Below are positions 1 to 64,000 of a stretch of 64,000 nucleotides of DNA, piece after piece. The stretch's first letter is position 1; each line of letters begins with the position of its first letter. A program made the translations under genes and the position numbers. The DNA lies in contig NC_084461.1 in assembly GCF_027409185.1 (NCBI RefSeq), positions 233,632,999-233,696,998 on the forward strand, in the 5' to 3' direction. This stretch comes from Cynocephalus volans (lineage: Eukaryota > Chordata > Mammalia > Dermoptera > Cynocephalidae). Below the pieces are notes generated by a model. It was not told the origin of the DNA and did not search any database. It saw only the letters and a program-made list of their open reading frames with translations.

Positions 1-850
1 ACTTATAAATGATAGTTGTCTAAGTCTCACCCAAACTCTTGTCTGTACTCTCACGTCTTTCTTTTATGACCATGTTCTCATAATGCTCCATAGATGTTCC
101 ATTCTGCTAAATCACCTACCATGGCTCTTCCAACAAAAGCTGAAAGCAGTGTCTAGCAGTACATCTGCCTCTGGACACCAGATATGGGACACTGTGAGGC
201 AGTCTAGTATCATCTGGGACAGCCTTTGGGCCAACCAGAAAATATAGCTTCCTATGAATCTTCTGGGACAGATTAGGTGGCAGAAATGCCTGGAGAATTT
301 GGTGGAACATTCCAAGAAGCTAAAAACCTCATTTTATATTGAAATAAATTTTGGAAGGCTGAAATATTTGAACACAAGAAATTGAACTATTAAATAAACT
401 TTAATTTTGGAATGGAAGGACTTTCCTAAGTGGAAACAATGCTAGAAGTGAAAAAGAAAAAAAGCAGATACATTTACTTATATAAGATATAAAAGCTTTT
501 CCATGGCAAGTACAAACTAAAATTAATCTATAAACAAAATTAAAATACAAAGACAAACCAGAGAACTTGTTTATAATGCATATACAAGAGTTAATTTCCT
601 TAATTTTGAAACTATTTTAAAAGTCAATTTAAAAAAGAGTAGCAACTTAATAGAAAATGGACAAAATGGGGAGCAGGCAATACATAGAAAAAGAAATTCA
701 AATGGATAATTAACACAACAAAAGATGCTCAACTCATTTATAATATAAAACGTATGCAAAGTAATGAGCTATTATTTTTCATGTACTAGATTGCCAAAAA
801 ATAAAAATAAAATAAGTAGCTCAGTGTGGTAAGAATATAAAAAAAAAAAT
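1..850. other. Unassigned AT-rich intergenic sequence
   Basis: I recognise no gene or repeat family here. The sequence is AT-rich with short A and T runs and only short chance open frames. Confidence 0.4.
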
Positions 851-866
851 GGTCATTTTCAGGATT

Positions 867-972
867 GGCCAGTTAGCTCATCTGGGAGAGCATGGTGCTG
901 ATAATACCAAGATCAAGGGCTCAGATCCTCGTACTGGCCACCCGACCAAAAAAATCCCCCAAAACAAAAAAA
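867..972 (+). mobile_element. tRNA-Ile-derived SINE, monomer (CYN-like)
   Basis: The head starts ggccagttagctca and ends gtactggcca, matching the layout of a tRNA-Ile with A and B boxes, and is followed by an A/C-rich tail. An 11-bp target-site duplication with one mismatch (ggtcattttca at 851-861, ggccattttca at 973-983) brackets it. Several mutations in the tRNA part and the lack of cloverleaf integrity argue for a retroposon, not a tRNA gene. Confidence 0.85.
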
Positions 973-1144
973 GGCCATTTTCATGTGGGAATATAAATTA
1001 GTCTAGTCTGTCTGGATTACAATTTGGCAAAATTGATTGTAATTAAAATAAAATTATCTTAAAAGTTTTTTTTACAGTTATAAAGGACATTATTGGGATA
1101 ATTAAGAATGTTTGAAAACGGACTGTACTTAAAGTAAGACTCAT

Positions 1145-2145
1145 CAACTTTTAAAAAATTTACCTTTTTATTTTGAGATAATTGTAGGTTCAAACGCAGT
1201 TGTAAGCAATCATATAGAGAGATCCTATGTACTCTTACCCAGTTTTCCCAAATGGTAACATCTTTCAAAACACTGAAACCATGGTACTGACATTATTACA
1301 ATCCACTAATCTGGTTCAGATTTCCCCAGTTTGACCTGTACTTACTTGTGTGTGCATGTGTATTTAATTCTATGCAATTTTATCTGATGTACAGGTTTGT
1401 GTATCCACCACCACAATCAAAATATGAAACAATTCCATCACCACAAGAATCACTGGTGTTACCCTTTTATAACCACTTCCATTTCCTTCCCTCCCTCACT
1501 CCTGTCAAACTCTGGCAAGCACTAATCTACTCTCCATCTCTATAATTTTTTCATTTCAAAAATGTTACATAAATAGAATCTTACAGTATGTAACCTTTTG
1601 GGATTGACTTTTCCCACTCAGCATAATTTGCTTCAGATTTATCTAAGTTGTTTGCATATTCATAGTTCATTCCACAATAGGGATGCATCAGAGTTTAACT
1701 CTTCACCCACTGAAGAACATCTAGGTTATTTCCAGTTTTTGTTTGCTATGATTAAAGCTTTCACAAACATTTGCATAAAGGTTTGTGTGTGAATGCAAGT
1801 TTTAATTTCTCTGGAATAAGTGCCCAAGAGTACAATTGCTGGGATAAATGGCAATTGCAAGTTTGGTTTTGTAAGAACTTGCCAAACTGTTTTCCATAGA
1901 GACTGTAATATTTTACATTCCCATAAGCAAACCACAGGGATCCAGTTTCTCCCCATCCACATCAGAATTTGGTTTTGTCACTATTTTTTAACTAGCTATT
2001 CTGATAGATTACAGTGAAATCTCATTGTGATTTTAATTATTTACATTTCCCTTATGCTAATGATGTTGAACATATTTGCATGTACTTATAATTTACATCC
2101 TTTTCAGTTAAAAGTCTGTTCATGTCTTTTGCCCAAAAAATGCAA
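1145..2145 (-). mobile_element. Old L1 (L1M-type) 3' end, antisense
   Basis: In plus orientation this reads as the complement of an ancient mammalian L1 3' UTR and ORF2 C-terminus. It has the 'gataattgtaggttca' 3' UTR segment followed by the usual ORF2 tail landmarks (cagtatgtaaccttttgg, tttccagtttttg, ctgccaaactgttttcc-like). It is heavily mutated with no usable ORF, and it is followed at about 2149 by a poly(A) run and a second L1 of the same type. Confidence 0.8.
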
Positions 2146-2149
2146 TTAA

Positions 2150-3474
2150 AAAAAAAAAAAGACTTTTTTTAGAGCAGTTGTAGGTTCACAACAAAGTTGA
2201 GAGGAAGGTACGGAAGTTTCCCACACACCCTCTATCCTCACACATGCACAGCCTCTTTCCTTGTTCTCACCCCCCATCACACTGGCACATTTCCTGCAAG
2301 TGATGAACCTGCACTGACACCAAGTCCAAAGTTTATGTTAAGGTTCATTCTTGATGTTGCACGTTCTATGGCTCTGGACAAATGCATGACATGTGTCCAC
2401 CATTATAGGATCATACAGACTATTTTCATTGCCCTAAAAATTCTCTGTGCTCCGTCTATTCATGGTCCCCTTCACAGCCCCTGGCAAACTCAGTTATTTT
2501 TACTGTCCCTATAGTTTTGCCTTTTCCAGAACGTCGTATAGTTGGAATCACACAGTATGTAGCCTTTTCAGATTGAATTCTTTCTTTCTTTTTTTTTAAA
2601 AGATGACCGGTAAGGGGATCTTAACCCTTGACTTGGTGTTGTCAGCACCATGCTCACCCCGTGAGCTAACCGGCCATCCCTATATGGGATCCGAATCCCT
2701 GGCTTTGGTGTTATCAGCACCACACTCTCCCGAGTGAGCCACGGGCCGGCCCCAGATTGAATTCTTTCACTTAGTAATATGCATTCAAATTTTTTCCATG
2801 TCTTTTCATTTCATTTAAACAGCGAATAGTATTCCATGTCTGGATGTACCACAGTTATTTATCCACGTACCTCCTGAAGGACATAATGGTTGCTTCCAAG
2901 TTTTGGCAATTATAAACAAAGCTGCTATAAACATTTTTATGGGCATAGGTTTTTAACTTCTTTGGATAAATACCAAGGAGTGTAATTGCTACATCCTATG
3001 GTAAGAATATGTTTAGTTTTGTAAGAAACCACCAAACTGTCTTCCATTCTAGCTGTACCATTTTGCATTCCCACCCATAATGAAAGAGAGTTCCTGCTGC
3101 CCCACGTCTTTGACAGTGTTTGGTGTTGTCAGGGTTCTGGACCTTTGCCATTCTCATAGGTGTGTGTATAGTTATTTTAACTTGCATTTCCCTGATGATG
3201 TATAATGTGGAGCATCCTTTCATATGTTTGTTTGCCATTTGTATACCTTCTTTGATGAGGTATTTGTTCAGGTATTTGGCCCATTTTAAAACTGGGTTAT
3301 TTGTTTTCTCACTGTCAAGTTTTAAGAGTTCTTTCTATATTTTGGTTAAGTCTTTTATCAGATGTATCTCTTGCAAATATTTTCTCCTCGTCTGTGGCTT
3401 GTCTTTTTGTTCTCTTGACATTGTCTTTCACAGAGAAGTTTTTAATCTTAATAAACTCAATATTATCAATTACA
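2150..3474 (-). mobile_element. Old L1 (L1M-type), antisense, 3' part
   Basis: This is a second ancient L1 in the same orientation. It starts in the 3' UTR (agagcagttgtaggttcaca) and runs into the ORF2 C-terminus. A dimeric SINE (2585-2752) and a MER2-like element (3475-3801) interrupt it. The same L1 appears to resume at 3802-3842 and again from about 4410 to 7700, so the original copy was several kb long. Confidence 0.75.
2585..2752 (-). mobile_element. Dimeric tRNA-Ile-derived SINE
   Basis: Two tRNA-Ile-like monomers lie head to tail on the minus strand. One has the box-like segment 'gagccacgggccggcc' (complement) and the other 'gagctaaccggccatc' (complement), with the poly(A) end at the left (T/C-rich 2581-2598). 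A perfect 16-bp target-site duplication, cagattgaattctttc, flanks it at 2569-2584 and 2753-2768. The perfect duplication inside a decayed L1 shows it is much younger than its host. Confidence 0.88.
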
Positions 3475-3801
3475 GCTGACCCTCCCTATCTGTGGTTTCC
3501 ACCATCTGTGAATTCAACCAACCACAGATCGAACATATTAGAAAAAATAAAAGTAATAATGATACAATAAAAATAATACAAATAAAAATACAATATAACA
3601 ACTATATACACAGCATTTACATTGTATTGTGTTAGGTATCATAAATAATCTGGAGATCATTTAAAATATACAGAAGGATGTGCATAGCTTATATGCACAT
3701 ACTACATCATTTTATAAAATAAATCTGAGCACATGAATTTTGGTATCTGTGGGGCGTCCTGGAATCAATCTCCTGTGGATACTGAGATACGACTGTATTC
3801 C
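3475..3801 (-). mobile_element. Tigger-type MITE (MER2-like)
   Basis: The ends read as inverted repeats: 'gaccctccctatctgtgg' at the left and 'tcctgtggatactgagat...gactgta' at the right. The interior matches the AT-rich MER2 body I know (non-autonomous TcMar-Tigger). It sits inside an antisense L1 that resumes at 3802. Confidence 0.75.
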
Positions 3802-3842
3802 TTGCATATCTTTGGTGTTGTATTTAAAAAGTCATTGCCTGG

Positions 3843-4409
3843 TGAAAGATAACAAGTGTTGGTGAGAATATGGAGAAAATGAAACCCCTGTACACAGTTG
3901 GTGGGAATGTAAATTAGTACAGCCATTATGGAAAACTACATGAAGGTTTCTCGAAAAACTAAAAATATAGCTACCATGTGATCCCCCAATCCTACTAATG
4001 GGGTATATATACAAAATAAATGAAATCAATATGTTGAAGAGATGTCTGCACTCCCATATTCATTGCACCATTATTCACAATATCGAAGATATAGAATCAA
4101 CCTAATTGCCCATCAATGGATGGATAAAGAAGATGTGATATATATACACAATGGAATAATATTCAGACAAAAAAAAAAAAAAAAAAAAAAAAGGAAATAC
4201 TGTCATTTGCAACAATGTGAAAGAACCTGGAGGGCATTATGTTAAGGTAAAGTAGACAGGCACAGAAAGACAAATACTGCACGATTTCACTTACATATGA
4301 AATCTAAAAAAGTCTAATAATAGAAGCAGAGGTAGAATGGTGGGCCAGCGGATTGGGGAAATGTCAATCAAGGAATACAAAAGTGCAGTTAGAGAGGGTT
4401 TTTGCACCT
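3843..4409 (+). mobile_element. L1 3' fragment, sense, with internal A run
   Basis: Sense-strand L1 ORF2 C-terminus: 'ttggtgagaatatggag', 'cagttggtgggaatgtaaatt', 'gatggataaagaagatgtg' and 'tatacacaatggaataatattc' are all standard ORF2 tail landmarks. About 26 A residues at 4169-4194 sit inside it. It interrupts the antisense L1 that flanks it on both sides. Confidence 0.75.
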
Positions 4410-6828
4410 TCAAATAAACTTAAGAATCAGTTTGTTGATATCCACAAAATAACTTGCTGTTATTTTGATTAGGATTGAATTAAATCTGTAGATCAAGCTG
4501 GAAATAACTATCCGTGAACATAAAATGTCTTGTTTATTTAGTTCTCTGATTTCATGTATTAGTCTTATACTTTTCCTCATATAAATCTTTTTATATATGT
4601 AGTTAGATTTATGCCTAAGTAATTCTTTCCTGGGGGTGCTAATGCAATGGTGTTGTTTTTAATTTAAAATTCCACTTGTTAATTGCTGGTATATAGGAAA
4701 ATGATTGACTTTTATGTATTGACTTTGTATCTTGCCACCCTGCTATAATTGCTTATTAGTTTCAGGAGTTTGATTTGTTTAGATTTCCTATATAGACAAT
4801 CATGCCATTTTGAACATGGCATGGTTTATTTCTTCCTTCACAATCTGTATGCATTTTGTTTTCTTTTTTCTTATTGTATTAGCCATGATTTCCACTACGA
4901 TATTGAAAAATAGTAGAAAGAGGGGACATCCTTGTCTTGTTCCATATCTTAGTGGGAAATCATCCGGTTTCTCACCATTAAGTATGATGTTAACTGTAGG
5001 TTTTTTGTAGATATTCTTTATCAAGTTGAGGAAATTCTCCTCTATTCCTAGTTTATGGAGAGTTTTTATCATGAATTGGCATTGGATTTTGTCAAATGCT
5101 CTTTCTATATTTATTGATACGATCATGTGATTTTTTTAACCTGTTGATGCAATGAATTGCATTAGTTGATTTTCAAATGTTACACCAACCCTGCATACCT
5201 GTGATAAATCTCACTTTGTGTATAATTCTTCTTATACATTGTTGGATTCAATTTGGTAATATTTTGTTGAGCATTCTTACATCTGCGTTCATGAGACATT
5301 GATATATAATTTTCTTTTTCTTGTAATGACTTTTTCTGGTTTTGATATTAGGGTGATTTTGGCCTCATGGAAAGAGTTAGAAAGTATTCCTCTGCTTCTA
5401 TACTCTGAAAGAAATTGTAGAGAATTGGTATAATTTCATCCTTAAATGTTTAGAGGAATTCACCAGTGTTAGTCAGCAATGTCTCTGGTGTTTTCTTTTT
5501 TGAAAGGTTATTAATTATTGATTCAATTTTTTAAATAAATATAGGCCTATTCTGTTTGTCTATTTCTTCTTATGTGAGTTTGGGCAGATTACATCTTTCA
5601 AGGAATTGGTCCATTTCATCCAGCTTATCAAATTTGTGGGTAAAGAGTTGTTCATAGCATTCCTTGATTATGCTTTTAATGTCCATGGGCTCTGTAGTGA
5701 TGTCCACTCTTTTATTTCTTATATTAGTAATTTATGTCCTCTCTTTTTTTCTTAGTTTGCCTGGCAGGAGGCCTATCAACTTTATTGATCTTTTCAAATA
5801 ATCATCTTTTGGTTTTATCACTTGCCTCTGTAGATTTCCTATTTTCAAGTTCATAGATTTCTACTCTAATTTTTATTAATTATTTTTCCATTTACCTGAA
5901 TTTATTATTCTCTATCTAGTTTTCTAAGGTTGAAACTCAGAGCACAGATTTTAGGTCATTCTTATTTCTAATACATACATTTAATGCTATAAATTTCCCT
6001 CTAAGCACTGCTTTTGCTGCATCCTGCAGACTTTGGTTTGTTTTCTTTTTCATTTAGTTTAAAATATTTATAAATTTCTCTTAAGATTTCTTACTTGACC
6101 CATGTGTTACTTAAAAAGTGTTGTTTAATCTCCATTAATTTTGGAATTTTCCAGGTATATTTCTGTTATTGACTCCTAGTTTAATTCCACTGTGGTCTGA
6201 GAGAAGATGTACATGATTTTTACTCTTTTAAATTGTTAAATTTAATGTTTTAATGTTTTATGCTCAGTCTGTGGTCTGTCGTTGGTGAATGTTCAATATC
6301 AGCTTGAGAAGAGTATGTATTCTGCTGTTGTTGGATGAAAAAAGTCTATAAATTTCAATTATATACAGTTGATTAATGGTGTTGTTGAGTTCAACTATGT
6401 CCTCACTGATTTTATGTCTCTCTGTCCATTTCTGGTAAAAGGGTGTTGAAGTTTCCAACTATGATGGTGAATTCATCTTTTTGCAGTTCTTTTTTTTCAG
6501 TGTGATGCTTCCTTGTTAGGTGCATACACATTAAGGACTGTTTTGTCTTCTTGGATAACTGACCCCTTTATTATTATGTAGTGCCCCCTTTTTATTCCTG
6601 ATAAATTTCTTTCATCTGAAGTCTTCGCTGTCTCAAATTAATATAGCTTCCTCTGCTTTCTTTTGATTAGTGTTAGCATAGTATATTTTTCTCCATCGTT
6701 ACTTTTAATCTATATGTGTCTTTATATTTAAAGTGGGTTTCTTACAGATAACATGGTTAGGTCTGTTTTTGGATCCACTCTGACAGTCTCTTTTAATTGG
6801 TGCATTTAGACTATTGTAATTGCTAATA
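4410..6828 (-). mobile_element. Old L1 ORF2 region, antisense (decayed)
   Basis: Continuous complement of L1 ORF2. A 108-residue minus-strand frame at 4800-5126 still shows the reverse-transcriptase core, including the IDxERAFDKI-like palm segment and 'GTRQGCPL'. The endonuclease side follows towards 6800. Many stops and frameshifts mark it as a fossil. A Tigger-type element interrupts it at about 6829 and it resumes at about 7335. Confidence 0.85.
4800..5126 (-). pseudogene. L1 ORF2 reverse-transcriptase fragment
   Basis: A 108-aa open stretch carries the RT palm region of an L1 ORF2: a divergent 'FDKIQ' segment, 'LNGEK' and the conserved 'TRQGCPL'. The downstream FADD catalytic box is not in this frame. 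It is a remnant of the surrounding old L1 with no start or stop of its own. Confidence 0.8.
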
Positions 6829-7334
6829 TACAGTAGTCCTCCCCTTATCCACCTGAAATGAGAATACATTTCAAGATCCCCAGTAGATGCCTGAAACCAT
6901 GGATAGCACCAAACCCTATATATACTATGATTTTCCCATACATACATACCTATGATAAAGTTGGGTTTATAAATTAGGCACAGTAAGAGATTAGCCAATA
7001 ATAATATACAAAAATTATAACATTATACTATAAGTAAAATAAATGTTACTTGCATAAGGATTGTGATACTGTGAGTTGATCTAGCTGACATGGCTACTAA
7101 GTGACTAATGGATGGGTAGTATATATAGAGTGGATATACTGGACAAAGGGATGATTCATGTCCCAGGTAGGATGGAGTGGGAGAGTGTGAGATTTCATCA
7201 TGCTACTCAGAATGATGCATAATTTAAAACTTATGAATTGTTTCTTTCTGGAATTTTCCATTTAATATTTTCAAACTACAGTTGACCATGGGTAACTGAA
7301 ACCATGGAAAGGCAAACTGTGGATAACCGTGCTA
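6829..7334 (+). mobile_element. Tigger-type non-autonomous transposon (MER44-like)
   Basis: The element has terminal inverted repeats: left 'cagtagtcctccccttatcc' and right '...ggataaccgtgctactg'. The interior is typical of the Tigger family ('atgcctgaaaccatggata', 'cttatgaattgtttctttctgg'). It is inserted in antisense L1 ORF2 next to TA dinucleotides, as expected for Tc/mariner elements. Confidence 0.7.
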
Positions 7335-7700
7335 CTGTTGTTGGATGAATAGCTACCAAATGTGTACCATATTTATCACTGTTTTCTATTCGTTGCCTTT
7401 GCTCTCTGTTCCTATTTTTGTATTCCACTTTTTCTGCCTTTCTGGTTTTAATGGAACATCTTATGTAATTCTATTTTCTCTCTTTTATTTGCATATGTTA
7501 TACTTCCCCCCCCCCCTTTTTTAAGTGGTTGCCCTAGGGTTTGCAATATATATTTACAAGTAATCCAAGTCCTCTTTCAAATAATACCATACCTTTTCAT
7601 GGGCAATGTGAGTACCTTATACTCACAAAATAATCCTAACTCCTGCCTTCCATACCATATATCATTGCTATTGTTCACTTCAATTTTATATAAGCATACA
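7335..7700 (-). mobile_element. Old L1, antisense, 5' continuation
   Basis: The antisense L1 broken at 6828 resumes with 'ttgttggatgaatagctacc' and runs through the ORF2 5' / ORF1-ORF2 region ('gtggttgccctagggtttgcaatata'). It ends near the (GT)n tract. Confidence 0.6.
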
Positions 7701-7701
7701 A

Positions 7702-7704
<3 letters not shown>

Positions 7705-7736
<32 letters not shown>
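7705..7736. repeat. (GT)n microsatellite
   Basis: An uninterrupted GT repeat of about 16 units followed by TATATATGATATAT. Confidence 0.95.
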
Positions 7737-7743
<7 letters not shown>

Positions 7744-7749
7744 ATATAT

Positions 7750-7830
7750 GAGGGTATTTTTAAAAGTTCATGGAAAAATAGAATTAAAAGATAATACAAA
7801 TCTTTTAATGAACTTTTTGAAGTATCCTTA
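7750..7830. mobile_element. Short palindromic mariner-type MITE
   Basis: An 80-bp near-palindrome. The left arm 'agggtatttttaaaagttca' pairs with the reverse complement of the right arm (aaggatacttcaaaaagttc), with AT-rich flanks. No coding capacity. The arms resemble mariner-family termini, but the exact family is a guess. Confidence 0.6.
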
Positions 7831-7869
7831 TAAACATAAGCATACATAATTGAATGCACTGTTGTTATT

Positions 7870-8085
7870 GTTTTTATGCACTTTATTTTTTTTAAAATTG
7901 ACACAATAATTGTACATATTTATGGGGTACAGAGTTTCAGCTTTGCACAACAAAAATAGTTTTAGATCTGGATGGCAGTGATGGTTGCACAACAGTGTGA
8001 ATATACTTAATATGACTGAACTTTACATTTAAGAATGGGGAAGATAGTAAATTTTATGTTATATGTATTTTACCACAATAAAAAA
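7870..8085. mobile_element. L1 3' UTR fragments
   Basis: 7870-7945 is an antisense L1 3' end ('ttgacacaataattgtaca', 'tttatggggtacagagttt'). 7955-8085 reads as a sense L1 3' UTR ('gatctggatggcagtgatgg...aatatactt...ttaccacaataaaaaaa'). Both are short. Confidence 0.55.
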
Positions 8086-8518
8086 AATTGGTAACATATA
8101 TTGAAGAAAAATACCTGTTATCAGTGACACTGGTTGACTCCAGGACATGTGTAAACACTCTGAGGGGACTGACTGCAAAGTGCAGCTAAAGCTAAGATAT
8201 GAACACATGAGATGAATGGGTTTTCATGGTGTAGTCTCCAAAAAAACGATAAAACAAAAGGAAAAAATCTCATCAGTTGAGTTGCTTATTTTAAATCCTT
8301 ATTCTGATTTTATTTTGTCCTATAACTAGTTCAAATCCTCACATGACTGAGGGATTTTCATGGCTATCAGAATAGGACTTGGGCTGGAGAGTCTCTGGAG
8401 ACACTTCCTTTTTCAGCCCCTCCTAAATATTGGTTTAAGTAAGAGCTCTTCTAGCTGGCTGTTGTATTGGCTTGCAGCTTTGAGGATGAGTCGTTAGAAT
8501 CATCCACCTTCTCATAAT
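8086..8518 (-). other. Probable DYDC2 3' UTR and downstream flank
   Basis: This is the sequence just beyond the DYDC2 stop codon on the minus strand. A minus-strand AATAAA lies at 8314-8309 (complement of tttatt), about 205 bp after the stop, and could serve as the polyadenylation signal. No repeat is recognised here. The UTR boundary is inferred. Confidence 0.4.
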
Positions 8519-8779
8519 CTAAGAAGAAGATGTGGAACCAGGAGGTATTTCGTGAATAACTTCATGCTGAAAAGCCTCCTGGTAATTTACTTCTTGTGGA
8601 GTTTCAAAGTCCGGGTCAGTCTGGCCAGCTGACTCCAAAGGAGCAACCTGTTGAGACATTCCTGTAATCATATTGGAAGTACCTGGCAGGAATTCCTGCT
8701 TCGAGGCCTCCTTCTCAAGTGGTTTCATGTCTTCCTTCATAAGTATGGTCTTTGTGGAAATAGCTTTGGAAATCAAATC
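8519..8779 (-). CDS. DYDC2: DYDC2 last coding exon
   Basis: The acceptor is ...tctgtttag|GATTTG. The exon encodes 86 residues and a TAG stop at 8521-8519. It contains KEFLPGTS-like and '[10 protein letters not shown]' segments characteristic of the DYDC2 C-terminus, and ends in a Pro/Ser-rich tail. Confidence 0.92.
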
Positions 8780-11700
8780 CTAAACAGAAAATAAAAAAGC
8801 AAGTTATTGGCAAAAACTAAAACACAATCAAGTATGGCAAGAACACTATATTGCTGTTTTCATGCTTAAGACCAAGAATAAAACTGAAACAGACCCTTTC
8901 TAACAAAGCATAAAATCAAACCTGATAGGATCAAGGTAATTTACAAATAATTTAACTGCTTGTCAGAACAAAACTCAACACTTTTTAAAGAGAAACAACA
9001 CACTCTAGACTCCCTCTAAAACGTCATCTACGATGTTTACTAGACATGTGAAGAAGTAGGAAAATATTTACTAGACGTATGAAGAAGTAGGGAAGTGTGA
9101 ACTATAATCTAGATAAAAAATATTCACTAGAAAGATATCCCAAAATAACATATGATGGAATTAGCAGACAGGAACTTAAAACAGCTATATAAATATTTTC
9201 AAAAATTTAAGGGAGAAAAATGGACATAATAAGCGAAAGTTAGGGTATATTGGCAGAGAAAATGGAAAATATAAAAAAAGAACAAGATAGAAATTCTAGA
9301 AGTGAAAAGTACAATATCTGTACTTTTTTGAAAAAATTTACTGAACTCCTAATAAAACATTGGCCATTGCAGAAGAAAGGGTCAGAAAGTAACCTGAAGG
9401 CAGATCAATTGGATTTATCCAAACTGAAGCACAGAGAAAAAAAAGATTTAAAAAAATGAACAGAGCCTCAGTGATCTATGAGACAATGTCAAGCAGTCTA
9501 ACATCTCTGTACAGTATCTGTAGTCCCTGGCTGAGGTATGAATCTTTGCAACTTAAGCTCTATTGACCACTTCCATACCATCTTTGCCTGGAAGTCCCAG
9601 ACAGAGGTCCATTCTGCAATGAACCCCACGGGCACTGCAGAGAGGTCTGTGAAGTATTTGTGAAGGGTCCACATGATCTGTAAGACCCTTCTAACTTCAA
9701 AGAGTCTGCTCAGCAAATATCTATTGATTCTATAAAAATGTATTTCTAAAACATTTGTGTGGTTTATATCAATAGGAATTACTTTCTAACTTAGAAACAA
9801 AATTGTGGTTTACTTACTTGAAGCTGCCTCTCCCTAATAAAGAGAAACCAATACAAGGGCAACGTTTGCTTTTTTCTACACCTGGCTCAAATGCTACCTC
9901 TTCTATGAAGTGCTTCTTTATTCCTATGATTGAATGTGATCTCTACCACACATAACACTCTGTTTCTATTCTTTTTTTGACACATTCCCTAGACTAGTAG
10001 TGTTCAATCTGGGGTACTCAAAGACTTGCTAAGGTGTATAAAAGCAAAGGTAGTTTTAAGAGATTAAGAAAAAATCTTGCAAAGTGTTGAGTATGTGTAT
10101 ATAAACCCATCAGATAAACCAGCAGGCCTGATGAAATTTTATGCAACCCATCCTGGGCAGATTTTAAACCAGGTTTCCCAGCACTCATGACCCAAAATTT
10201 AAAGGTGACCAATAGCAAGGAACAGTTTGTAATTCACCTTAAATCAATCCGAATCCAGAATTTGGAATCTTGTTTTATTTAATATACCTCCATCTCCTTG
10301 CCCTTCATCTAGTCCTCTCAAATCTTACTCGGAGAGTAACTCATGCGTCAGTGCGTGGCTCTCCCTGCCAGGTAAGCAATCAATTCAGCTTTGTTTTAGA
10401 TCACTGTTGGCTTCTCTGTTTATTTCCTTCTAAAACAGGGAATCAATTTCCATAATCACAACTTGCATATGAACTCTTTCCTAAAACCGAGAACGTGCAC
10501 ATAGTCTAGGCATCATGCTGGCTCTCATTTCCCATCTTCCCTTACAATTGCCTTTGTCTCACACTTGGCCAAAGAATGGCATACCTATTATTTATCTAAA
10601 TCATGCTAGGGAATATAGCCACAGGATGCAAAATCTGAGTGCAACACTAAGGGACAGTTCAAAATATTGGTGTGAGCAAAATTTTCTTTAATAAAGGTAC
10701 CATAAAACTAGGGTAGACTTTTGGGAATCTTTTCCTGCTTATATGTTTCTATTTATTTATTTATTTTATACGTTTCTATTTCTATTAACAGTGAAGCATG
10801 GTGTTGGAAAAAGATTAGAGTGAACAGCAAGAGGATGACAACTTTTGCTTAATGGTCATCACCTCTCTCATCCCCAAATAATTTCTCAAAGAATAAATCT
10901 TTTGTGAGGGAGAGTTCCCCTAGACTATTGCCAAGCAATTGTATGAAACCATCTTTCTTTTGATTTAACTTATTTACAAAACATCCAGCTTTAAACAAAT
11001 AAATCTATTAATTGTTTATGAGGATGCTAGGGATATTAGTATAAATGTAAATAAGCTTAATATTTTCATATCTTCAAAGTTGGCTTTGGAAACTAGCAAA
11101 AACTAGTGACTTGTACAGAACTGCATAAAGATTTTAAGGTACAGGATGTAGTGATATCTAGGAAGAGGATGGATATCAAGCCCAACATTACAATTATATC
11201 AATTCCCTATCCAGGTATCATGTACTTTGTAGAAAGCATAAAATGGCACAAGACATTTTTCAGGCAATTGTGAAAAAAAATTGTGGGAGATAAAAGATAT
11301 GCTTGTTAGACTGATGAATGCAGAGCTGTTTCCAACTATTCCAAGTTAATAATTTATGTCCACTATTACAGTATCATAAAGGAGGCATCTGAGGCTTGAC
11401 GCAAAGAAGTACTAAACAAAATATCTAAAGTATGTACTGATAACAACCATATTTGGTTTCTGAAAATTACTGAATAATTTTTGAAAAGGGCTCAAAGAAT
11501 CTTGTATAAAAAAACATTTATTCCTGGGTGAATAGATTTTTTAAAAATTTGATTTTTCTTTTTTTTGGGTAGCTGGCTGGTAAAGGCATCCAAACCCATG
11601 ACCTTGGTGTTATAAGGCTGTGCTCTAAATAAACTAAGCAAACTGGCCAGCCCCAAATTTGATCTTTTTAAAACCAGTAACACTAGTGATATATTTTAAA

Positions 11701-12415
11701 ATCTAAAATGAATTTGCCTTTTAAAATTTCCTTTTTTAATTGACAAGGATTATCAATAATAATAATCAAGGATTATCATGCTGAGTTTCTCATCCCTACC
11801 TTGTGACACTGTTCACACTTCTGTTGAATCTGACCCTCTACTTGCTTCAGCATTTTTGTTATTTCCACTTCCTTGAGGCTACTGTCATATTCCTCCTCCA
11901 GCTGGATCTTATCTTGCCCATTCTGGGATTATATGACAAAGTGGCATCAGGTCAGCACATAGGAAGCCTTATAAACAGGCCCTCACTCACTGGGGACAGA
12001 CATACGCCCTGGGCCCTCAGGTTTGCTGAGTTTCCTCCTGCAACCAGCTTTAGCCTGCTGATAGCTCCAAACTCTCCAACTCCACAACCCCTCTGAGTTG
12101 GAGTCCCTCTTAGCTCCTCACACTTCAGGGATATCTGGGCCTAAGGGGTCCTGGCAAGTTGAATAAACCAAGAAACTCCCCAGGCCAGCTCCAGAATCCT
12201 GCCTTGGATTTCAAATTACTCTGGGAAAGCTGAGCCCTCCGTAAGAAGGCCCAGTATACATACACACCTCTTCTTTTGCATTAGCTGTTTTTTTATACTG
12301 ATAAAGCCTGTGAGCCAGGTACTCTATTGGGTCACTCGGCCGAACCTTTGCCACCTCTGCCAGTGCCTGGGTCAGGCAGTTTCCAAAGCACCTCTTCAGG
12401 TAGTCAGTTTCCATC
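8519..12415 (-). CDS. DYDC2: DYDC2, DPY30 domain-containing protein 2 (whole coding gene)
   Basis: Join 12415-12268, 11922-11800 and 8779-8519, with the ATG at 12414. The product is 176 aa, against 177 for human from memory. Introns are GT-AG and phase 0. Residues 1-49 hold the DPY30-type dimerisation motif ([11 protein letters not shown]), a two-helix module that docks on amphipathic anchor helices. The middle exon is a charged helix rich in E, K and Q, and the last exon is a polar, probably disordered tail. By homology it is a paralogue of DYDC1, which is linked to axonemal radial spokes and sperm development; a direct DYDC2 function is not established. It is transcribed away from DYDC1 from a shared CpG island, and the 5' non-coding exon is not certain. 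One oddity: residue 36 is Arg (AGG) where DYDC1 has Trp. There is no disabling change. Identity is secure by pattern recognition of three exons. Confidence 0.93.
9010..9510 (+). mobile_element. Ancient L1/HAL1 ORF1-region fragment
   Basis: Sense remnant of an L1 ORF1-type coiled coil: 'ggaaaatataaaaaaagaac', 'gcagatcaattggatttatcc', 'aactgaagcacagagaaaa', 'gatctatgagacaatgtcaa' and 'agtctaacat'. These are landmarks of old L1/HAL1 ORF1. The 9250-9459 frame (69 aa) is a piece of it. Confidence 0.65.
9511..11540. other. DYDC2 intron: mostly unassigned
   Basis: A short stretch at about 9880-9990 (cctggctcaaatgctacctc...tgaagtgc) looks like L2. A TTTA-rich tract lies near 10745-10770. Otherwise I see no repeat or exon. 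No splice-flanked conserved frame was found. Confidence 0.4.
11558..11654 (-). mobile_element. tRNA-Ile-derived SINE, monomer
   Basis: A minus-strand copy: head at the right (complement of 'aaactggccagcccc'), B-box region 'cccatgaccttggtgttat' in complement, and poly(A) at the left as a T run. The target-site duplication aaatttgattttt / aaatttgatcttt lies at 11545-11557 and 11655-11667. It sits 130 bp from DYDC2 coding exon 2. Confidence 0.85.
11800..11922 (-). CDS. DYDC2: DYDC2 second coding exon
   Basis: A 123-nt, phase-0 exon: acceptor ...atcccag|AATGGG, donor CACAAG|gtaggg. It encodes 41 residues starting [15 protein letters not shown] and ending QCHK, a strongly charged helical segment that matches the human protein as remembered. 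It was not visible as a long open frame because both ends run into introns. Confidence 0.9.
12268..12415 (-). CDS. DYDC2: DYDC2 first coding exon
   Basis: The acceptor is ...cccccag|g, followed at once by ATG at 12414-12412. The exon encodes 49 residues including the DPY30 motif and ends ...AAAGAAGAG|gtgtgt. The coding part is 147 nt, the same as the corresponding exon of DYDC1. Of the 49 residues, 29 are identical to DYDC1. Confidence 0.92.
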
Positions 12416-12439
12416 CTGGGGGGCCTGGGCAACATTAAA

Positions 12440-13110
12440 GCAGAGTCACACTATTTTAAAAATTTAATCTGATTTTAAAAATAGACACATTCTAATCAAT
12501 TCAGATTTATTTCAAGATAAATAAGATATTTTTGGACCCCACCCATTCCAAAAGAACCAACAAATACATACTTGCCAATAGCTCTCATATTAAAATAGAC
12601 TTTTTCCTAAAGCTTTCTAGCTGTACTAGGTCAGACAATAGGTCCTGGGGGTCATCAGGCCTGAGAGGAGCTTGATACATAGGTGGTTAAAGTTGGCCAA
12701 GGCCTCCACTTACCCACACATTTCTATCCTTGAGTAGGGAGGAAATAACTCCCTTATTTAATAATTTCCTGAGCAAGGCAGGAAATCCCCAAGAGGGGCT
12801 CTGAGCACCCAGCAAGCTGTGCTATTGTGATGTTGGAAGCTACAGTCATGTATGACATATGTAGATAAGACAGGCTCATTTATTTCACAAGGGACGACAG
12901 AAAAGCCCTGGGAAAAAGAAGGGAAAATGCTAGGTACTGTAGCTACTGCTGGTCAGGGGTTCTGCCAGCACCTAACACAATATTCCACTCTCTATTGCTT
13001 ATGCAAGAAACAATTTTAGGTTAGGTTGATGCCCTCGGATTTACTATTAGATTTCAAGCACTGGAGGCAACGTAGCCTGAGTTAGAACGTAAGTCAGGAG
13101 CAGCCGTGAC
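12440..13110. other. Unassigned sequence upstream of DYDC2 coding exon 1
   Basis: Intron or 5' flank of DYDC2. No repeat or exon recognised. Confidence 0.4.
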
Positions 13111-13114
13111 GCGT

Positions 13115-13358
13115 AGCAATAGAAATGCAGATTCTTGGATCAGACAGACCAAGTTCCAGTCCTGGTTCTGCTACTTATATGCTGTGTGATCTTCAGCAAG
13201 TCACTCAGTCTCTCTGAGCCTCAGTTTCCTCATCTGTAGAACAGAAATAACAAAAGTATGTACCTCACAGTAATTAGAAGATTGGGAGAGATAACAAACA
13301 CGTGAAAGGCACTTAGTCTGACAGATAGTAAGTGTTTAATAAATATTAGCTATTACAG
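13115..13358 (+). mobile_element. MIR SINE
   Basis: Nearly full-length MIR: 'ttggatcagacagacc', 'tggttctgctacttatatgctgtgtgat', 'cactcagtctctctgagcctcagtttcctcatctgta' (quoted in parts as MIR core landmarks) and a tail 'taataaatattagctattac'. Confidence 0.9.
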
Positions 13359-13359
13359 T

Positions 13360-14689
13360 GGTAGATTATGCCATGAAATGGTCTAGCACCAGCCTACTCC
13401 TGACCAACTCCATATTCCTGACGTTTACACATTTTAACTGCAAAAGAGCCCAGTGAATAATAAGGGCTCAGATCCAGCCTTAACATTTTCTGGAGATATT
13501 TTTCAGTTTGTTCCTTTCCCATACCAATACCCCGCCCCCCGCCACCATTTTTCAGTTTAAGGAAGGAAAGGTAGACAGATAAATAGATAAGGATATAGAA
13601 AAAAATATATTTCCTAGCTCTCTCCTCTCTCCACGCAAGGGCCGAGAAGCCAAAACACTTCAGTAGTAAGGAGCACATAAGCATTCAGAACTTGTGTTTA
13701 AATAGTCTTCATCACTTAAAAGGAATCAGGGCTCCTTGGAGAAATAAATGGCTGATTCCAAATCAGGGGCAGGAAGTCTAGTGAGCCTAGAACATTTTAT
13801 TTTGCCAAAGTAAGTAAGAAAATTATAAAAAATAAAATGATTGGGGACACAAAAGCCAGCTTGAAGCGGCTCTCACTAGCCAAATCTGGGGCAATTTGAC
13901 CATTAAAATAAATACCGACTGTAAAGAATTATAGCATCCATAGAATAAAATAAGAATCCATAAGTCTTTATGAGAATGAATAAGCATATGAATAGGGGAG
14001 AAGGCAAAGTTCCAATTTATACATATGGAAAGAATAATGGAGTTTAAAACTTGCCATCACAGTACAACTGAATCGAGCCAGAATCATCGACTGCTAAAAC
14101 TGGGTGAATATTTCAGGAGAAATGGATATTCCTTACATACACAGTCTCAAAGTTTCTTCCCACAGATTAGTATTAATTCCAAAGGGAAATACAGAAACGT
14201 TACACTGGTGAAACCTAGCCGACACAACCTTAACCAAATGACCAAAATAAATGTCACCAATACGGGGACAAAGTGACATCACAGGCCTCCTCATATGATG
14301 TGCTTCTTACACAGCACAGTACAGTCCTGTGGATTCCCACCCCAAATACAAAATTTGAATCTAACTGAGGAAACATCAAACAAAGCCAAATTAACAGACA
14401 GTATGCAACTGGCCTATACTCTTAAAAATGTCAAGGTATACTCTTAAAAAAAAAAAAGATGAGGAACTGTTATAGATCAAAGGAGACTAAACAGTCATAA
14501 TAATTATATGTACCTAATCGTAGATGGGATCTGGGCCAGAAAAAGAATTCTATAAAGAACATTGTTGAAAAAATTGTATAAACTGAACGTGAATTGTAGA
14601 TTATGTAATAGAATTTATCAAGGTTAAATTTCTTTATTTTGAATAATTGAAATATGAGTAAGTAAGAGAATGTCCTTGTTCTAGGGCTG
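13360..14689. other. Unassigned sequence
   Basis: No gene or clear repeat recognised. It contains a poly-A stretch near 14446-14457 and a short C/G-rich tract near 13532-13545. Confidence 0.4.
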
Positions 14690-15370
14690 AACAATGGTTC
14701 CCAAAGTAGTCTATGTCCTAATACCTGGAACCTATGGATATGTTACTTTATATGGCAAAAGGGACTTTGCAGATGTGATTAAATTAAGGATCTTGAGATG
14801 AGGAGATTATCCTGGATTAGCCGAGTATGTACAATGTAATCATAAGGGCCTTTATAAGATGGAAACAGTAAGGTCAGACAGGAAAGACTTTGTGATGACA
14901 GAGCAGAGGGAGAAAAGGCAATGTCATTCAGGGTCATGAGCCAAGGGTAGTCTCCAGGAGTTGGAAACTCCCTAGAGCCTCCAGAAAGAACTAGCGCTGC
15001 CACCGCTGTGGCTTTAGCCCTGTAAGACTCATTTTCAACTTCCTTTTTAAAAATTCATTTGTCAATTGAAACGTAATTGATTACAAATATTTATGGGATA
15101 CAGAGTTGACTATGAGTATTTATGTACAATGTGATGATCGAATCCGTATTATTAGCATGTTCATTACAAATCGTAATTATTCTTTGTGTCCCTTACCGGA
15201 TTACTGTGTAACCCTTCCCCGACTCCTCCCTCGCCTCTGGTAAACAATGGTCTGTTCTCTCCTTCTGAAAGTTCCACATATTATTTCCTTCCTTCTCTCC
15301 TTTCTTTCTTCAAGAGAATAATTTTTTTTTTAAAGCCACTAAGTTTAGAGTAGCAGTAGAGGGGTTGGTG
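14690..15370 (+). mobile_element. ERVL-MaLR-type LTR, split by an L1 fragment
   Basis: Sense LTR landmarks: 'atgtcctaatacctggaacc', 'ggcaaaagggactttgcaga', 'gattaaattaaggatcttga' and 'agagcctccagaaagaact'. The LTR is interrupted at about 15040 and resumes at 15334 with 'taaagccactaagttt', the expected next segment. No internal retroviral genes are present, so it is a solitary, decayed LTR. Confidence 0.75.
15040..15333 (-). mobile_element. L1 3' end inserted in the LTR, antisense
   Basis: The complement of an L1 3' UTR: 'tcaattgaaacgtaattgatt', 'tatttatgggatacagagt', then the pyrimidine-rich part and a 'ctctggtaaacaatggtctg' segment. It lies between two halves of one LTR, so it inserted after the LTR. 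Confidence 0.7.
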
Positions 15371-15456
15371 TAGGTGCGGGTGGTTTTTCCTTCTGCCAAT
15401 CTGTGGTCCATCTGAACCAATGCATCTGGACAAACAATCTTCTATACCTCCTGTAC

Positions 15457-15592
15457 TCAAAGTGTGGTCCAATAATGTAGCATTCTATCACCTTGGGGCC
15501 TGTTGAAATGCAGATTCTCAGGTCTCCCCCCAGATGTAGAGATTCCGAATTTGCATTTCAACAAATCCTCAAGTGATTCGAAGTTACAGATC
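15457..15592 (+). mobile_element. hAT-Charlie MITE fragment (MER5-like)
   Basis: Landmarks 'actcaaagtgtggtcc', 'ttgaaatgcagattctcagg' and 'ttcaacaaatcctcaagtgatt' match the MER5 layout. The far terminal repeat is missing or decayed. Confidence 0.7.
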
Positions 15593-15984
15593 TGCTTTGC
15601 CTTCACAGCTGTAGAACCCTCCTCCCAGAGGGCAGGATCACCAACGCTGCATTCTCGGGATGCCTCTCCATTCCCTGGTCGTTGGGTGGCCACCACGCTG
15701 CTTAGGAGAAAACACCTTCTCTAAATTGCACAATTTTGCAAATGATCTCAATGAAATACGTTGACCTGACAGTTGCTAAGATTTGGTGCAAAGACAGTAG
15801 AGCCAGAGTAGAGTCACCACGTGAGGCCTGGAGAGGGAAAGATCAAAGGGATGCCTTTTATAGTCTGCTCCCCACCCACTCAGGGCACACTCACCAAGCG
15901 GGGCTACTTTTTGGGGTTTCCTGAGGGTCTGCTTACACTGGCCTTCCTTGTTCACGGCCTTGCACTCAGTAGCAGGGCACTGAG

Positions 15985-16060
15985 GATAGGGGTTGTCTTT
16001 GTTCACACTGTATCCCCAGTGCTTGCACACACTGGCTGCGCAGTAAACATTTCTTGACTT
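15985..16060 (+). mobile_element. L2 3' end fragment
   Basis: 'gtatccccagtgcttgcac' and 'gcgcagtaaacatttcttga' resemble the L2 3' end. It lies at the DYDC2-side edge of the CpG island. Confidence 0.45.
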
Positions 16061-16553
16061 AATCAGTGAGGGCCCAGAAAAGGGCTCCTGCTCCCTCGGA
16101 TCCATCAGTGCTCACTCTGGCACTAATTCCCTCAATCAACCTTTGCTGAGTCCTCTCCTGCCCGGCACTGACCAGCCCGTAAGTTAGAACACGGGAAATG
16201 AGAGCAGAGAATTGGGCACAGACCGCTAGGCGGGGGAAGACTGCGACCGCTGGGGCCTGGACGAGGTCGGACGGCTTCCTGGAGGCGGGGGCGCCTGAGA
16301 TGGCTCTGAAAGGAACCGAGCAGAAGTCCTCAGCAAGTGCAACGGCGCGGAATCGTGACACCGCCGAGCCAGGGAGCCTGCGACGACGGTCTCGCAGGGA
16401 CTCGGGGCCTTTCCCGTCCTCCCCTGAAGTCCGCTGCCCCCTCATTCCTCCCACAACACGCCGGCCTGCCAGCCGGGTTCCATGGCCCTTTGCCGCCGGC
16501 CCCTCCTCTCTGTCGCTCGTGCACCCTCCAGGCCCCGCGCGCCCCCCGCTCAC

Positions 16554-16613
16554 CCTTCCGCGCCGCGTGTTCTTCACCGCGCGTCTGCTGTGGCGCCTGC
16601 CGCGCGGGCGCTC
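16554..16613 (-). other. Candidate DYDC2 non-coding exon 1
   Basis: On the minus strand, cggaagg|gtgagc places a donor at 16553-16552, next to the X-box. The transcription start is unknown. Confidence 0.25.
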
Positions 16614-16626
16614 GTTGCCGAGCAAC
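16614..16626. promoter_or_regulatory. RFX X-box motif
   Basis: GTTGCCGAGCAAC fits the X-box consensus (GYNRYC, 1-3 bp spacer, RRNRAC) with a 1-bp spacer and a near-perfect palindrome. RFX factors drive cilia genes through this motif. It lies in the middle of the shared promoter of two DPY30-domain genes, one of them axonemal by homology. Confidence 0.75.
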
Positions 16627-16796
16627 GGGACGCGACTCCCGGATGCAGCGCAGGCGCGCCGGACGCGCGCGCTCCGAGAAGGCGGGAGCCTCTTCGAGAG
16701 CTGTTCGTCTCCGTGTCGTTGGGCTCGGGCGGGCAGAGACGGTTCTGACGGTTGGACCCTGCGAGTGGCGTTGGACCCGGCGGCAGCGGGCGGTTG
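16627..16796 (+). other. Candidate DYDC1 non-coding exon 1
   Basis: A donor-like GGTTG|gtgagc at 16797 would end a 5' UTR exon just downstream of the X-box. The start is not defined. It is based on position and donor sequence only. Confidence 0.3.
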
Positions 16797-16900
16797 GTGA
16801 GCGGCGGCAACCTGCGGGCTCCGCGTCGGCCTCTCCGCGGACGCCGGTGGGAAAGCAAACCCGAGTGCCCAGGGCGGCGGGTGGCGGGTAAATACTGCAT

Positions 16901-17439
16901 GCCCCGCTTAATGTGAATTTCAGATAAGCGAGTTACTTTCTAGTAGGACTACAGCATACGACTAGGTTATTTGTTGTTTATCTGAAATTGAAATTAAACC
17001 CTGTGTGGTGCCCTGTTGTTTGCTCAACCCGGCACCCCTGCCCGGCCCGGCTCCGCTCCTTTCCCAGTTGCCCGCCGGCTCCCTCCCGGGCGTGGGCAGG
17101 AGGCCTCCTTCTGTCTTTTGCAGCCACATCTTCAGGCTGGGGGCAGCTTTTTCTGTGGGAAAAGGCTTTCTTATGTTGAGCCTAGTGCTTATTATATGAG
17201 AGATAACTTACAACAGGAGAGAGAGGCATTGTCGTCATTTTATGGTCAGGAAACATGCTAAGCGATTTGACGAGCTTCACCTGGGTCCCAACGATGGGCC
17301 CAGAAATCCGAGACCGATCTTCAACTTGGCCCGACTCTTAGGCCAGGGGACAACTGTCCCCTTTCCATAGTTTATCTTTCTGATGCAGCAGCAGCAGTCT
17401 GTTCCCCTTTTTATGTTACTTCACTTCAGATAACATCGA
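16901..17439. other. DYDC1 first intron: unassigned
   Basis: Flank of the CpG island with declining GC content and a short CAG run at 17384-17397. No exon or repeat recognised. Confidence 0.4.
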
Positions 17440-17856
17440 GATGTTGCTGTGGGTTAATTGAATTGTATTTGCCAAAGTTCATATCTTAGAAGCTTAATTC
17501 CCTCTGTAACTGGTGAGGGTGGGAAATCCTATAACGGTAATTGAAAGGTGGGGCCTGAAGAGGTGATTAGATTGTAGGACCATGCCTTAGCAAATGGATT
17601 AATAATGATGATCAGGGGTGTGTGTCTGAGAGCTTTAAAAGGAGAGCACATGAAAGTCTCTCCCTCTGCTTCTGCCATCTTGCAATGTGATACCCTGTGT
17701 GGCTGTAAAGCCACCCGCAAAAAGGACCCTCACCAGATGTGTTCCCTGGACTTTGGACTTCATGGCCTCAGTAACTTTAAGCAACAAATTTGTTTCTTTT
17801 ATAAATTGCCCAGTTCTAGGTATTTTGTTAAGCAATAGAAATGGACTAATACAGAT
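17440..17856 (+). mobile_element. ERVL-MaLR LTR
   Basis: Sense LTR: 'gaaaggtggggcctgaagag', 'gagcacatgaaagtctctccc', 'ctcaccagatgtgttccctgg' and 'ataaattgcccagttctagg', ending 'atggactaataca'. This is a typical MLT1/MST-like 3' end. It is a solo LTR with no internal region. Confidence 0.8.
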
Positions 17857-18039
17857 ATCCAAGTAGTATTTTTGTCTTTGGAGTATATCCCACTGAGGAA
17901 GTACAGTGTAGATCCTGTGCCCCCAAGTCAGTTGGAATAATAATTCTTTTCTCAGTGTAGTTAGAGTACCAACACCGAGAGAGCACTCTGTATTTTAGAG
18001 CACTTTCTTATTCTTTATCTACATGATAATCCACTGTGT

Positions 18040-18275
18040 TGCTATATCTCATCAGTCCCCTATTTGTTCCAGTTTTGACTGTTGTAAATAATGGTGCACA
18101 TAACTGTGTGCATATACCATTTCATATCCTTGCATGTGTGTTGAGATAGGACTCAAGAAGTGAGATTGGTAGGTCAGAGGGTAAACACAGGTGATTTTCT
18201 AGAATTTGCCAATTCTCCTCCATAGGGATTATATCATTTTGCTCTCCCACCACCATCATATGACAGAGAGCAATA
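18040..18275 (-). mobile_element. Old L1 fragment, antisense
   Basis: The complement of an L1 ORF2 tail: 'tgactgttgtaaataatggtg', 'gaagtgagattggtaggtc' and 'agaatttgccaattctcc'. Short and decayed. Confidence 0.6.
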
Positions 18276-18369
18276 TTGGGGCCTAAGGATGGGCCCCAGG
18301 ATGTAAATGTTTCTGAAATTTTATGCAAAATGTTAGGTCATTTTGTCCAGGGACAGGTCTAGACACATT

Positions 18370-18677
18370 GGCATTTTATTCCCTGTCATTGCCATGCTCA
18401 TTCCTATATCAGGGCCTTTTCATATACTTGGAAGGTTCTGCTTTCTATTCTATGTCTTGTTAATTTTACTGCTCCTTCAGTAAGTTTGAGCTTGGTTCAG
18501 ATGTCACCCTTCAGAGAAGCTTTCCTTGACTTCCCTAACTTGGTTAGATTCTCCTGTTGTCTGTTGTTCATAGCACTTATTTCATTTATTTACATTTATT
18601 GAGTTGGATATGTGGTTGATATTTGTCTTCCCTATTCATCTGTAAGCTCCGTGAAGGCAGAGACTGTTTTTATTTTA
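18370..18677 (+). mobile_element. L2 fragment
   Basis: L2-like 3' region: 'gtcattgccatgctcattcc', 'gcttggttcagatgtcaccc', 'gaagctttccttgacttccc' and 'gtaagctccgtgaaggcag'. A MaLR LTR truncates it at 18678. Confidence 0.7.
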
Positions 18678-19038
18678 GTGCAGGCTGCTATAACAGACTA
18701 TCATAGATTGGGGGACTTAAACAATACCATTTGTTTCTCACAGTTCTGCAGGCTGGAAAGTCTCAGACCAAGGCATTGGCACGTGTGGTGTGTGGTGAGA
18801 GCCCTCTTGCTGGTTTGCAGATGGCTGTCTTCTAGTTGTGTTTTCACATGGCAGAGAGTAGAGAAGGGAGCAAGCTCCCCTGTGTCTTCCCCTAATGGCC
18901 CTAATCTCCTTCATGAGGGAGCCACCCTGTTGACCTAATTGCCTCCCAAAGGACACACCTCCTCATACTATCACATTGGTGGTCAGGATTTTGACATATG
19001 GATTTTGGGGGGACACAAGCATTCAGTTTATAACAGTT
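18678..19038 (-). mobile_element. ERVL-MaLR LTR, antisense
   Basis: The complement of a MaLR LTR: 'gtgcaggctgctataacaga', 'ctcacagttctgcaggctgg', 'cacctcctcatactatcaca' and 'gggggacacaagcattcagt', ending 'tataaca'. It is inserted into the L2 that precedes it. Confidence 0.8.
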
Positions 19039-19400
19039 TTGTATTCCCAATACCTACCATGATGCCTGACATATAAAATAGACTAGTATAGATTGTTGAA
19101 TAATTGAGTACATTTCATCAGATTTTCAGAAGAGCCTGGATTTCATAAAATATTCAGGGTGATTTGAGGGTGATCAGTTTTTCCAAAGCACTTGAAATAC
19201 ACAATGGTTACTGCATTTTTTTCTTTTCTTTTTTCAAAACAATCTGCTCTAAGATTCCGGTATATTGTCAAAACTGGAAAGACTGGGACTTAACTGGGAG
19301 AGTGGAGAAACTCATTCACTTGCCACCACAGAGAGACAATTGTGTCAGTCCTGTGATTAAAACACTCCTCAAGGAGATAGAGGAGCTTGTCTTGTAGCGG

Positions 19401-19433
19401 AAGGACAGACAGACAGACAGACACACACACACA
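19401..19433. repeat. (GACA)n(CA)n microsatellite
   Basis: Short compound repeat of gacagacagacagacaga followed by cacacacacaca. Confidence 0.9.
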
Positions 19434-19439
19434 ATTCTC

Positions 19440-19850
19440 GGGTAGTGTGTCAAGTGCTGTGTGAGCTGCTTAGAGAAGGAGGAACTTCTCTGGTTTGCCT
19501 GTGAGAATGTTCAAGGAATGAGAAATGGTCTATGGCTTGTAGGTGAGGAGATATTTTCCAAGGTAAGAGACTGTGTGGGGTCACCACGTGCAAGAGTCAT
19601 GGAGATGGAAAAGTGCCAGGCATGATCAGCAGAATGGCAGGACATGCAGTGGAGTTAGAACCCAGGGTGTGTTGGGGCAGGAGAGATATCTAGAGATGAG
19701 CCTGGAAAGAAAATTGGGGTAGATTGTGAGGAGCCTCATGTGCTATTCTTTGGAGGCTGAATTTTTATTCTTTGGCCTTGGAAGATTCATGGATTTTTTT
19801 CCCTAAAGGTGGACTATCGTGATGTTTTGTAAAATGGCTCTTATGGCTTA
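19440..19850 (-). mobile_element. L2-like fragment, antisense
   Basis: The pattern 'gatggaaaagtgccaggca', 'attgtgaggagcctcatgtg' and 'tttttattctttggccttgg' resembles the reverse of old L2-type elements. The assignment is tentative. Confidence 0.4.
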
Positions 19851-19869
19851 GGAGGAGCATCTCAGTGCA

Positions 19870-20075
19870 GTCATTAGGATTGATGCTATGGAATCAAGAG
19901 GTGTGTACAAACTCTTAGCTGTGTGATCCTGAACTGTGCACCTATACTTTTTGTGTCTGGGCTTGCTCATCTGCACAATGGTGATCACGAGACCAAATTT
20001 TCAGGTATGTTGTGAGGATTAAATGAGACACACATTGCTTGTCATAAAGTCATCTTGCAATCAGTAATGATAGTA
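19870..20075 (+). mobile_element. MIR SINE
   Basis: MIR landmarks: 'atgctatggaatcaagaggt', 'ctcttagctgtgtgatcctg', 'gcttgctcatctgcacaatg' and 'gtgaggattaaatgagacac'. Confidence 0.8.
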
Positions 20076-20336
20076 TCCCTTTTCTGAGTCTTGGACTTGA
20101 GAGCCCTTTAGGATTTTTGAAACTATTTTAGTTGTAGTGACTCCTGTGGAGCCCTTTTGAAAACGTAGAAGTTTTCTTGGGCTGGCTTGCTTGTGTTATA
20201 CCTAACGGGAAGTGCCCGTGACTGGTGATAGGGTATAATGCTTTGTTGGCCTCACTGGACTTCACTCTTACTGTGACTTAATTGAAAATTTTCCGCACTA
20301 ATGCAAAACATTTATTTTTTAGAAGTTTTTATTTAG

Positions 20337-20492
20337 GAGTTAGAAATGGAGTCAACATATCTTCGAAAGTGCCTTGGGACGTGTCTAACTCAAGGACTTG
20401 CAGAGGTGGCAAGAGTTCGCCCAGTGGATCCAATAGAATATTTAGCATTGTGGATTTACAAGTATAAGGAAAATGTGACCGTGCAAGAACTG
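20337..20492 (+). CDS. DYDC1: DYDC1 first coding exon
   Basis: The acceptor is tatttag| at 20336 (an alternative AG lies at 20322). The ATG is at 20346-20348, and the donor is GAACTG|gtaagt. It encodes 49 residues with the DPY30 motif. The ATG is the first in frame after the acceptor and matches the paralogue's start. Confidence 0.93.
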
Positions 20493-23400
20493 GTAAGTAT
20501 GGATCTACTTTAAGGAAATTAGGAGAGTAAAATAATTAGTTCAACAAGTCTGATTTTTTAAAAAGTTCAATATTGTTATTTCTTTCTGTTATAAAAATGT
20601 TTATTATACAAACACTTGGACAGCATGAAAAAGCAGAAAGGAGAAAACAATACTCAAGAAGACTTCTATTTACATTTTTAGGTATTTTCTTCTATGTGTA
20701 ATCTTTTTTCTTCACTTTAGTCTGTAGATTATTTTTTACGTATTTAATTTTTGGCGGCTGGCTGGCATGGGGATCTGAACCCTTGACCTTGGTGTTACCA
20801 ACATCGCACTCTAACCAACTGAGCTAACTGGCCAGCCCTGTAGATTATTATTATTTTTTATGTACTTGTAATTATATTCAATGTATAATTTTAATTTTGT
20901 GCTCTTTGTTCAAATAAAACACACATATCCCCAAATTATTATATAGTTTCCAAATGGATAGACTATAATTTACTTAACCCTTTTCCTATTGTTGGTGATT
21001 AAGATGCTTTCAGGATTGTTTTTACAAATTGTTTGGTCTCTTACAAGTAATGTACTATTCTTTTAAACAATGCTAGCAACAAAAGGAAATGGCCGAGTTG
21101 GAGCGTGAAAGAGAATTAGCTCTGATGGAGCAAGAAATGATGGAGAGGCCCAGAGAAAAGGAGATCTTGTTCCAGCAGGTGAGACAAATTGGAGAGTTCA
21201 GAGGTGACTGAAGTCAGTGGTGTCAACCTTGATGTGGAACTACCCAAATGCTGAAAAACTCCAGCTCTTGTTACTTAGATATGGCTCTCTATCATCTTCA
21301 TCTTTATGTATATGTTTTCTTTGCTGGAGAAGCAGCAGCGATGAGGTAAGAGGACAACTCAGAGTGTGTCCTGTCATGGAAGCTGAGGTGAAAGAGCATT
21401 TGTAGACCTCAGTGGTCAACCATATTTATTGCTGAACTGAAAAGTGTTCCTTCAAGTCACTGGCAATTTGATGGGAGCAGTGAGGGTGGAATGGTGGGGA
21501 TGGGATGGGTTAAGCAGGGGAAATGGAAAGTGTAGGTAACATTTTCAAGGAAGTTTTGAAGGAAGAAGAGATGTTTTTTGATTTAGGAACATGTAGGCAG
21601 GAGTGGGACATTAGGAAGTGCAGGGGATGATTCATTGAGTCAGCTTTCCATGGACAAGAGGAAATGGGATCTAGAATGTAGTTAGGCAGGTAGAAGGGCA
21701 CTTCTTTGATAGATTGTGGCACCAGGCCATAATGAATGGATTAAAAATGGTGGTGATGGGCATGGTTTGTAGGGCTTTGAAAGGACAGTGGATGAGAAGG
21801 TTAGTCTCTCTCTCTGCTCCACTATTTTCTGCCATGTGAGACCCTGGGCCACCACCAAGATCCTCACCAGATGTGTTCCTTGACTTTGGACTTCCTAGCC
21901 TCCAAAACTGTAGGCAATAAATTTTGTTTTCTTTATAAGTCACCCAGTTCCAGGTATTTCGTTATAAGCAACAGAAAGGGACTAATACACAGAGGGAGAG
22001 AGGAGAGGATGGCATAGGTACATGTGGGTATGTAGGTTTCATGGCACAAAGTTGGAAGTAGCTTCTGTGCAACTATTTCTATCTTTTTTGTGAGGTAGGG
22101 ACCATGACCATCTGCCAAGAATTAGGTGATAAGGTAGGAGGCATAGGGAGAGTGGTGAAGGTTTGAAATGGTGGGTTTGGAGAAGGGAAGAGAGAGTGGA
22201 CCAAGAAAACATGGCATTACTTAGTAGCAGTTGGAGACCAAGTATTCATAATGGTGCCATTTGATTTTGTCATGTAATTATGTGACTTTCTTCACTTATG
22301 CCTAGATATCTGAGTAAAGATGCAGAGAAGGCATACTGTTTGATAGAAATAGATTTGGGGTAGCAGGATTGGGAGCTGAAGATGTTGGTAAGGGAATGAT
22401 TGAAGGGATGGGTCATGGAGTATAGGCTGGATGGGGAAACTTATGGAGTGGCTTCTCAACTAAATTTATGGAGAGCTTCTAGTCTAAATTTAAGCCACAT
22501 CTATAATTTTATCATATAGTATTTAATTTTATAGTCTCGACTTAAGTCCACACATTTTAAAAAGGGAAGGAAGCCTGTTGTTTGGATGCATAGATAAAAA
22601 GAAAAATGTAGAACTGGCAAATAGTTTCTCTGACTAATCTCTCATCCTTGATATTAAGGTAGGAAATTCTAGACACCTCAGATAGATAGAATGATTGAAA
22701 ACTCTGCGGCTTCTGAGTCTTCATTTTCAGTCATTTGCTTATTCTTGAGGGGAAGTTGCAAAGTGTTGAGTTGGGTGTCAAACTATCATCCAAATAGGCA
22801 AGATGGAGGGGCTGAAGGACCCCCAGCCCAGGCCATTTCCCACCACTTAGAGAGGCCCAAGAGCCACCGGGCCCACACACCCTGAGTCAGCAGTGCTGGA
22901 ACAGGAAGGCACTGTGGGACCCTCAGCCCAAGCTAGTCCCCACTGCCCAGAATTGGCAGTGCCTTCAGGATCCAGGCCAACATCAGGGTGGAATGAGGAG
23001 ACCATGATACCCCCTGCCACAATGACTAAACACCAAAGGAAAGATACCAGGAATATGAAAAATCAAGAAAGTACATAACCACTAAAGGAAAATAATAACT
23101 CTCAAGCTCTAGATCCTATAGAACAGGAAGTCCTTGAAATGACTGACAAGGAATTTTGAGCAACAATTTTAAAGAAACTAAATGAGATACAATAAAACTC
23201 AGTTAGACAACACAGTGAAATGAGAAAAAATATACAGGACCTGAAAGAAGAAATACACAAAGAAATCAATGTCCTGAGAAAGAATGTGGCAGAGCTTGTG
23301 GAGCTGAAGGATTCATTCAACAAAATAAAAAACACAACAGAGAGTCTAACCAGCAGGCTAGAACAAGCAGAAGAGAGAATTTCTGAGCTTGAAGACAGGC

Positions 23401-26400
23401 TGTTTGAATTAACACAGGTGGACCAGAAAAAAGAATTTACAAAATTGAAGAAAATCTAAGTGAGATAACAGACAACCTTAAGCGCTTTAATATCCAAATT
23501 ATGGGCATTCCAGAAGGGGAGGAAAAAGGAAATGCCATTGAAAACATATTCAATGAAATAATAACAGAAAACTTCTTGGGTATAGGGTAAGTCACAGATC
23601 TTCAGATTCAGGAGGCCAAAAGATCCCCAAACATATTCAACCCAAAAAAGTCATCTCCAAGGCATGTTAAACTCAAACTGGCAAAACTCAAAAACAGAAA
23701 ATATTAAAAGCTGCAAGAGAGAAGCAGCACGTCACCTATAAGGGAGCCCTAATCAGACTAACCTCAGACTTTTCATCAGAAACCCTAAAAGCCTGAAAAG
23801 AATGGGATGATATATTCATAACACTAAAAGATAAAAATTGCCAGCCAAGAATATTTAACCCAGCAAAGCTGTCCTTCCAAAATGAAGGACAAATAGTATA
23901 TTTCTGAGGCGAAAACTGTGGGAGTTCACTACCACATGACCAGCCTTACAAGAAATTCCCAAGGGAGTACTGGGTTTGATACCTGAAAACAACCATCACT
24001 TCCATGAATACTCAAGAAAGAACAAAACCAAGCAGTAAAACAAAAATGCTAGCAATAAAGAGAAAAAATAGTTTACCATCCCAAGAAACCAAAAAAACAC
24101 AGAAGACAAACGGAAAATCAGAAAGAAAGGAACAAAAAGTACTTAAGACATCTAAACAAAAATCAATAAAATGCTAGAAGTAAATCAACATCTTTCAGTA
24201 ATAACTCTAAATGTAGAAGGATTAAATTCCCCACTCCAAAAACAGAGACTGACTGGATTAAAAAGATGGACTCAACAATATGCTGCCTTCAAGAGACTCA
24301 CCTCACCCGTAAAGACACACAGAGACTAAGAACGAAAGGATGGAGAAAGACATACCATGCAAACAGAAGTGAAAAATGAGCTGGAATAGCTATTCTTATA
24401 TCAGATAAAATAGACTTTAAAGCAGAAACCATTAAAAGAGATAAAGAAGGCAACTATGTAATAATAAAAGGATCTATCCATCAAGAAGACATAACAATCA
24501 TAAATACATATGCACCCAATATCAGAGCAGCCAGATTTATAAAGCAAACATTATTAGATCTAAGAATGAGATAGACACTAACACCATAATAGTGGGGGAC
24601 CTGAACACCCCACTCTCAATATTGGACAGATCATATAGGCAAAATTTAATAGAGAAACACAAGATCTAAACAACACTTTAGACCAATTGAACTTGGCAGA
24701 ACATTTATGGAACATTCCATCCAACAACCTCACAATACTCATTCTTCTCATCAGTACATGGAACATTTTTCCAGAATAGACCATGTGTTAGGTTACAAAG
24801 CAAGTCTTAAGATATTCAAAAAAATTGGAATTATTCCATGTATTTTTTCAGATCACAATGGATTATGATTAGAAATCAATAACGAAACTGTGGAAACTGT
24901 ACAAACACATGGGAATTAAACAACATTCTTCTTAATGACATATGAGTCAAAGAAGAAATTAAACAGAAACTCAAAAAAATTATTGAAACTAATGAAAACA
25001 ATGATACATCATACCAAAACCTGTGGGATACTGCAAACGCAGTACTAAGTGGGAAATTTATCGCATTAAATGCTTACTTCAGAAGAATGGAAAGATGGCA
25101 AGTAAACAACCTAACACTTCACCTTAAAGAACTAGAAAAACAAGAACAATCCAAATCCCAAATTAGCAGACAGAAAGAAATAAGATCAGAGCAGAGCTAA
25201 ATGAAATAGAAACCTGAAAAATGATACAAAAGATTAGTGAAACAAAAGTTGGTTTTTGAAAAGATTAATAAAATTAACAAACCATTAGCAAAGCTAACTA
25301 AAAAAAAGAAGACTCAAATAACAAAAATTAGAAATGAAACAGGTGATATTACAACTGATACTTCAGAAATACAAGAAATACTTAGAGACAACAGCAAAGT
25401 GTATGCTAACAAATTTGAAAATCTGGAGGAAATGGATAAATTTCTGGGCACATACAAACTGCCAAAACCGAGCCAAGAAGATATAGAAAATCTGAACACA
25501 CCAATAACAATAAAAGAGATTGAGGCTGTTATCAGAAGGCTCCAAACAAAGAAAAGCCCAGGACCGGATGGGTTTGCTTCAGAATACTACCAAACCTTCA
25601 AAGAGGAATTGATACCACTTCTGTACAAACTGTTCCAAAAGATTGAAACAGAGGCCATTCTCCCAAACTCATTCTATGAAACAAACATCACCTTGGTACC
25701 AAAACCAGACAAAGATACAACAAAAAAGAAAACTATAGGCCAAGATATTTGATGAATATAGGCGCAAAAATCCTCAATAAAATACTAGCTAACAGAATAT
25801 GGCAACACATACACAAAATTGTACACCACGATCAAGTGGGATTCATCCCAGGGATGCAAGGTTGGTTCAATATACGCAAATCAATAAATGTGATACACCA
25901 TATCAATAAAATCAAACACAAGGACTATATGATCATCTCTATAGATGCCAAAAAAGCATTTGACATTCGTTCACGACAGAGTCTCTACAAGTTAGGTATC
26001 GATGGAAAGTATCTCAACATAATTAAAGCCATATATGATAAGCCCACTGCCAATATCATTTGGAATGGGAACTAGACAAGCATCCCCACTCTCGCCACTC
26101 CTATTCAATGTAGTGTTGGAAGTACTAACCAGAGCAATCAGAGAAGAGAAGGAAATAAACGGCATCCAGACTGGAAAAGAAGTCAAACTGTCCCTGTTTG
26201 TGGATGACGTGATCCTGTATATCAAACAGCCTAAAGCCTCTACAAAAAACCTCTTAGAGTTGATGAATGATTTCAGCACAGTAGCAGGATACAAAATCAA
26301 CACACAAAAATCAGTAGCATTTCTATACTCCAATAGTGAACATGCAGAAAGAGAAATCAAGAAAGCTACCCCATTTACAATTGCCACCAAAAAAATAAAG

Positions 26401-29400
26401 TACTTAGGAATAAAGTTAACCAAGGATGTGACAATTCTCTACAAAAAGAACTGTAGTAGTGTCCATCATCAGATGAGTGGATACAGAAAATGTGGTGTAT
26501 CTTCACAATGGATTTCTACTGTGCTATAAAAAAGAATGAAATACTGCCATTTGTAACAAAATGAATGGACTTCAAGAAAATTATATTAAATGAAACAGAA
26601 AGAAATACCAAGTTCTCACTTATTTGTGGGAACTAAAATAAATAAATATACAAACAAAGGGTGGCAGGGGGGAAATAGACACAACAATCACTGCAATTCC
26701 TTGAACTTGTTAAGTGAACAGATATGATGTAGTGGGTTGTGGGGAGCAGAAGGAGCGGGGGAGAAAGAGGAACAGGTAAATCAACTACGATTTATACTGA
26801 GAAGTTAAATTTAAAAAACAAACAAACAAAAAAACCCAGTAAATCCCCATATAGGCATGATGTGTACTGTAGTAACTGCAACTATGAATGAGGATCTGTC
26901 CTTCCTCTTACAGCTCTTATGGCTAGTATCTGTCCTCTATTTGTTTCAAAAGAATTCTCAGCAGTTCTCCTTCCCCAAGGCAATTCCATTACAAAAGGGA
27001 GATACTCAACTTTCTTTGACTCACCTACTTTATCTTAGTTACATAAAATTTGGCAATAGTGGAAATTAAAACAGTTCTCTAGCCATATCATGTTGACCAG
27101 TACGAACTAATCTGCTCTGCATTGCACCCTCAGCATTGTATTGGTATGTGGAATATACTAAAAAGCAAATGTACTTCACAGGGCCTGGTTTTCCAAAGCC
27201 TTGCAGTTTCAAATATTGACCTTGCAGAGGACTGGAAATTTTCCTCTGGCTAGTGAGTCTTTGTTGCAAGATAAGAATTGTGGTACAGCTGGTTGCTGGC
27301 TCAAGGACAGACTAGTTACTGATTGTTATGTAAAGATACTGAGAAATTACTGTAAGAAGGAATGTTTGCTAAGATCAAGCTTTTGTTGATAAGATCACTT
27401 AATTGTCTACTGGAATGTCATCTGGCTTGTTTCACTGAAAGTTACCAGCTGATATTGTTAAACTATAACCCCACCTATTTCTCTTCCTGTAACTTCCTGG
27501 TCTGGAAAATAAATGCAGGAAGAGAACCCCAATTCGGGGTTAATTCCCTGAGGAAGGGTTGCTTCTTGCTGGAGGGTCCCAGGGAAGTTAACCCCTTTTG
27601 GGGACTTCTCACTGTTCAGAAGAGATGGGCTTTGAGTAATGCTTTGCGTCTCCATCACCCAGGGGAAGTGGGTGACAAATCCGTGGGGGGCAAAGCAACA
27701 CAAAGCAACATTGGTAGGTTGAAGATAAAATAATATTCTGTAGAAGATTTTGTGGCCAGTTAAAGAAGTGGATTGATGGGCAGAAATAGATGAGAGAAAG
27801 GCTAAGATGGAGAGAAACATAGAGGCCTCTCGGTGCCTTCTGAACCACGGGAGCTGAAGCATGGAGAGGCTGGTTACACTGACCAATCCACTTGATATTT
27901 AACAACTGCACTTTGCATTACGGTGAGAGATTGGAGTTATTTCACTTCCTCTACCAATGTTAATTAAGTGATACTATTTCTGTATTTCAAATACCCCATC
28001 ACTTTTGTCTTAGTGGAAATAACATAGGAATACCAAAAACCTTTTGTTAATAAAATATTCATCACTGTTTATTATACCTTTATTTGTAAGAATGTATTAT
28101 TTAAAAGTATTATTTAGAAAATGTTGTAAAATGCTCTTAATGGGATGAGCTTAGCTTGCTTATGGGATGGTGCTGGACTGATAATGAGAAATTATTTTCT
28201 AGCTTAGGAATTGGCAAACTTTCTGTAAAGGGTCAGGTAGAAGATATTTTATGCTTTGCAGGCCAAGAGGCAAAATTATGAATATTTTGTAGGTATTATG
28301 GTATTATGTAGGTATATCAAGAGAGAGAACAAATTCCTACAAAATGTTGCATTAATGAAATTCAAATAATGGTGATAATAATAAAAATAGAATATAATTT
28401 TTTTGTTGTATTACAGGTTTACTAATGAGAATTTTTTTTAGAAAATAACATTTCACTTAATTGGAGTTCAAAGTTAGTGTTCCTTATCATTGAAATTTTT
28501 ATATAAACATTAGAAATGCTTATGTATTAATGCTGATCTGTAATAAGTTTTTATGTATTTCATCTTTGAAAATATCTTTTCACCCGGATAGGTACTGTCA
28601 AATATTGATATCAATCCATGTGTATATAATTTAAATTAAGCATATTAATCTCTAAGAAGGCATTTGTAGAACTCATTAGCTTTTTCTCTTGATATCTGCC
28701 TTTTAGTGTGTCATTACCTTGTAGATTAATCACTTCCAGTTGAAGGTTGGTAGAAGCTTCTTAATTGCTCAGTTAAATAGATTTTGAAATTGAAAATTTC
28801 CTTTGCATTTACACTGAGGCCTAAAAAATACTCTGGAACTGTAGTTTGAGGTTGGAAAATATATCCACTGCCAATATGTGTGGGAATGGAGGTGTTGTTT
28901 TAGTTTTTGACAGCACTGGAAGAATGTGAAGCAGCTTGACATTATTTGCGATTCAAACAACATGAGTTGTTGTTGAAGTGACTTTACTGCATTGTAAGTT
29001 TTACATATCAGTGCTGTTTTGCCTTATAATTTTAGGTTTAATTAAGGAACATTATCAAGTCTGCAGCAAAAGCTAATTTCTAAGGCCACGTAACGTTTGA
29101 TAATAGTGGTTGGAAATGGTTCTTCTCATTCAGTAAAATTAAAATCTTGTACACAAATAACCTATCTGAAAAAAAAATCAAGAAAACAATTCTATTTACA
29201 ATAGCATTAAAAAGAATAAAACTTATGAATAAATTTAACTAAGGAGGTAAAACAGAAAACTATAAAACACTAATAAAAAATTGAAGAAGTTATAAATAAA
29301 TGGAAAGAAATGCTGTGTTCATGGATTGGAAGAATTAATATTGTTAAAATGTCCAAAATACCTGAAGCAATCTACATATTCAACTTAATCTCTATTAAAA

Positions 29401-32400
29401 TTCCAATGGCGTTCTTCACAGAAACATAAAAAAAATTCTAAAATTCATATGGAACTACAGAAGACCCTGAATAGCAAAAGCAATCCTGAGAAAGGAAAAC
29501 AAAGTTGGAGGCAGCACATTACCTGTTTCCAAATTATATTACATAGCTATAGTCATTGGTACTGGCATAAAAACAGGCACATAGACCATTGGAACAGAAT
29601 AGAGAGCCCCAAAGTAAAACCAAGCATATATGGTCAACTAATTTTCAACAAGGATTAAAGACCTGAACATAAGACCAGAAACCATAAAACTGATAGAAGA
29701 AAACATAGTATGGGAAAACTCCTTGACATTGGACTTGGCAGTGAGTTTTTGGATACAACACCCAAAGTACAGGCAACAAAAGCAAAAATAAACAAGTGGG
29801 ACTAGCCCAAATGCAAACATTCTGCACAGCAAAGGAAACAGTCAACAAAATAAAAAGGCAGCCTACAAATTGCTAGAAAATACCTGCAAACCATGTATCT
29901 GATAAGGGGTTAATATTCATAATGTATAAGGAACTCAAACAACTCATTAGCAAAAAAATGAGTAACTCAGTTAAAATATGGGCAAAGGACCTGAATAGAC
30001 TTTTCTTCAAAGAAGACATAAAAATAGCCAACAGGTATATGATAAGGTGCTCAACATCATTAATCATCAGGGAAATGCAAGTGAAACCACTATAAAATAT
30101 CACCTCACACCTGTTAGGATGGCTATTATCAAAAAGGGAAAAGATAACAAGCGTTGATGAAGGTGTGGAGAAAAGGAAATGTTTGTACACTGTTGGTGGG
30201 AATGTAAATTGGTACAGTCCATATGGAAAGAAGTATGGAGGTTCCCCCAAAAATTAAAAATAGGATTTACCATGTCCAGCAATCCCATTTCTGGGTGTAT
30301 ATCCAAAAGAACTGAAAATAGGATCTTGAAAGCATATTTTCACATTCATGTTCATTGCAGCATTAGTCACAATAACCAAGATAGGAAAACATAAATGCCT
30401 GTTGACAGATGACTGGATGAAGCAATTGTGTTACACGCACGCGCGCGCACGCACGCACGCACGCGCACGCATGCACACGCACACGCACGCTCACACACGC
30501 ACGCACACACACACGCACACACACGCACTCACGCACACGCGCACGCACGCACGCACGCGCACACACACACGCACACACGCATGCACGCACGCACACACGC
30601 ACTCACGCGCGCACGCACACGCGCACGCACGCACGCGCGCACGCACGCACGCGCGCGCGCACACACACACTAAAGAGCGAATGATAGTCACGTTGACACT
30701 ACTGGCTCAATAACATGATAGATTTTCAAATATTTTCTGCAAAGTAGCTGCTGTTGAATACTTCCAACCTTTAAACACTTTATATTTTCTCACAGTTTGT
30801 AAATTTTTTCAACTAAGCCTTATTGCATACCACATACATTTCTATCACTATCAGTTGTAACACATCTTAGCGGATCTCACTTCAGGTTGTATTGCATTAG
30901 TGTTTCTCAACTTTGAAAATATTCTTGCCTGTAATTTTTCCATAAAGACTATTCATAAAGGCTGATTCTTCTATCACTTCAAACTCAGCATTGACTCTAA
31001 ATAAACAGCAGCTGAGCAGTGCTGGGAACATCTGTCTACTCGTTAAGAGCCAAGGAAAACCACTCAAAATCATTTGCCTTGTTTTATATACTATTGATGT
31101 TGCACCCAATGTCACCTCTCTCCCCAGCCATCCTCAGCAAGAGGCTGAGATCTTAAACACGCTTGTTTTTTTCTGGACTCATTTCTTCAGCCATTGAAAT
31201 CAAACATGTTTTAATGAACTTACCATTGATAAATGTCTTTCCTTGCTTGGATAACCAATGGACTACTTGGAAACTTACTTTTGCTACAGCCATATTTTCA
31301 TTTTTAATATTTGTGAAGAAATTGTGCTTTAATGAAATGATTGTTTTAAATTTTCCAATTTTTCTGACTTTACTTTCATGTGAGTTGGGAATATTGTGAG
31401 TGCTTCTTCTGTAATGTTGATGCTTATTGTATTCTTTTAGCACAGTGTCAATGTATAATAAAAACCATATTTTGCCATTTAATTTGATAACAATAGTCTA
31501 CACTCCATTCGGCCTTAGAAGTGTGGCATTCAGAGTTCACTTTTTTTCTCGTTTTGACATGATGGATACAATAAAAAATAATTATGGTATAGTGATACTG
31601 TGGCTCTCCAAACACTGTTGAGATATAAAGATGTCACTGTGATTTGTAGTGTCCTGAGCAGCAGTGCAAAGCCATGAGAGTGCCACATACAGTCTCTGTT
31701 ACAACTACTCCACTTTGCTGTTGTAGCACAAAAACAGTCATAGACCATACATAAGCAAAGGAGCATGGCTGTGTTTCAATAAAACTTTATTTATGGATGC
31801 TGAAATTTGAATTTCATACAATTTTAAAGTGCCATGAAATATTATTATTTTGATTTTTTGCAATTGTTTCAAGGTGTAAAAACTATTTTTAGCTTGTGGG
31901 CTGTACAAAAACAGGAGTTGGGTCAGATTTGGCCTGCAAGCTTTACTGCTGATGCCTATTCCAGTGTGATGTATATGTTCAGTTGGGACCAAATATATTG
32001 TTGATTATCCATGGTTTCAAATAGTATTCTTAAAATTTTCTCACCCACTAGAGAGAAGTTGGTAGACTCATCTATGCTTAAAGAGATTTTATTTGAAAAA
32101 AATTACTTCAGTCTCATTTTCAGCTTCAAGAAGAACAGAGAAAATTACTTGATTTGGTACAATTTGTGCTTTCCACAATTAGCAGTTAAGAAAGCTCCTA
32201 TTTTTATTTATACTTCAGGAAATATCTGTAAAAGCTACAGTATTAGGTGGCTGTGGCCATTTATTTTTGTAAGTTTCTGAAATTTAGGTGGGTATATGCT
32301 TAATTATCTTGCAATTGATCTGACTGTAATATGGCTAATATGTTTCTGAATGTTTAGGAACAGCTGGCGCTCCAGCTGGAGGCGGAAATGCAAGAAAAAG

Positions 32401-35400
32401 AGAAACAGAGAATAGAAGAATTACAAAGAGCTCAAGAACAATTAAAGAAGGTAATTTGAAGTTTTATAAATGTTTGTTTTATTTAAAACCTTTCAGAATC
32501 CTCAAACTGTTTCTTCCAACTGTTATAGCAGAAAGACCATGGGATTCATAATCTAAATACGTGCCACACATTAGCTGTGTGACTTCAACTAGTCTTATAA
32601 CCTTTTTCAGTCTCAGTTTACTTGTTTCAAAAATAGGGATAGCAGTATGTATAAAATTATTAGTGATACCTCACTGGATTGTTTTGATGATCAAATATGA
32701 TCACATATATGAAATGACTTTGTGAGCAGTAGAGTTCTCTAATAGTGTTATCATCAACATTTTAGTCAAGAACTAGCTGTTCCTAATTATGCTAGCTGAT
32801 ATTGAAGTTTAAATTCTTCGTAATGTTGATATTCTGATCTCTGAGGCAGTAGTATGTCTCTTCATGTTAGATGTATTAACAACAATAACTTACATTTTAA
32901 AAATATGTTTTTATTTGGATTTTCATGTATTTTATTTAAATAAACTATGCAGTAACTTATTTCAACAAAGTCCATATTTATTAATTGTATCTGTGTAATG
33001 TCAGGCCTCCAGTTTGACCAACATTTCCTGGTGTCCAAAAAGTATGTGTCATCTAGACCAAACTTCAGAATGACTGAGTTTATAGCTACTATCTCTTACT
33101 CAGGTGTTATTCCACTTATTTATTCCATAGTTAAAATTAAAAATAGAAACAAGTTTTAGAGAATACGTGTAATATGTTTATTAATGGGTTAAATGAAGGC
33201 ATCATTGTATAAAGCAATTTTTTAAAAGCGTGAAGAGTGAATTGAAACAAAAAAAATGAGATTTTAAAAGATAAATTCAAAGCCCTATACATAGTTTTAA
33301 AAAATACAGATGCTGCAGTTTTCTCAGTCTGAGTGTAGTAGTAACATGGGTATACACATATGCACACAACACAGAAGCATCGTCTTTCTACTTAGCCATT
33401 ATTCAGTGATATAAAATGAAAGAGGAAAAATAGGAACATATCAAGGAAGACGATCAAAATGAGGAAATTTAAAGTATTTTCTTTCAAGGTGACCTGATAG
33501 CTATGTTTGAGTGCTTGAAAGTCTGTGGCTCCAGAGGGTCACACCCATGTTATTTTACTATCTCCAGGCATCATCAGCTTGTGTAACCGGAGTTGTAATA
33601 ACTTTAATAATTCATATTCCTACTGACTCATCATCCCTCACCTCCCCCCACCTACAAATTACTTCTCTCTCGCCCATTGCTCAGAGATGATTCCGTTCAC
33701 GTCCTTTGCTCTGGCCTTCTTGTGGCTACAGACACACAACTGAAACTATCATTTGCCAAAGAAAATTTATTGGGAGGATACTGTGTTGAAGAACGGGTTT
33801 AACACCTAAATCATGAAGGGCTCTGGTACAACTAGGCGTTCTAGACCTTTGGGAGTAAGAGAATCGAATGCTGCCAGGGCTCTCACCTCTGCTGCTCTCT
33901 GGCTGTTAGTTTCAGTCTCTCTCACTGTGGCCTGGGTGGCTGCACGTGGGTGAGGAACATGGTCCTTAGTGACTCCCAAGCCTCATAATCTGTGGCTCTT
34001 TGCATCTGAGAGGATTGGATTCATTTTCTGGTTTCAGTTAAGAAAAGAATCTTGGGGGAGGATTCTGCCTGTCTTAATTTGTGTCAAATATGAATCCCCA
34101 TGGCTGGGGATGTGGTCCTATAATAACATTCCCAGTATAGCCATGTGGATGCAAGATAAGTTACCAGAAGAATGGGGTGGTCTTGGGAAAACAGCACCAT
34201 GTATGTCCCTATAATTATGGTGACCATATGTAAGGTCATGAAATCACTAGTCTTCCAATAGCCAAAATGAATCAACTCAGGATCAGTTAGGCCATTTTGT
34301 TGCCTTAGAATGAAAAGATAGACACCATAGCAAGGTTTGGCTTGGCTAGAACGTTTTCCACATTCAGAAAGAGGCCTCCCATGTTGGGCAGTACATTCCT
34401 ACTGCAGTGTTCATGGTATTGTACAGGGCGCCACTCAAGTACCAAAGTGAGGATTCATGCATTGGGTAGTGGCTGGGGCCAGATTAATTCTTTCAGAAAT
34501 ATTTACTTCTTTCTCACTATGTGCACAACTCTACCTAACTGCAAGTTCTCTTTACAGTCTTTTGTTCTAAGGTTTTATTAGAATGTTTATATTGTCACTT
34601 TTTACATTTACTAATAATTTGGCTTCAGTTTGAATGTTTCAGCCCATTTAATTTTTTAAAAAGAGGGAACATCAGCATTTGTATTTTTTAAAACTATGTT
34701 CAGGGCTTTTATTATATGTAAAACATGGTTGTCTTCTGTTAGTATAGAGTAGTAAATGAGACTGTGATCTGCAGTTTTGTATTAAGTGTATTCAGATCAC
34801 TCCTTAAAAAATGACAATTTTTGCTGTTACTTTCATCACCTTGTATGTTTTTTGTTAACATTTCTTATGCCTTATTTTAAAATTGACTCTCAAACTGCAA
34901 TGCCTTTGAGGGCAGATGTTTTTATAGAGCTCCGTTGACCTAATAGTTCAGCATTTGTATTAAGTTTTATTTTGAGATCTCATCAGATTCCTAATCATAA
35001 CTCATACAAATGTGTTTAATATTGGACTTTGCTGATATGCTTGAGTATCTACAATTTTTTTTTCTTTAAATCATAGCCATATGGTTTTGTATTTTGTTAT
35101 GTTTCTCTTTTATTGATGGGCATGCAGTGGGTGTTTTTTGGAAATGGCCAATTTCTGTTAAACTATTTCTGGAAGAAAATTTTTTTAAAAAAAGAATTTT
35201 TGCTGTTAAACTTACCATAGCATTATGTAAAAATAAAAATGCTTGAAAATATAATGTGATCAAAATGAAGTACATTTAGAGTATTTTCTTTATTTTTATA
35301 TATTATAGCAGATGAGAATGAATATAGAAAATATAGCTAAGAGTGAAGATACTTTACATTCAGAGGTGAGAAGAAAAAGTTACTCTATGATATGTAAAAT

Positions 35401-35966
35401 GAATGAGTTTCCTGGAATGTAAAACTTCATTTTGATGCATTAGTACCTAATTTTTAATAAATATGTTATCAAAACTGATAGTCCAAATATATATTTTACT
35501 AATAAAAAGTCACAAATATGATATGCTTTGAAGCAAAATCTCAAAGTGGATAAAAATTGGATATTCAGTTTGTGTTTGTATTTTTAGAACCTAGAATATA
35601 CTGAAACATTACACACAGAATTACTTACAATTATATATTTTAAATTTCCGAATGTATTTTTTATAAATTACACCATTTATTACTAGAATTCTCTTGTCAT
35701 TAACAAGTATTGGTTAATTCAATTAACAATGTTGAATTTTAATGCTGTAATTCAGAAATTTCTTCTCAAAATTGAAAAAAGTAATGTATTAATTTCAAGG
35801 TTATTTAAAAGTAAAAATGAATTCTATGATTGTAGGAATCATCAGTAGATTCAGGCAAAACACTAGCTGAAATTAGTGATAGGTATGGAGCGCCTAACTT
35901 GAGCAGAGTGGAAGAACTTGATGAACCAATGTTATCTGATGTAAGTATCAAAATGTTTTGTAAAAG

Positions 35967-36000
<34 letters not shown>

Positions 36001-37636
36001 GTTGGTAGAGCCTAGCGCAGATGAGGCCAGGGTTGGTTGGCAAATGGGCCTTTTGCTTCACAGAAAGACAATCTGTTCCCTGGTTGCTGACCACGTTCGT
36101 CACTGGCATTCTGCCCTTTTGCAAAGTGTGTCATTGACATATCTACATCTATATCAGTACGTAGTGGCAGCATAGAGATCCAAACCCTTGACCTTGATGT
36201 TATAACACCACGCTCTAACAAACGGAGCTAACTGTCCAGCCCCATATCTATATCAATATCTCTATCCATCCATCTATATCTGTGTACTTTGGAGTTAGAC
36301 TTTGAAAATCTCAAAACCTCTTCAAAATGTGTATTTAAAATCATTTCGTGAAATACATGATCTTTAAATGTGGGGGAGCACCATTTTGATTCTCAGTAAA
36401 TATCCTGAGTGCATGCTCTTAGAGTATATAGGTACATTTGTTTATTTAACAAACATATCATGTCTTCTGTGTGCCAGATGCTCTTATGAATAAGACAGGT
36501 GGTTCTGACCTTGTGGAGTTTCCTGTCTAGTGAGGGAAACATGATTAGACAAGCATTTAGTAGTCATTGTTATAATGACTAGGTAACCTGTTGTATAAAC
36601 CAGTATGCATTTGATAATGAAAGGAGGAGCTATTAATAATTGAGTCACATCATTAGGTGTAAACCAGGAGGTTTACAGAAGGGTACAACTGGCCACTTTA
36701 ATCAGCGGGCACTGACAAAGTGGGACAGTCAGCACAGTTGAGGAATCTTGGTCATAGAAGGCTTCTGGAAGGAGGTTAACTGTTTGTTACTCAGTGGTGG
36801 GGTGGAGGGCTGAGGAGAGTGTTCCAGGCAAAGGGCACAGAAAGTGTGAAGACCCAGTTAGGAGAGAGTATAGAGAGAGTGAGACTAGGAGAGATGACAT
36901 GAGGCAGGAGAGAAAGTCAGGGCCAGACAATGAAAAGACACGTAATTCCTGCTTGGAGTTTAGATTTTATCCTAAAGGCAGTGGAGGCCGAAATGATCAG
37001 AACTGCATTGTAGAAAGACCATCTGGCTGCAGTGTGGAGAAGGGATGGAGAAGTAAGTGTGAGGAGACCAGTTAGAAGCTGTGACAGTGATCTAGAGTGA
37101 CAAGACATGGTGTCTTCAATAACTGTTTAGAAAGCAGGGCTGGAAGGACTTGGTGCTAGTCTGTCAGCGGGTAAGTTTTTATTAAATGTCTGCTCTGATT
37201 TGGCACTATGCAGGAGGCTAGAAAACAGCAGTGAACAAACACTTTCCCTTTGGGGCCATGGGCTAGTGGGAACGATACTCTAGGGGAGTGAGTAATGTAC
37301 CTCGGGGACAGTGCAGTGTGTGAGACTCTTAGAAATTCCAGCACTTAAGGGGTGGCCACAGGAAAAGGACCTCAAGAAGAATGAGAAAGGATACCAAGAA
37401 AAGCAGAAGAAATGATGTTAATAACTCTTTAAGAACATAACTTATGATTGTATTCTATTTGGATATTGTTTGAAATTATCCGAAACCCTCAAAAAACTTC
37501 ATTTACATAGTCTCATAGAAATTACCTAAACTCTATTTTCTTTGGCTTGCACCCTTTCACAGTTCTAATTGTATTAAAGCATATTTACTTTTTATTTTAC
37601 TTTTAGGTTGCATTAAACATTGATCAAGATTTGTAG
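20337..37636 (+). CDS. DYDC1: DYDC1, DPY30 domain-containing protein 1 (whole coding gene)
   Basis: Join 20346-20492 (CDS), 21077-21178, 32358-32450, 35309-35365, 35836-35940 and 37607-37636. The product is 177 aa, equal to human as I remember it. Every intron is GT-AG and phase 0. Residues 1-49 carry the DPY30-type motif ([17 protein letters not shown]). Residues 50-133 are a long charged coiled-coil-like helix ([23 protein letters not shown]). The tail holds the conserved [21 protein letters not shown] segment and ends LNIDQDL. By homology it is an axonemal radial-spoke-associated protein involved in sperm or cilia motility and acrosome formation; this is family knowledge, not read from the DNA. 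It is co-directed from an X-box CpG island with DYDC2. The 11.2 kb intron 3 is filled with transposons. The coding sequence has no lesion, so the gene looks functional. Confidence 0.95.
20735..20837 (-). mobile_element. tRNA-Ile-derived SINE, monomer
   Basis: A minus-strand copy with head at 20837 (complement of 'gagctaactggccagcc'). A perfect 12-bp target-site duplication, ctgtagattatt, flanks it at 20722-20733 and 20838-20849. It is in DYDC1 intron 2. Confidence 0.88.
21077..21178 (+). CDS. DYDC1: DYDC1 second coding exon
   Basis: 102 nt, phase 0: ...tgctag|CAACAAAAG to TTCCAGCAG|gtgaga. It encodes 34 residues, [17 protein letters not shown] followed by [17 protein letters not shown], a charged helix. 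A Pro (MERP) interrupts the helix. Confidence 0.93.
21690..21990 (+). mobile_element. ERVL-MaLR LTR fragment
   Basis: The sense 3' half of a MaLR LTR: 'tgaatggattaaaaatggtg', 'cctcaccagatgtgttcctt' and 'ttataagtcacccagttcc', ending 'gggactaatacac'. The 5' end is degraded. Confidence 0.7.
21991..22789. other. DYDC1 intron 3: unassigned
   Basis: GA-rich, possibly an old L2/L3-type element that also flanks the LTR on its left (21410-21680). I cannot name it. No exon seen. Confidence 0.35.
23024..24010 (+). pseudogene. L1 ORF1 pseudogene
   Basis: Starts [15 protein letters not shown], with an early stop after about 18 codons. The coiled coil is open at 23220-23459 (79 aa, [17 protein letters not shown]). 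RRM and C-terminal segments follow with several stops ('MGIPEGEE'-like, 'KAARE'-like). It is non-functional. Confidence 0.8.
24160..26529 (+). pseudogene. L1 ORF2 pseudogene, internally deleted
   Basis: The endonuclease part is broken by stops. RT is readable in three overlapping frames, 25237-25752, 25749-26075 and 26035-26529 ([39 protein letters not shown]). It is then fused by deletion to the ORF2 tail. No protein is expected. Confidence 0.85.
26860..27760 (+). mobile_element. Possible retroviral LTR (unassigned)
   Basis: The part 27450-27705 looks like an LTR 3' half: polyadenylation signal AATAAA at 27508-27513, then a pyrimidine/GG-rich U5-like stretch (gaggaagggttgcttcttgc). No family or clean ends (TG...CA, duplication) could be fixed. 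Treat as a hint only. Confidence 0.3.
29155..30430 (+). mobile_element. L1 3' part of ORF2, sense, inside the hAT element
   Basis: Sense L1 ORF2 landmarks: 'ggaaagaaatgctgtgttc', 'tggattggaagaattaatat', 'ggcacatagaccattggaac', 'cactgttggtgggaatgtaa' and 'agatgactggatgaagcaat'. It stops at the microsatellite, and no 3' UTR or poly(A) is visible beyond it. Confidence 0.8.
30431..30671. repeat. (ACGC)n/(AC)n microsatellite, about 240 bp
   Basis: Alternating purine-pyrimidine throughout: AC/GC dinucleotides with many CG steps. It probably grew from the 'atacacac' stretch of the adjacent L1. The Arg/His/Thr- and Val/Cys-rich frames on both strands are artefacts of the repeat. Confidence 0.95.
31964..32357. 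other. DYDC1 intron 3 end: unassigned
   Basis: AT-rich intron sequence leading to the exon at 32358. No repeat identified. Confidence 0.4.
32358..32450 (+). CDS. DYDC1: DYDC1 third coding exon
   Basis: 93 nt, phase 0: ...tgtttag|GAACAGCTG to AAAGAAG|gtaatt. It encodes 31 residues, [17 protein letters not shown] then [14 protein letters not shown], the centre of the charged coiled coil. Confidence 0.95.
32528..32760 (+). mobile_element. MIR SINE
   Basis: MIR core: 'gccacacattagctgtgtga', 'tcagtctcagtttacttgtt' and 'aaaaatagggatagcagta', followed by 'ctcactggattgttttgatg'. Confidence 0.75.
32761..35308. other. DYDC1 intron 4: unassigned
   Basis: Contains AT-rich sequence and, at about 33740-34200, a GC-richer stretch that could be a decayed L1 3' end or LTR. 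I cannot assign it. No conserved exon seen. Confidence 0.35.
35309..35365 (+). CDS. DYDC1: DYDC1 fourth coding exon
   Basis: 57 nt, phase 0: ...tattatag|CAGATGAGA to CATTCAGAG|gtgaga. It encodes [19 protein letters not shown]. The acceptor is a tandem NAGNAG (TAGCAG), so the first Gln could be spliced in or out. Confidence 0.93.
35366..35835. other. DYDC1 intron 5
   Basis: AT-rich, no repeats recognised. Confidence 0.5.
35836..35940 (+). CDS. DYDC1: DYDC1 fifth coding exon
   Basis: 105 nt, phase 0: ...gattgtag|GAATCATCA to TTATCTGAT|gtaagt. It encodes 35 residues including the highly conserved [17 protein letters not shown]. The donor lies only 30 bp from a 28-T tract. Confidence 0.95.
35971..36144 (-). 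mobile_element. Retrocopy with 28-nt poly(A), source unknown
   Basis: On the minus strand about 145 bp of moderately GC-rich sequence ends in an uninterrupted A28 (T28 at 35971-35998). There is no AATAAA just before the tail. I do not recognise the body. It could be a 5'-truncated retropseudogene or the body of a composite SINE whose tRNA-like head is the adjacent 36157-36241. Confidence 0.55.
36157..36242 (-). mobile_element. tRNA-Ile-derived SINE, short copy
   Basis: The head is at the right (complement of 'gagctaactgtccagccc'), with B-box-like 'cccttgaccttgatgttata' in complement. Possible target-site duplication: acatctatatca at 36145-36156 and atatctatatca at 36244-36255. It has almost no A tail. 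Confidence 0.75.
36425..37110 (-). mobile_element. L2-type fragment, antisense
   Basis: Begins with the reversed L2 3' end ('tttgtttatttaacaaacat', 'ctgtgtgccagatgctctta') and continues with 'agtgttccaggcaaagggca', 'gagtttagattttatcctaa', 'ctggctgcagtgtggagaag' and 'gaggagaccagttagaagct', the usual order for this old element. Confidence 0.6.
37111..37606. other. DYDC1 last intron, 3' part
   Basis: 37175-37340 resembles another L2-like 3' end (gtctgctctgatttggcact). The rest is unassigned. Confidence 0.4.
37607..37636 (+). CDS. DYDC1: DYDC1 last coding exon
   Basis: The acceptor is ...acttttag|GTTGCA. It encodes VALNIDQDL and a TAG stop at 37634-37636. It is very short, but the peptide is the conserved C-terminus of DYDC1. 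Confidence 0.93.
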   Translation, partial: VALNIDQDL

Positions 37637-37655
37637 GATCAACCAACCTAAGGGC

Positions 37656-37665
37656 AATAAATAAA
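37656..37665 (+). terminator. DYDC1 polyadenylation signal
   Basis: Two overlapping AATAAA hexamers (37656-37661 and 37660-37665), 20 bp after the stop codon, implying a very short 3' UTR. Confidence 0.75.
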
Positions 37666-37679
37666 CTTTTCTGCTTGTT

Positions 37680-38664
37680 TCAAGTTTCAAATCATGAGGT
37701 TCTCAATTAGTATTTTTTCCCTCCAAACTTGAATGCTACTTTTCTTTCCTCTAAAGACAATTCTGTAAATGGGCTCCAAGGGTATCCTTGGAATGTTGTT
37801 TTGGATCCCCCAGCGCAACTGGCTATTCATATGACTTCACTGGGAGAACAGGAGAGAATTTGCTGATGCAACCAAGAGAGGCAAATGGGAGAAGAGCTGA
37901 AAGAATGTGTGCATCGATGTGAGAACAAGATTGCCTGGGAGGAAAGCTACTGGCCTGTGAGAAGTGAACGAGGCTGCCCCTCTTTAGGGCTCAGGAGCCT
38001 TCATCTAGCTTTACATATGGCGTTTCCTCCTGGGAGCGAATATTAAGCTTTCTGCAGTTTTCTGGGAAGTGATGCTTTGTAGGTGGACTTAATCCACATT
38101 TATATGGTGGCGCTGGTGTGGTGAAGGGGTATTTCACCACTGTCCCAGTGAGGGAGTTTTCTCAAGCTTAGCTGTTCATCTCCACCCAAGGAAAGATGTG
38201 GGGACTGTCCCTTCCTCTCCTCTCTGCCCAGCTTGGTGTCCAGGGTTCTGTCTTCTTCTTTGGACTTTATGAAGTCCAGGGATGTTGTAGGGAGTGTCCA
38301 CACAGAGTGAGTTGAATGGGGACCAAACAAAGTCTGGGGTGCAAAGAAGCATCGTCACTTCTGGGTTAATCAACGGGCTCAAATACTGGGGCAGCTGTTG
38401 AAGGGAAGGTCTCACTGGATACAGGCTACACACTCGGCCCCTTTGAATTTTTAGGTCTAGCCTTGGACTTTGGGGAGAACCTTATTTCCTTTACAAAATT
38501 CTTTCAAATCTAAGACTGTGGTGTGAGTTCTTTCTGTTCTTAAGGGCACAAATAAGAAAACACAAATGCCAGAAAGAGACTCCCTTTTTGAAAAAGAAAT
38601 TCTGTTTGTGCTTACAATATCCTTTTCCTGAGGCGGTGAGAATAGAACAGCCCAGTTGCTTAAG
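37680..38664. other. Unassigned sequence downstream of DYDC1
   Basis: Moderate GC content. Frames at 38100-38700 on the minus strand show no recognisable domain. It may include an ERV-derived segment. Nothing can be named. Confidence 0.35.
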
Positions 38665-38667
38665 TGG

Positions 38668-39059
38668 TGCTGTGGTTTGACTGTGTTCCCCAAAGTTCAC
38701 GTGTTGGAAACCTAATCCTTAATGCAGCAGTGTTGAGAGGTGGGACCTTTAAGAGGTGATGAGGTCATGAGGTCTCTTCTTTCATGAGTGGGTTAATGTC
38801 ATTGTCATGGGAGTGAGTTAGGTATTGAGAGAGTGGACTTGTTATAGAAGCCAGTTTGGTTCTCTCTTGCTCTCCTGCTCTTGCGCTTTCTTGCTTTCCG
38901 CCTTTTGCCATGGGATGACACAGCAAGAAGGCCTTCACCAGATGTGGGCCCCTCAACCTTGGACTTCCCAGCCTCCAGAACTGTAAGAAATAAATTGTTT
39001 TTCTTCATAAATTACCCAGTCTGTGGTATTCTGTTATAGCAACACAAGGGACTAAGACA
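38668..39059 (+). mobile_element. Complete ERVL-MaLR LTR (MST-like)
   Basis: Starts 'tgctgtggtttgactgtgtt' and ends 'aagggactaagaca', with 'gaggtgggacctttaagagg', 'cttcaccagatgtgggcccc', 'cttggacttcccagcctcca' and AATAAA near 38988. Both termini are readable: a solo LTR of about 390 bp. Confidence 0.85.
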
Positions 39060-40264
39060 AATGGGAAGACAAAAAAAGGAAAAAAAAAATAATAGAAAAA
39101 ATATGTTTCATTGAAAAGAATTGTTATTCTGTCATATGAGTTCTGTACATTTTTGAGAGAAAAGTCCCATGTGCCCTGGAGAGATAACTTCTGTGTCAGT
39201 CCGGCTGCCAGGCATGGTGCCCCCAGCATGGCTGATCTGTATTCATACCCAGGCAGGAGTGTCTCAGGAAGACAGGGAGCCCAGTCTAGGAGGGCACCAT
39301 CATGGAGGACTTGGGGTGGAAGACAAGCTCAGGGGGTTCTTGGGCTCAGCACAGCCCATGACAGTCTCCCAAGGGGTACAGTCTGGAACTAGGGGTTGGC
39401 TAGTCACAGGGTGAAGCATTGTGTTTCTGTTGTAGGGGATAGTCTTGTTAAAAGTGCTCCCAGCCCAGAGCTGGGAACAAGAGAGAAGTTGTGGCAGAGG
39501 CTGGGAGATGACTCACAAGTAGAGCAGCTACCTTGGGCTGTATCTCAGGGCAGCAAGACTCATTTTAGACCCACCCAATGACAGGGGTGGAGATGACTCC
39601 TGTTCTAGCAGACTCTCTGTAGCTGGATGACATCCTGGGCTTGGTTGAAGGATTGTAGGTTTTTCTGCAGAACTGGTCTCAAGGAAGGCAAGGATTCCAA
39701 AAAAGGAGAAAATGGATGAAAAAAGGGGAAATATGAAAGATGTAGGCATAGGCGATTAAACTAATTTTTCTCACTGCAAAAGATGGTACCATTAAAATAC
39801 AGGTACACCAAATATACATTTTTGCTGAATTTTAAATGACAAGAGTATTAGTCTTAATATTCAGCCAAAGTAAAAAATGAAGCTGTATATCAACTTCTAA
39901 GATAACCCAATAAAAAATACTACACTTTTGTAAAAATTTCAGTACTTCAATTTTGATATTATAGTGCTGGAGCAGTAATTTCTCAGCATTTTTAACTGCC
40001 ATGTCTCTTTGGTGGTTAACATGCAACATATCTGTCATACTATGCAAATCTTGTTTTCAGCCAAGATAGATGGAGAAAGAAGGTATTTTTGGATACTTTA
40101 TTTTTCTTTAATACTTTTTTCTTCACACTATATTCTTAAATTTTTATTTGATATTTTTGAGTACCCAATTTTCTCTAATCCCCTTTTCTGTAGGTGCTAG
40201 GTTCTTTATTATATTTGAGTTGAAGGTGCTTCATGCTGGATAAAGTTGTATATAATTTGGGGGG
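39060..40264. other. Unassigned sequence
   Basis: An A-rich tract (39070-39100), then sequence of mixed composition with short frames and no recognised domain or repeat. Confidence 0.35.
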
Positions 40265-40269
40265 GGGGA

Positions 40270-40495
40270 GGAGGGCAACAGCTTTATTGAGATATAGTTT
40301 ACGTATCCAATAATCCACCCGTTTAAAGTCTACAATTTGTTGTTTTTAGTATATTCACAGAGTTGCACAACCATCATCAAATCAACTTTAGAACATTTTC
40401 ATCACGTCAAGAAGAAACTCTGTACCCTTTAGATGTCATCCCTTCCCTGCACCCCTCCCCCTCATCCCCTGAAGCCCTAGGCAACCACTGATATA
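40270..40495 (-). mobile_element. Old L1 3' UTR fragment, antisense
   Basis: 'cagctttattgagatatagtt', 'cacccgtttaaagtctacaa' and 'cttccctgcacccctcccc...gcaaccactgatat' are L1M 3' end landmarks. A G run precedes it at 40259-40267. Confidence 0.75.
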
Positions 40496-41084
40496 TGTTT
40501 TTGGTATTACATCAGAAGGTACAATATCTGACCCACTATCAGTAAAGCTAAGACTAACCATTGGGTTATAGTGATGACGGTCTATGCCTTCCTATCTTCT
40601 TGTGGGTGCCTCTGCAACTCCGGAGTCATTTGTGTGGTGTTACAGTACGACTGTGCGGTTTTAATGGCTTTAATAGCAGTTTCTAATTCTTACCCAAATC
40701 AAAAAAAATTTCACTGGGGTTTGTGAAATAAATTTTGTTAATTCTATATTTCTAATATTTTTATGTCTAGCAATCTCTGAACCATCATCATCAATTGGAA
40801 CTGTTAGATTATTCTTAAATATAATTCCTCCTGGAAAAACAAGACAAATGTTTAATTCTTTAATTACCAATGTTAAAAGGAAGGAGTTTTTAAAGTAGCT
40901 ATGAAGAGTGGTATTTTTTTTCTGGATTTAAAAAAATTTGCTTGTCATTATGAACTCATTGTGTTTTATTGGTTTAGTGTTTTTCAATCCATACAATTAT
41001 GATTATTTTAAAAATTGTCACTACCTTGGCAAGTGGGAACTCTCCTGTGTTTCTTATGGACATTATTGTCAGTTCTCATTACCC
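40496..41084. other. Unassigned sequence with one splice-like open stretch
   Basis: A minus-strand frame at 40870-40670 (66 aa, PIDDDGSEIARHKNIRNIEL) is bounded by an acceptor-like tttttccag and a later gtaag. No homology is recognised and there is no partner exon nearby. It is probably part of an old repeat or retrocopy. Confidence 0.3.
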
Positions 41085-41235
41085 TGAATAACTGATATTT
41101 CCTATTGTACAGGTGAAGAATCCGAGGCTCAAAGAAAGGAAATTTTCCTGATTTTAAATGGTCTGTGACAGAACTAATTTGGACCTAACCTTTGTTGGAC
41201 TCAAAGTCAGTGTTTTCCTTCACTTCACTACTGAT
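41085..41235 (-). mobile_element. MIR SINE, antisense
   Basis: The reverse MIR core: 'ctattgtacaggtgaagaat', 'ccgaggctcaaagaaagg' and 'tggactcaaagtcagtgttt'. Confidence 0.6.
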
Positions 41236-41339
41236 TCTGGATAGGGACAAGAAAATTTAAAATAAAAATTAAGAAAAAGATTGGAAATAATTATATTTTT
41301 ATAGATAAATGCTCAGAGCAAATAGACTTTTAAAGTTTT

Positions 41340-44300
41340 TATAATTTGTATATTTTAATTTTTTTACTTCATCATTACATACACATAAAATTGTGGTAAA
41401 ATACATGTAAAGTAAAACTTGACATTTTAACCGTTTTTAAAGTGGCATTCAGTGCCCTTACGATGTTGTGCAACCATCATCACTACCTGTTGCAGAACTT
41501 TATCATCCCAAGTGGAAACTCTACACTCATTCAGCGTCACTCTCATTTTCCCTTCCTCCCAGACCCTGGCAACCACTAATCAGATTTTTGTTTCTATGGA
41601 TTTGTCTGTTCTGAAAATTTCATACAAATGGACTCATACAATATGCTGCTATGGACATTTGTGTGCAAGCTATTGTGTGGACATATGTTTTCGGCTACTT
41701 TGGCTATGAGTAGAATGGCACTTATTGAGGAACTACCAAACTGTTTTCCACAGCAGCTGTCATTTTACATTCCCATCAATGATGTGTCAGTGTTCCAGTA
41801 TCTCCGCATCCTCACTCAGTTATTTTCTTCTTCTTTTTAAAAAATTGTGGCCATCCTAATGGGTGTGAAGTGGTATCTCATTGTGGTTTTGATTTGCATT
41901 TCCCTAAAGACTCATGACTTTAAGCATCTTTTCATGTGTTTCTTGGCCAATTGTACATCTTATTTGGAGAAATGTCCATTTAAGTCCGTAGTCTATTTTT
42001 TTAAAAAATTTAGTTGTTTGTCTTTTTGTTGTTAAATTGTAAGAGTTCTTTCTGGATACTAGACCCTTGTCAGTTACATGATTTGCACATATTTTCTCCC
42101 ATTCTATGATCTGTCATTTCACTCTCTTGATAATGTCCTTCAGTGTCCAAATGTTTTTTTCATTCTGATAAAGTCCAATTTATATATTTTTTTCTTTTTG
42201 TTTCTTGCACTTTTGGTGTTATCTCTAAGAAATTATTGCCAGATCTAAGGTCATGAAGATTTATACCTATACTTCCTTTTAAGAGTTTTATAGTTTTAGC
42301 TCTTTTATTTAGGTCTTTGATCTATTTTTAGTTGATTTTCTATATACGGTAGAAAGTAATTTTTATATATGGTGTGAGGTAAGAATATGACTATCCAATT
42401 ATCCCAGCACCATTTGTTGAACAGACTATTCTTTATCCATTCATTGGTCTTGGCACCCCTGATAAAAATCAATTGACTATAGATGTATGGGTTTATTTCT
42501 CAACTTTAATTCTATTCTACTGATTGTGTGTCTGTCCCTATGCCAGTACCACGCTGTTTTGACTACTGTGGCTTTGTAGTAAGTTTTGAAGTTGGGAAAT
42601 ATGAGTTCTCCAACTTTGTTCTTTGTTAATATAATTTTGGCTATCAGGACACCCTTATAATTACATATGAATTTTAGAATTAACTTTTTTATTTCTGTGA
42701 AAAAAGCCATTGGGATTTTGATAAAGATTGCATTTAATCTGTAGATTACTTTGAGTAGTATGGACATTTTAACAATACTGCATTTTCTAATCCATGATAT
42801 GGGATATTTTTCATTTATTTAGGTCTTATTTATTTCTGACAGCAATGTTTGTAGTTTTCAGTTACAAGTATTGGCACCTCTGGTTAAGTTTGGTCCTAAG
42901 TATTTGGTATTTTTTGATGCTGTTATAAATGGAATTGTTTTCTTAATTTCTTTTTCAGATTGTTCATTGTTAGTATATTGAAATACAACTGATTTTGTGT
43001 TTGATCTTTATCCTGAAACTTTGCTGAATTAATTTATTAGGTCTAATAGGTTTTTGGGGGAGCTGTGTGGATGGATTATTTAGGATTTTCTATATTCAAG
43101 ATCATGTCATCTTTAAATAGAGATAATTTTACTTCTTCCTTTTCATTTTAGATCCCCCTCCCTTCCTTCCCTCCTTCCTTTTTAAAATTTATTTATTTAC
43201 TTTTTGCCTAATTGTTTTGGCTAAAACTTCCAGCACAATGTTGAGCAGAAGTGTTAGAAGTGGACATTCTTTTCTTGTTCCTGATCTTAAGGGGAAAATC
43301 TTTTAGATTTTCACCATTTAGTATGATATACTGTGGGTTTTTCATGGATGATTTTTAGCCAGTTCAGAAAGTTCCTTTCTATTCATGGTGTATAGAGTGT
43401 TTTTATTAGGGAAGGGTGTTGAATTTTGACAAAATCCTTTTCTGTGTCTGTTGAGAAGATCAATTTTTGTCCTTCATTCTGTTGATATGGCGTATTACAC
43501 GGATTGATTTTTATTATTTGAACCAAACTTACTTTCTTGGTGTAAATTCCACTTGTTCATGATGTATGATTCCTTTTATATATTGTTGGAGTTAGTGTGC
43601 TAGTAATTTTTTGACGATTTTTGTGTCTATATTATATTTTTGTGTCTATGTTTTTCTTGTGATTTTTTTTTCTTGCTTTGGTGTCAAGGTAATATTAGTT
43701 TCATAAAATAAGTTGGGAGGTGTTTCTCTCCTCTTTTATTTTTGGGACAGTTTATGAAGAATTGATGTTAATTATTCTTTAAATGTTAGGTAGAATTCAC
43801 CTGTAAAGCCATCTTGCCCTAGACTTTTCTTTGCTGGAAGCTTTATGATTATTGATTCATTCTCTTTACTTTCAGGTTTTTTTTTTCTTGAATCAATTTT
43901 TGTAGTTTGTGTCTTTCTAGTAGTTTGTCCATTTCATTTAGGGTATGTAATTTGTTGGTATTCCGGTACAAGCCTCTATATTTCTGTAAGGTCAGTAGTA
44001 ATGTCCCTTCTTCATTCCTGGTGTGAATAATTTGAGTCTTTACTCTTCTTTTCTTGATCTGTCTAGCTAAAGCTTTGTTAGTTTTGTTCACTTATTCCTA
44101 AGTAATAGCTTTTTTAGTTTTGTTGATTTTTGCTTACTTTTTTCTATTCTCTATTTTGTTTATTCTATAATCTCAGTTATTCCCTTCCTTGTGTTTGCTT
44201 TGGGTTTAGTTTTCTTTTTCTTGTTTATGAGCTGAAGGTTAGATTATTGATTTGAGATATTTTTTAATGAAGGCCTTTACAGCTGTGAATTTGCCTCTGT

Positions 44301-45085
44301 GCACTGATTTCATGGCATTTTATTAGTTTGGGTGTATTGTGTTTTTATTTTCATTTATCTGACAATATTTTTCTAATTTTCCTTATGATTTCTTCTTTAA
44401 CCTGTTGGTTATTTATGAGTGTGTTGTTTAATTCTATTTATTTGTAAATTTTCAAAATTTCCTTCTGCTATTGATTTCTACATTCATTCTATTGTGGTTG
44501 GACAACATACTTTATGTTACTTAATTTTAATAATTTGAAATTTATCAAAGGTTGTTGTATAGCTTAGCATATGATCTATTCTGGAGAATGTTCTATGTGT
44601 ACTTAAGAAAAGTCTCTATTCTGCTGCTTTTGGGTGGAGTATTCTATAGATTTGTAGGTCTAGTGTTTTAATAATATTATTTAAGTCCTCTATTTTTTTC
44701 TTTGTCCTCTGTCTAGTTGTTCTGTATATTATTAAAAATAGAGAATTGAAGTCTTCAACACTTGTTTTATTATCTATCACTCCCTTACATTCTGGTTGTT
44801 GCTCCATATGTTTTTAGGCCTCTATTACTAGGTACACATATGTTTATAATTGTTATTCTTCTTGATGGATTGATCTTTTTATGTTATTCTTTGTCTCTAG
44901 TAATATTTTTTCATCTTAAAATCTGTTTTCTTTTATTTTAGTATAACTTCTCCATCTCCATTTTGGTTGCTCTTTGCATGATATATCTTTCTCCATCCTT
45001 TCACTTTCAACCTGTTTGTGTTTTTAAATAAAAGTGTATATGTGTGTGGGCATTCATTCTGCCAATATATGCCTTTTCTCCTTCC
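41340..45085 (-). mobile_element. Old L1 (L1M-type), antisense, long
   Basis: The complement of an L1 from the 3' UTR (41340-41640: 'ttgtggtaaaatacatgtaaag', 'gcccttacgatgttgtgcaac') through the ORF2 tail, RT region (about 42470-43500) and endonuclease (44620-44810) to the ORF2 start. All frames are broken. A C/T-rich tract lies at 43147-43175. Confidence 0.85.
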
Positions 45086-45087
45086 TT

Positions 45088-45945
45088 TAAAAAAAAATTT
45101 CTATTTGTTTTTAATTGACAATAATTGTGTATAATTATGGGGTACAATGGGATGTTTTGATCTAAGTATACATTTTAGAAAGATTAAATCAAGCTAACTG
45201 ACATATTTGTCACCTCACCGTTATTTTTTTTTTTTGTGGTAAAAACATTAAAAATCTATTCTTTTGGCAGTTTAAAAATATACAATACATTATTATTAAT
45301 TGTAATCACCATGCAGTGCAATGGATCACTAAAACTCATTCCTGCAGTCTAATTGAAACTTTGCATACTTTGATCAACATCTTCTCTTTCTCTATTCCTC
45401 CTCCTCCCGCTCCCCCCTGCCCCCAGCTTCTGGTAACCACCTTTCTCCTCTCTGTTTTTATGAGATCTGCTTTTTAAAATATTTTACATACAAGTGAGAT
45501 CATATAGTATTTGTGTTTCTGTGTCTGCCTTATTTCACTTAGCATAGTGTCCTCCAGTTCCATCCATGTTGTCAAGAGTGACAGAATTTCCTTCTTTTTA
45601 AAGGCTGTATAGTATTCCATTTTGTACATCTACCATGTTTTCTTTATCCATTCATCTGTTGATGAACACTTAGGTTGCTTCCATTTTTTGGCTATTGTGA
45701 ATAATGCTGAAATGAACATGGGAGTGCAGCTATCTCTCTGATATACCAATATCAATTCCTTTGGATATATACCCAGAAGTGGGACTACTGGGTCATAGGT
45801 TAGTTCTATTTTTAGTTTTTTGAGGGACATTTTTACTATTTTCCAAAATGGCTGTACTAATTCCAATCCCACCAACAATGTATAAGAATATCTTTTTCTC
45901 TGCCTCCTCACCAACACTTGTTATCATTTGTCTTTTTTTAGATTC
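45088..45945 (-). mobile_element. L1 3' end, antisense, 5'-truncated
   Basis: Starts with an L1 3' UTR ('tttttaattgacaataattg', 'tatggggtacaatgggatgt') and includes the ORF2 C-terminus. The frame 45917-45630 reads [21 protein letters not shown] and DEWIKKTW. The next L1 begins immediately. Confidence 0.8.
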
Positions 45946-48900
45946 TTTTTTATTATTTATTATAAGCATATTATTATTATAAATCATGATTTTTCTTTAT
46001 ACCCTTTACCCAACCTACCCCTCCCCAAACACCCCTCACCTGCCCCCATCTCCTAGTATCCTTAGGTTTGTTTTCCCCTTCTGAAAGTTCAAAGTATTGT
46101 TTTGGTCCTTCCTTCCTTCCTTCCTTCCTTCCTTCCTTCCTTCCTTCCTTCCTTCCTTCCTTCCTTCCTTCCTTCCTTCCTTCCTTCCTTCCTTCCTTCT
46201 TTCTTTCCTTCCTTCCCTCCCTCCCTTCCTCCCTCCCTCCCTCCTTCCCTCCTTCTGAGTTATAAGTGAGAACACATGGTATTTCTCTTTGTCTGGCTTA
46301 TTTTATTTAACGTAATTTTCTCCAGACTCATCCACATTGCTGCAAATGGCAGAATTTCATTCTTTTATATGGCTGAGTAGAATTCCATTGTGTATATACA
46401 CCATATTTTCCTTATCCAGTTGTCTGTTGATGGACACTTAGGTTGGTTCCATATTTTGACTATTGTAAATAGAGCTACAGTGAATATGGGCATGCAGGCA
46501 TCCCTTTGACATGATGATTTTCATTCCTTTGGATATATGCCCAGTAGTGGGATTGCTGCATCATATGGTAGTTCTATCTGTAGTTGTTTGAGGAACCTCC
46601 ATACTGTTTTCCATAATGGCTGTACTAATTTACAGTCCCACCAACAGTGTAGAAGAGTTTCCCTTTCTCTGCATCCTCACCAGCATTTGTTGTTCTAGGT
46701 CTTTTTAATAATGGACAGTCTAATGGGGTGAGATTATATCTCAATGTGGCTTTGATTTGTATTTCTCTGATGACTAGTGATGTTGAACATTTCTTCATAT
46801 ACCAGTAGACCATTTGTATGTCTTCCTTTGAAAAATGTCTATTCATTTCCTTTGCCCATTTTTTTAATTGGGTTATTTGATTTTTATTCTATGGTTGTTT
46901 GGGTTCTTTATATATTCAGGATATTAATCCCTTGTTGGATGTATAGTTTCCAAATATTTTCTCCCATTCCATAGGTTGTCTTTCTGCTCTGTTGATTGTT
47001 TCCTTTGCTGTGCAGAAGCTTTTTGATCTAATATGGTCCCATTTGTTTATTTTTTCTTTTGTTGCTTGTGCTTTTGGGGTCTTATTCATAAAGTCTTTGC
47101 CCAGTTCAACTTCCTGGAGTGTTTCCCCTATGTTTTCTTTTAGTAATTTTATGGTTTCAGGCCTTATATTCAAGTCTTTAATTGATTTTAAGTTGATTTT
47201 GGTATACGGTGAGAGGTGCAGGTACAGGTTCATTCTTCTGCATATAAAAGTGCAATTATCCCAGTGCCATTTATCGAAGCAGCAGTCTTTTCCTCAATGT
47301 GTGTTCTTGTTGCCTTTGTCAAAGATTGGTTGGCTGTAAGTATATGGGTTGATTCCCAGGTTTTCTATTCTGTTCCATTGATCTGAGTGTCTGTTTTTTG
47401 CTAGTACCATGCTGTTTTGTTTACAATAGCTTTGTAACATAATTTGAAGTCAGGTAGTATTATGCCTCCAGCTTTATTTATTTATTTATTTTGCTTAGCA
47501 TTGCTTTGGCTATTTGGGATCTTATGTAGTTCCATATGAATGTTAGTATTGCTTTCCTATTTCTGTGAAGAATGGCATTGTATTTTGATGGGGATTGCAT
47601 TGAATCTGTAGATTGCTTTGAGTAGAACAGACATTTTCACAATGTTAATTCTTCCCATCCAAGAGCATGGTATGTCTTTCCATCTTTTTGTGTCTTCCTT
47701 AATTTCTTTCAGTAGTGATTTGTAGTACTCTCGAGGAGGTCTTTCAACTTCTCGGTTAAATTGATTCCTAGGTATTTAATTTTTTTGTCTACTATTGTAA
47801 ATAGGCTCTCTTTCTTGATTTCCTTTTCTTCTAGTTCATTACTGGAGTATAAGACTGCTACTGATTTGGTGGCATTAATTTTATATCCTGCAACATTACT
47901 GAAATTGTTGATCAGCTCTAAGAGTTTTTTAGAGTCTATAGGTTTTTCTGTACATAAGATCATGTCATCTGTAAACAGGGATAGTTTGACTTTGTCTTTT
48001 CCAATCTGGATGCCATTTATTTCTTTCTCTCACTGATTGCTCTGGCTTGTACTTCCCATACTATGTTAAATAGGAGGTGGTGAGAGAGTGGGCATCCTTG
48101 TCTTGTTCCTGTTCTTGTTCCTGTTCTTAAGGGAAAACCTTTCAACCTTTCCCCATTTAGGATTATATTGGCAATTGGTTTGTCATAAATAGCTTTTATT
48201 GTGTTGAGATAGTTTCCTTCTATACCTAATTTGCTGAGAGTCTTTATCATGAAGGGATGCTGCATTTTGTCAAATGCTTTTTCTGCATCTATTGAGATAA
48301 TCATATGGTTTTTGTCCTTGATTTTGTTGATGTGGTGTATCACATTTATTGACTTGCATATGTTGAATCATCCTTGCATCTCTGGGATGAATCCCACTTG
48401 ATCATGGTGTGTATAATTTTTTTGATGTGTTGCTGTATTCTGATTGCTAATATTTTGTTGAGGATTTCTGCATCTATGTTCACCAGTAATACTGGTCTGT
48501 AGTCTTCTTTTTTTGCTGTATCTTTGTCTGGTTTGGGTATCAGGGTGATGCTGGCCTCATAGAATGAGTTTGGGTGAATGGCTTCTGTTTCAATTTTTTG
48601 GAAAAGTTTGAAGAGAAGTGTTATTAATCCTTTTTTATAGGCTTGATAAAATTCAGCTGTAAAGCCATCCAGTCCTGGGCTTTTCTTTGTTGGAGGATTG
48701 CTGATTGCTGCTTCAATCTCTTTGCTTGTTATTGGTCTGTTCAGGTTTTCTATTTCTTCTTGGTTCAGTCTTGGAAGTTTGTATTTGTCTAGAAATTTAT
48801 GCATTTCCTCCAGGTTTTCATATTTATTGGCATATAGTTGTTTATAATAATCTCTGATAATTCTTCATATTTCTGTAGTGTCAGTTGTAATGTCTCCCTT

Positions 48901-49978
48901 TTCATTTCTGATTTTAGTTATTTGGGTCTTCTTCTTTTTTTTTGTTAACCTAGCTAATGGTTTGTGTATATGTATCATCTCAAAAAAAAAAAAACTTTTT
49001 GTCTCATTGATCTTTTGTATCTTTTTTTGGGTCTCTATTTCATTTAGTTCTGCCCTGATCTTAATTATTTATTTTCATCTACTAGTTTAGGATTGGACTG
49101 TTTTTGTTTCTCTAGCTCTTTGAGGTGTAGCATTAGGTTGTTTATGTGGTCTTTACATTCTTTTGATATAAGTGTTTATTGCAATAAAATTCCCTCAGTA
49201 CTGCTTTTTCAGTATCTCACAGGTTTTGGTATGATGTATGTTTATTCTTGTTAGTTTCAAGAAATTTCTTTAATTCCTGTTTAATTTCTTCTTGGATCCA
49301 TAGGTCACTGAGGAATCTGTTGTTTAGTTTCCATGCACTTGTATAGTTTCTAGAATTTTGCATGTTATTGATTTCCAGTTTTAATCCATTGTGGTCTGAA
49401 AAGATATTTGGAATGATTTCACTTTTTAAAAATTTTCTGAGACTTGATTTTTGACATAACGTGGTATATCCTGGAGAATGTTCCATGTGCTGATGAGAAG
49501 AATGTGTATTCTGTAGTTGTTGGATGAAATGTTCTGTAGATGTCTGCCAGGTCCAATTGGTCTAAGGTGTAGTTTAAGTCCTGTGTTTCTTTATTGATTT
49601 GTTGCCTGGGAGATCTGTCCAATGCTGAGAGGGGAGTGTTCAGGTCATCCACTGTTATGGTATTAGGGTGTTTCTTTTTTTTTTTTTAGGTCTAAGTGTT
49701 TTTGCTTTACATATCTGGGTGCTCCAGTGTTGGGTGCATACGTATTTATGATTGTTATATCTTCTAACTGGATAGATCCCTTTATCTTTATATAGTGGCC
49801 TTCTTTGTCTCTTTATGGTTTTTGGTTTGAAGTCTATTTTATCTGATATAAGAATAGCTACTCCTGCTTGTTTTGGGTTTCCATTTGCATGATATGTATT
49901 TTTTCCCATCCCTTCACTTTTAGTTTTTATGTGTCTTTATAATTGCAGTGGGTCTCTTGAAGACAGCATTTAGTTGGA
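45946..49978 (-). mobile_element. Old L1, antisense, first of three pieces
   Basis: The 3' UTR with the (CCTT)n tract and ORF2 of one L1. ORF2 remnants: 47233-46916 (C-terminal), 47963-47709, 48343-48017 (RT with FDKMQ and GCPLS), 48804-48346 ([12 protein letters not shown]) and 49909-49217 (endonuclease). The copy is cut at the target site cctatctttttaa (49979-49991) and resumes at 59212 and again at 61746. Confidence 0.88.
46107..46257. repeat. (CCTT)n microsatellite
   Basis: About 150 bp of ccttccttcc, nearly pure for 90 bp and then interrupted, inside an L1 3' UTR. The pure-strand frames (Lys/Glu/Gly or Phe/Leu/Pro/Ser) are artefacts. Confidence 0.95.
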
Positions 49979-49991
49979 CCTATCTTTTTAA

Positions 49992-52442
49992 AATTTTTTT
50001 ATTTTTTTTACTTATTTTTATTTTTATTTTTTTAAATTTTATTTTGCCGATATACATTGTGGCTGATTATTGCTCCCCATCACCAAAACCTCCCTCCCTT
50101 CTCCCCCCCCAACAATGTCCTTTCTGTTTGCTTGTCATATCAACTTCAAGTAATTGTGGTTGTTATATCTTCTCCCCCCCCCCCCCGGTTTTGTGTGTGT
50201 GTGTGTGTATGAATTTATATATTAATTTTTAGCTCCCGCCAATAAGTGAGAACATTTCTCTTTCTGTGCCTGACTTGTTTCACTTAGTATAATTCTCTCG
50301 AGGTCCATCCATGTTGTTGCAAATGCCAGTATTTCATTCTTTTTTATACCTGAGTAGTATTCCATTGTGTAGATGTACCACATTTTCCGTATCCACTCAT
50401 CCGATGATGGACATTTGGGCTGGTTCCAACTCTTGGCTATTGTAAAGAGTGCTGCGATGAACATTGGGGAACAGGTATACCTTCGACTTGATGATTTCCA
50501 TTCCTCTGGGTATATTCCCAACAGTGGGATAGCTGGGTCGTATGGTAGATCTATCTGCAATTGTTTGAGGAACCTCCATACCATTTTCCATAGAGGCTGC
50601 ACCATTTTGCAGTACCACCAACAGTGTATGAGAGTTCCTTTTTCTCCGCAACCTCGCCAGCATTTATCGTTCATAGTCTTTTGGATTTTAGCCATCCTAA
50701 CTGGGGTTAGATGGTATCTCAATGTGGTTTTGTTTTGCATTTCCCGAATGCTGAGTGATGTTGAGCATTTTTTCATATGTCTGTTGGCCATTTGTATATC
50801 TTCCTTAGAGAAATGCCTACTTAGCTCTTTTGCCCATTTTTTAATTGGGTTGCTTGTTTTCTTCTTGTAAAGTTGTTTGAGTTCCTTATATATTCTGGAT
50901 ATTAATCCTTTGTCAGATGTATATTTTGCAAATATTTTCTCCCACTCTCTTGGTTGTCTTTTAACTCTGTTAATTGTTTCTTTTGCTATGCAGAAGCTTT
51001 TTAGTTTGATATAATCCCATTTGTTTATTTTTCCTTTGGTTGCCCGTGCTTTTGGGGTCGTATTCATGAAGTCTGTGCCCAGTCCTATTTCCTGAAGTGT
51101 TTCTCCTATGTTTTCTTTAAGAAGTTTTATTGTTTCAGGGTGTATATTTAAATCCTTAATCCATTTTGAGTTGATTTTAGTATACGGTGAGAGGTATGGA
51201 TCTAGTTTCATTCTCCTGCATATGGATATCCAGTTATCCCAGCACCATTTGCTGAAGAGGCAGTCCCTTCCCCAGTGAATAGGCTTGGTGCTTTTGTCAA
51301 AGATCAGATGGCAGTAAGTGTGTGGGTTGATTTCTGGATTCTCTATTCTATTCCATTGGTCAGTGTGTCTGTTTTTATGCCAGTACCATACTGTTTTGGT
51401 TATTATAGCTTTGTAGTATAGCTTAACGTCAGGTAGTGTTATGCCTCCAGCTTTATTTTTTTTTGCTCAGCATTGCTTTGGCTATGCGTGGTCTTTTATT
51501 GTTCCATATCAATGTCTGGAGAGTTTTTTCCATTTCTGAGAAAAATGTCTTTGGAATTTTGATGGGGATTGCATTGAATTTGTATATCACTTTGGGTAGT
51601 ATGGACATTTTCACTATGTTGATTCTTCCAATCCAAGAGCATGGGATATCTTTCCATCTTCTTGTATCCTCTCTAATTTCTCTCAGCAGTGGTTTGTAGT
51701 TCTCATTATAGAGATTTTTCACCTCCTTGGTTAACTCAGTTCCTAAGTATTTTATTTTTTTGGTGGCTATTGTAAATGGGCAGGCTTTCTTGATTTCTCG
51801 TTCTGCATGTTCACTATTGGAGAAAAGAAATGCTACTGAATTTTGTGTGTTGATTTTGTATCCTGCTACTGTGCTGAAATCATTTATCAATTCTAAGAGT
51901 TTTTTTGTAGAGGTTTTAGGCTGTTCAATATATAGGATCATGTCATCTGCAAACAGGGACAGTTTGACTTCATCTTTTCCAATCTGGATGCCCTTTATTT
52001 CCTTCTCTTCTCTGATTGCTCTGGCTAGTACTTCCAACACTATGTTGAATAGGAGTGGTGAGAGTGGGCATCCTTGTCTAGTTCCTGTTCTTAAAGGAAA
52101 AGCTTTCAGCTTTTCCCCATTCAGGATGATATTGGCAGTGGGTTTGGCATATATGGCTTTAATTATGTTGAGATACTTTCCCTCTATACCTAACTTATAG
52201 AGGGTCTTTGTCAAGAATGAGTGGTGTACTTTATCAAATGCTTTTTCAGCATCTATAGAGATGATCATATGGTCCTTGTGTTTAAGTTTATTAATATGGT
52301 GTATCACATTTATTGATTTGCGTATGTTAAACCAACCTTGCATCCCTGGGATGAATCCCACTTGATCATGGTGAATAATTTTACGTATGTGTTGCTGTAT
52401 TCTGTTTGCTAGTATTTTAGTGAGGATTTTTGCATCTATATT
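49992..52442 (-). mobile_element. L1 3' copy (second unit of the tandem)
   Basis: Contains RT from '[11 protein letters not shown]' to the ORF2 end plus the 3' UTR. It has two long frames: 52361-51453 (302 aa, with the FADD box at 51953-51942) and 51211-50222 (329 aa). It is broken by an extra T in the homopolymer near 51457 and a 7-bp deletion near 50250. The truncation point reads gcatctatattc. Confidence 0.88.
50169..50213. repeat. C-run + (GT)n tract in L1 3' UTR (tandem copy)
   Basis: About 14 C, then ggttttgtgtgtgtgtgtg; on the L1 sense strand this is (AC)n followed by a long G run. The same arrangement recurs at 52610-52648 in the other copy. Confidence 0.85.
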
Positions 52443-52609
52443 CTTTTTTTTTTTTTTTAAATTTTATTTTGTCGATATACATTGTAGCTGATTATTGCTC
52501 CCCATCACCAAAACCTCCCTCCCATCTCCCTCCCCTCCTCCCCCCCAACAATGTCCTTTCTGTTTGCTTGTCGTATCAACTTCAAATAATTGTGGTTGTT
52601 ATATCTTCT

Positions 52610-52648
52610 CCCCCCCCCCGGTTTGTGTGTGTGTGTGTGTGTGTGTGA
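52610..52648. repeat. C-run + (GT)n tract in L1 3' UTR (complete copy)
   Basis: Nine C, then ggtttgtgtg..., the counterpart of 50169-50213 but with different run lengths. Confidence 0.85.
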
Positions 52649-52664
52649 ATTTATATATTTATTT

Positions 52665-55600
52665 TTAGCTCCCTCCAATAAGTGAGAACATGTGGTATTT
52701 CTCTTTCTGTGCCTGACTTGTTTCACTTAATATAATTCTCTCAAGGTCCATCCATGTTGTTGCAAATGGCAGTATTTCATTCGTTTTTATAGCTGAGTAG
52801 TATTCCATTGTGTAGATGTACCACATTTTCCGTATCCACTCATCTGATGATGGACATTTGGGCTGGTTCCAACTCCTGGCTATTGTAAAGAGTGCTGCAA
52901 TGAACATTGGGGAACAGGTATACCTTCGACTTGATGATTTCCATTCCTCTGGGTATATTCCCAACAGTGGGATGGCTGGGTCGTATGGTAGATCTATTTG
53001 CAATTGTTTAAGGAACCTCCATACCATTTTCCATAGAGGCTGCACCATTTTGCAGTCCCACCAACAATGTATGAGAGTTCCTTTTTCTCCGCAGCCTCGC
53101 CAGCATTTATCGTTCATAGTCTTTTGGATTTTAGCCATCCTAACTGGGGTTAGATGGTATCTCAATGTGGTTTTGATTTGCATTTCCCGGATGCTGAGTG
53201 ATGTTGAGCATTTTTTCATATGTCTGTTGGCCATTTGTATATCTTCCTTAGAGAAATGCCTACTTAGCTCTTTTGCCCATTTTTTAATTGGGTTGCTTGT
53301 TTTCTTCTTGTAAAGTTGTTTGAGTTCCTTATATATTCTGGATATTAATCCTTTGTCAGATGTATATTTTGCAAATATTTTCTCCCACTCTCTTGGTTGT
53401 CTTTTAACTCTTTTAATTGTTTCTTTTGCTGTGCAGAAGCTTTTTAGTTTGATATAATCCCATTTGTTTATTTTTCCTTTGGTTGCCCGTGCTTTTGGGG
53501 TCGTATTCATGAAGTCTGTGCCCAGTCCTATTTCCTGAAGTGTTTCTCCTATGTTTTCTTTAAGAAGTTTTATTGTCTCAGGGTGTATATTTAAATCCTT
53601 AATCCATTTTGAGTTGATTTTAGTATACGGTGAGAGGTATGGATCTAGTTTCATTCTCCTGCATATCGATATCCAGTTATCCCAGCACCACTTGCTGAAG
53701 AGGCAGTCCCTTCCCCAGTGAATAGGCTTGGTGCCTTTGTCAAAGATCAGATGGCAGTAAGTGTGTGGGTTGATTTCTGGATTCTCTATTCTATTCCATT
53801 GGTCAGTGTGTCTGTTTTTATGCCAGTACCATACTGTTTTGGTTATTATAGCTTTGTAGTATAGCTTAACGTCAGGTAGTGTTATGCCTCCAGCTTTATT
53901 TTTTTTGCTGAGCATTGCTTTGGCTATTCGTGGTCTTTTATTGTTCCATATAAATGTCTGAATAGTTTTTTCCATTTCTGAGAAAAATGTCTTTGGAATT
54001 TTGATGGGGATTGCATTGAATTTGTATATCACTTTGGGTAGTATGGACATTTTCACTATGTTGATTCTTCCAATCCAAGAGCATGGAATATCTTTCCATC
54101 TTCTTGTATCCTCTCTAATTTCTCTCAGCAGTGGTTTGTAGTTCTCATTATAGAGATTTTTCACCTCCTTGGTTAACTCAATTCCTAAGTATTTTATTTT
54201 TTTGGTGGCTATTGTAAATGGGCAGGCTTTCTTGATTTCTCTTTCTGCATGTTCACTATTGGAGAAAAGAAATGCTACTGATTTTTGTGTGTTGATTTTG
54301 TATCCTGCTACTGTGCTGAAATCATTTATCAATTCCAAGAGTTTTTTTGTAGAGGTTTTAGGCTGTTCGATATATAGGATCATGTCATCTGCAAACAGGG
54401 ACAGTTTGACTTCATCTTTTCCAATCTGGATGCCCTTTATTTCCTTCTCTTCTCTGATTGCTCTGGCTAGTACTTCCAACACTATGTTGAATAGGAGTGG
54501 TGAGAGTGGGCATCCTTGTCTAGTTCCTGTTCTTAAAGGAAAAGCTTTCAGCTTTTCCCCATTCAGGATGATATTGGCAGTGGGTTTGTCATATATGGCT
54601 TTAATTATGTTGAGATACTTTCCCTCTATACCTAACTTATAGAGGGTCTTTGTCATGAATGAGTGCTGAACTTTATCAAATGCTTTTTCAGCATCTATAG
54701 AGATGATCATATGGTCCTTGTGTTTGAGTTTATTAATATGGTGTATCACATTTATTGATTTGTGTATGTTGAACCAACCTTGCATCCCTGGGATGAATCC
54801 CACTTGATCGTGATGAATAATTTTTCGTATGTGTTGCTGTATTCTGTTTGCTAGTATTTTAGTGAGGATTTTTGCATCTATATTCATCAAGGATATCGGC
54901 CTGTAGTTTTCTTTTTTGGTTATATCTTTACCTGGTTTTGGTATCAGGATGATGTTTGCTTCATAGAATGAGTTTGGGAGATTTGCGTCCGTTTCAATCT
55001 TTTGGATTAGTTTGTAAAGAATCGGTGCCAATTCCTCTTTGAATGTTTGGTAAAATTCTGCTGTGAATCCATCTGGTCCTGGGCTTTTCTTTGTTGGGAG
55101 CCTTCTGATAACAGATTCAATCTCCTTTATTGTTATTGGTCTGTTCAAATTTTCTACGTCTTCACGGTTCAGTTTTGGGGGCTTGTGTGTGTCCAGAAAT
55201 TTATCCAGTGCCTCCAGATTTTCAAATTTTTGGCGTATAGTTGTTTATAGTAGTCTCGAATGATTCCTTGTATTTCAGATGAATCAGTTGTAATATCGCC
55301 TTTTTCATTTCTAATTTTTGTTATTTGAGTCTTCTCTCTTCTTTTTTTTGTTAGCCATGCTAATGGTTTGTCAATTTTATTTATCTTTTCAAAAAACCAA
55401 CTTTTTGATTCATTGATCTTTTGAATTGTTTTTTGGTTTTCAATTTCATTCAGTTCTGCTTTGATCTTAATGATTTCTTTCCGTCTGCTAACTTTAGGTT
55501 TGGATTCTTGTTTTTCTAGTTCTTTGAGGTGATGTGTTAGGTTGTTCACTTGCCATCTTTCCATTCTTCTGAAGTGAGCGTTTAATGCAATAAATTTTCC

Positions 55601-56486
55601 CCTCAATACTGCTTTTGCAGTATCCCACAGGTTTTGGTATGATGTATCATTGTTTTCATTAGTTTCAATAAACTTTTTGATTTCCTGCTTGATTTCTTCT
55701 TGGACCCATATGTCATTAAGTAGAATGCTGTTTAATTTCCATGTGTTTGTATAGTTTCCAGAGTTTTGTTTGTTATTAATTTCTAGTTTTAATCCATTAT
55801 GGTCTGAGAAGATACATGGGATAATTCCAATTTTTTTGAATTTATTGAGACTTGATTTGTGACCTAATATGTGATCTATCCTGGAGAATGATCCATGTGC
55901 TGATGAGAAGAATGAATATTCTGAGGTTGTTGGGTGGAATGTTCTGTAGATATCTGCCAATTCCAATTGGTCTAGAGTCTTGTTTAGATCTTGTGTTTCT
56001 CTACTGATTCTTTGCCTAGATGATCTGTCTAATATTGATAGTGGGGTGTTCAGGTCCCCTGCTATTATGTTATTAGTGTCTGTTTCCTTCTTTAGGTCTA
56101 ATAGAGATTGTTTTATAAATCTGGCTGCTCCAACATTGGGTGCGTACATATTTATGATTGTTATGTCTTCTTGATGGATCAGTCCTTTTATCATTACGTA
56201 GTGTCCCTCATTGTCTCTTTTTATGGTTTTTAGTTTAAAGTCTTTTTTGTCAGATATAAGAATAGCTACTCCTGCTCGTTTTTCTTTTCTGTTTGCATGG
56301 TAAATCTTTTTCCATCCTTTCCCTCTTAGTCTGTGTGAATCTTTATGGGTGAGGTGGGTCTCTTGTAGGCAGCATATAGTTGGGTCCTCCTTTTTGATCC
56401 AGTCAGCCAGTCTGTGTCTTTTGATTGGGGAATTTAAGCCTTTTACATTGAGTTGTTATTGAAAGGTGTTGATTTATTCCTAGCAT
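52665..56486 (-). pseudogene. L1 ORF2 (endonuclease-RT), two frameshifts
   Basis: Starts at ATG 56486. A frameshift after about ten codons (near 56449-56455) takes it out of frame. The endonuclease frame then runs open to a second frameshift at about 55227-55234 in the linker before RT. From 55148 to 52665 an 827-codon frame holds the RT ([31 protein letters not shown] at 54395-54384) and the Cys-rich C-terminus. Total length would be about 1,270 codons, usual for L1. Neither frameshift is shared with the tandem copy, which does not cover these regions. Confidence 0.88.
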
Positions 56487-56673
56487 TTTATTGGTTGTTT
56501 GGTTGTCTTAGGTGTCTTTTGTTCCTTGCTTTCTGATTTACTGTTTGGTTTCTGTGTTTGTTGGTTCCTTAGGTTGTAGATAGCGTTTTTGTTTGCTTGT
56601 TTTCTCTTCATGAATGCCATTTCTATTATACTAGTGTGTATTGATTTTTCTTGTGTTTTTATGGCAGTGGTAG

Positions 56674-57672
56674 TTATTTTTCAGGAACCAAACCCAGTAC
56701 TCCCTTGAGGATTTCTTGTAAGGGTGGTCGTGTGGTAGTGAACTCCTGTAGTTTTTGTTTGTCTGAGAAAAATTCTATTTGCCCTTCATTTCGGAAGGAT
56801 AGCATTGCAGGGTAGAGTATTCTTGGCTGGCAATCTTTGTTTTTTAGTATTTTGAAAATATCATCCCATTCCTTTCTAGCCTTTAGGGTTTGTGATGAAA
56901 AGTCTGATGTTAGCCTGATTGGGGCTCCCTTATAGGTGATTTGATGCTTCTCTCTTGCAGCTTTTAAGATTCTCTCTTTGTCTCTGAGTTTTGCCAATTT
57001 GACTATGACATGTCTTGGAGAAGGCCTTTTTGGGTTGAATATGTTTGGAGATTGTTGAGCTTCCTGGATCTGAAGATCTGTGATTTTTCCTATACCTGGG
57101 AAGTTTTCCATCACTATTTTGTTGAATATGTTTTCAATGGAATCTCCATTTTTCTCCCCTTCTGGAATACCCATGACTCGGATATTTGAGCGCTTAAGGT
57201 TGTCTGATATCTCTCTCTGATTTTCTTCCATGTCCTTGATTCTTTTTTCTTTCTTTTTGTCTGCTTGTGTTATTTCAAACAGCCCATCTTCAAGTTCAGA
57301 GGTTCTCTCTTCAACTTCAACAAGCCTGCTGGTTAAACTCTCCGTTGTGTTTTTTATTTCGCTGAATAACTTCTTCAGTTCAGTAAGTTCTGCTACATTT
57401 TTTTTCAGGACATTGATTTCCTTGTACATTTCCTCTTTCAGATCCTGTATACTTTTCCTCATTTCATCATGATGTCTAGCTGAGTTTTCTTGTATCTCAT
57501 TCAGTTTCCTTAGAATTATCACTGGAAATTCCTTGTCAGTCATTTCAAGGGCTTCTTGTTCTATAGGATCTAGAGTTTGAGATTTATTAACTTTTGGTGG
57601 TTTACTTTCTTGATTTTTTGTATTTCTGGTATCTTTTTTTTGGTGTTTATTCATTGTGGCAGGGGGTTTCAC
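56674..57672 (-). CDS. L1 ORF1 protein, intact
   Basis: The frame has 332 codons with no stop, plus TAA/TAG at the end. In order: a basic N-terminus (MNKHQKKDTRN at about residue 7), a coiled coil (about 50-150; DLKEEMYKEINVLKKNVAEL), an RRM-like domain (about 155-250; NIRVMGIPEGE, the conserved 'RHVIVKLAK') and the C-terminal domain (AREKHQITYKGAPIRLTSDF). ORF1p is an RNA-binding trimer that coats L1 RNA for retrotransposition. Two candidate starts exist (codon 1 and codon 7); the second matches the older L1 at 23024. Full length and open, which points to a recent insertion. Confidence 0.88.
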   Translation of the reverse strand: MKPPATMNKHQKKDTRNTKNQESKPPKVNKSQTLDPIEQEALEMTDKEFPVIILRKLNEIQENSARHHDEMRKSIQDLKEEMYKEINVLKKNVAELTELKKLFSEIKNTTESLTSRLVEVEERTSELEDGLFEITQADKKKEKRIKDMEENQREISDNLKRSNIRVMGIPEGEKNGDSIENIFNKIVMENFPGIGKITDLQIQEAQQSPNIFNPKRPSPRHVIVKLAKLRDKERILKAAREKHQITYKGAPIRLTSDFSSQTLKARKEWDDIFKILKNKDCQPRILYPAMLSFRNEGQIEFFSDKQKLQEFTTTRPPLQEILKGVLGLVPEK

Positions 57673-59198
57673 AGTCCACCGGTTTGAGACTAATGACTAA
57701 CTAGGATGTTGCTGTGGTTGCCAATTTGGTATGGCTCCCTCCGTGACTGCTCAGTTGGCCTCTAGTGCCTTGTGTGTGTGGTTGTCTCGGGTCTTGGGCT
57801 TCTCCGGGGAGCCACCTTTCTGGTCAGCTTGGACTCTGCTGGGCTGGTAGATCACGTACCACAGGGTGTGTGATCTCTGTTGAGCTTTCACTTCCTGTGC
57901 AGGACTTCTCCCTGTTCCTGTGCTCTGGCCCAGGCTGTTGGATCGTGCAGTGACGACCCCACAGGGTTTCTGTCGAGTCTCCGCCTCCCTGGCCCCACGT
58001 CTCCCCACTCTGTGTGCACTGTGCTGGGCTGGGGTGTGTCTTCTGCAACCCTTGTCTATCAGCTGGGCCTTCAAGACCCTGCTCGGCACTGCCTCACTCA
58101 GGAAGTCTCCCAGGTTTCTGGTAGGCACAGATGACCAGTTGCTCTGGGTGCCTTTGTAGCACTGTGTAGATCTTTCTCGGGACTTGTTCACCTTTGTATC
58201 CCCCCGGCATAGACCGAATCTAGCGCCCACCTGCAGCCAGCTCTCCGGCAGGTTCAAGCGGACCTGGGAACTCTCCTACCACACTATTCCCAACCAGAAT
58301 TTGGTTAGGTGTTTTTCTGAACTGGTGGCCGCAGAGAATGTATCTGCCTCCCAGTAACAGGACGTTTACCGGAGGCCGGAGTCCAGGGTGTGGTGGAGTG
58401 ACTGTCGTCCTGCCCGTACTTCCTTGCCCTCCCGACACTGGCCGAAGACGCCCCACGCCACCAGCCCCGCCAGAGAACCGCGGAGGGGGTGGGACGGGAG
58501 GCTTTCCCGCAGGCTCTGGAAAGCCCCGTGCCAGGCCAAGCAAGTGGGAAGGCTCAGTGACATCCGAGTCGGGCGGAGCTGCCAGCACCTGGGAAAATGG
58601 AGGCGGCCCCGGGGCGGTGAGTGAGTGAACCGGTGATGCAGGCGGGAGCCGGGTGGGCGTCAGCCGTCCGTCCAGGGCTTGGCCAGGGGTCACTCACAGG
58701 GCTGTGCCAGGTCGGTCGCTCACTCTCTGCCTCTGGTTTGCCGCCTTCCCCATTCTCGGCCGCTGCCGCCTTGGGCTGTTCAGTCGCGGCACAGCTCGGG
58801 CGCTCCTAGGGATATTCTTTAATGCCAGCCTGAAACCTCGAATCCTGAATAGGGCAGCTGGCCGCCTTCAGCGCGGCCCCGGCCTCTGGGATCCTGTCTG
58901 CATCCACAGCAGCCCTGGTGCCGTGTTCCCTGTTTCGAGACTCGCTTTTGCAGCTAAGAAACAGTTCTTTTCCTGCTCCACACTTCAAAGCTGTTGCCTG
59001 TAAGTGAGGCAGCCTCTCCTGCCAGGGGCAAAGTGGCGGTCACTCCCCATGACCGGCCAGCAGCTGCGGTCCTCCCTTAAGAGATGGCAAGAGGAAGGTC
59101 CACAAGTTTCTCAGCTGCCTGAGGCCCAGTGGCCGCCTTTTCCACCTCAGCTACTCCATGCCAGCCTCCGCAGCCGCCGCCATCTTGAAAAACCTGGG
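57673..59198 (-). promoter_or_regulatory. L1 5' UTR/promoter, GC-rich
   Basis: About 1.5 kb of GC- and CpG-rich leader. At the 5' edge it has 'caagatggcggcggctgc', matching the YY1 site found at the start of active L1 promoters. Open frames here on both strands (up to 168 aa) show no domain and look non-coding. Confidence 0.75.
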
Positions 59199-59211
59199 CC
59201 TATCTTTTTAA

Positions 59212-59328
59212 TCTAATCAGTTAGGCTGTGTCTTTTGAATAGGGAGTTTAATCCATTTATGTATAGGGTTGTTATTGACAGGTATTGCTTTACTCCTGAC
59301 ATTATATTTCTTTTCATTTAGGTGTTTT
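59212..59328 (-). mobile_element. Old L1, second piece (ORF1-ORF2 spacer)
   Basis: Continues the host L1 broken at 49978 ('tctaatcagttaggctgtgtc', 'gtttaatccatttatgtat'). The next insertion cuts it again at aaatatcatttgttct (59329-59344). Confidence 0.85.
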
Positions 59329-59344
59329 AAATATCATTTGTTCT

Positions 59345-61729
59345 GAGATCCAATCAAGATGGCAGAATAGACGGTCCGCAGCATCATGCTCTCCCACAAA
59401 TCAACCAAATTTACAGCTATAAAAATGTAACATCAACCAAGCTGGGGCCGCTGGAGCTCAGGGGAAGAGGAGGAGAGACCTACCAAGTTCATGAAGGTGG
59501 GAGAAACTACGATGAGAGAAAGAAAAAGCTGCTCTGAGCATTTCGGGCCATGGCTGCTTTAAGGCTCAAGCTGCTGAGCACATGGAGCTGGAGCCGGCAG
59601 AAGCCACAGTTGTGCCCTTCAGATGGAGTTACTTGGCGGCGGTAGGGGAGAAGAGGACCCTGGTGGCCCCCAGGACAGCAAAACCACTAATAGGGTTCAC
59701 GTGGACCCACGCATGAGTGAGGAGCCAGAACAACTGAAAAGAGGGAGCCACTCAGAGGCTGGTGAGTCATCACAAGGGACCAGTGCAGGGCCCGTTGCAT
59801 GGGAAATATTTGGAGCACGGGTGGTGGGGGAGACAGGCCCACCGGGGGAACACTGGGACACAGCAAGGACAGCTGACCTGCTCTCCAATCAGCACAGGAC
59901 CACTCAGAGGAGACTGGTCAGGAATGCAGAATTGCATGGGGTGCAGTTTGATGAAAAAACTCAGGCCCAGATCAGGGATTCTACAGAACACAGATCCACC
60001 AGGTCTCCAGAGAGCCAGAAGTACCTATAAGGTCAACCATTAAACCCTGAGCTGCACAAAAAGCCTTCCCTAGGGAAACAGCAGCAAAGTAGCAATTTAA
60101 ACAACCACACAGCTGAAGTCCTGGTTCCCACAGGAAGTTCCCCTGTGTTAGAAGCAAAGGACAAAAAATTAGTTCTGGCCCAGGCACACCACCAGCACCT
60201 TGGGGCCTGCTTGGGAACTGGAGGCTTGGATCTGGGGACCAGACCCCACTCCCACTTCCAGGCAAACTGCATCAGTGCCTCGGGGCCAGCCTGGGGACCT
60301 GAAGCATGGAGAAGGGGACTGGACCCCCCTCCCACAACCAGGCATACCATGCCAGCACCTTGGGGCCTGCCCAGGGACCCGAAGCAAGGAGAAGGGGAAC
60401 AGACCTCTCTCCCACAACCAGGCACACTGAGCCAGCGCCTTGGGGCCCACCCAGGGATCCGGGGTATGGACTCAGGGACTGGACCTCTCTCCCACAACCA
60501 GGCACAACATGCCAGCACCTCAGAGCCCACCCAGGGACCCGGGGCATAGAGAAGGGAATTGGACCTCTCTCCCATAACCAGGCACACTGCACCAGTGCCT
60601 CAGCACCTGCCTGGGACCCAAGGCATGGAGAAGGGGACTGGACCTCTCTCCGACAACCAGTCACACCATGCCAGTACCTCAGGGCCCACCCAGGGACCCA
60701 GGGGATGAAGAAGGGGACCGGACCTCTCTCCCACAACCAGGCACACCAAGCCAGCACCTTGAGTCCCACCCAGTGACCCAAGGCATGGAGCCAGGAGCCA
60801 GACCCTCCTCCCACAACAAGGCACACCATGCCAGTACCTTAGGGCGCACCCAGGGACCCAAGGAGAGGAGAAAGGGACTGGAACTCTCTCCGACAACCAG
60901 GGACACCGTGCCAGCACCTTGTGGCCCACCTGGCCCAGAGGCATGCAGAAGGGGACTGGACCCTCTTCCCACACCAGGCACAAAACACCAGCACCTCAGG
61001 GCCCACCTGGGTACACGAGGCATGGAGAAGGGGACCGGACCCTCCTCCCACAACCAGGCACACTGTGCCAGTACCTCAGGGCCCGCCCAGGGACTCGGGA
61101 CATGGAGAAGGGGACTGGACCCCTCTCCCACAACCAGGCACATGGTGCCAGTGCCTTCAGGCCTGCCCAGGGACCAGAGGCATGTAGAAGGGTACCAAAC
61201 ACACCCTACAACCAGGCATACCGCCAGTGCCAAGGAGCATGCCAGAAACAGCACCTCCACGTGGGTGGCCCACCACAGCCACCACAGTAACCATGGCTGC
61301 TGCAAAAGCGGCTAGATGCCACAGCCACCACACAGATGGTCCACCAGACACTGGAGTGCATTCACATAAGAAGAGTCACCAGCAGAGACAAAGGAAAGAA
61401 GAGGATGTCTCATTCCACAAAACCCATTTCAGAGTGACAGAAGCATCTGCTCTATGATAATATTGGGGGACCTGATCACATCTCTCAGCATTGGACAGAT
61501 CATCTAGGCAACAAGTTAACAGAGTAATGGTTATTCTTTCAGAAGGAGAGAAGAAATCTAGGGCAATTACAGGGGGGAGGGGAGAGACTGGACAAGGGGC
61601 CTAAAGAAGAATTACGATTTGTAACAATATATATGCTAGTAATATTGATTTAATCAACATATCTCAATGTTCAACCCCCAAAATATGTATAATCGATTTT
61701 GATTCAATAAATAAAATAAATTAAATAAT
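59345..61729 (+). mobile_element. SVA-like non-autonomous retrotransposon with 80-bp VNTR
   Basis: A 2,385-bp insert bracketed by a perfect 16-bp duplication, aaatatcatttgttct (59329-59344 and 61730-61745). In order: (1) leader 59345-60177 starting with a YY1-like caagatggcagaatagac, resembling an L1 5' UTR; (2) about thirteen 80-bp tandem units, 60202-61234; (3) 61235-61458, GC-rich CCACC-type sequence then A-rich leader sequence; (4) 61459-61525, about 65 bp matching L1 ORF2 endonuclease (gggggacctgatcacatctc, cattggacagatcatctagg); (5) a 3' part with aaaatatgtataatcgat and an A/T-rich end with AATAAA (61705-61710). It has no ORF of its own. It was probably mobilised by L1 in trans. Confidence 0.82.
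60202..61234 (+). repeat. 80-bp VNTR, about 13 units
   Basis: Unit pattern: gggcccacccagggacccg, g-gcatggagaaggggactg, gacctctctcccacaaccag, gcacaccatgccagcacctc. Units start at 60202, 60282, 60362, 60442, 60522, 60602 and 60681, so the period is 80 with hardly any indels, while substitutions vary from unit to unit. 80 is not a multiple of 3, so the overlapping frames are chance. Confidence 0.93.
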
Positions 61730-61899
61730 AAATATCATTTGTTCTTTTCTTCCCCTTTTATTTTTCATCTTTGATTTTAGCTGGATTTTTGAGGTGATGT
61801 GATTTAGCTTCTTTCTCTTTCACATTTGCATTTTGTTTTAACGTTTGCTCTTTTTTGTAAATCCATGATAGTGATTATTGTTTTTCAGATTCCAGATGC

Positions 61900-62830
61900 A
61901 GGACTCCTTCGAGTGTTTCTTGCAGGGCTGGTTGTATGGTAGTGAACTCCTATAATTCTTGTTTGTCCGGGAAATATTTCTATTTGTCCCTCATTTCTGA
62001 AGGTTAAGCTTGCTGGATATAGAGTTCTTGCCTGGCAATTTTTATCTTTTAGTATTTTGAATATATCATCCCATTTTTTTTCTGACTTATAAGGTTTCAG
62101 TTGAGAAGTCTGCTGTTAGTCTGATGGTGGCTCCCTTATAGTAACTTGATGCTTTTCTCTTGCTGCTTTTAGAATTTTCTCTTTGTCTTTGAGTTTTGAC
62201 AGTTTGACTACAGTGTGTCTTAGAGAGGATCTTTTTGGATTGAATCTGTTTGGGGATCTTTGGGCTTCTAGGATCTGAAAGTCTGCATCTCTCCCTATAC
62301 CCAGGAGGTTCTTTGCTGTTATTTCCTTGAATAGGTTTTCTCCTCCCCTTCTGGAATACCCATGATTCCGATATTTGTGTGCTTGAGGTTGATTGCTAGC
62401 TCTCTTAGATTTTCTTCATTTTTTAAAATTCTTTTTTTCTTTTTTCTGTCTTCCTGGATTATTTCAAAAAGGCCGTCTTTGAGGTCTGAAATTCTTTCTT
62501 CTGCTTGCTCTAGCCGGCTGCTCAAGCTTTCTGTTCTGTGTTTTATTTCATTGAGTGAATTTTTCAGTTCTAGGAGTTCTTTTACATTCTTTTTTAAGGT
62601 ATTAATCTCTTTATAAATTTCCTCCTTCATGTCCTGGATATTTTTTCTTCTTTCATTGTGTTCTCTAATTGATTCTTATTTCTCTGAGTTTCCTTAAGAT
62701 CAGTGCTCGGAATTCTTTTTTCAGATATCTCAAGGGTTTCCTACTCTATGGGGTCTGGTACTTGAGAATCACCGTATTCCTTCAGTGGTGTCATATCTTC
62801 TTATTTATTTGTAGTTCTAGTATTTTTTTG
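61900..62830 (-). pseudogene. L1 ORF1 pseudogene
   Basis: Coiled-coil frame 62630-62319 (103 aa) ending MGIPEGEE, then frameshifts through the RNA-binding and C-terminal domains. Part of the old L1. Confidence 0.8.
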
Positions 62831-62990
62831 TTGATGTTTGGTCATCTGGTAGGACACTAGTTTCTTCTATTACTCTGGAGTGGGCTATGAGGGGAAAGAC
62901 TTCCTCCTCTATTTGTAGGCTCTGCTGGTGACTCTTCTTGTATCAGTGCAATTCAGTATGTGGTGGGCTGCCATGGCTCCTGCTCAGTCA

Positions 62991-63210
62991 GTGGGCATGT
63001 CTTCTCGGGGGCTCAGGGCAGGTGCAGACTGGTTCCTGAAGTTGGGGCCCTGGTCATGGAAGTGAGCTGTGTTCACCTGGGGTGCCCATGTGGTTGGTTA
63101 GTGGGTATGTCTTCTCTGGAGTTTGGGGTGAGCATGGACTGGCATCTGAATTTGGGCTTGGGTTGCAGGAGTGAGCTGTACTCAACTGGGGTGCCCATGC
63201 AGTTGGTTGG
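62991..63210 (-). repeat. 110-bp tandem duplication in L1 5' UTR
   Basis: Two adjacent copies: agtgggcatgtcttctc at 62990 and agtgggtatgtcttctc at 63100, both running to 'ggggtgcccatg-(t/c)-ggttgg'. It looks like a promoter-unit duplication of the old L1. Confidence 0.8.
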
Positions 63211-63220
63211 TCTCATGTGT

Positions 63221-63720
63221 CTTTTTTTTTTTTTTTTTTTTTTGACCTAAAGAAGGTATTTGCTTTATTTTTTCCTCAGGTATTTTCTTTTAGAAATCCA
63301 TGCTTAATCAATAGGAAAGTGGTTAAATAAATTATGCTATCTCCATTTTGTAGAATGGTATGTAGCCAACAAAATATGCAGCAGAGGGTGGGGGGGTGCA
63401 GAGGAAAGTCTTGTCAGGGCTGGGAGGGGAAAAGGACATTCCATTTTCAAGTTTGGGCTAGAAATCTTTACATATCTCCAAGTGGCACTCAGATAACTCT
63501 CTGGCTGTGGAATAAAAACTGGATTCAAAGCCAACGACATGAAATTTTCCTCCTGGCCTGGGCCAGCTCACCAGACCACCCACCCATGGCAATCATGACA
63601 GCAATATCACGGAAGAGGTTCAGGAATAAGAATATTTTCCTGAAAACTGTCACTGCTTTTGTATTCTAGAAAACGTAGCCACTGTCCAATGGGCATAGAT
63701 CTGGTGGGTCTTGGGTGAAG
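63221..63720 (-). mobile_element. Retrocopy of an unidentified mRNA 3' end
   Basis: On the minus strand about 480 bp of non-L1 sequence ends in an AATAAA-type signal (complement of ctttattttttcc at 63262-63274) followed by a poly(A) tail (T22 at 63221-63243). This is the layout of a 5'-truncated processed pseudogene. No protein domain and no clear target-site duplication. Confidence 0.5.
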
Positions 63721-63739
63721 GTGTGTGTTGACAGTGGGG

Positions 63740-64000
63740 ATGTTATGGTTGTAATAGCCATTCTAAAAAGTGAGATGTTATCTCATGGTGGTTTTAATTT
63801 GCATTTCTCTGATGATTAGAGATGTTGAGCATTTTTTTCATATATGTGTTGGCCATTCAAATCTTTTCTTTTGAGAAATGTTTGTTCATATTCTTTGCCT
63901 ATTTTTTAAATTGGGTTTTTTTTCTTGCTATTGAGTTGTTTGAGTTCCTTATATTTTGTATATTAGCCCCTTGTCAGATGTATGAATTGCAAATATTTTC
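63740..64000 (-). mobile_element. L1 fragment, antisense, running off the window
   Basis: The complement of an L1 ORF2 C-terminus: 'gagatgttatctcatggtgg', 'tgatgattagagatgttgag' and 'cttgtcagatgtatgaattg'. It continues past the edge. Confidence 0.8.

Follow-up and report, generated by a model that had tools for sequence, protein, structure and literature searches.

The element at positions 59345-61728 (+) of the analysed window, i.e. the whole stretch of 64,000 nucleotides, is with a probability of roughly 0.87 one copy of a large non-autonomous family originating from the internal deletion of L1, which may be termed an L1 SIDE by analogy with the internally deleted LINE derivatives of other lineages. 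In its proposed architecture, an L1-type 5'UTR endowed with its own 80-bp VNTR would have been fused, near the start of ORF1, to about 71 bp of the ORF2 endonuclease region, which is followed by an L1 3'UTR. The first of the two resulting junctions recurs at 7,128 places of the genome.

Insertion site and modular organisation

The host of the insertion is an older antisense L1, whose 5'UTR end and ORF1 align at 61738-62966 (-) and resume at 59343-59204 on the other side of the element. The flanks at 59328-59344 (+) and 61729-61745 (+) form an exact 17-bp direct repeat; its length is given as 16-17 bp because the first T is shared ambiguously with the 3' tail. The perfect 16-bp target-site duplication (TSD) claimed in the original prediction is thus present at both element ends. 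The segments 62845-61738 and 59343-59204 match adjacent parts of a further L1 in the window. Joining the flanks, with the repeat counted once, gave a sequence of 1,241 bases which aligned over its full length, as one alignment, to this further L1, with 72% identity and 61 gap columns in total, and insertion with target-site duplication is therefore concluded.

The 5' leader (59345-60179, +) starts with AAGATGGC, a YY1-like motif recognised by eye, which also begins the young L1 of the window and which we take to be the YY1 site of L1 5'UTRs. An L1-type leader with such a motif had been predicted; the start motif is indeed there, but alignment of the rest of the leader, as well as of the VNTR, revealed no L1 match within the window, and the 5'UTR of the young L1 in the window did not match the element either. 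Since an autonomous L1 parent was not found, the probable L1 origin of leader and VNTR is argued from their position and from the start motif. The young L1 itself is nearly complete and extends over 52665-59190 (-), with an ORF1 frame open for 340 aa from stop to stop and ORF2 divided over two overlapping frames. A second L1 3' part (50013-52443), 97% identical, adjoins it.

The VNTR (60180-61234, +) is composed of about 13.2 units of 80 bp. TRF reported 80-bp units in 12.0 copies at 60234-61192, and the array between unique flanks measures 1056 bp, corresponding to 13.2 units and in agreement with the thirteen or so originally announced. Its size varies from 3.3 to 23.2 units among 17 copies, the window copy included. 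Units were compared by index in 16 of these 17 copies, one with fewer than six units being left out. Counted from the 5' end, units 1-3 are 91, 88 and 84% alike across copies, while units 4-6 are 79-81% alike, close to the value of random pairs (77%). At the 3' end, the last three units are 85, 82 and 80% alike, and conservation is less clear because the last unit compared with the last but one also reaches 84%. The likeness between units is 77.1% within one copy versus 77.4% between copies, and there is therefore no sign of recent homogenisation. The 5'UTR of the old L1 (62970-63220, -) has a tandem unit of its own, estimated by eye at ~108 bp and differing from the 80-bp unit found in the element.

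The VNTR is followed by the end of an L1 5'UTR (61235-61456, +), which runs approximately to where the start codon of ORF1 would lie. Within it, 61341-61443 aligns to 62966-62864 with 74% identity, and the latter segment stops 18-19 bases short of the start of ORF1 in the old antisense L1, a start located by alignment to the young L1. The homology to the old L1 extends to 61448, about 8 bases short of junction 1 (61456-61457, +), whose left boundary is thus approximate. This junction connects the 5'UTR to a fragment of the L1 ORF2 endonuclease (61457-61527, +), which aligns to three L1s of the window: with 82% identity over 73 columns to the ORF2 at 24586-24657, and more weakly to 49658-49586 and 56068-56012. 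Against these three the fragment shows a net loss of two bases, that is, a frameshift. The endonuclease origin previously attributed to this piece is retained, while its length is corrected from 65 to about 71 bp. Junction 2 (61525-61536, +), common to 30/30 aligned copies, leads into a 3'UTR module of L1 type that includes a G-rich polypurine tract (61536-61700, +), of which the parts 61574-61644 and 61594-61662 match 46026-45958 (-), downstream of an L1 ORF2, and 15194-15129 (-). The element ends with an A/T-rich tail of AATAAA type (61701-61728, +), recognised from the sequence and from the alignment of copies; the A-rich 3' end expected from the outset is accordingly rich in AATAAA and AAATA, and not a pure poly(A).

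When the ORFs of the window's L1 were used as tblastn queries, the element returned only ORF2 residues 127-152, as two weak pieces with an E of 0.013 each, all other ORF2 rows having an E of 0.74 or worse. No ORF1 row was obtained at E up to 10, and no RT was found in the element with the same queries. This leaves standing the claim that ORF1, RT and almost all of ORF2 have been lost.

Other features of the window include two tRNA-like Rfam matches at 867-940 (+) and 20759-20833 (-), whose sequence is shared with other spots of the window and which probably represent a tRNA-derived SINE family. No 7SL/Alu match was recorded in the window at the Rfam gathering threshold, and this, together with the two tRNA-like hits, fits a colugo origin of the sequence. 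A GC-rich stretch at 16059-16932 has long open frames on both strands and is possibly the CpG island or promoter of a gene.

Copies across the genome and mode of insertion

A genome search with 61440-61729 gave 2,998 candidates, of which 40 places were scored, the window's own copy counted in; all 40 cover at least 281 of the 290 bases with 90-100% identity and contain both junctions. A 30-base pattern of junction 1, searched with up to three mismatches, occurs at 3,538 + 3,590 = 7,128 places of the genome, against 0 for the reversed control. The figure of 7,128 is a pattern count, 30 copies having been aligned and 20 examined with their flanks. The 30 aligned copies are those of the 40 matches which have loci, and both junctions are common to all of them. 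A family was expected in advance to show dozens of copies agreeing in their junctions and differing in their TSDs, and this is what the 40/40 scored places, the 30/30 aligned copies, the 7,128 places and the distinct TSDs described below amount to; the junctions, far from being unique to one locus, recur genome-wide. A one-off insertion, originally left as an alternative, is ruled out by the 40 scored places and the 7,128 junction-1 places. A separate genome search, in which the old L1 served as query with its ORF1 and the end of its 5'UTR, gave 44 matches, all of them relatives of the old L1 (40 scored of 6,445 candidates).

The 20 flanked regions are the matches ranked directly after the window copy and, being chosen by match rank, they and the divergence values lean to the relatives of that copy. 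Fifteen of them begin at nt 1-12 of the element, one matches from nt 247 and four are cut inside the VNTR. The length from the 5' end to the 3' module ranges from 1,585 to 3,179 bp in 15 copies, and tblastn with E up to 1e-8 detected ORF1 or ORF2 inside the element in 0/20 flanked copies. Divergence from the majority averages 5.0% in the leader (range 3.4-10.2%; 16 copies, CpG sites left out) and 6.5% in the 3' module (30 copies, with some flank and tail bases included). The mammalian substitution rate is about 2.2 per 10^9 sites per year. The leader divergence, for copies picked for their likeness to the window copy, would thus correspond to some 20-25 million years. Variants common to 4 to 13 of the 30 copies were observed; some of these co-occur in L021, L023, L025 and L026, which probably constitute an older subgroup.

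Two individual loci have a more complex structure. In L022 (G000:C11:133377826-133381110), which is outside the 20 regions, the 3' module is bordered left and right by ORF2 pieces, suggestive of an insertion into an L1. L043 (G000:C2:212487200-212494500) is 5'-truncated and has a foreign, LTR-like stretch (by eye) within the VNTR.

Repeats at the flanks score at least 9 in 11 of the 16 copies with a complete leader, versus 26 of 240 mismatched pairings; chance matches between A-rich flanks raise these pairings to scores as high as 15. Five of the 21 copies were left out of this test, as they have no complete leader. Another five, among the 16 tested, score below 9, and one of them (L044) has a separate exact 17-bp repeat, which was overlooked because the start had been set too late. 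The clear TSDs are 9-18 bp long, and some appear to start at T-rich/A-rich cuts of L1 type. In L032 (G000:C1:119374700-119382000), an exact 18-bp TSD is separated from the 3' module by ~93 extra bases, with AATAAA among them. This extension looks like a 3' transduction, and as such would point to a read-through transcript of polymerase II. Taken together, TSDs, 5' truncations and A-rich tails fit target-primed reverse transcription by L1, with L1 as the likely helper.

Near the former ORF1 start, an ATG opens a frame of 17 codons (61454-61507, +), delimited in the alignment of 30 copies. It reads ATGATAATA in 27/30 copies, 26 of which keep the 17-codon frame. Singleton changes are as common within the frame (1.30%) as elsewhere (1.29-1.81%), but sites with a variant in at least two copies are rarer, being 3/54 inside and 74/340 outside (one-sided p 0.002). 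After the exclusion of CG/TG/CA sites, the same contrast becomes 2/34 versus 39/230 (p 0.07); when the variant must occur in at least 3 or 4 copies, p amounts to 0.021 and 0.019, respectively, for all sites, and to 0.36 and 0.21 without CpG-type sites. This contrast was noticed during exploration and was not preset, and it fades once CpG-type sites are removed; selection on the frame is taken as a lead and no more.

Proposed origin and spread of the deleted lineage

In the mechanism proposed here, RNA polymerase II would start at the 5' end of the element from an internal promoter of L1 type, as the start motif and the recurrence of one 5' end among the copies suggest. The resulting non-coding RNA, of about 1.6-3.2 kb, would take the proteins of full-length L1s in trans and would reach new sites through target-primed reverse transcription, whose footprints are seen in the TSDs, the 5' truncations and the A-rich tails. 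Mobilisation is presumably performed by L1 proteins, in view of the L1-type 3' end, the TSDs and the tails. The deletions probably arose via template switching or DNA deletion and not by splicing, and the deleted form would then have spread as a lineage of its own, in line with the shared frameshift and the group-shared variants.

A recurrent origin of SpIRE type, in which the copies arise repeatedly from spliced full-length L1 mRNAs and each is a dead end, would also give identical junctions and the L1 order of modules, and human SpIREs of one type reach 116 copies (PMC5860796). Moreover, on its left side the first deletion is delimited only approximately: the homology to the old L1 ends at 61448, to the left of junction 1, and a GT follows in that L1 a few bases further on. 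However, the net frameshift of the endonuclease piece, common to the aligned copies, is impossible in a working ORF2. As a frameshifted L1 could not make ORF2, the piece must have changed in a lineage which was no longer coding, and the sharing of the frameshift therefore indicates descent from such a lineage and not the repeated splicing of working L1s. In L028, two further bases are missing from the endonuclease piece, besides this common frameshift. As regards the boundaries, in the L1s of the window the right end of the first removed stretch has no preceding AG, while the second removed stretch starts without GT and ends without AG; with splice signals missing at three of the four boundaries, template switching or deletion is more likely than splicing. 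The two separate deletions would, in addition, both need to be introns, and both the 7,128 junction places and the variants shared in groups speak against repeated splicing. A recurrent spliced origin is thus very improbable, and the SpIRE-like one-off suggested in the original prediction is disfavoured by the same shared frameshift and the same three boundaries.

The element had been described at first as an SVA-like composite. Its layout of 5' module, VNTR and 3' module, with a presumed L1 helper, agrees with that description, but a composite nature is not supported: the testable modules are all L1, in L1 order and orientation, and an internally deleted L1 is therefore preferred over a fusion of different repeats. 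A true composite of the SVA or LAVA kind, in which a non-L1 promoter or transcript supplied the leader and VNTR and was combined with pieces of L1, would be compatible with L1 mobilisation and family spread, and to this extent overlaps with the internally deleted L1. It draws on the fact that this leader and VNTR were not encountered in a full-length L1, that the 5'UTR of the young L1 in the window gives no match, and that a different tandem unit (by eye) is present in the 5'UTR of the old L1. On the other hand, what follows the VNTR shows homology to the final stretch of an L1 ahead of ORF1, and AAGATGGC opens both the leader and the window's young L1; a composite origin is consequently regarded as unlikely. 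The AATAAA-rich tail, which is not pure poly(A), could recall a helper from another LINE clade, but the L1-type 3' module and the clear TSDs of 9-18 bp, some of them apparently at T-rich/A-rich cuts, argue against it and make a helper other than L1 the least probable of the explanations weighed.

A bolder version of the internally deleted L1 lineage is offered as a tentative and rather doubtful proposal. According to it, the L1 SIDE would have moved past cis preference to reach thousands of copies, its GC-rich VNTR would have converged on the role of the VNTR of LAVA, namely attracting the L1 machinery in trans, and the endonuclease scrap would be kept as a short translated frame, at the former ORF1 start, for the loading of ribosomes onto the RNA.

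Relation to known non-autonomous retrotransposons

SIDEs have been described from Drosophila R2/R1, from T. brucei and Anopheles (PMC3414825), and from CR1 in Lepidoptera (PMC6740152), with TbRIME, Ag-Sponge and the CR1 elements Persaeus and Zenon as named examples (PMC6740152). A 2012 paper states that no L1 SIDE had been observed and offers cis preference as the explanation (PMC3414825): on this account, the strong bias of L1 proteins towards the RNA which encodes them has kept L1 from producing an internally deleted family such as R2 has (PMC3414825). The present family resembles SIDEs in that LINE ends are apparently joined by internal deletion, proteins are not encoded, copies are multiple and spread is thought to occur via the machinery of the parent. 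Coding capacity is lost, with no ORF1, ORF2 residues 127-152 only and ORF matches in 0/20 regions. Separate insertion of multiple copies is evident from the 7,128 places, from the TSDs of 11/16 copies and L044, and from the 5' truncations. As for the LINE ends, the 5'UTR end, the endonuclease scrap and the 3'UTR match L1 in order and orientation, the leader and VNTR being unmatched. It differs from the R2/R1 SIDEs in its parent type, a mammalian L1, as well as in its long VNTR, its endonuclease scrap and its 7,128 junction places.

A protein-less L1 derivative at 7,128 junction places would contradict the reported absence of L1 SIDEs, and would provide a natural experiment on which part, whether 5'UTR, VNTR or 3'UTR, frees an L1 RNA from cis preference. 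No account of such a family, or of any L1 SIDE, was found in the open-access literature; Repbase, Dfam and subscription journals were outside the scope of the search, and a prior repeat annotation is possible. Colugo, Galeopterus, Cynocephalus and Dermoptera are absent from the main text of a comparison of mammalian L1 chimeras (PMC13174262), and the available portions of PMC9141288 and PMC1764860 contain nothing on such a family.

Among L1 derivatives, HAL1 is likewise a non-autonomous family, but it keeps ORF1 and encodes ORF1p (PMC5753468), whereas the element is without ORF1 and RT; HAL1 is ruled out, as tblastn found no ORF1 in the element or in the 20 regions. SpIREs originate from spliced mRNAs and are generally dead ends (PMC5860796). 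The element is similar to them as an L1 missing an internal stretch, and differs in that three of four boundaries have no splice signals in the L1 homologues of the window and that the family was amplified; a spliced L1 is held unlikely on account of these missing signals and of the shared frameshift.

The nearest parallel in layout is with SVA and LAVA, which also have a 5' module, a GC-rich VNTR of variable length, a 3' module and a presumed L1 helper, and the number of VNTR units is variable here too (3.3-23.2 units in 17 copies). Membership of SVA/LAVA is not supported, as no Alu-like part was found at the Rfam gathering threshold and TRF reported no CT hexamer array at the element. In the alignments within the window, the 3' module matches an L1 endonuclease piece and an L1-type 3'UTR, and these alignments brought up neither SINE-R (HERV-K) nor the LAVA 3' part (U1-Alu-U2-L1ME). 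The units are 80 bp long, compared with 36-49 bp in SVA/LAVA (PMC7353768). According to PMC4432496, VNTR composites are confined to hominoid primates. The present family would be the second case of a VNTR retrotransposon among mammals, seemingly independent of the first. The VNTR of LAVA has conserved units at both ends and an unordered middle (PMC4432496), a pattern which is clear at the 5' end here and weaker at the 3' end. Domain swaps in LAVA indicate that the VNTR determines the efficiency of mobilisation (PMC4432496), and the same role may be hypothesised for the VNTR of the present family. In retaining its first units while its middle is scrambled, this VNTR behaves like that of LAVA, and the part played by the VNTR in SVA and LAVA could thus be tested by comparison.
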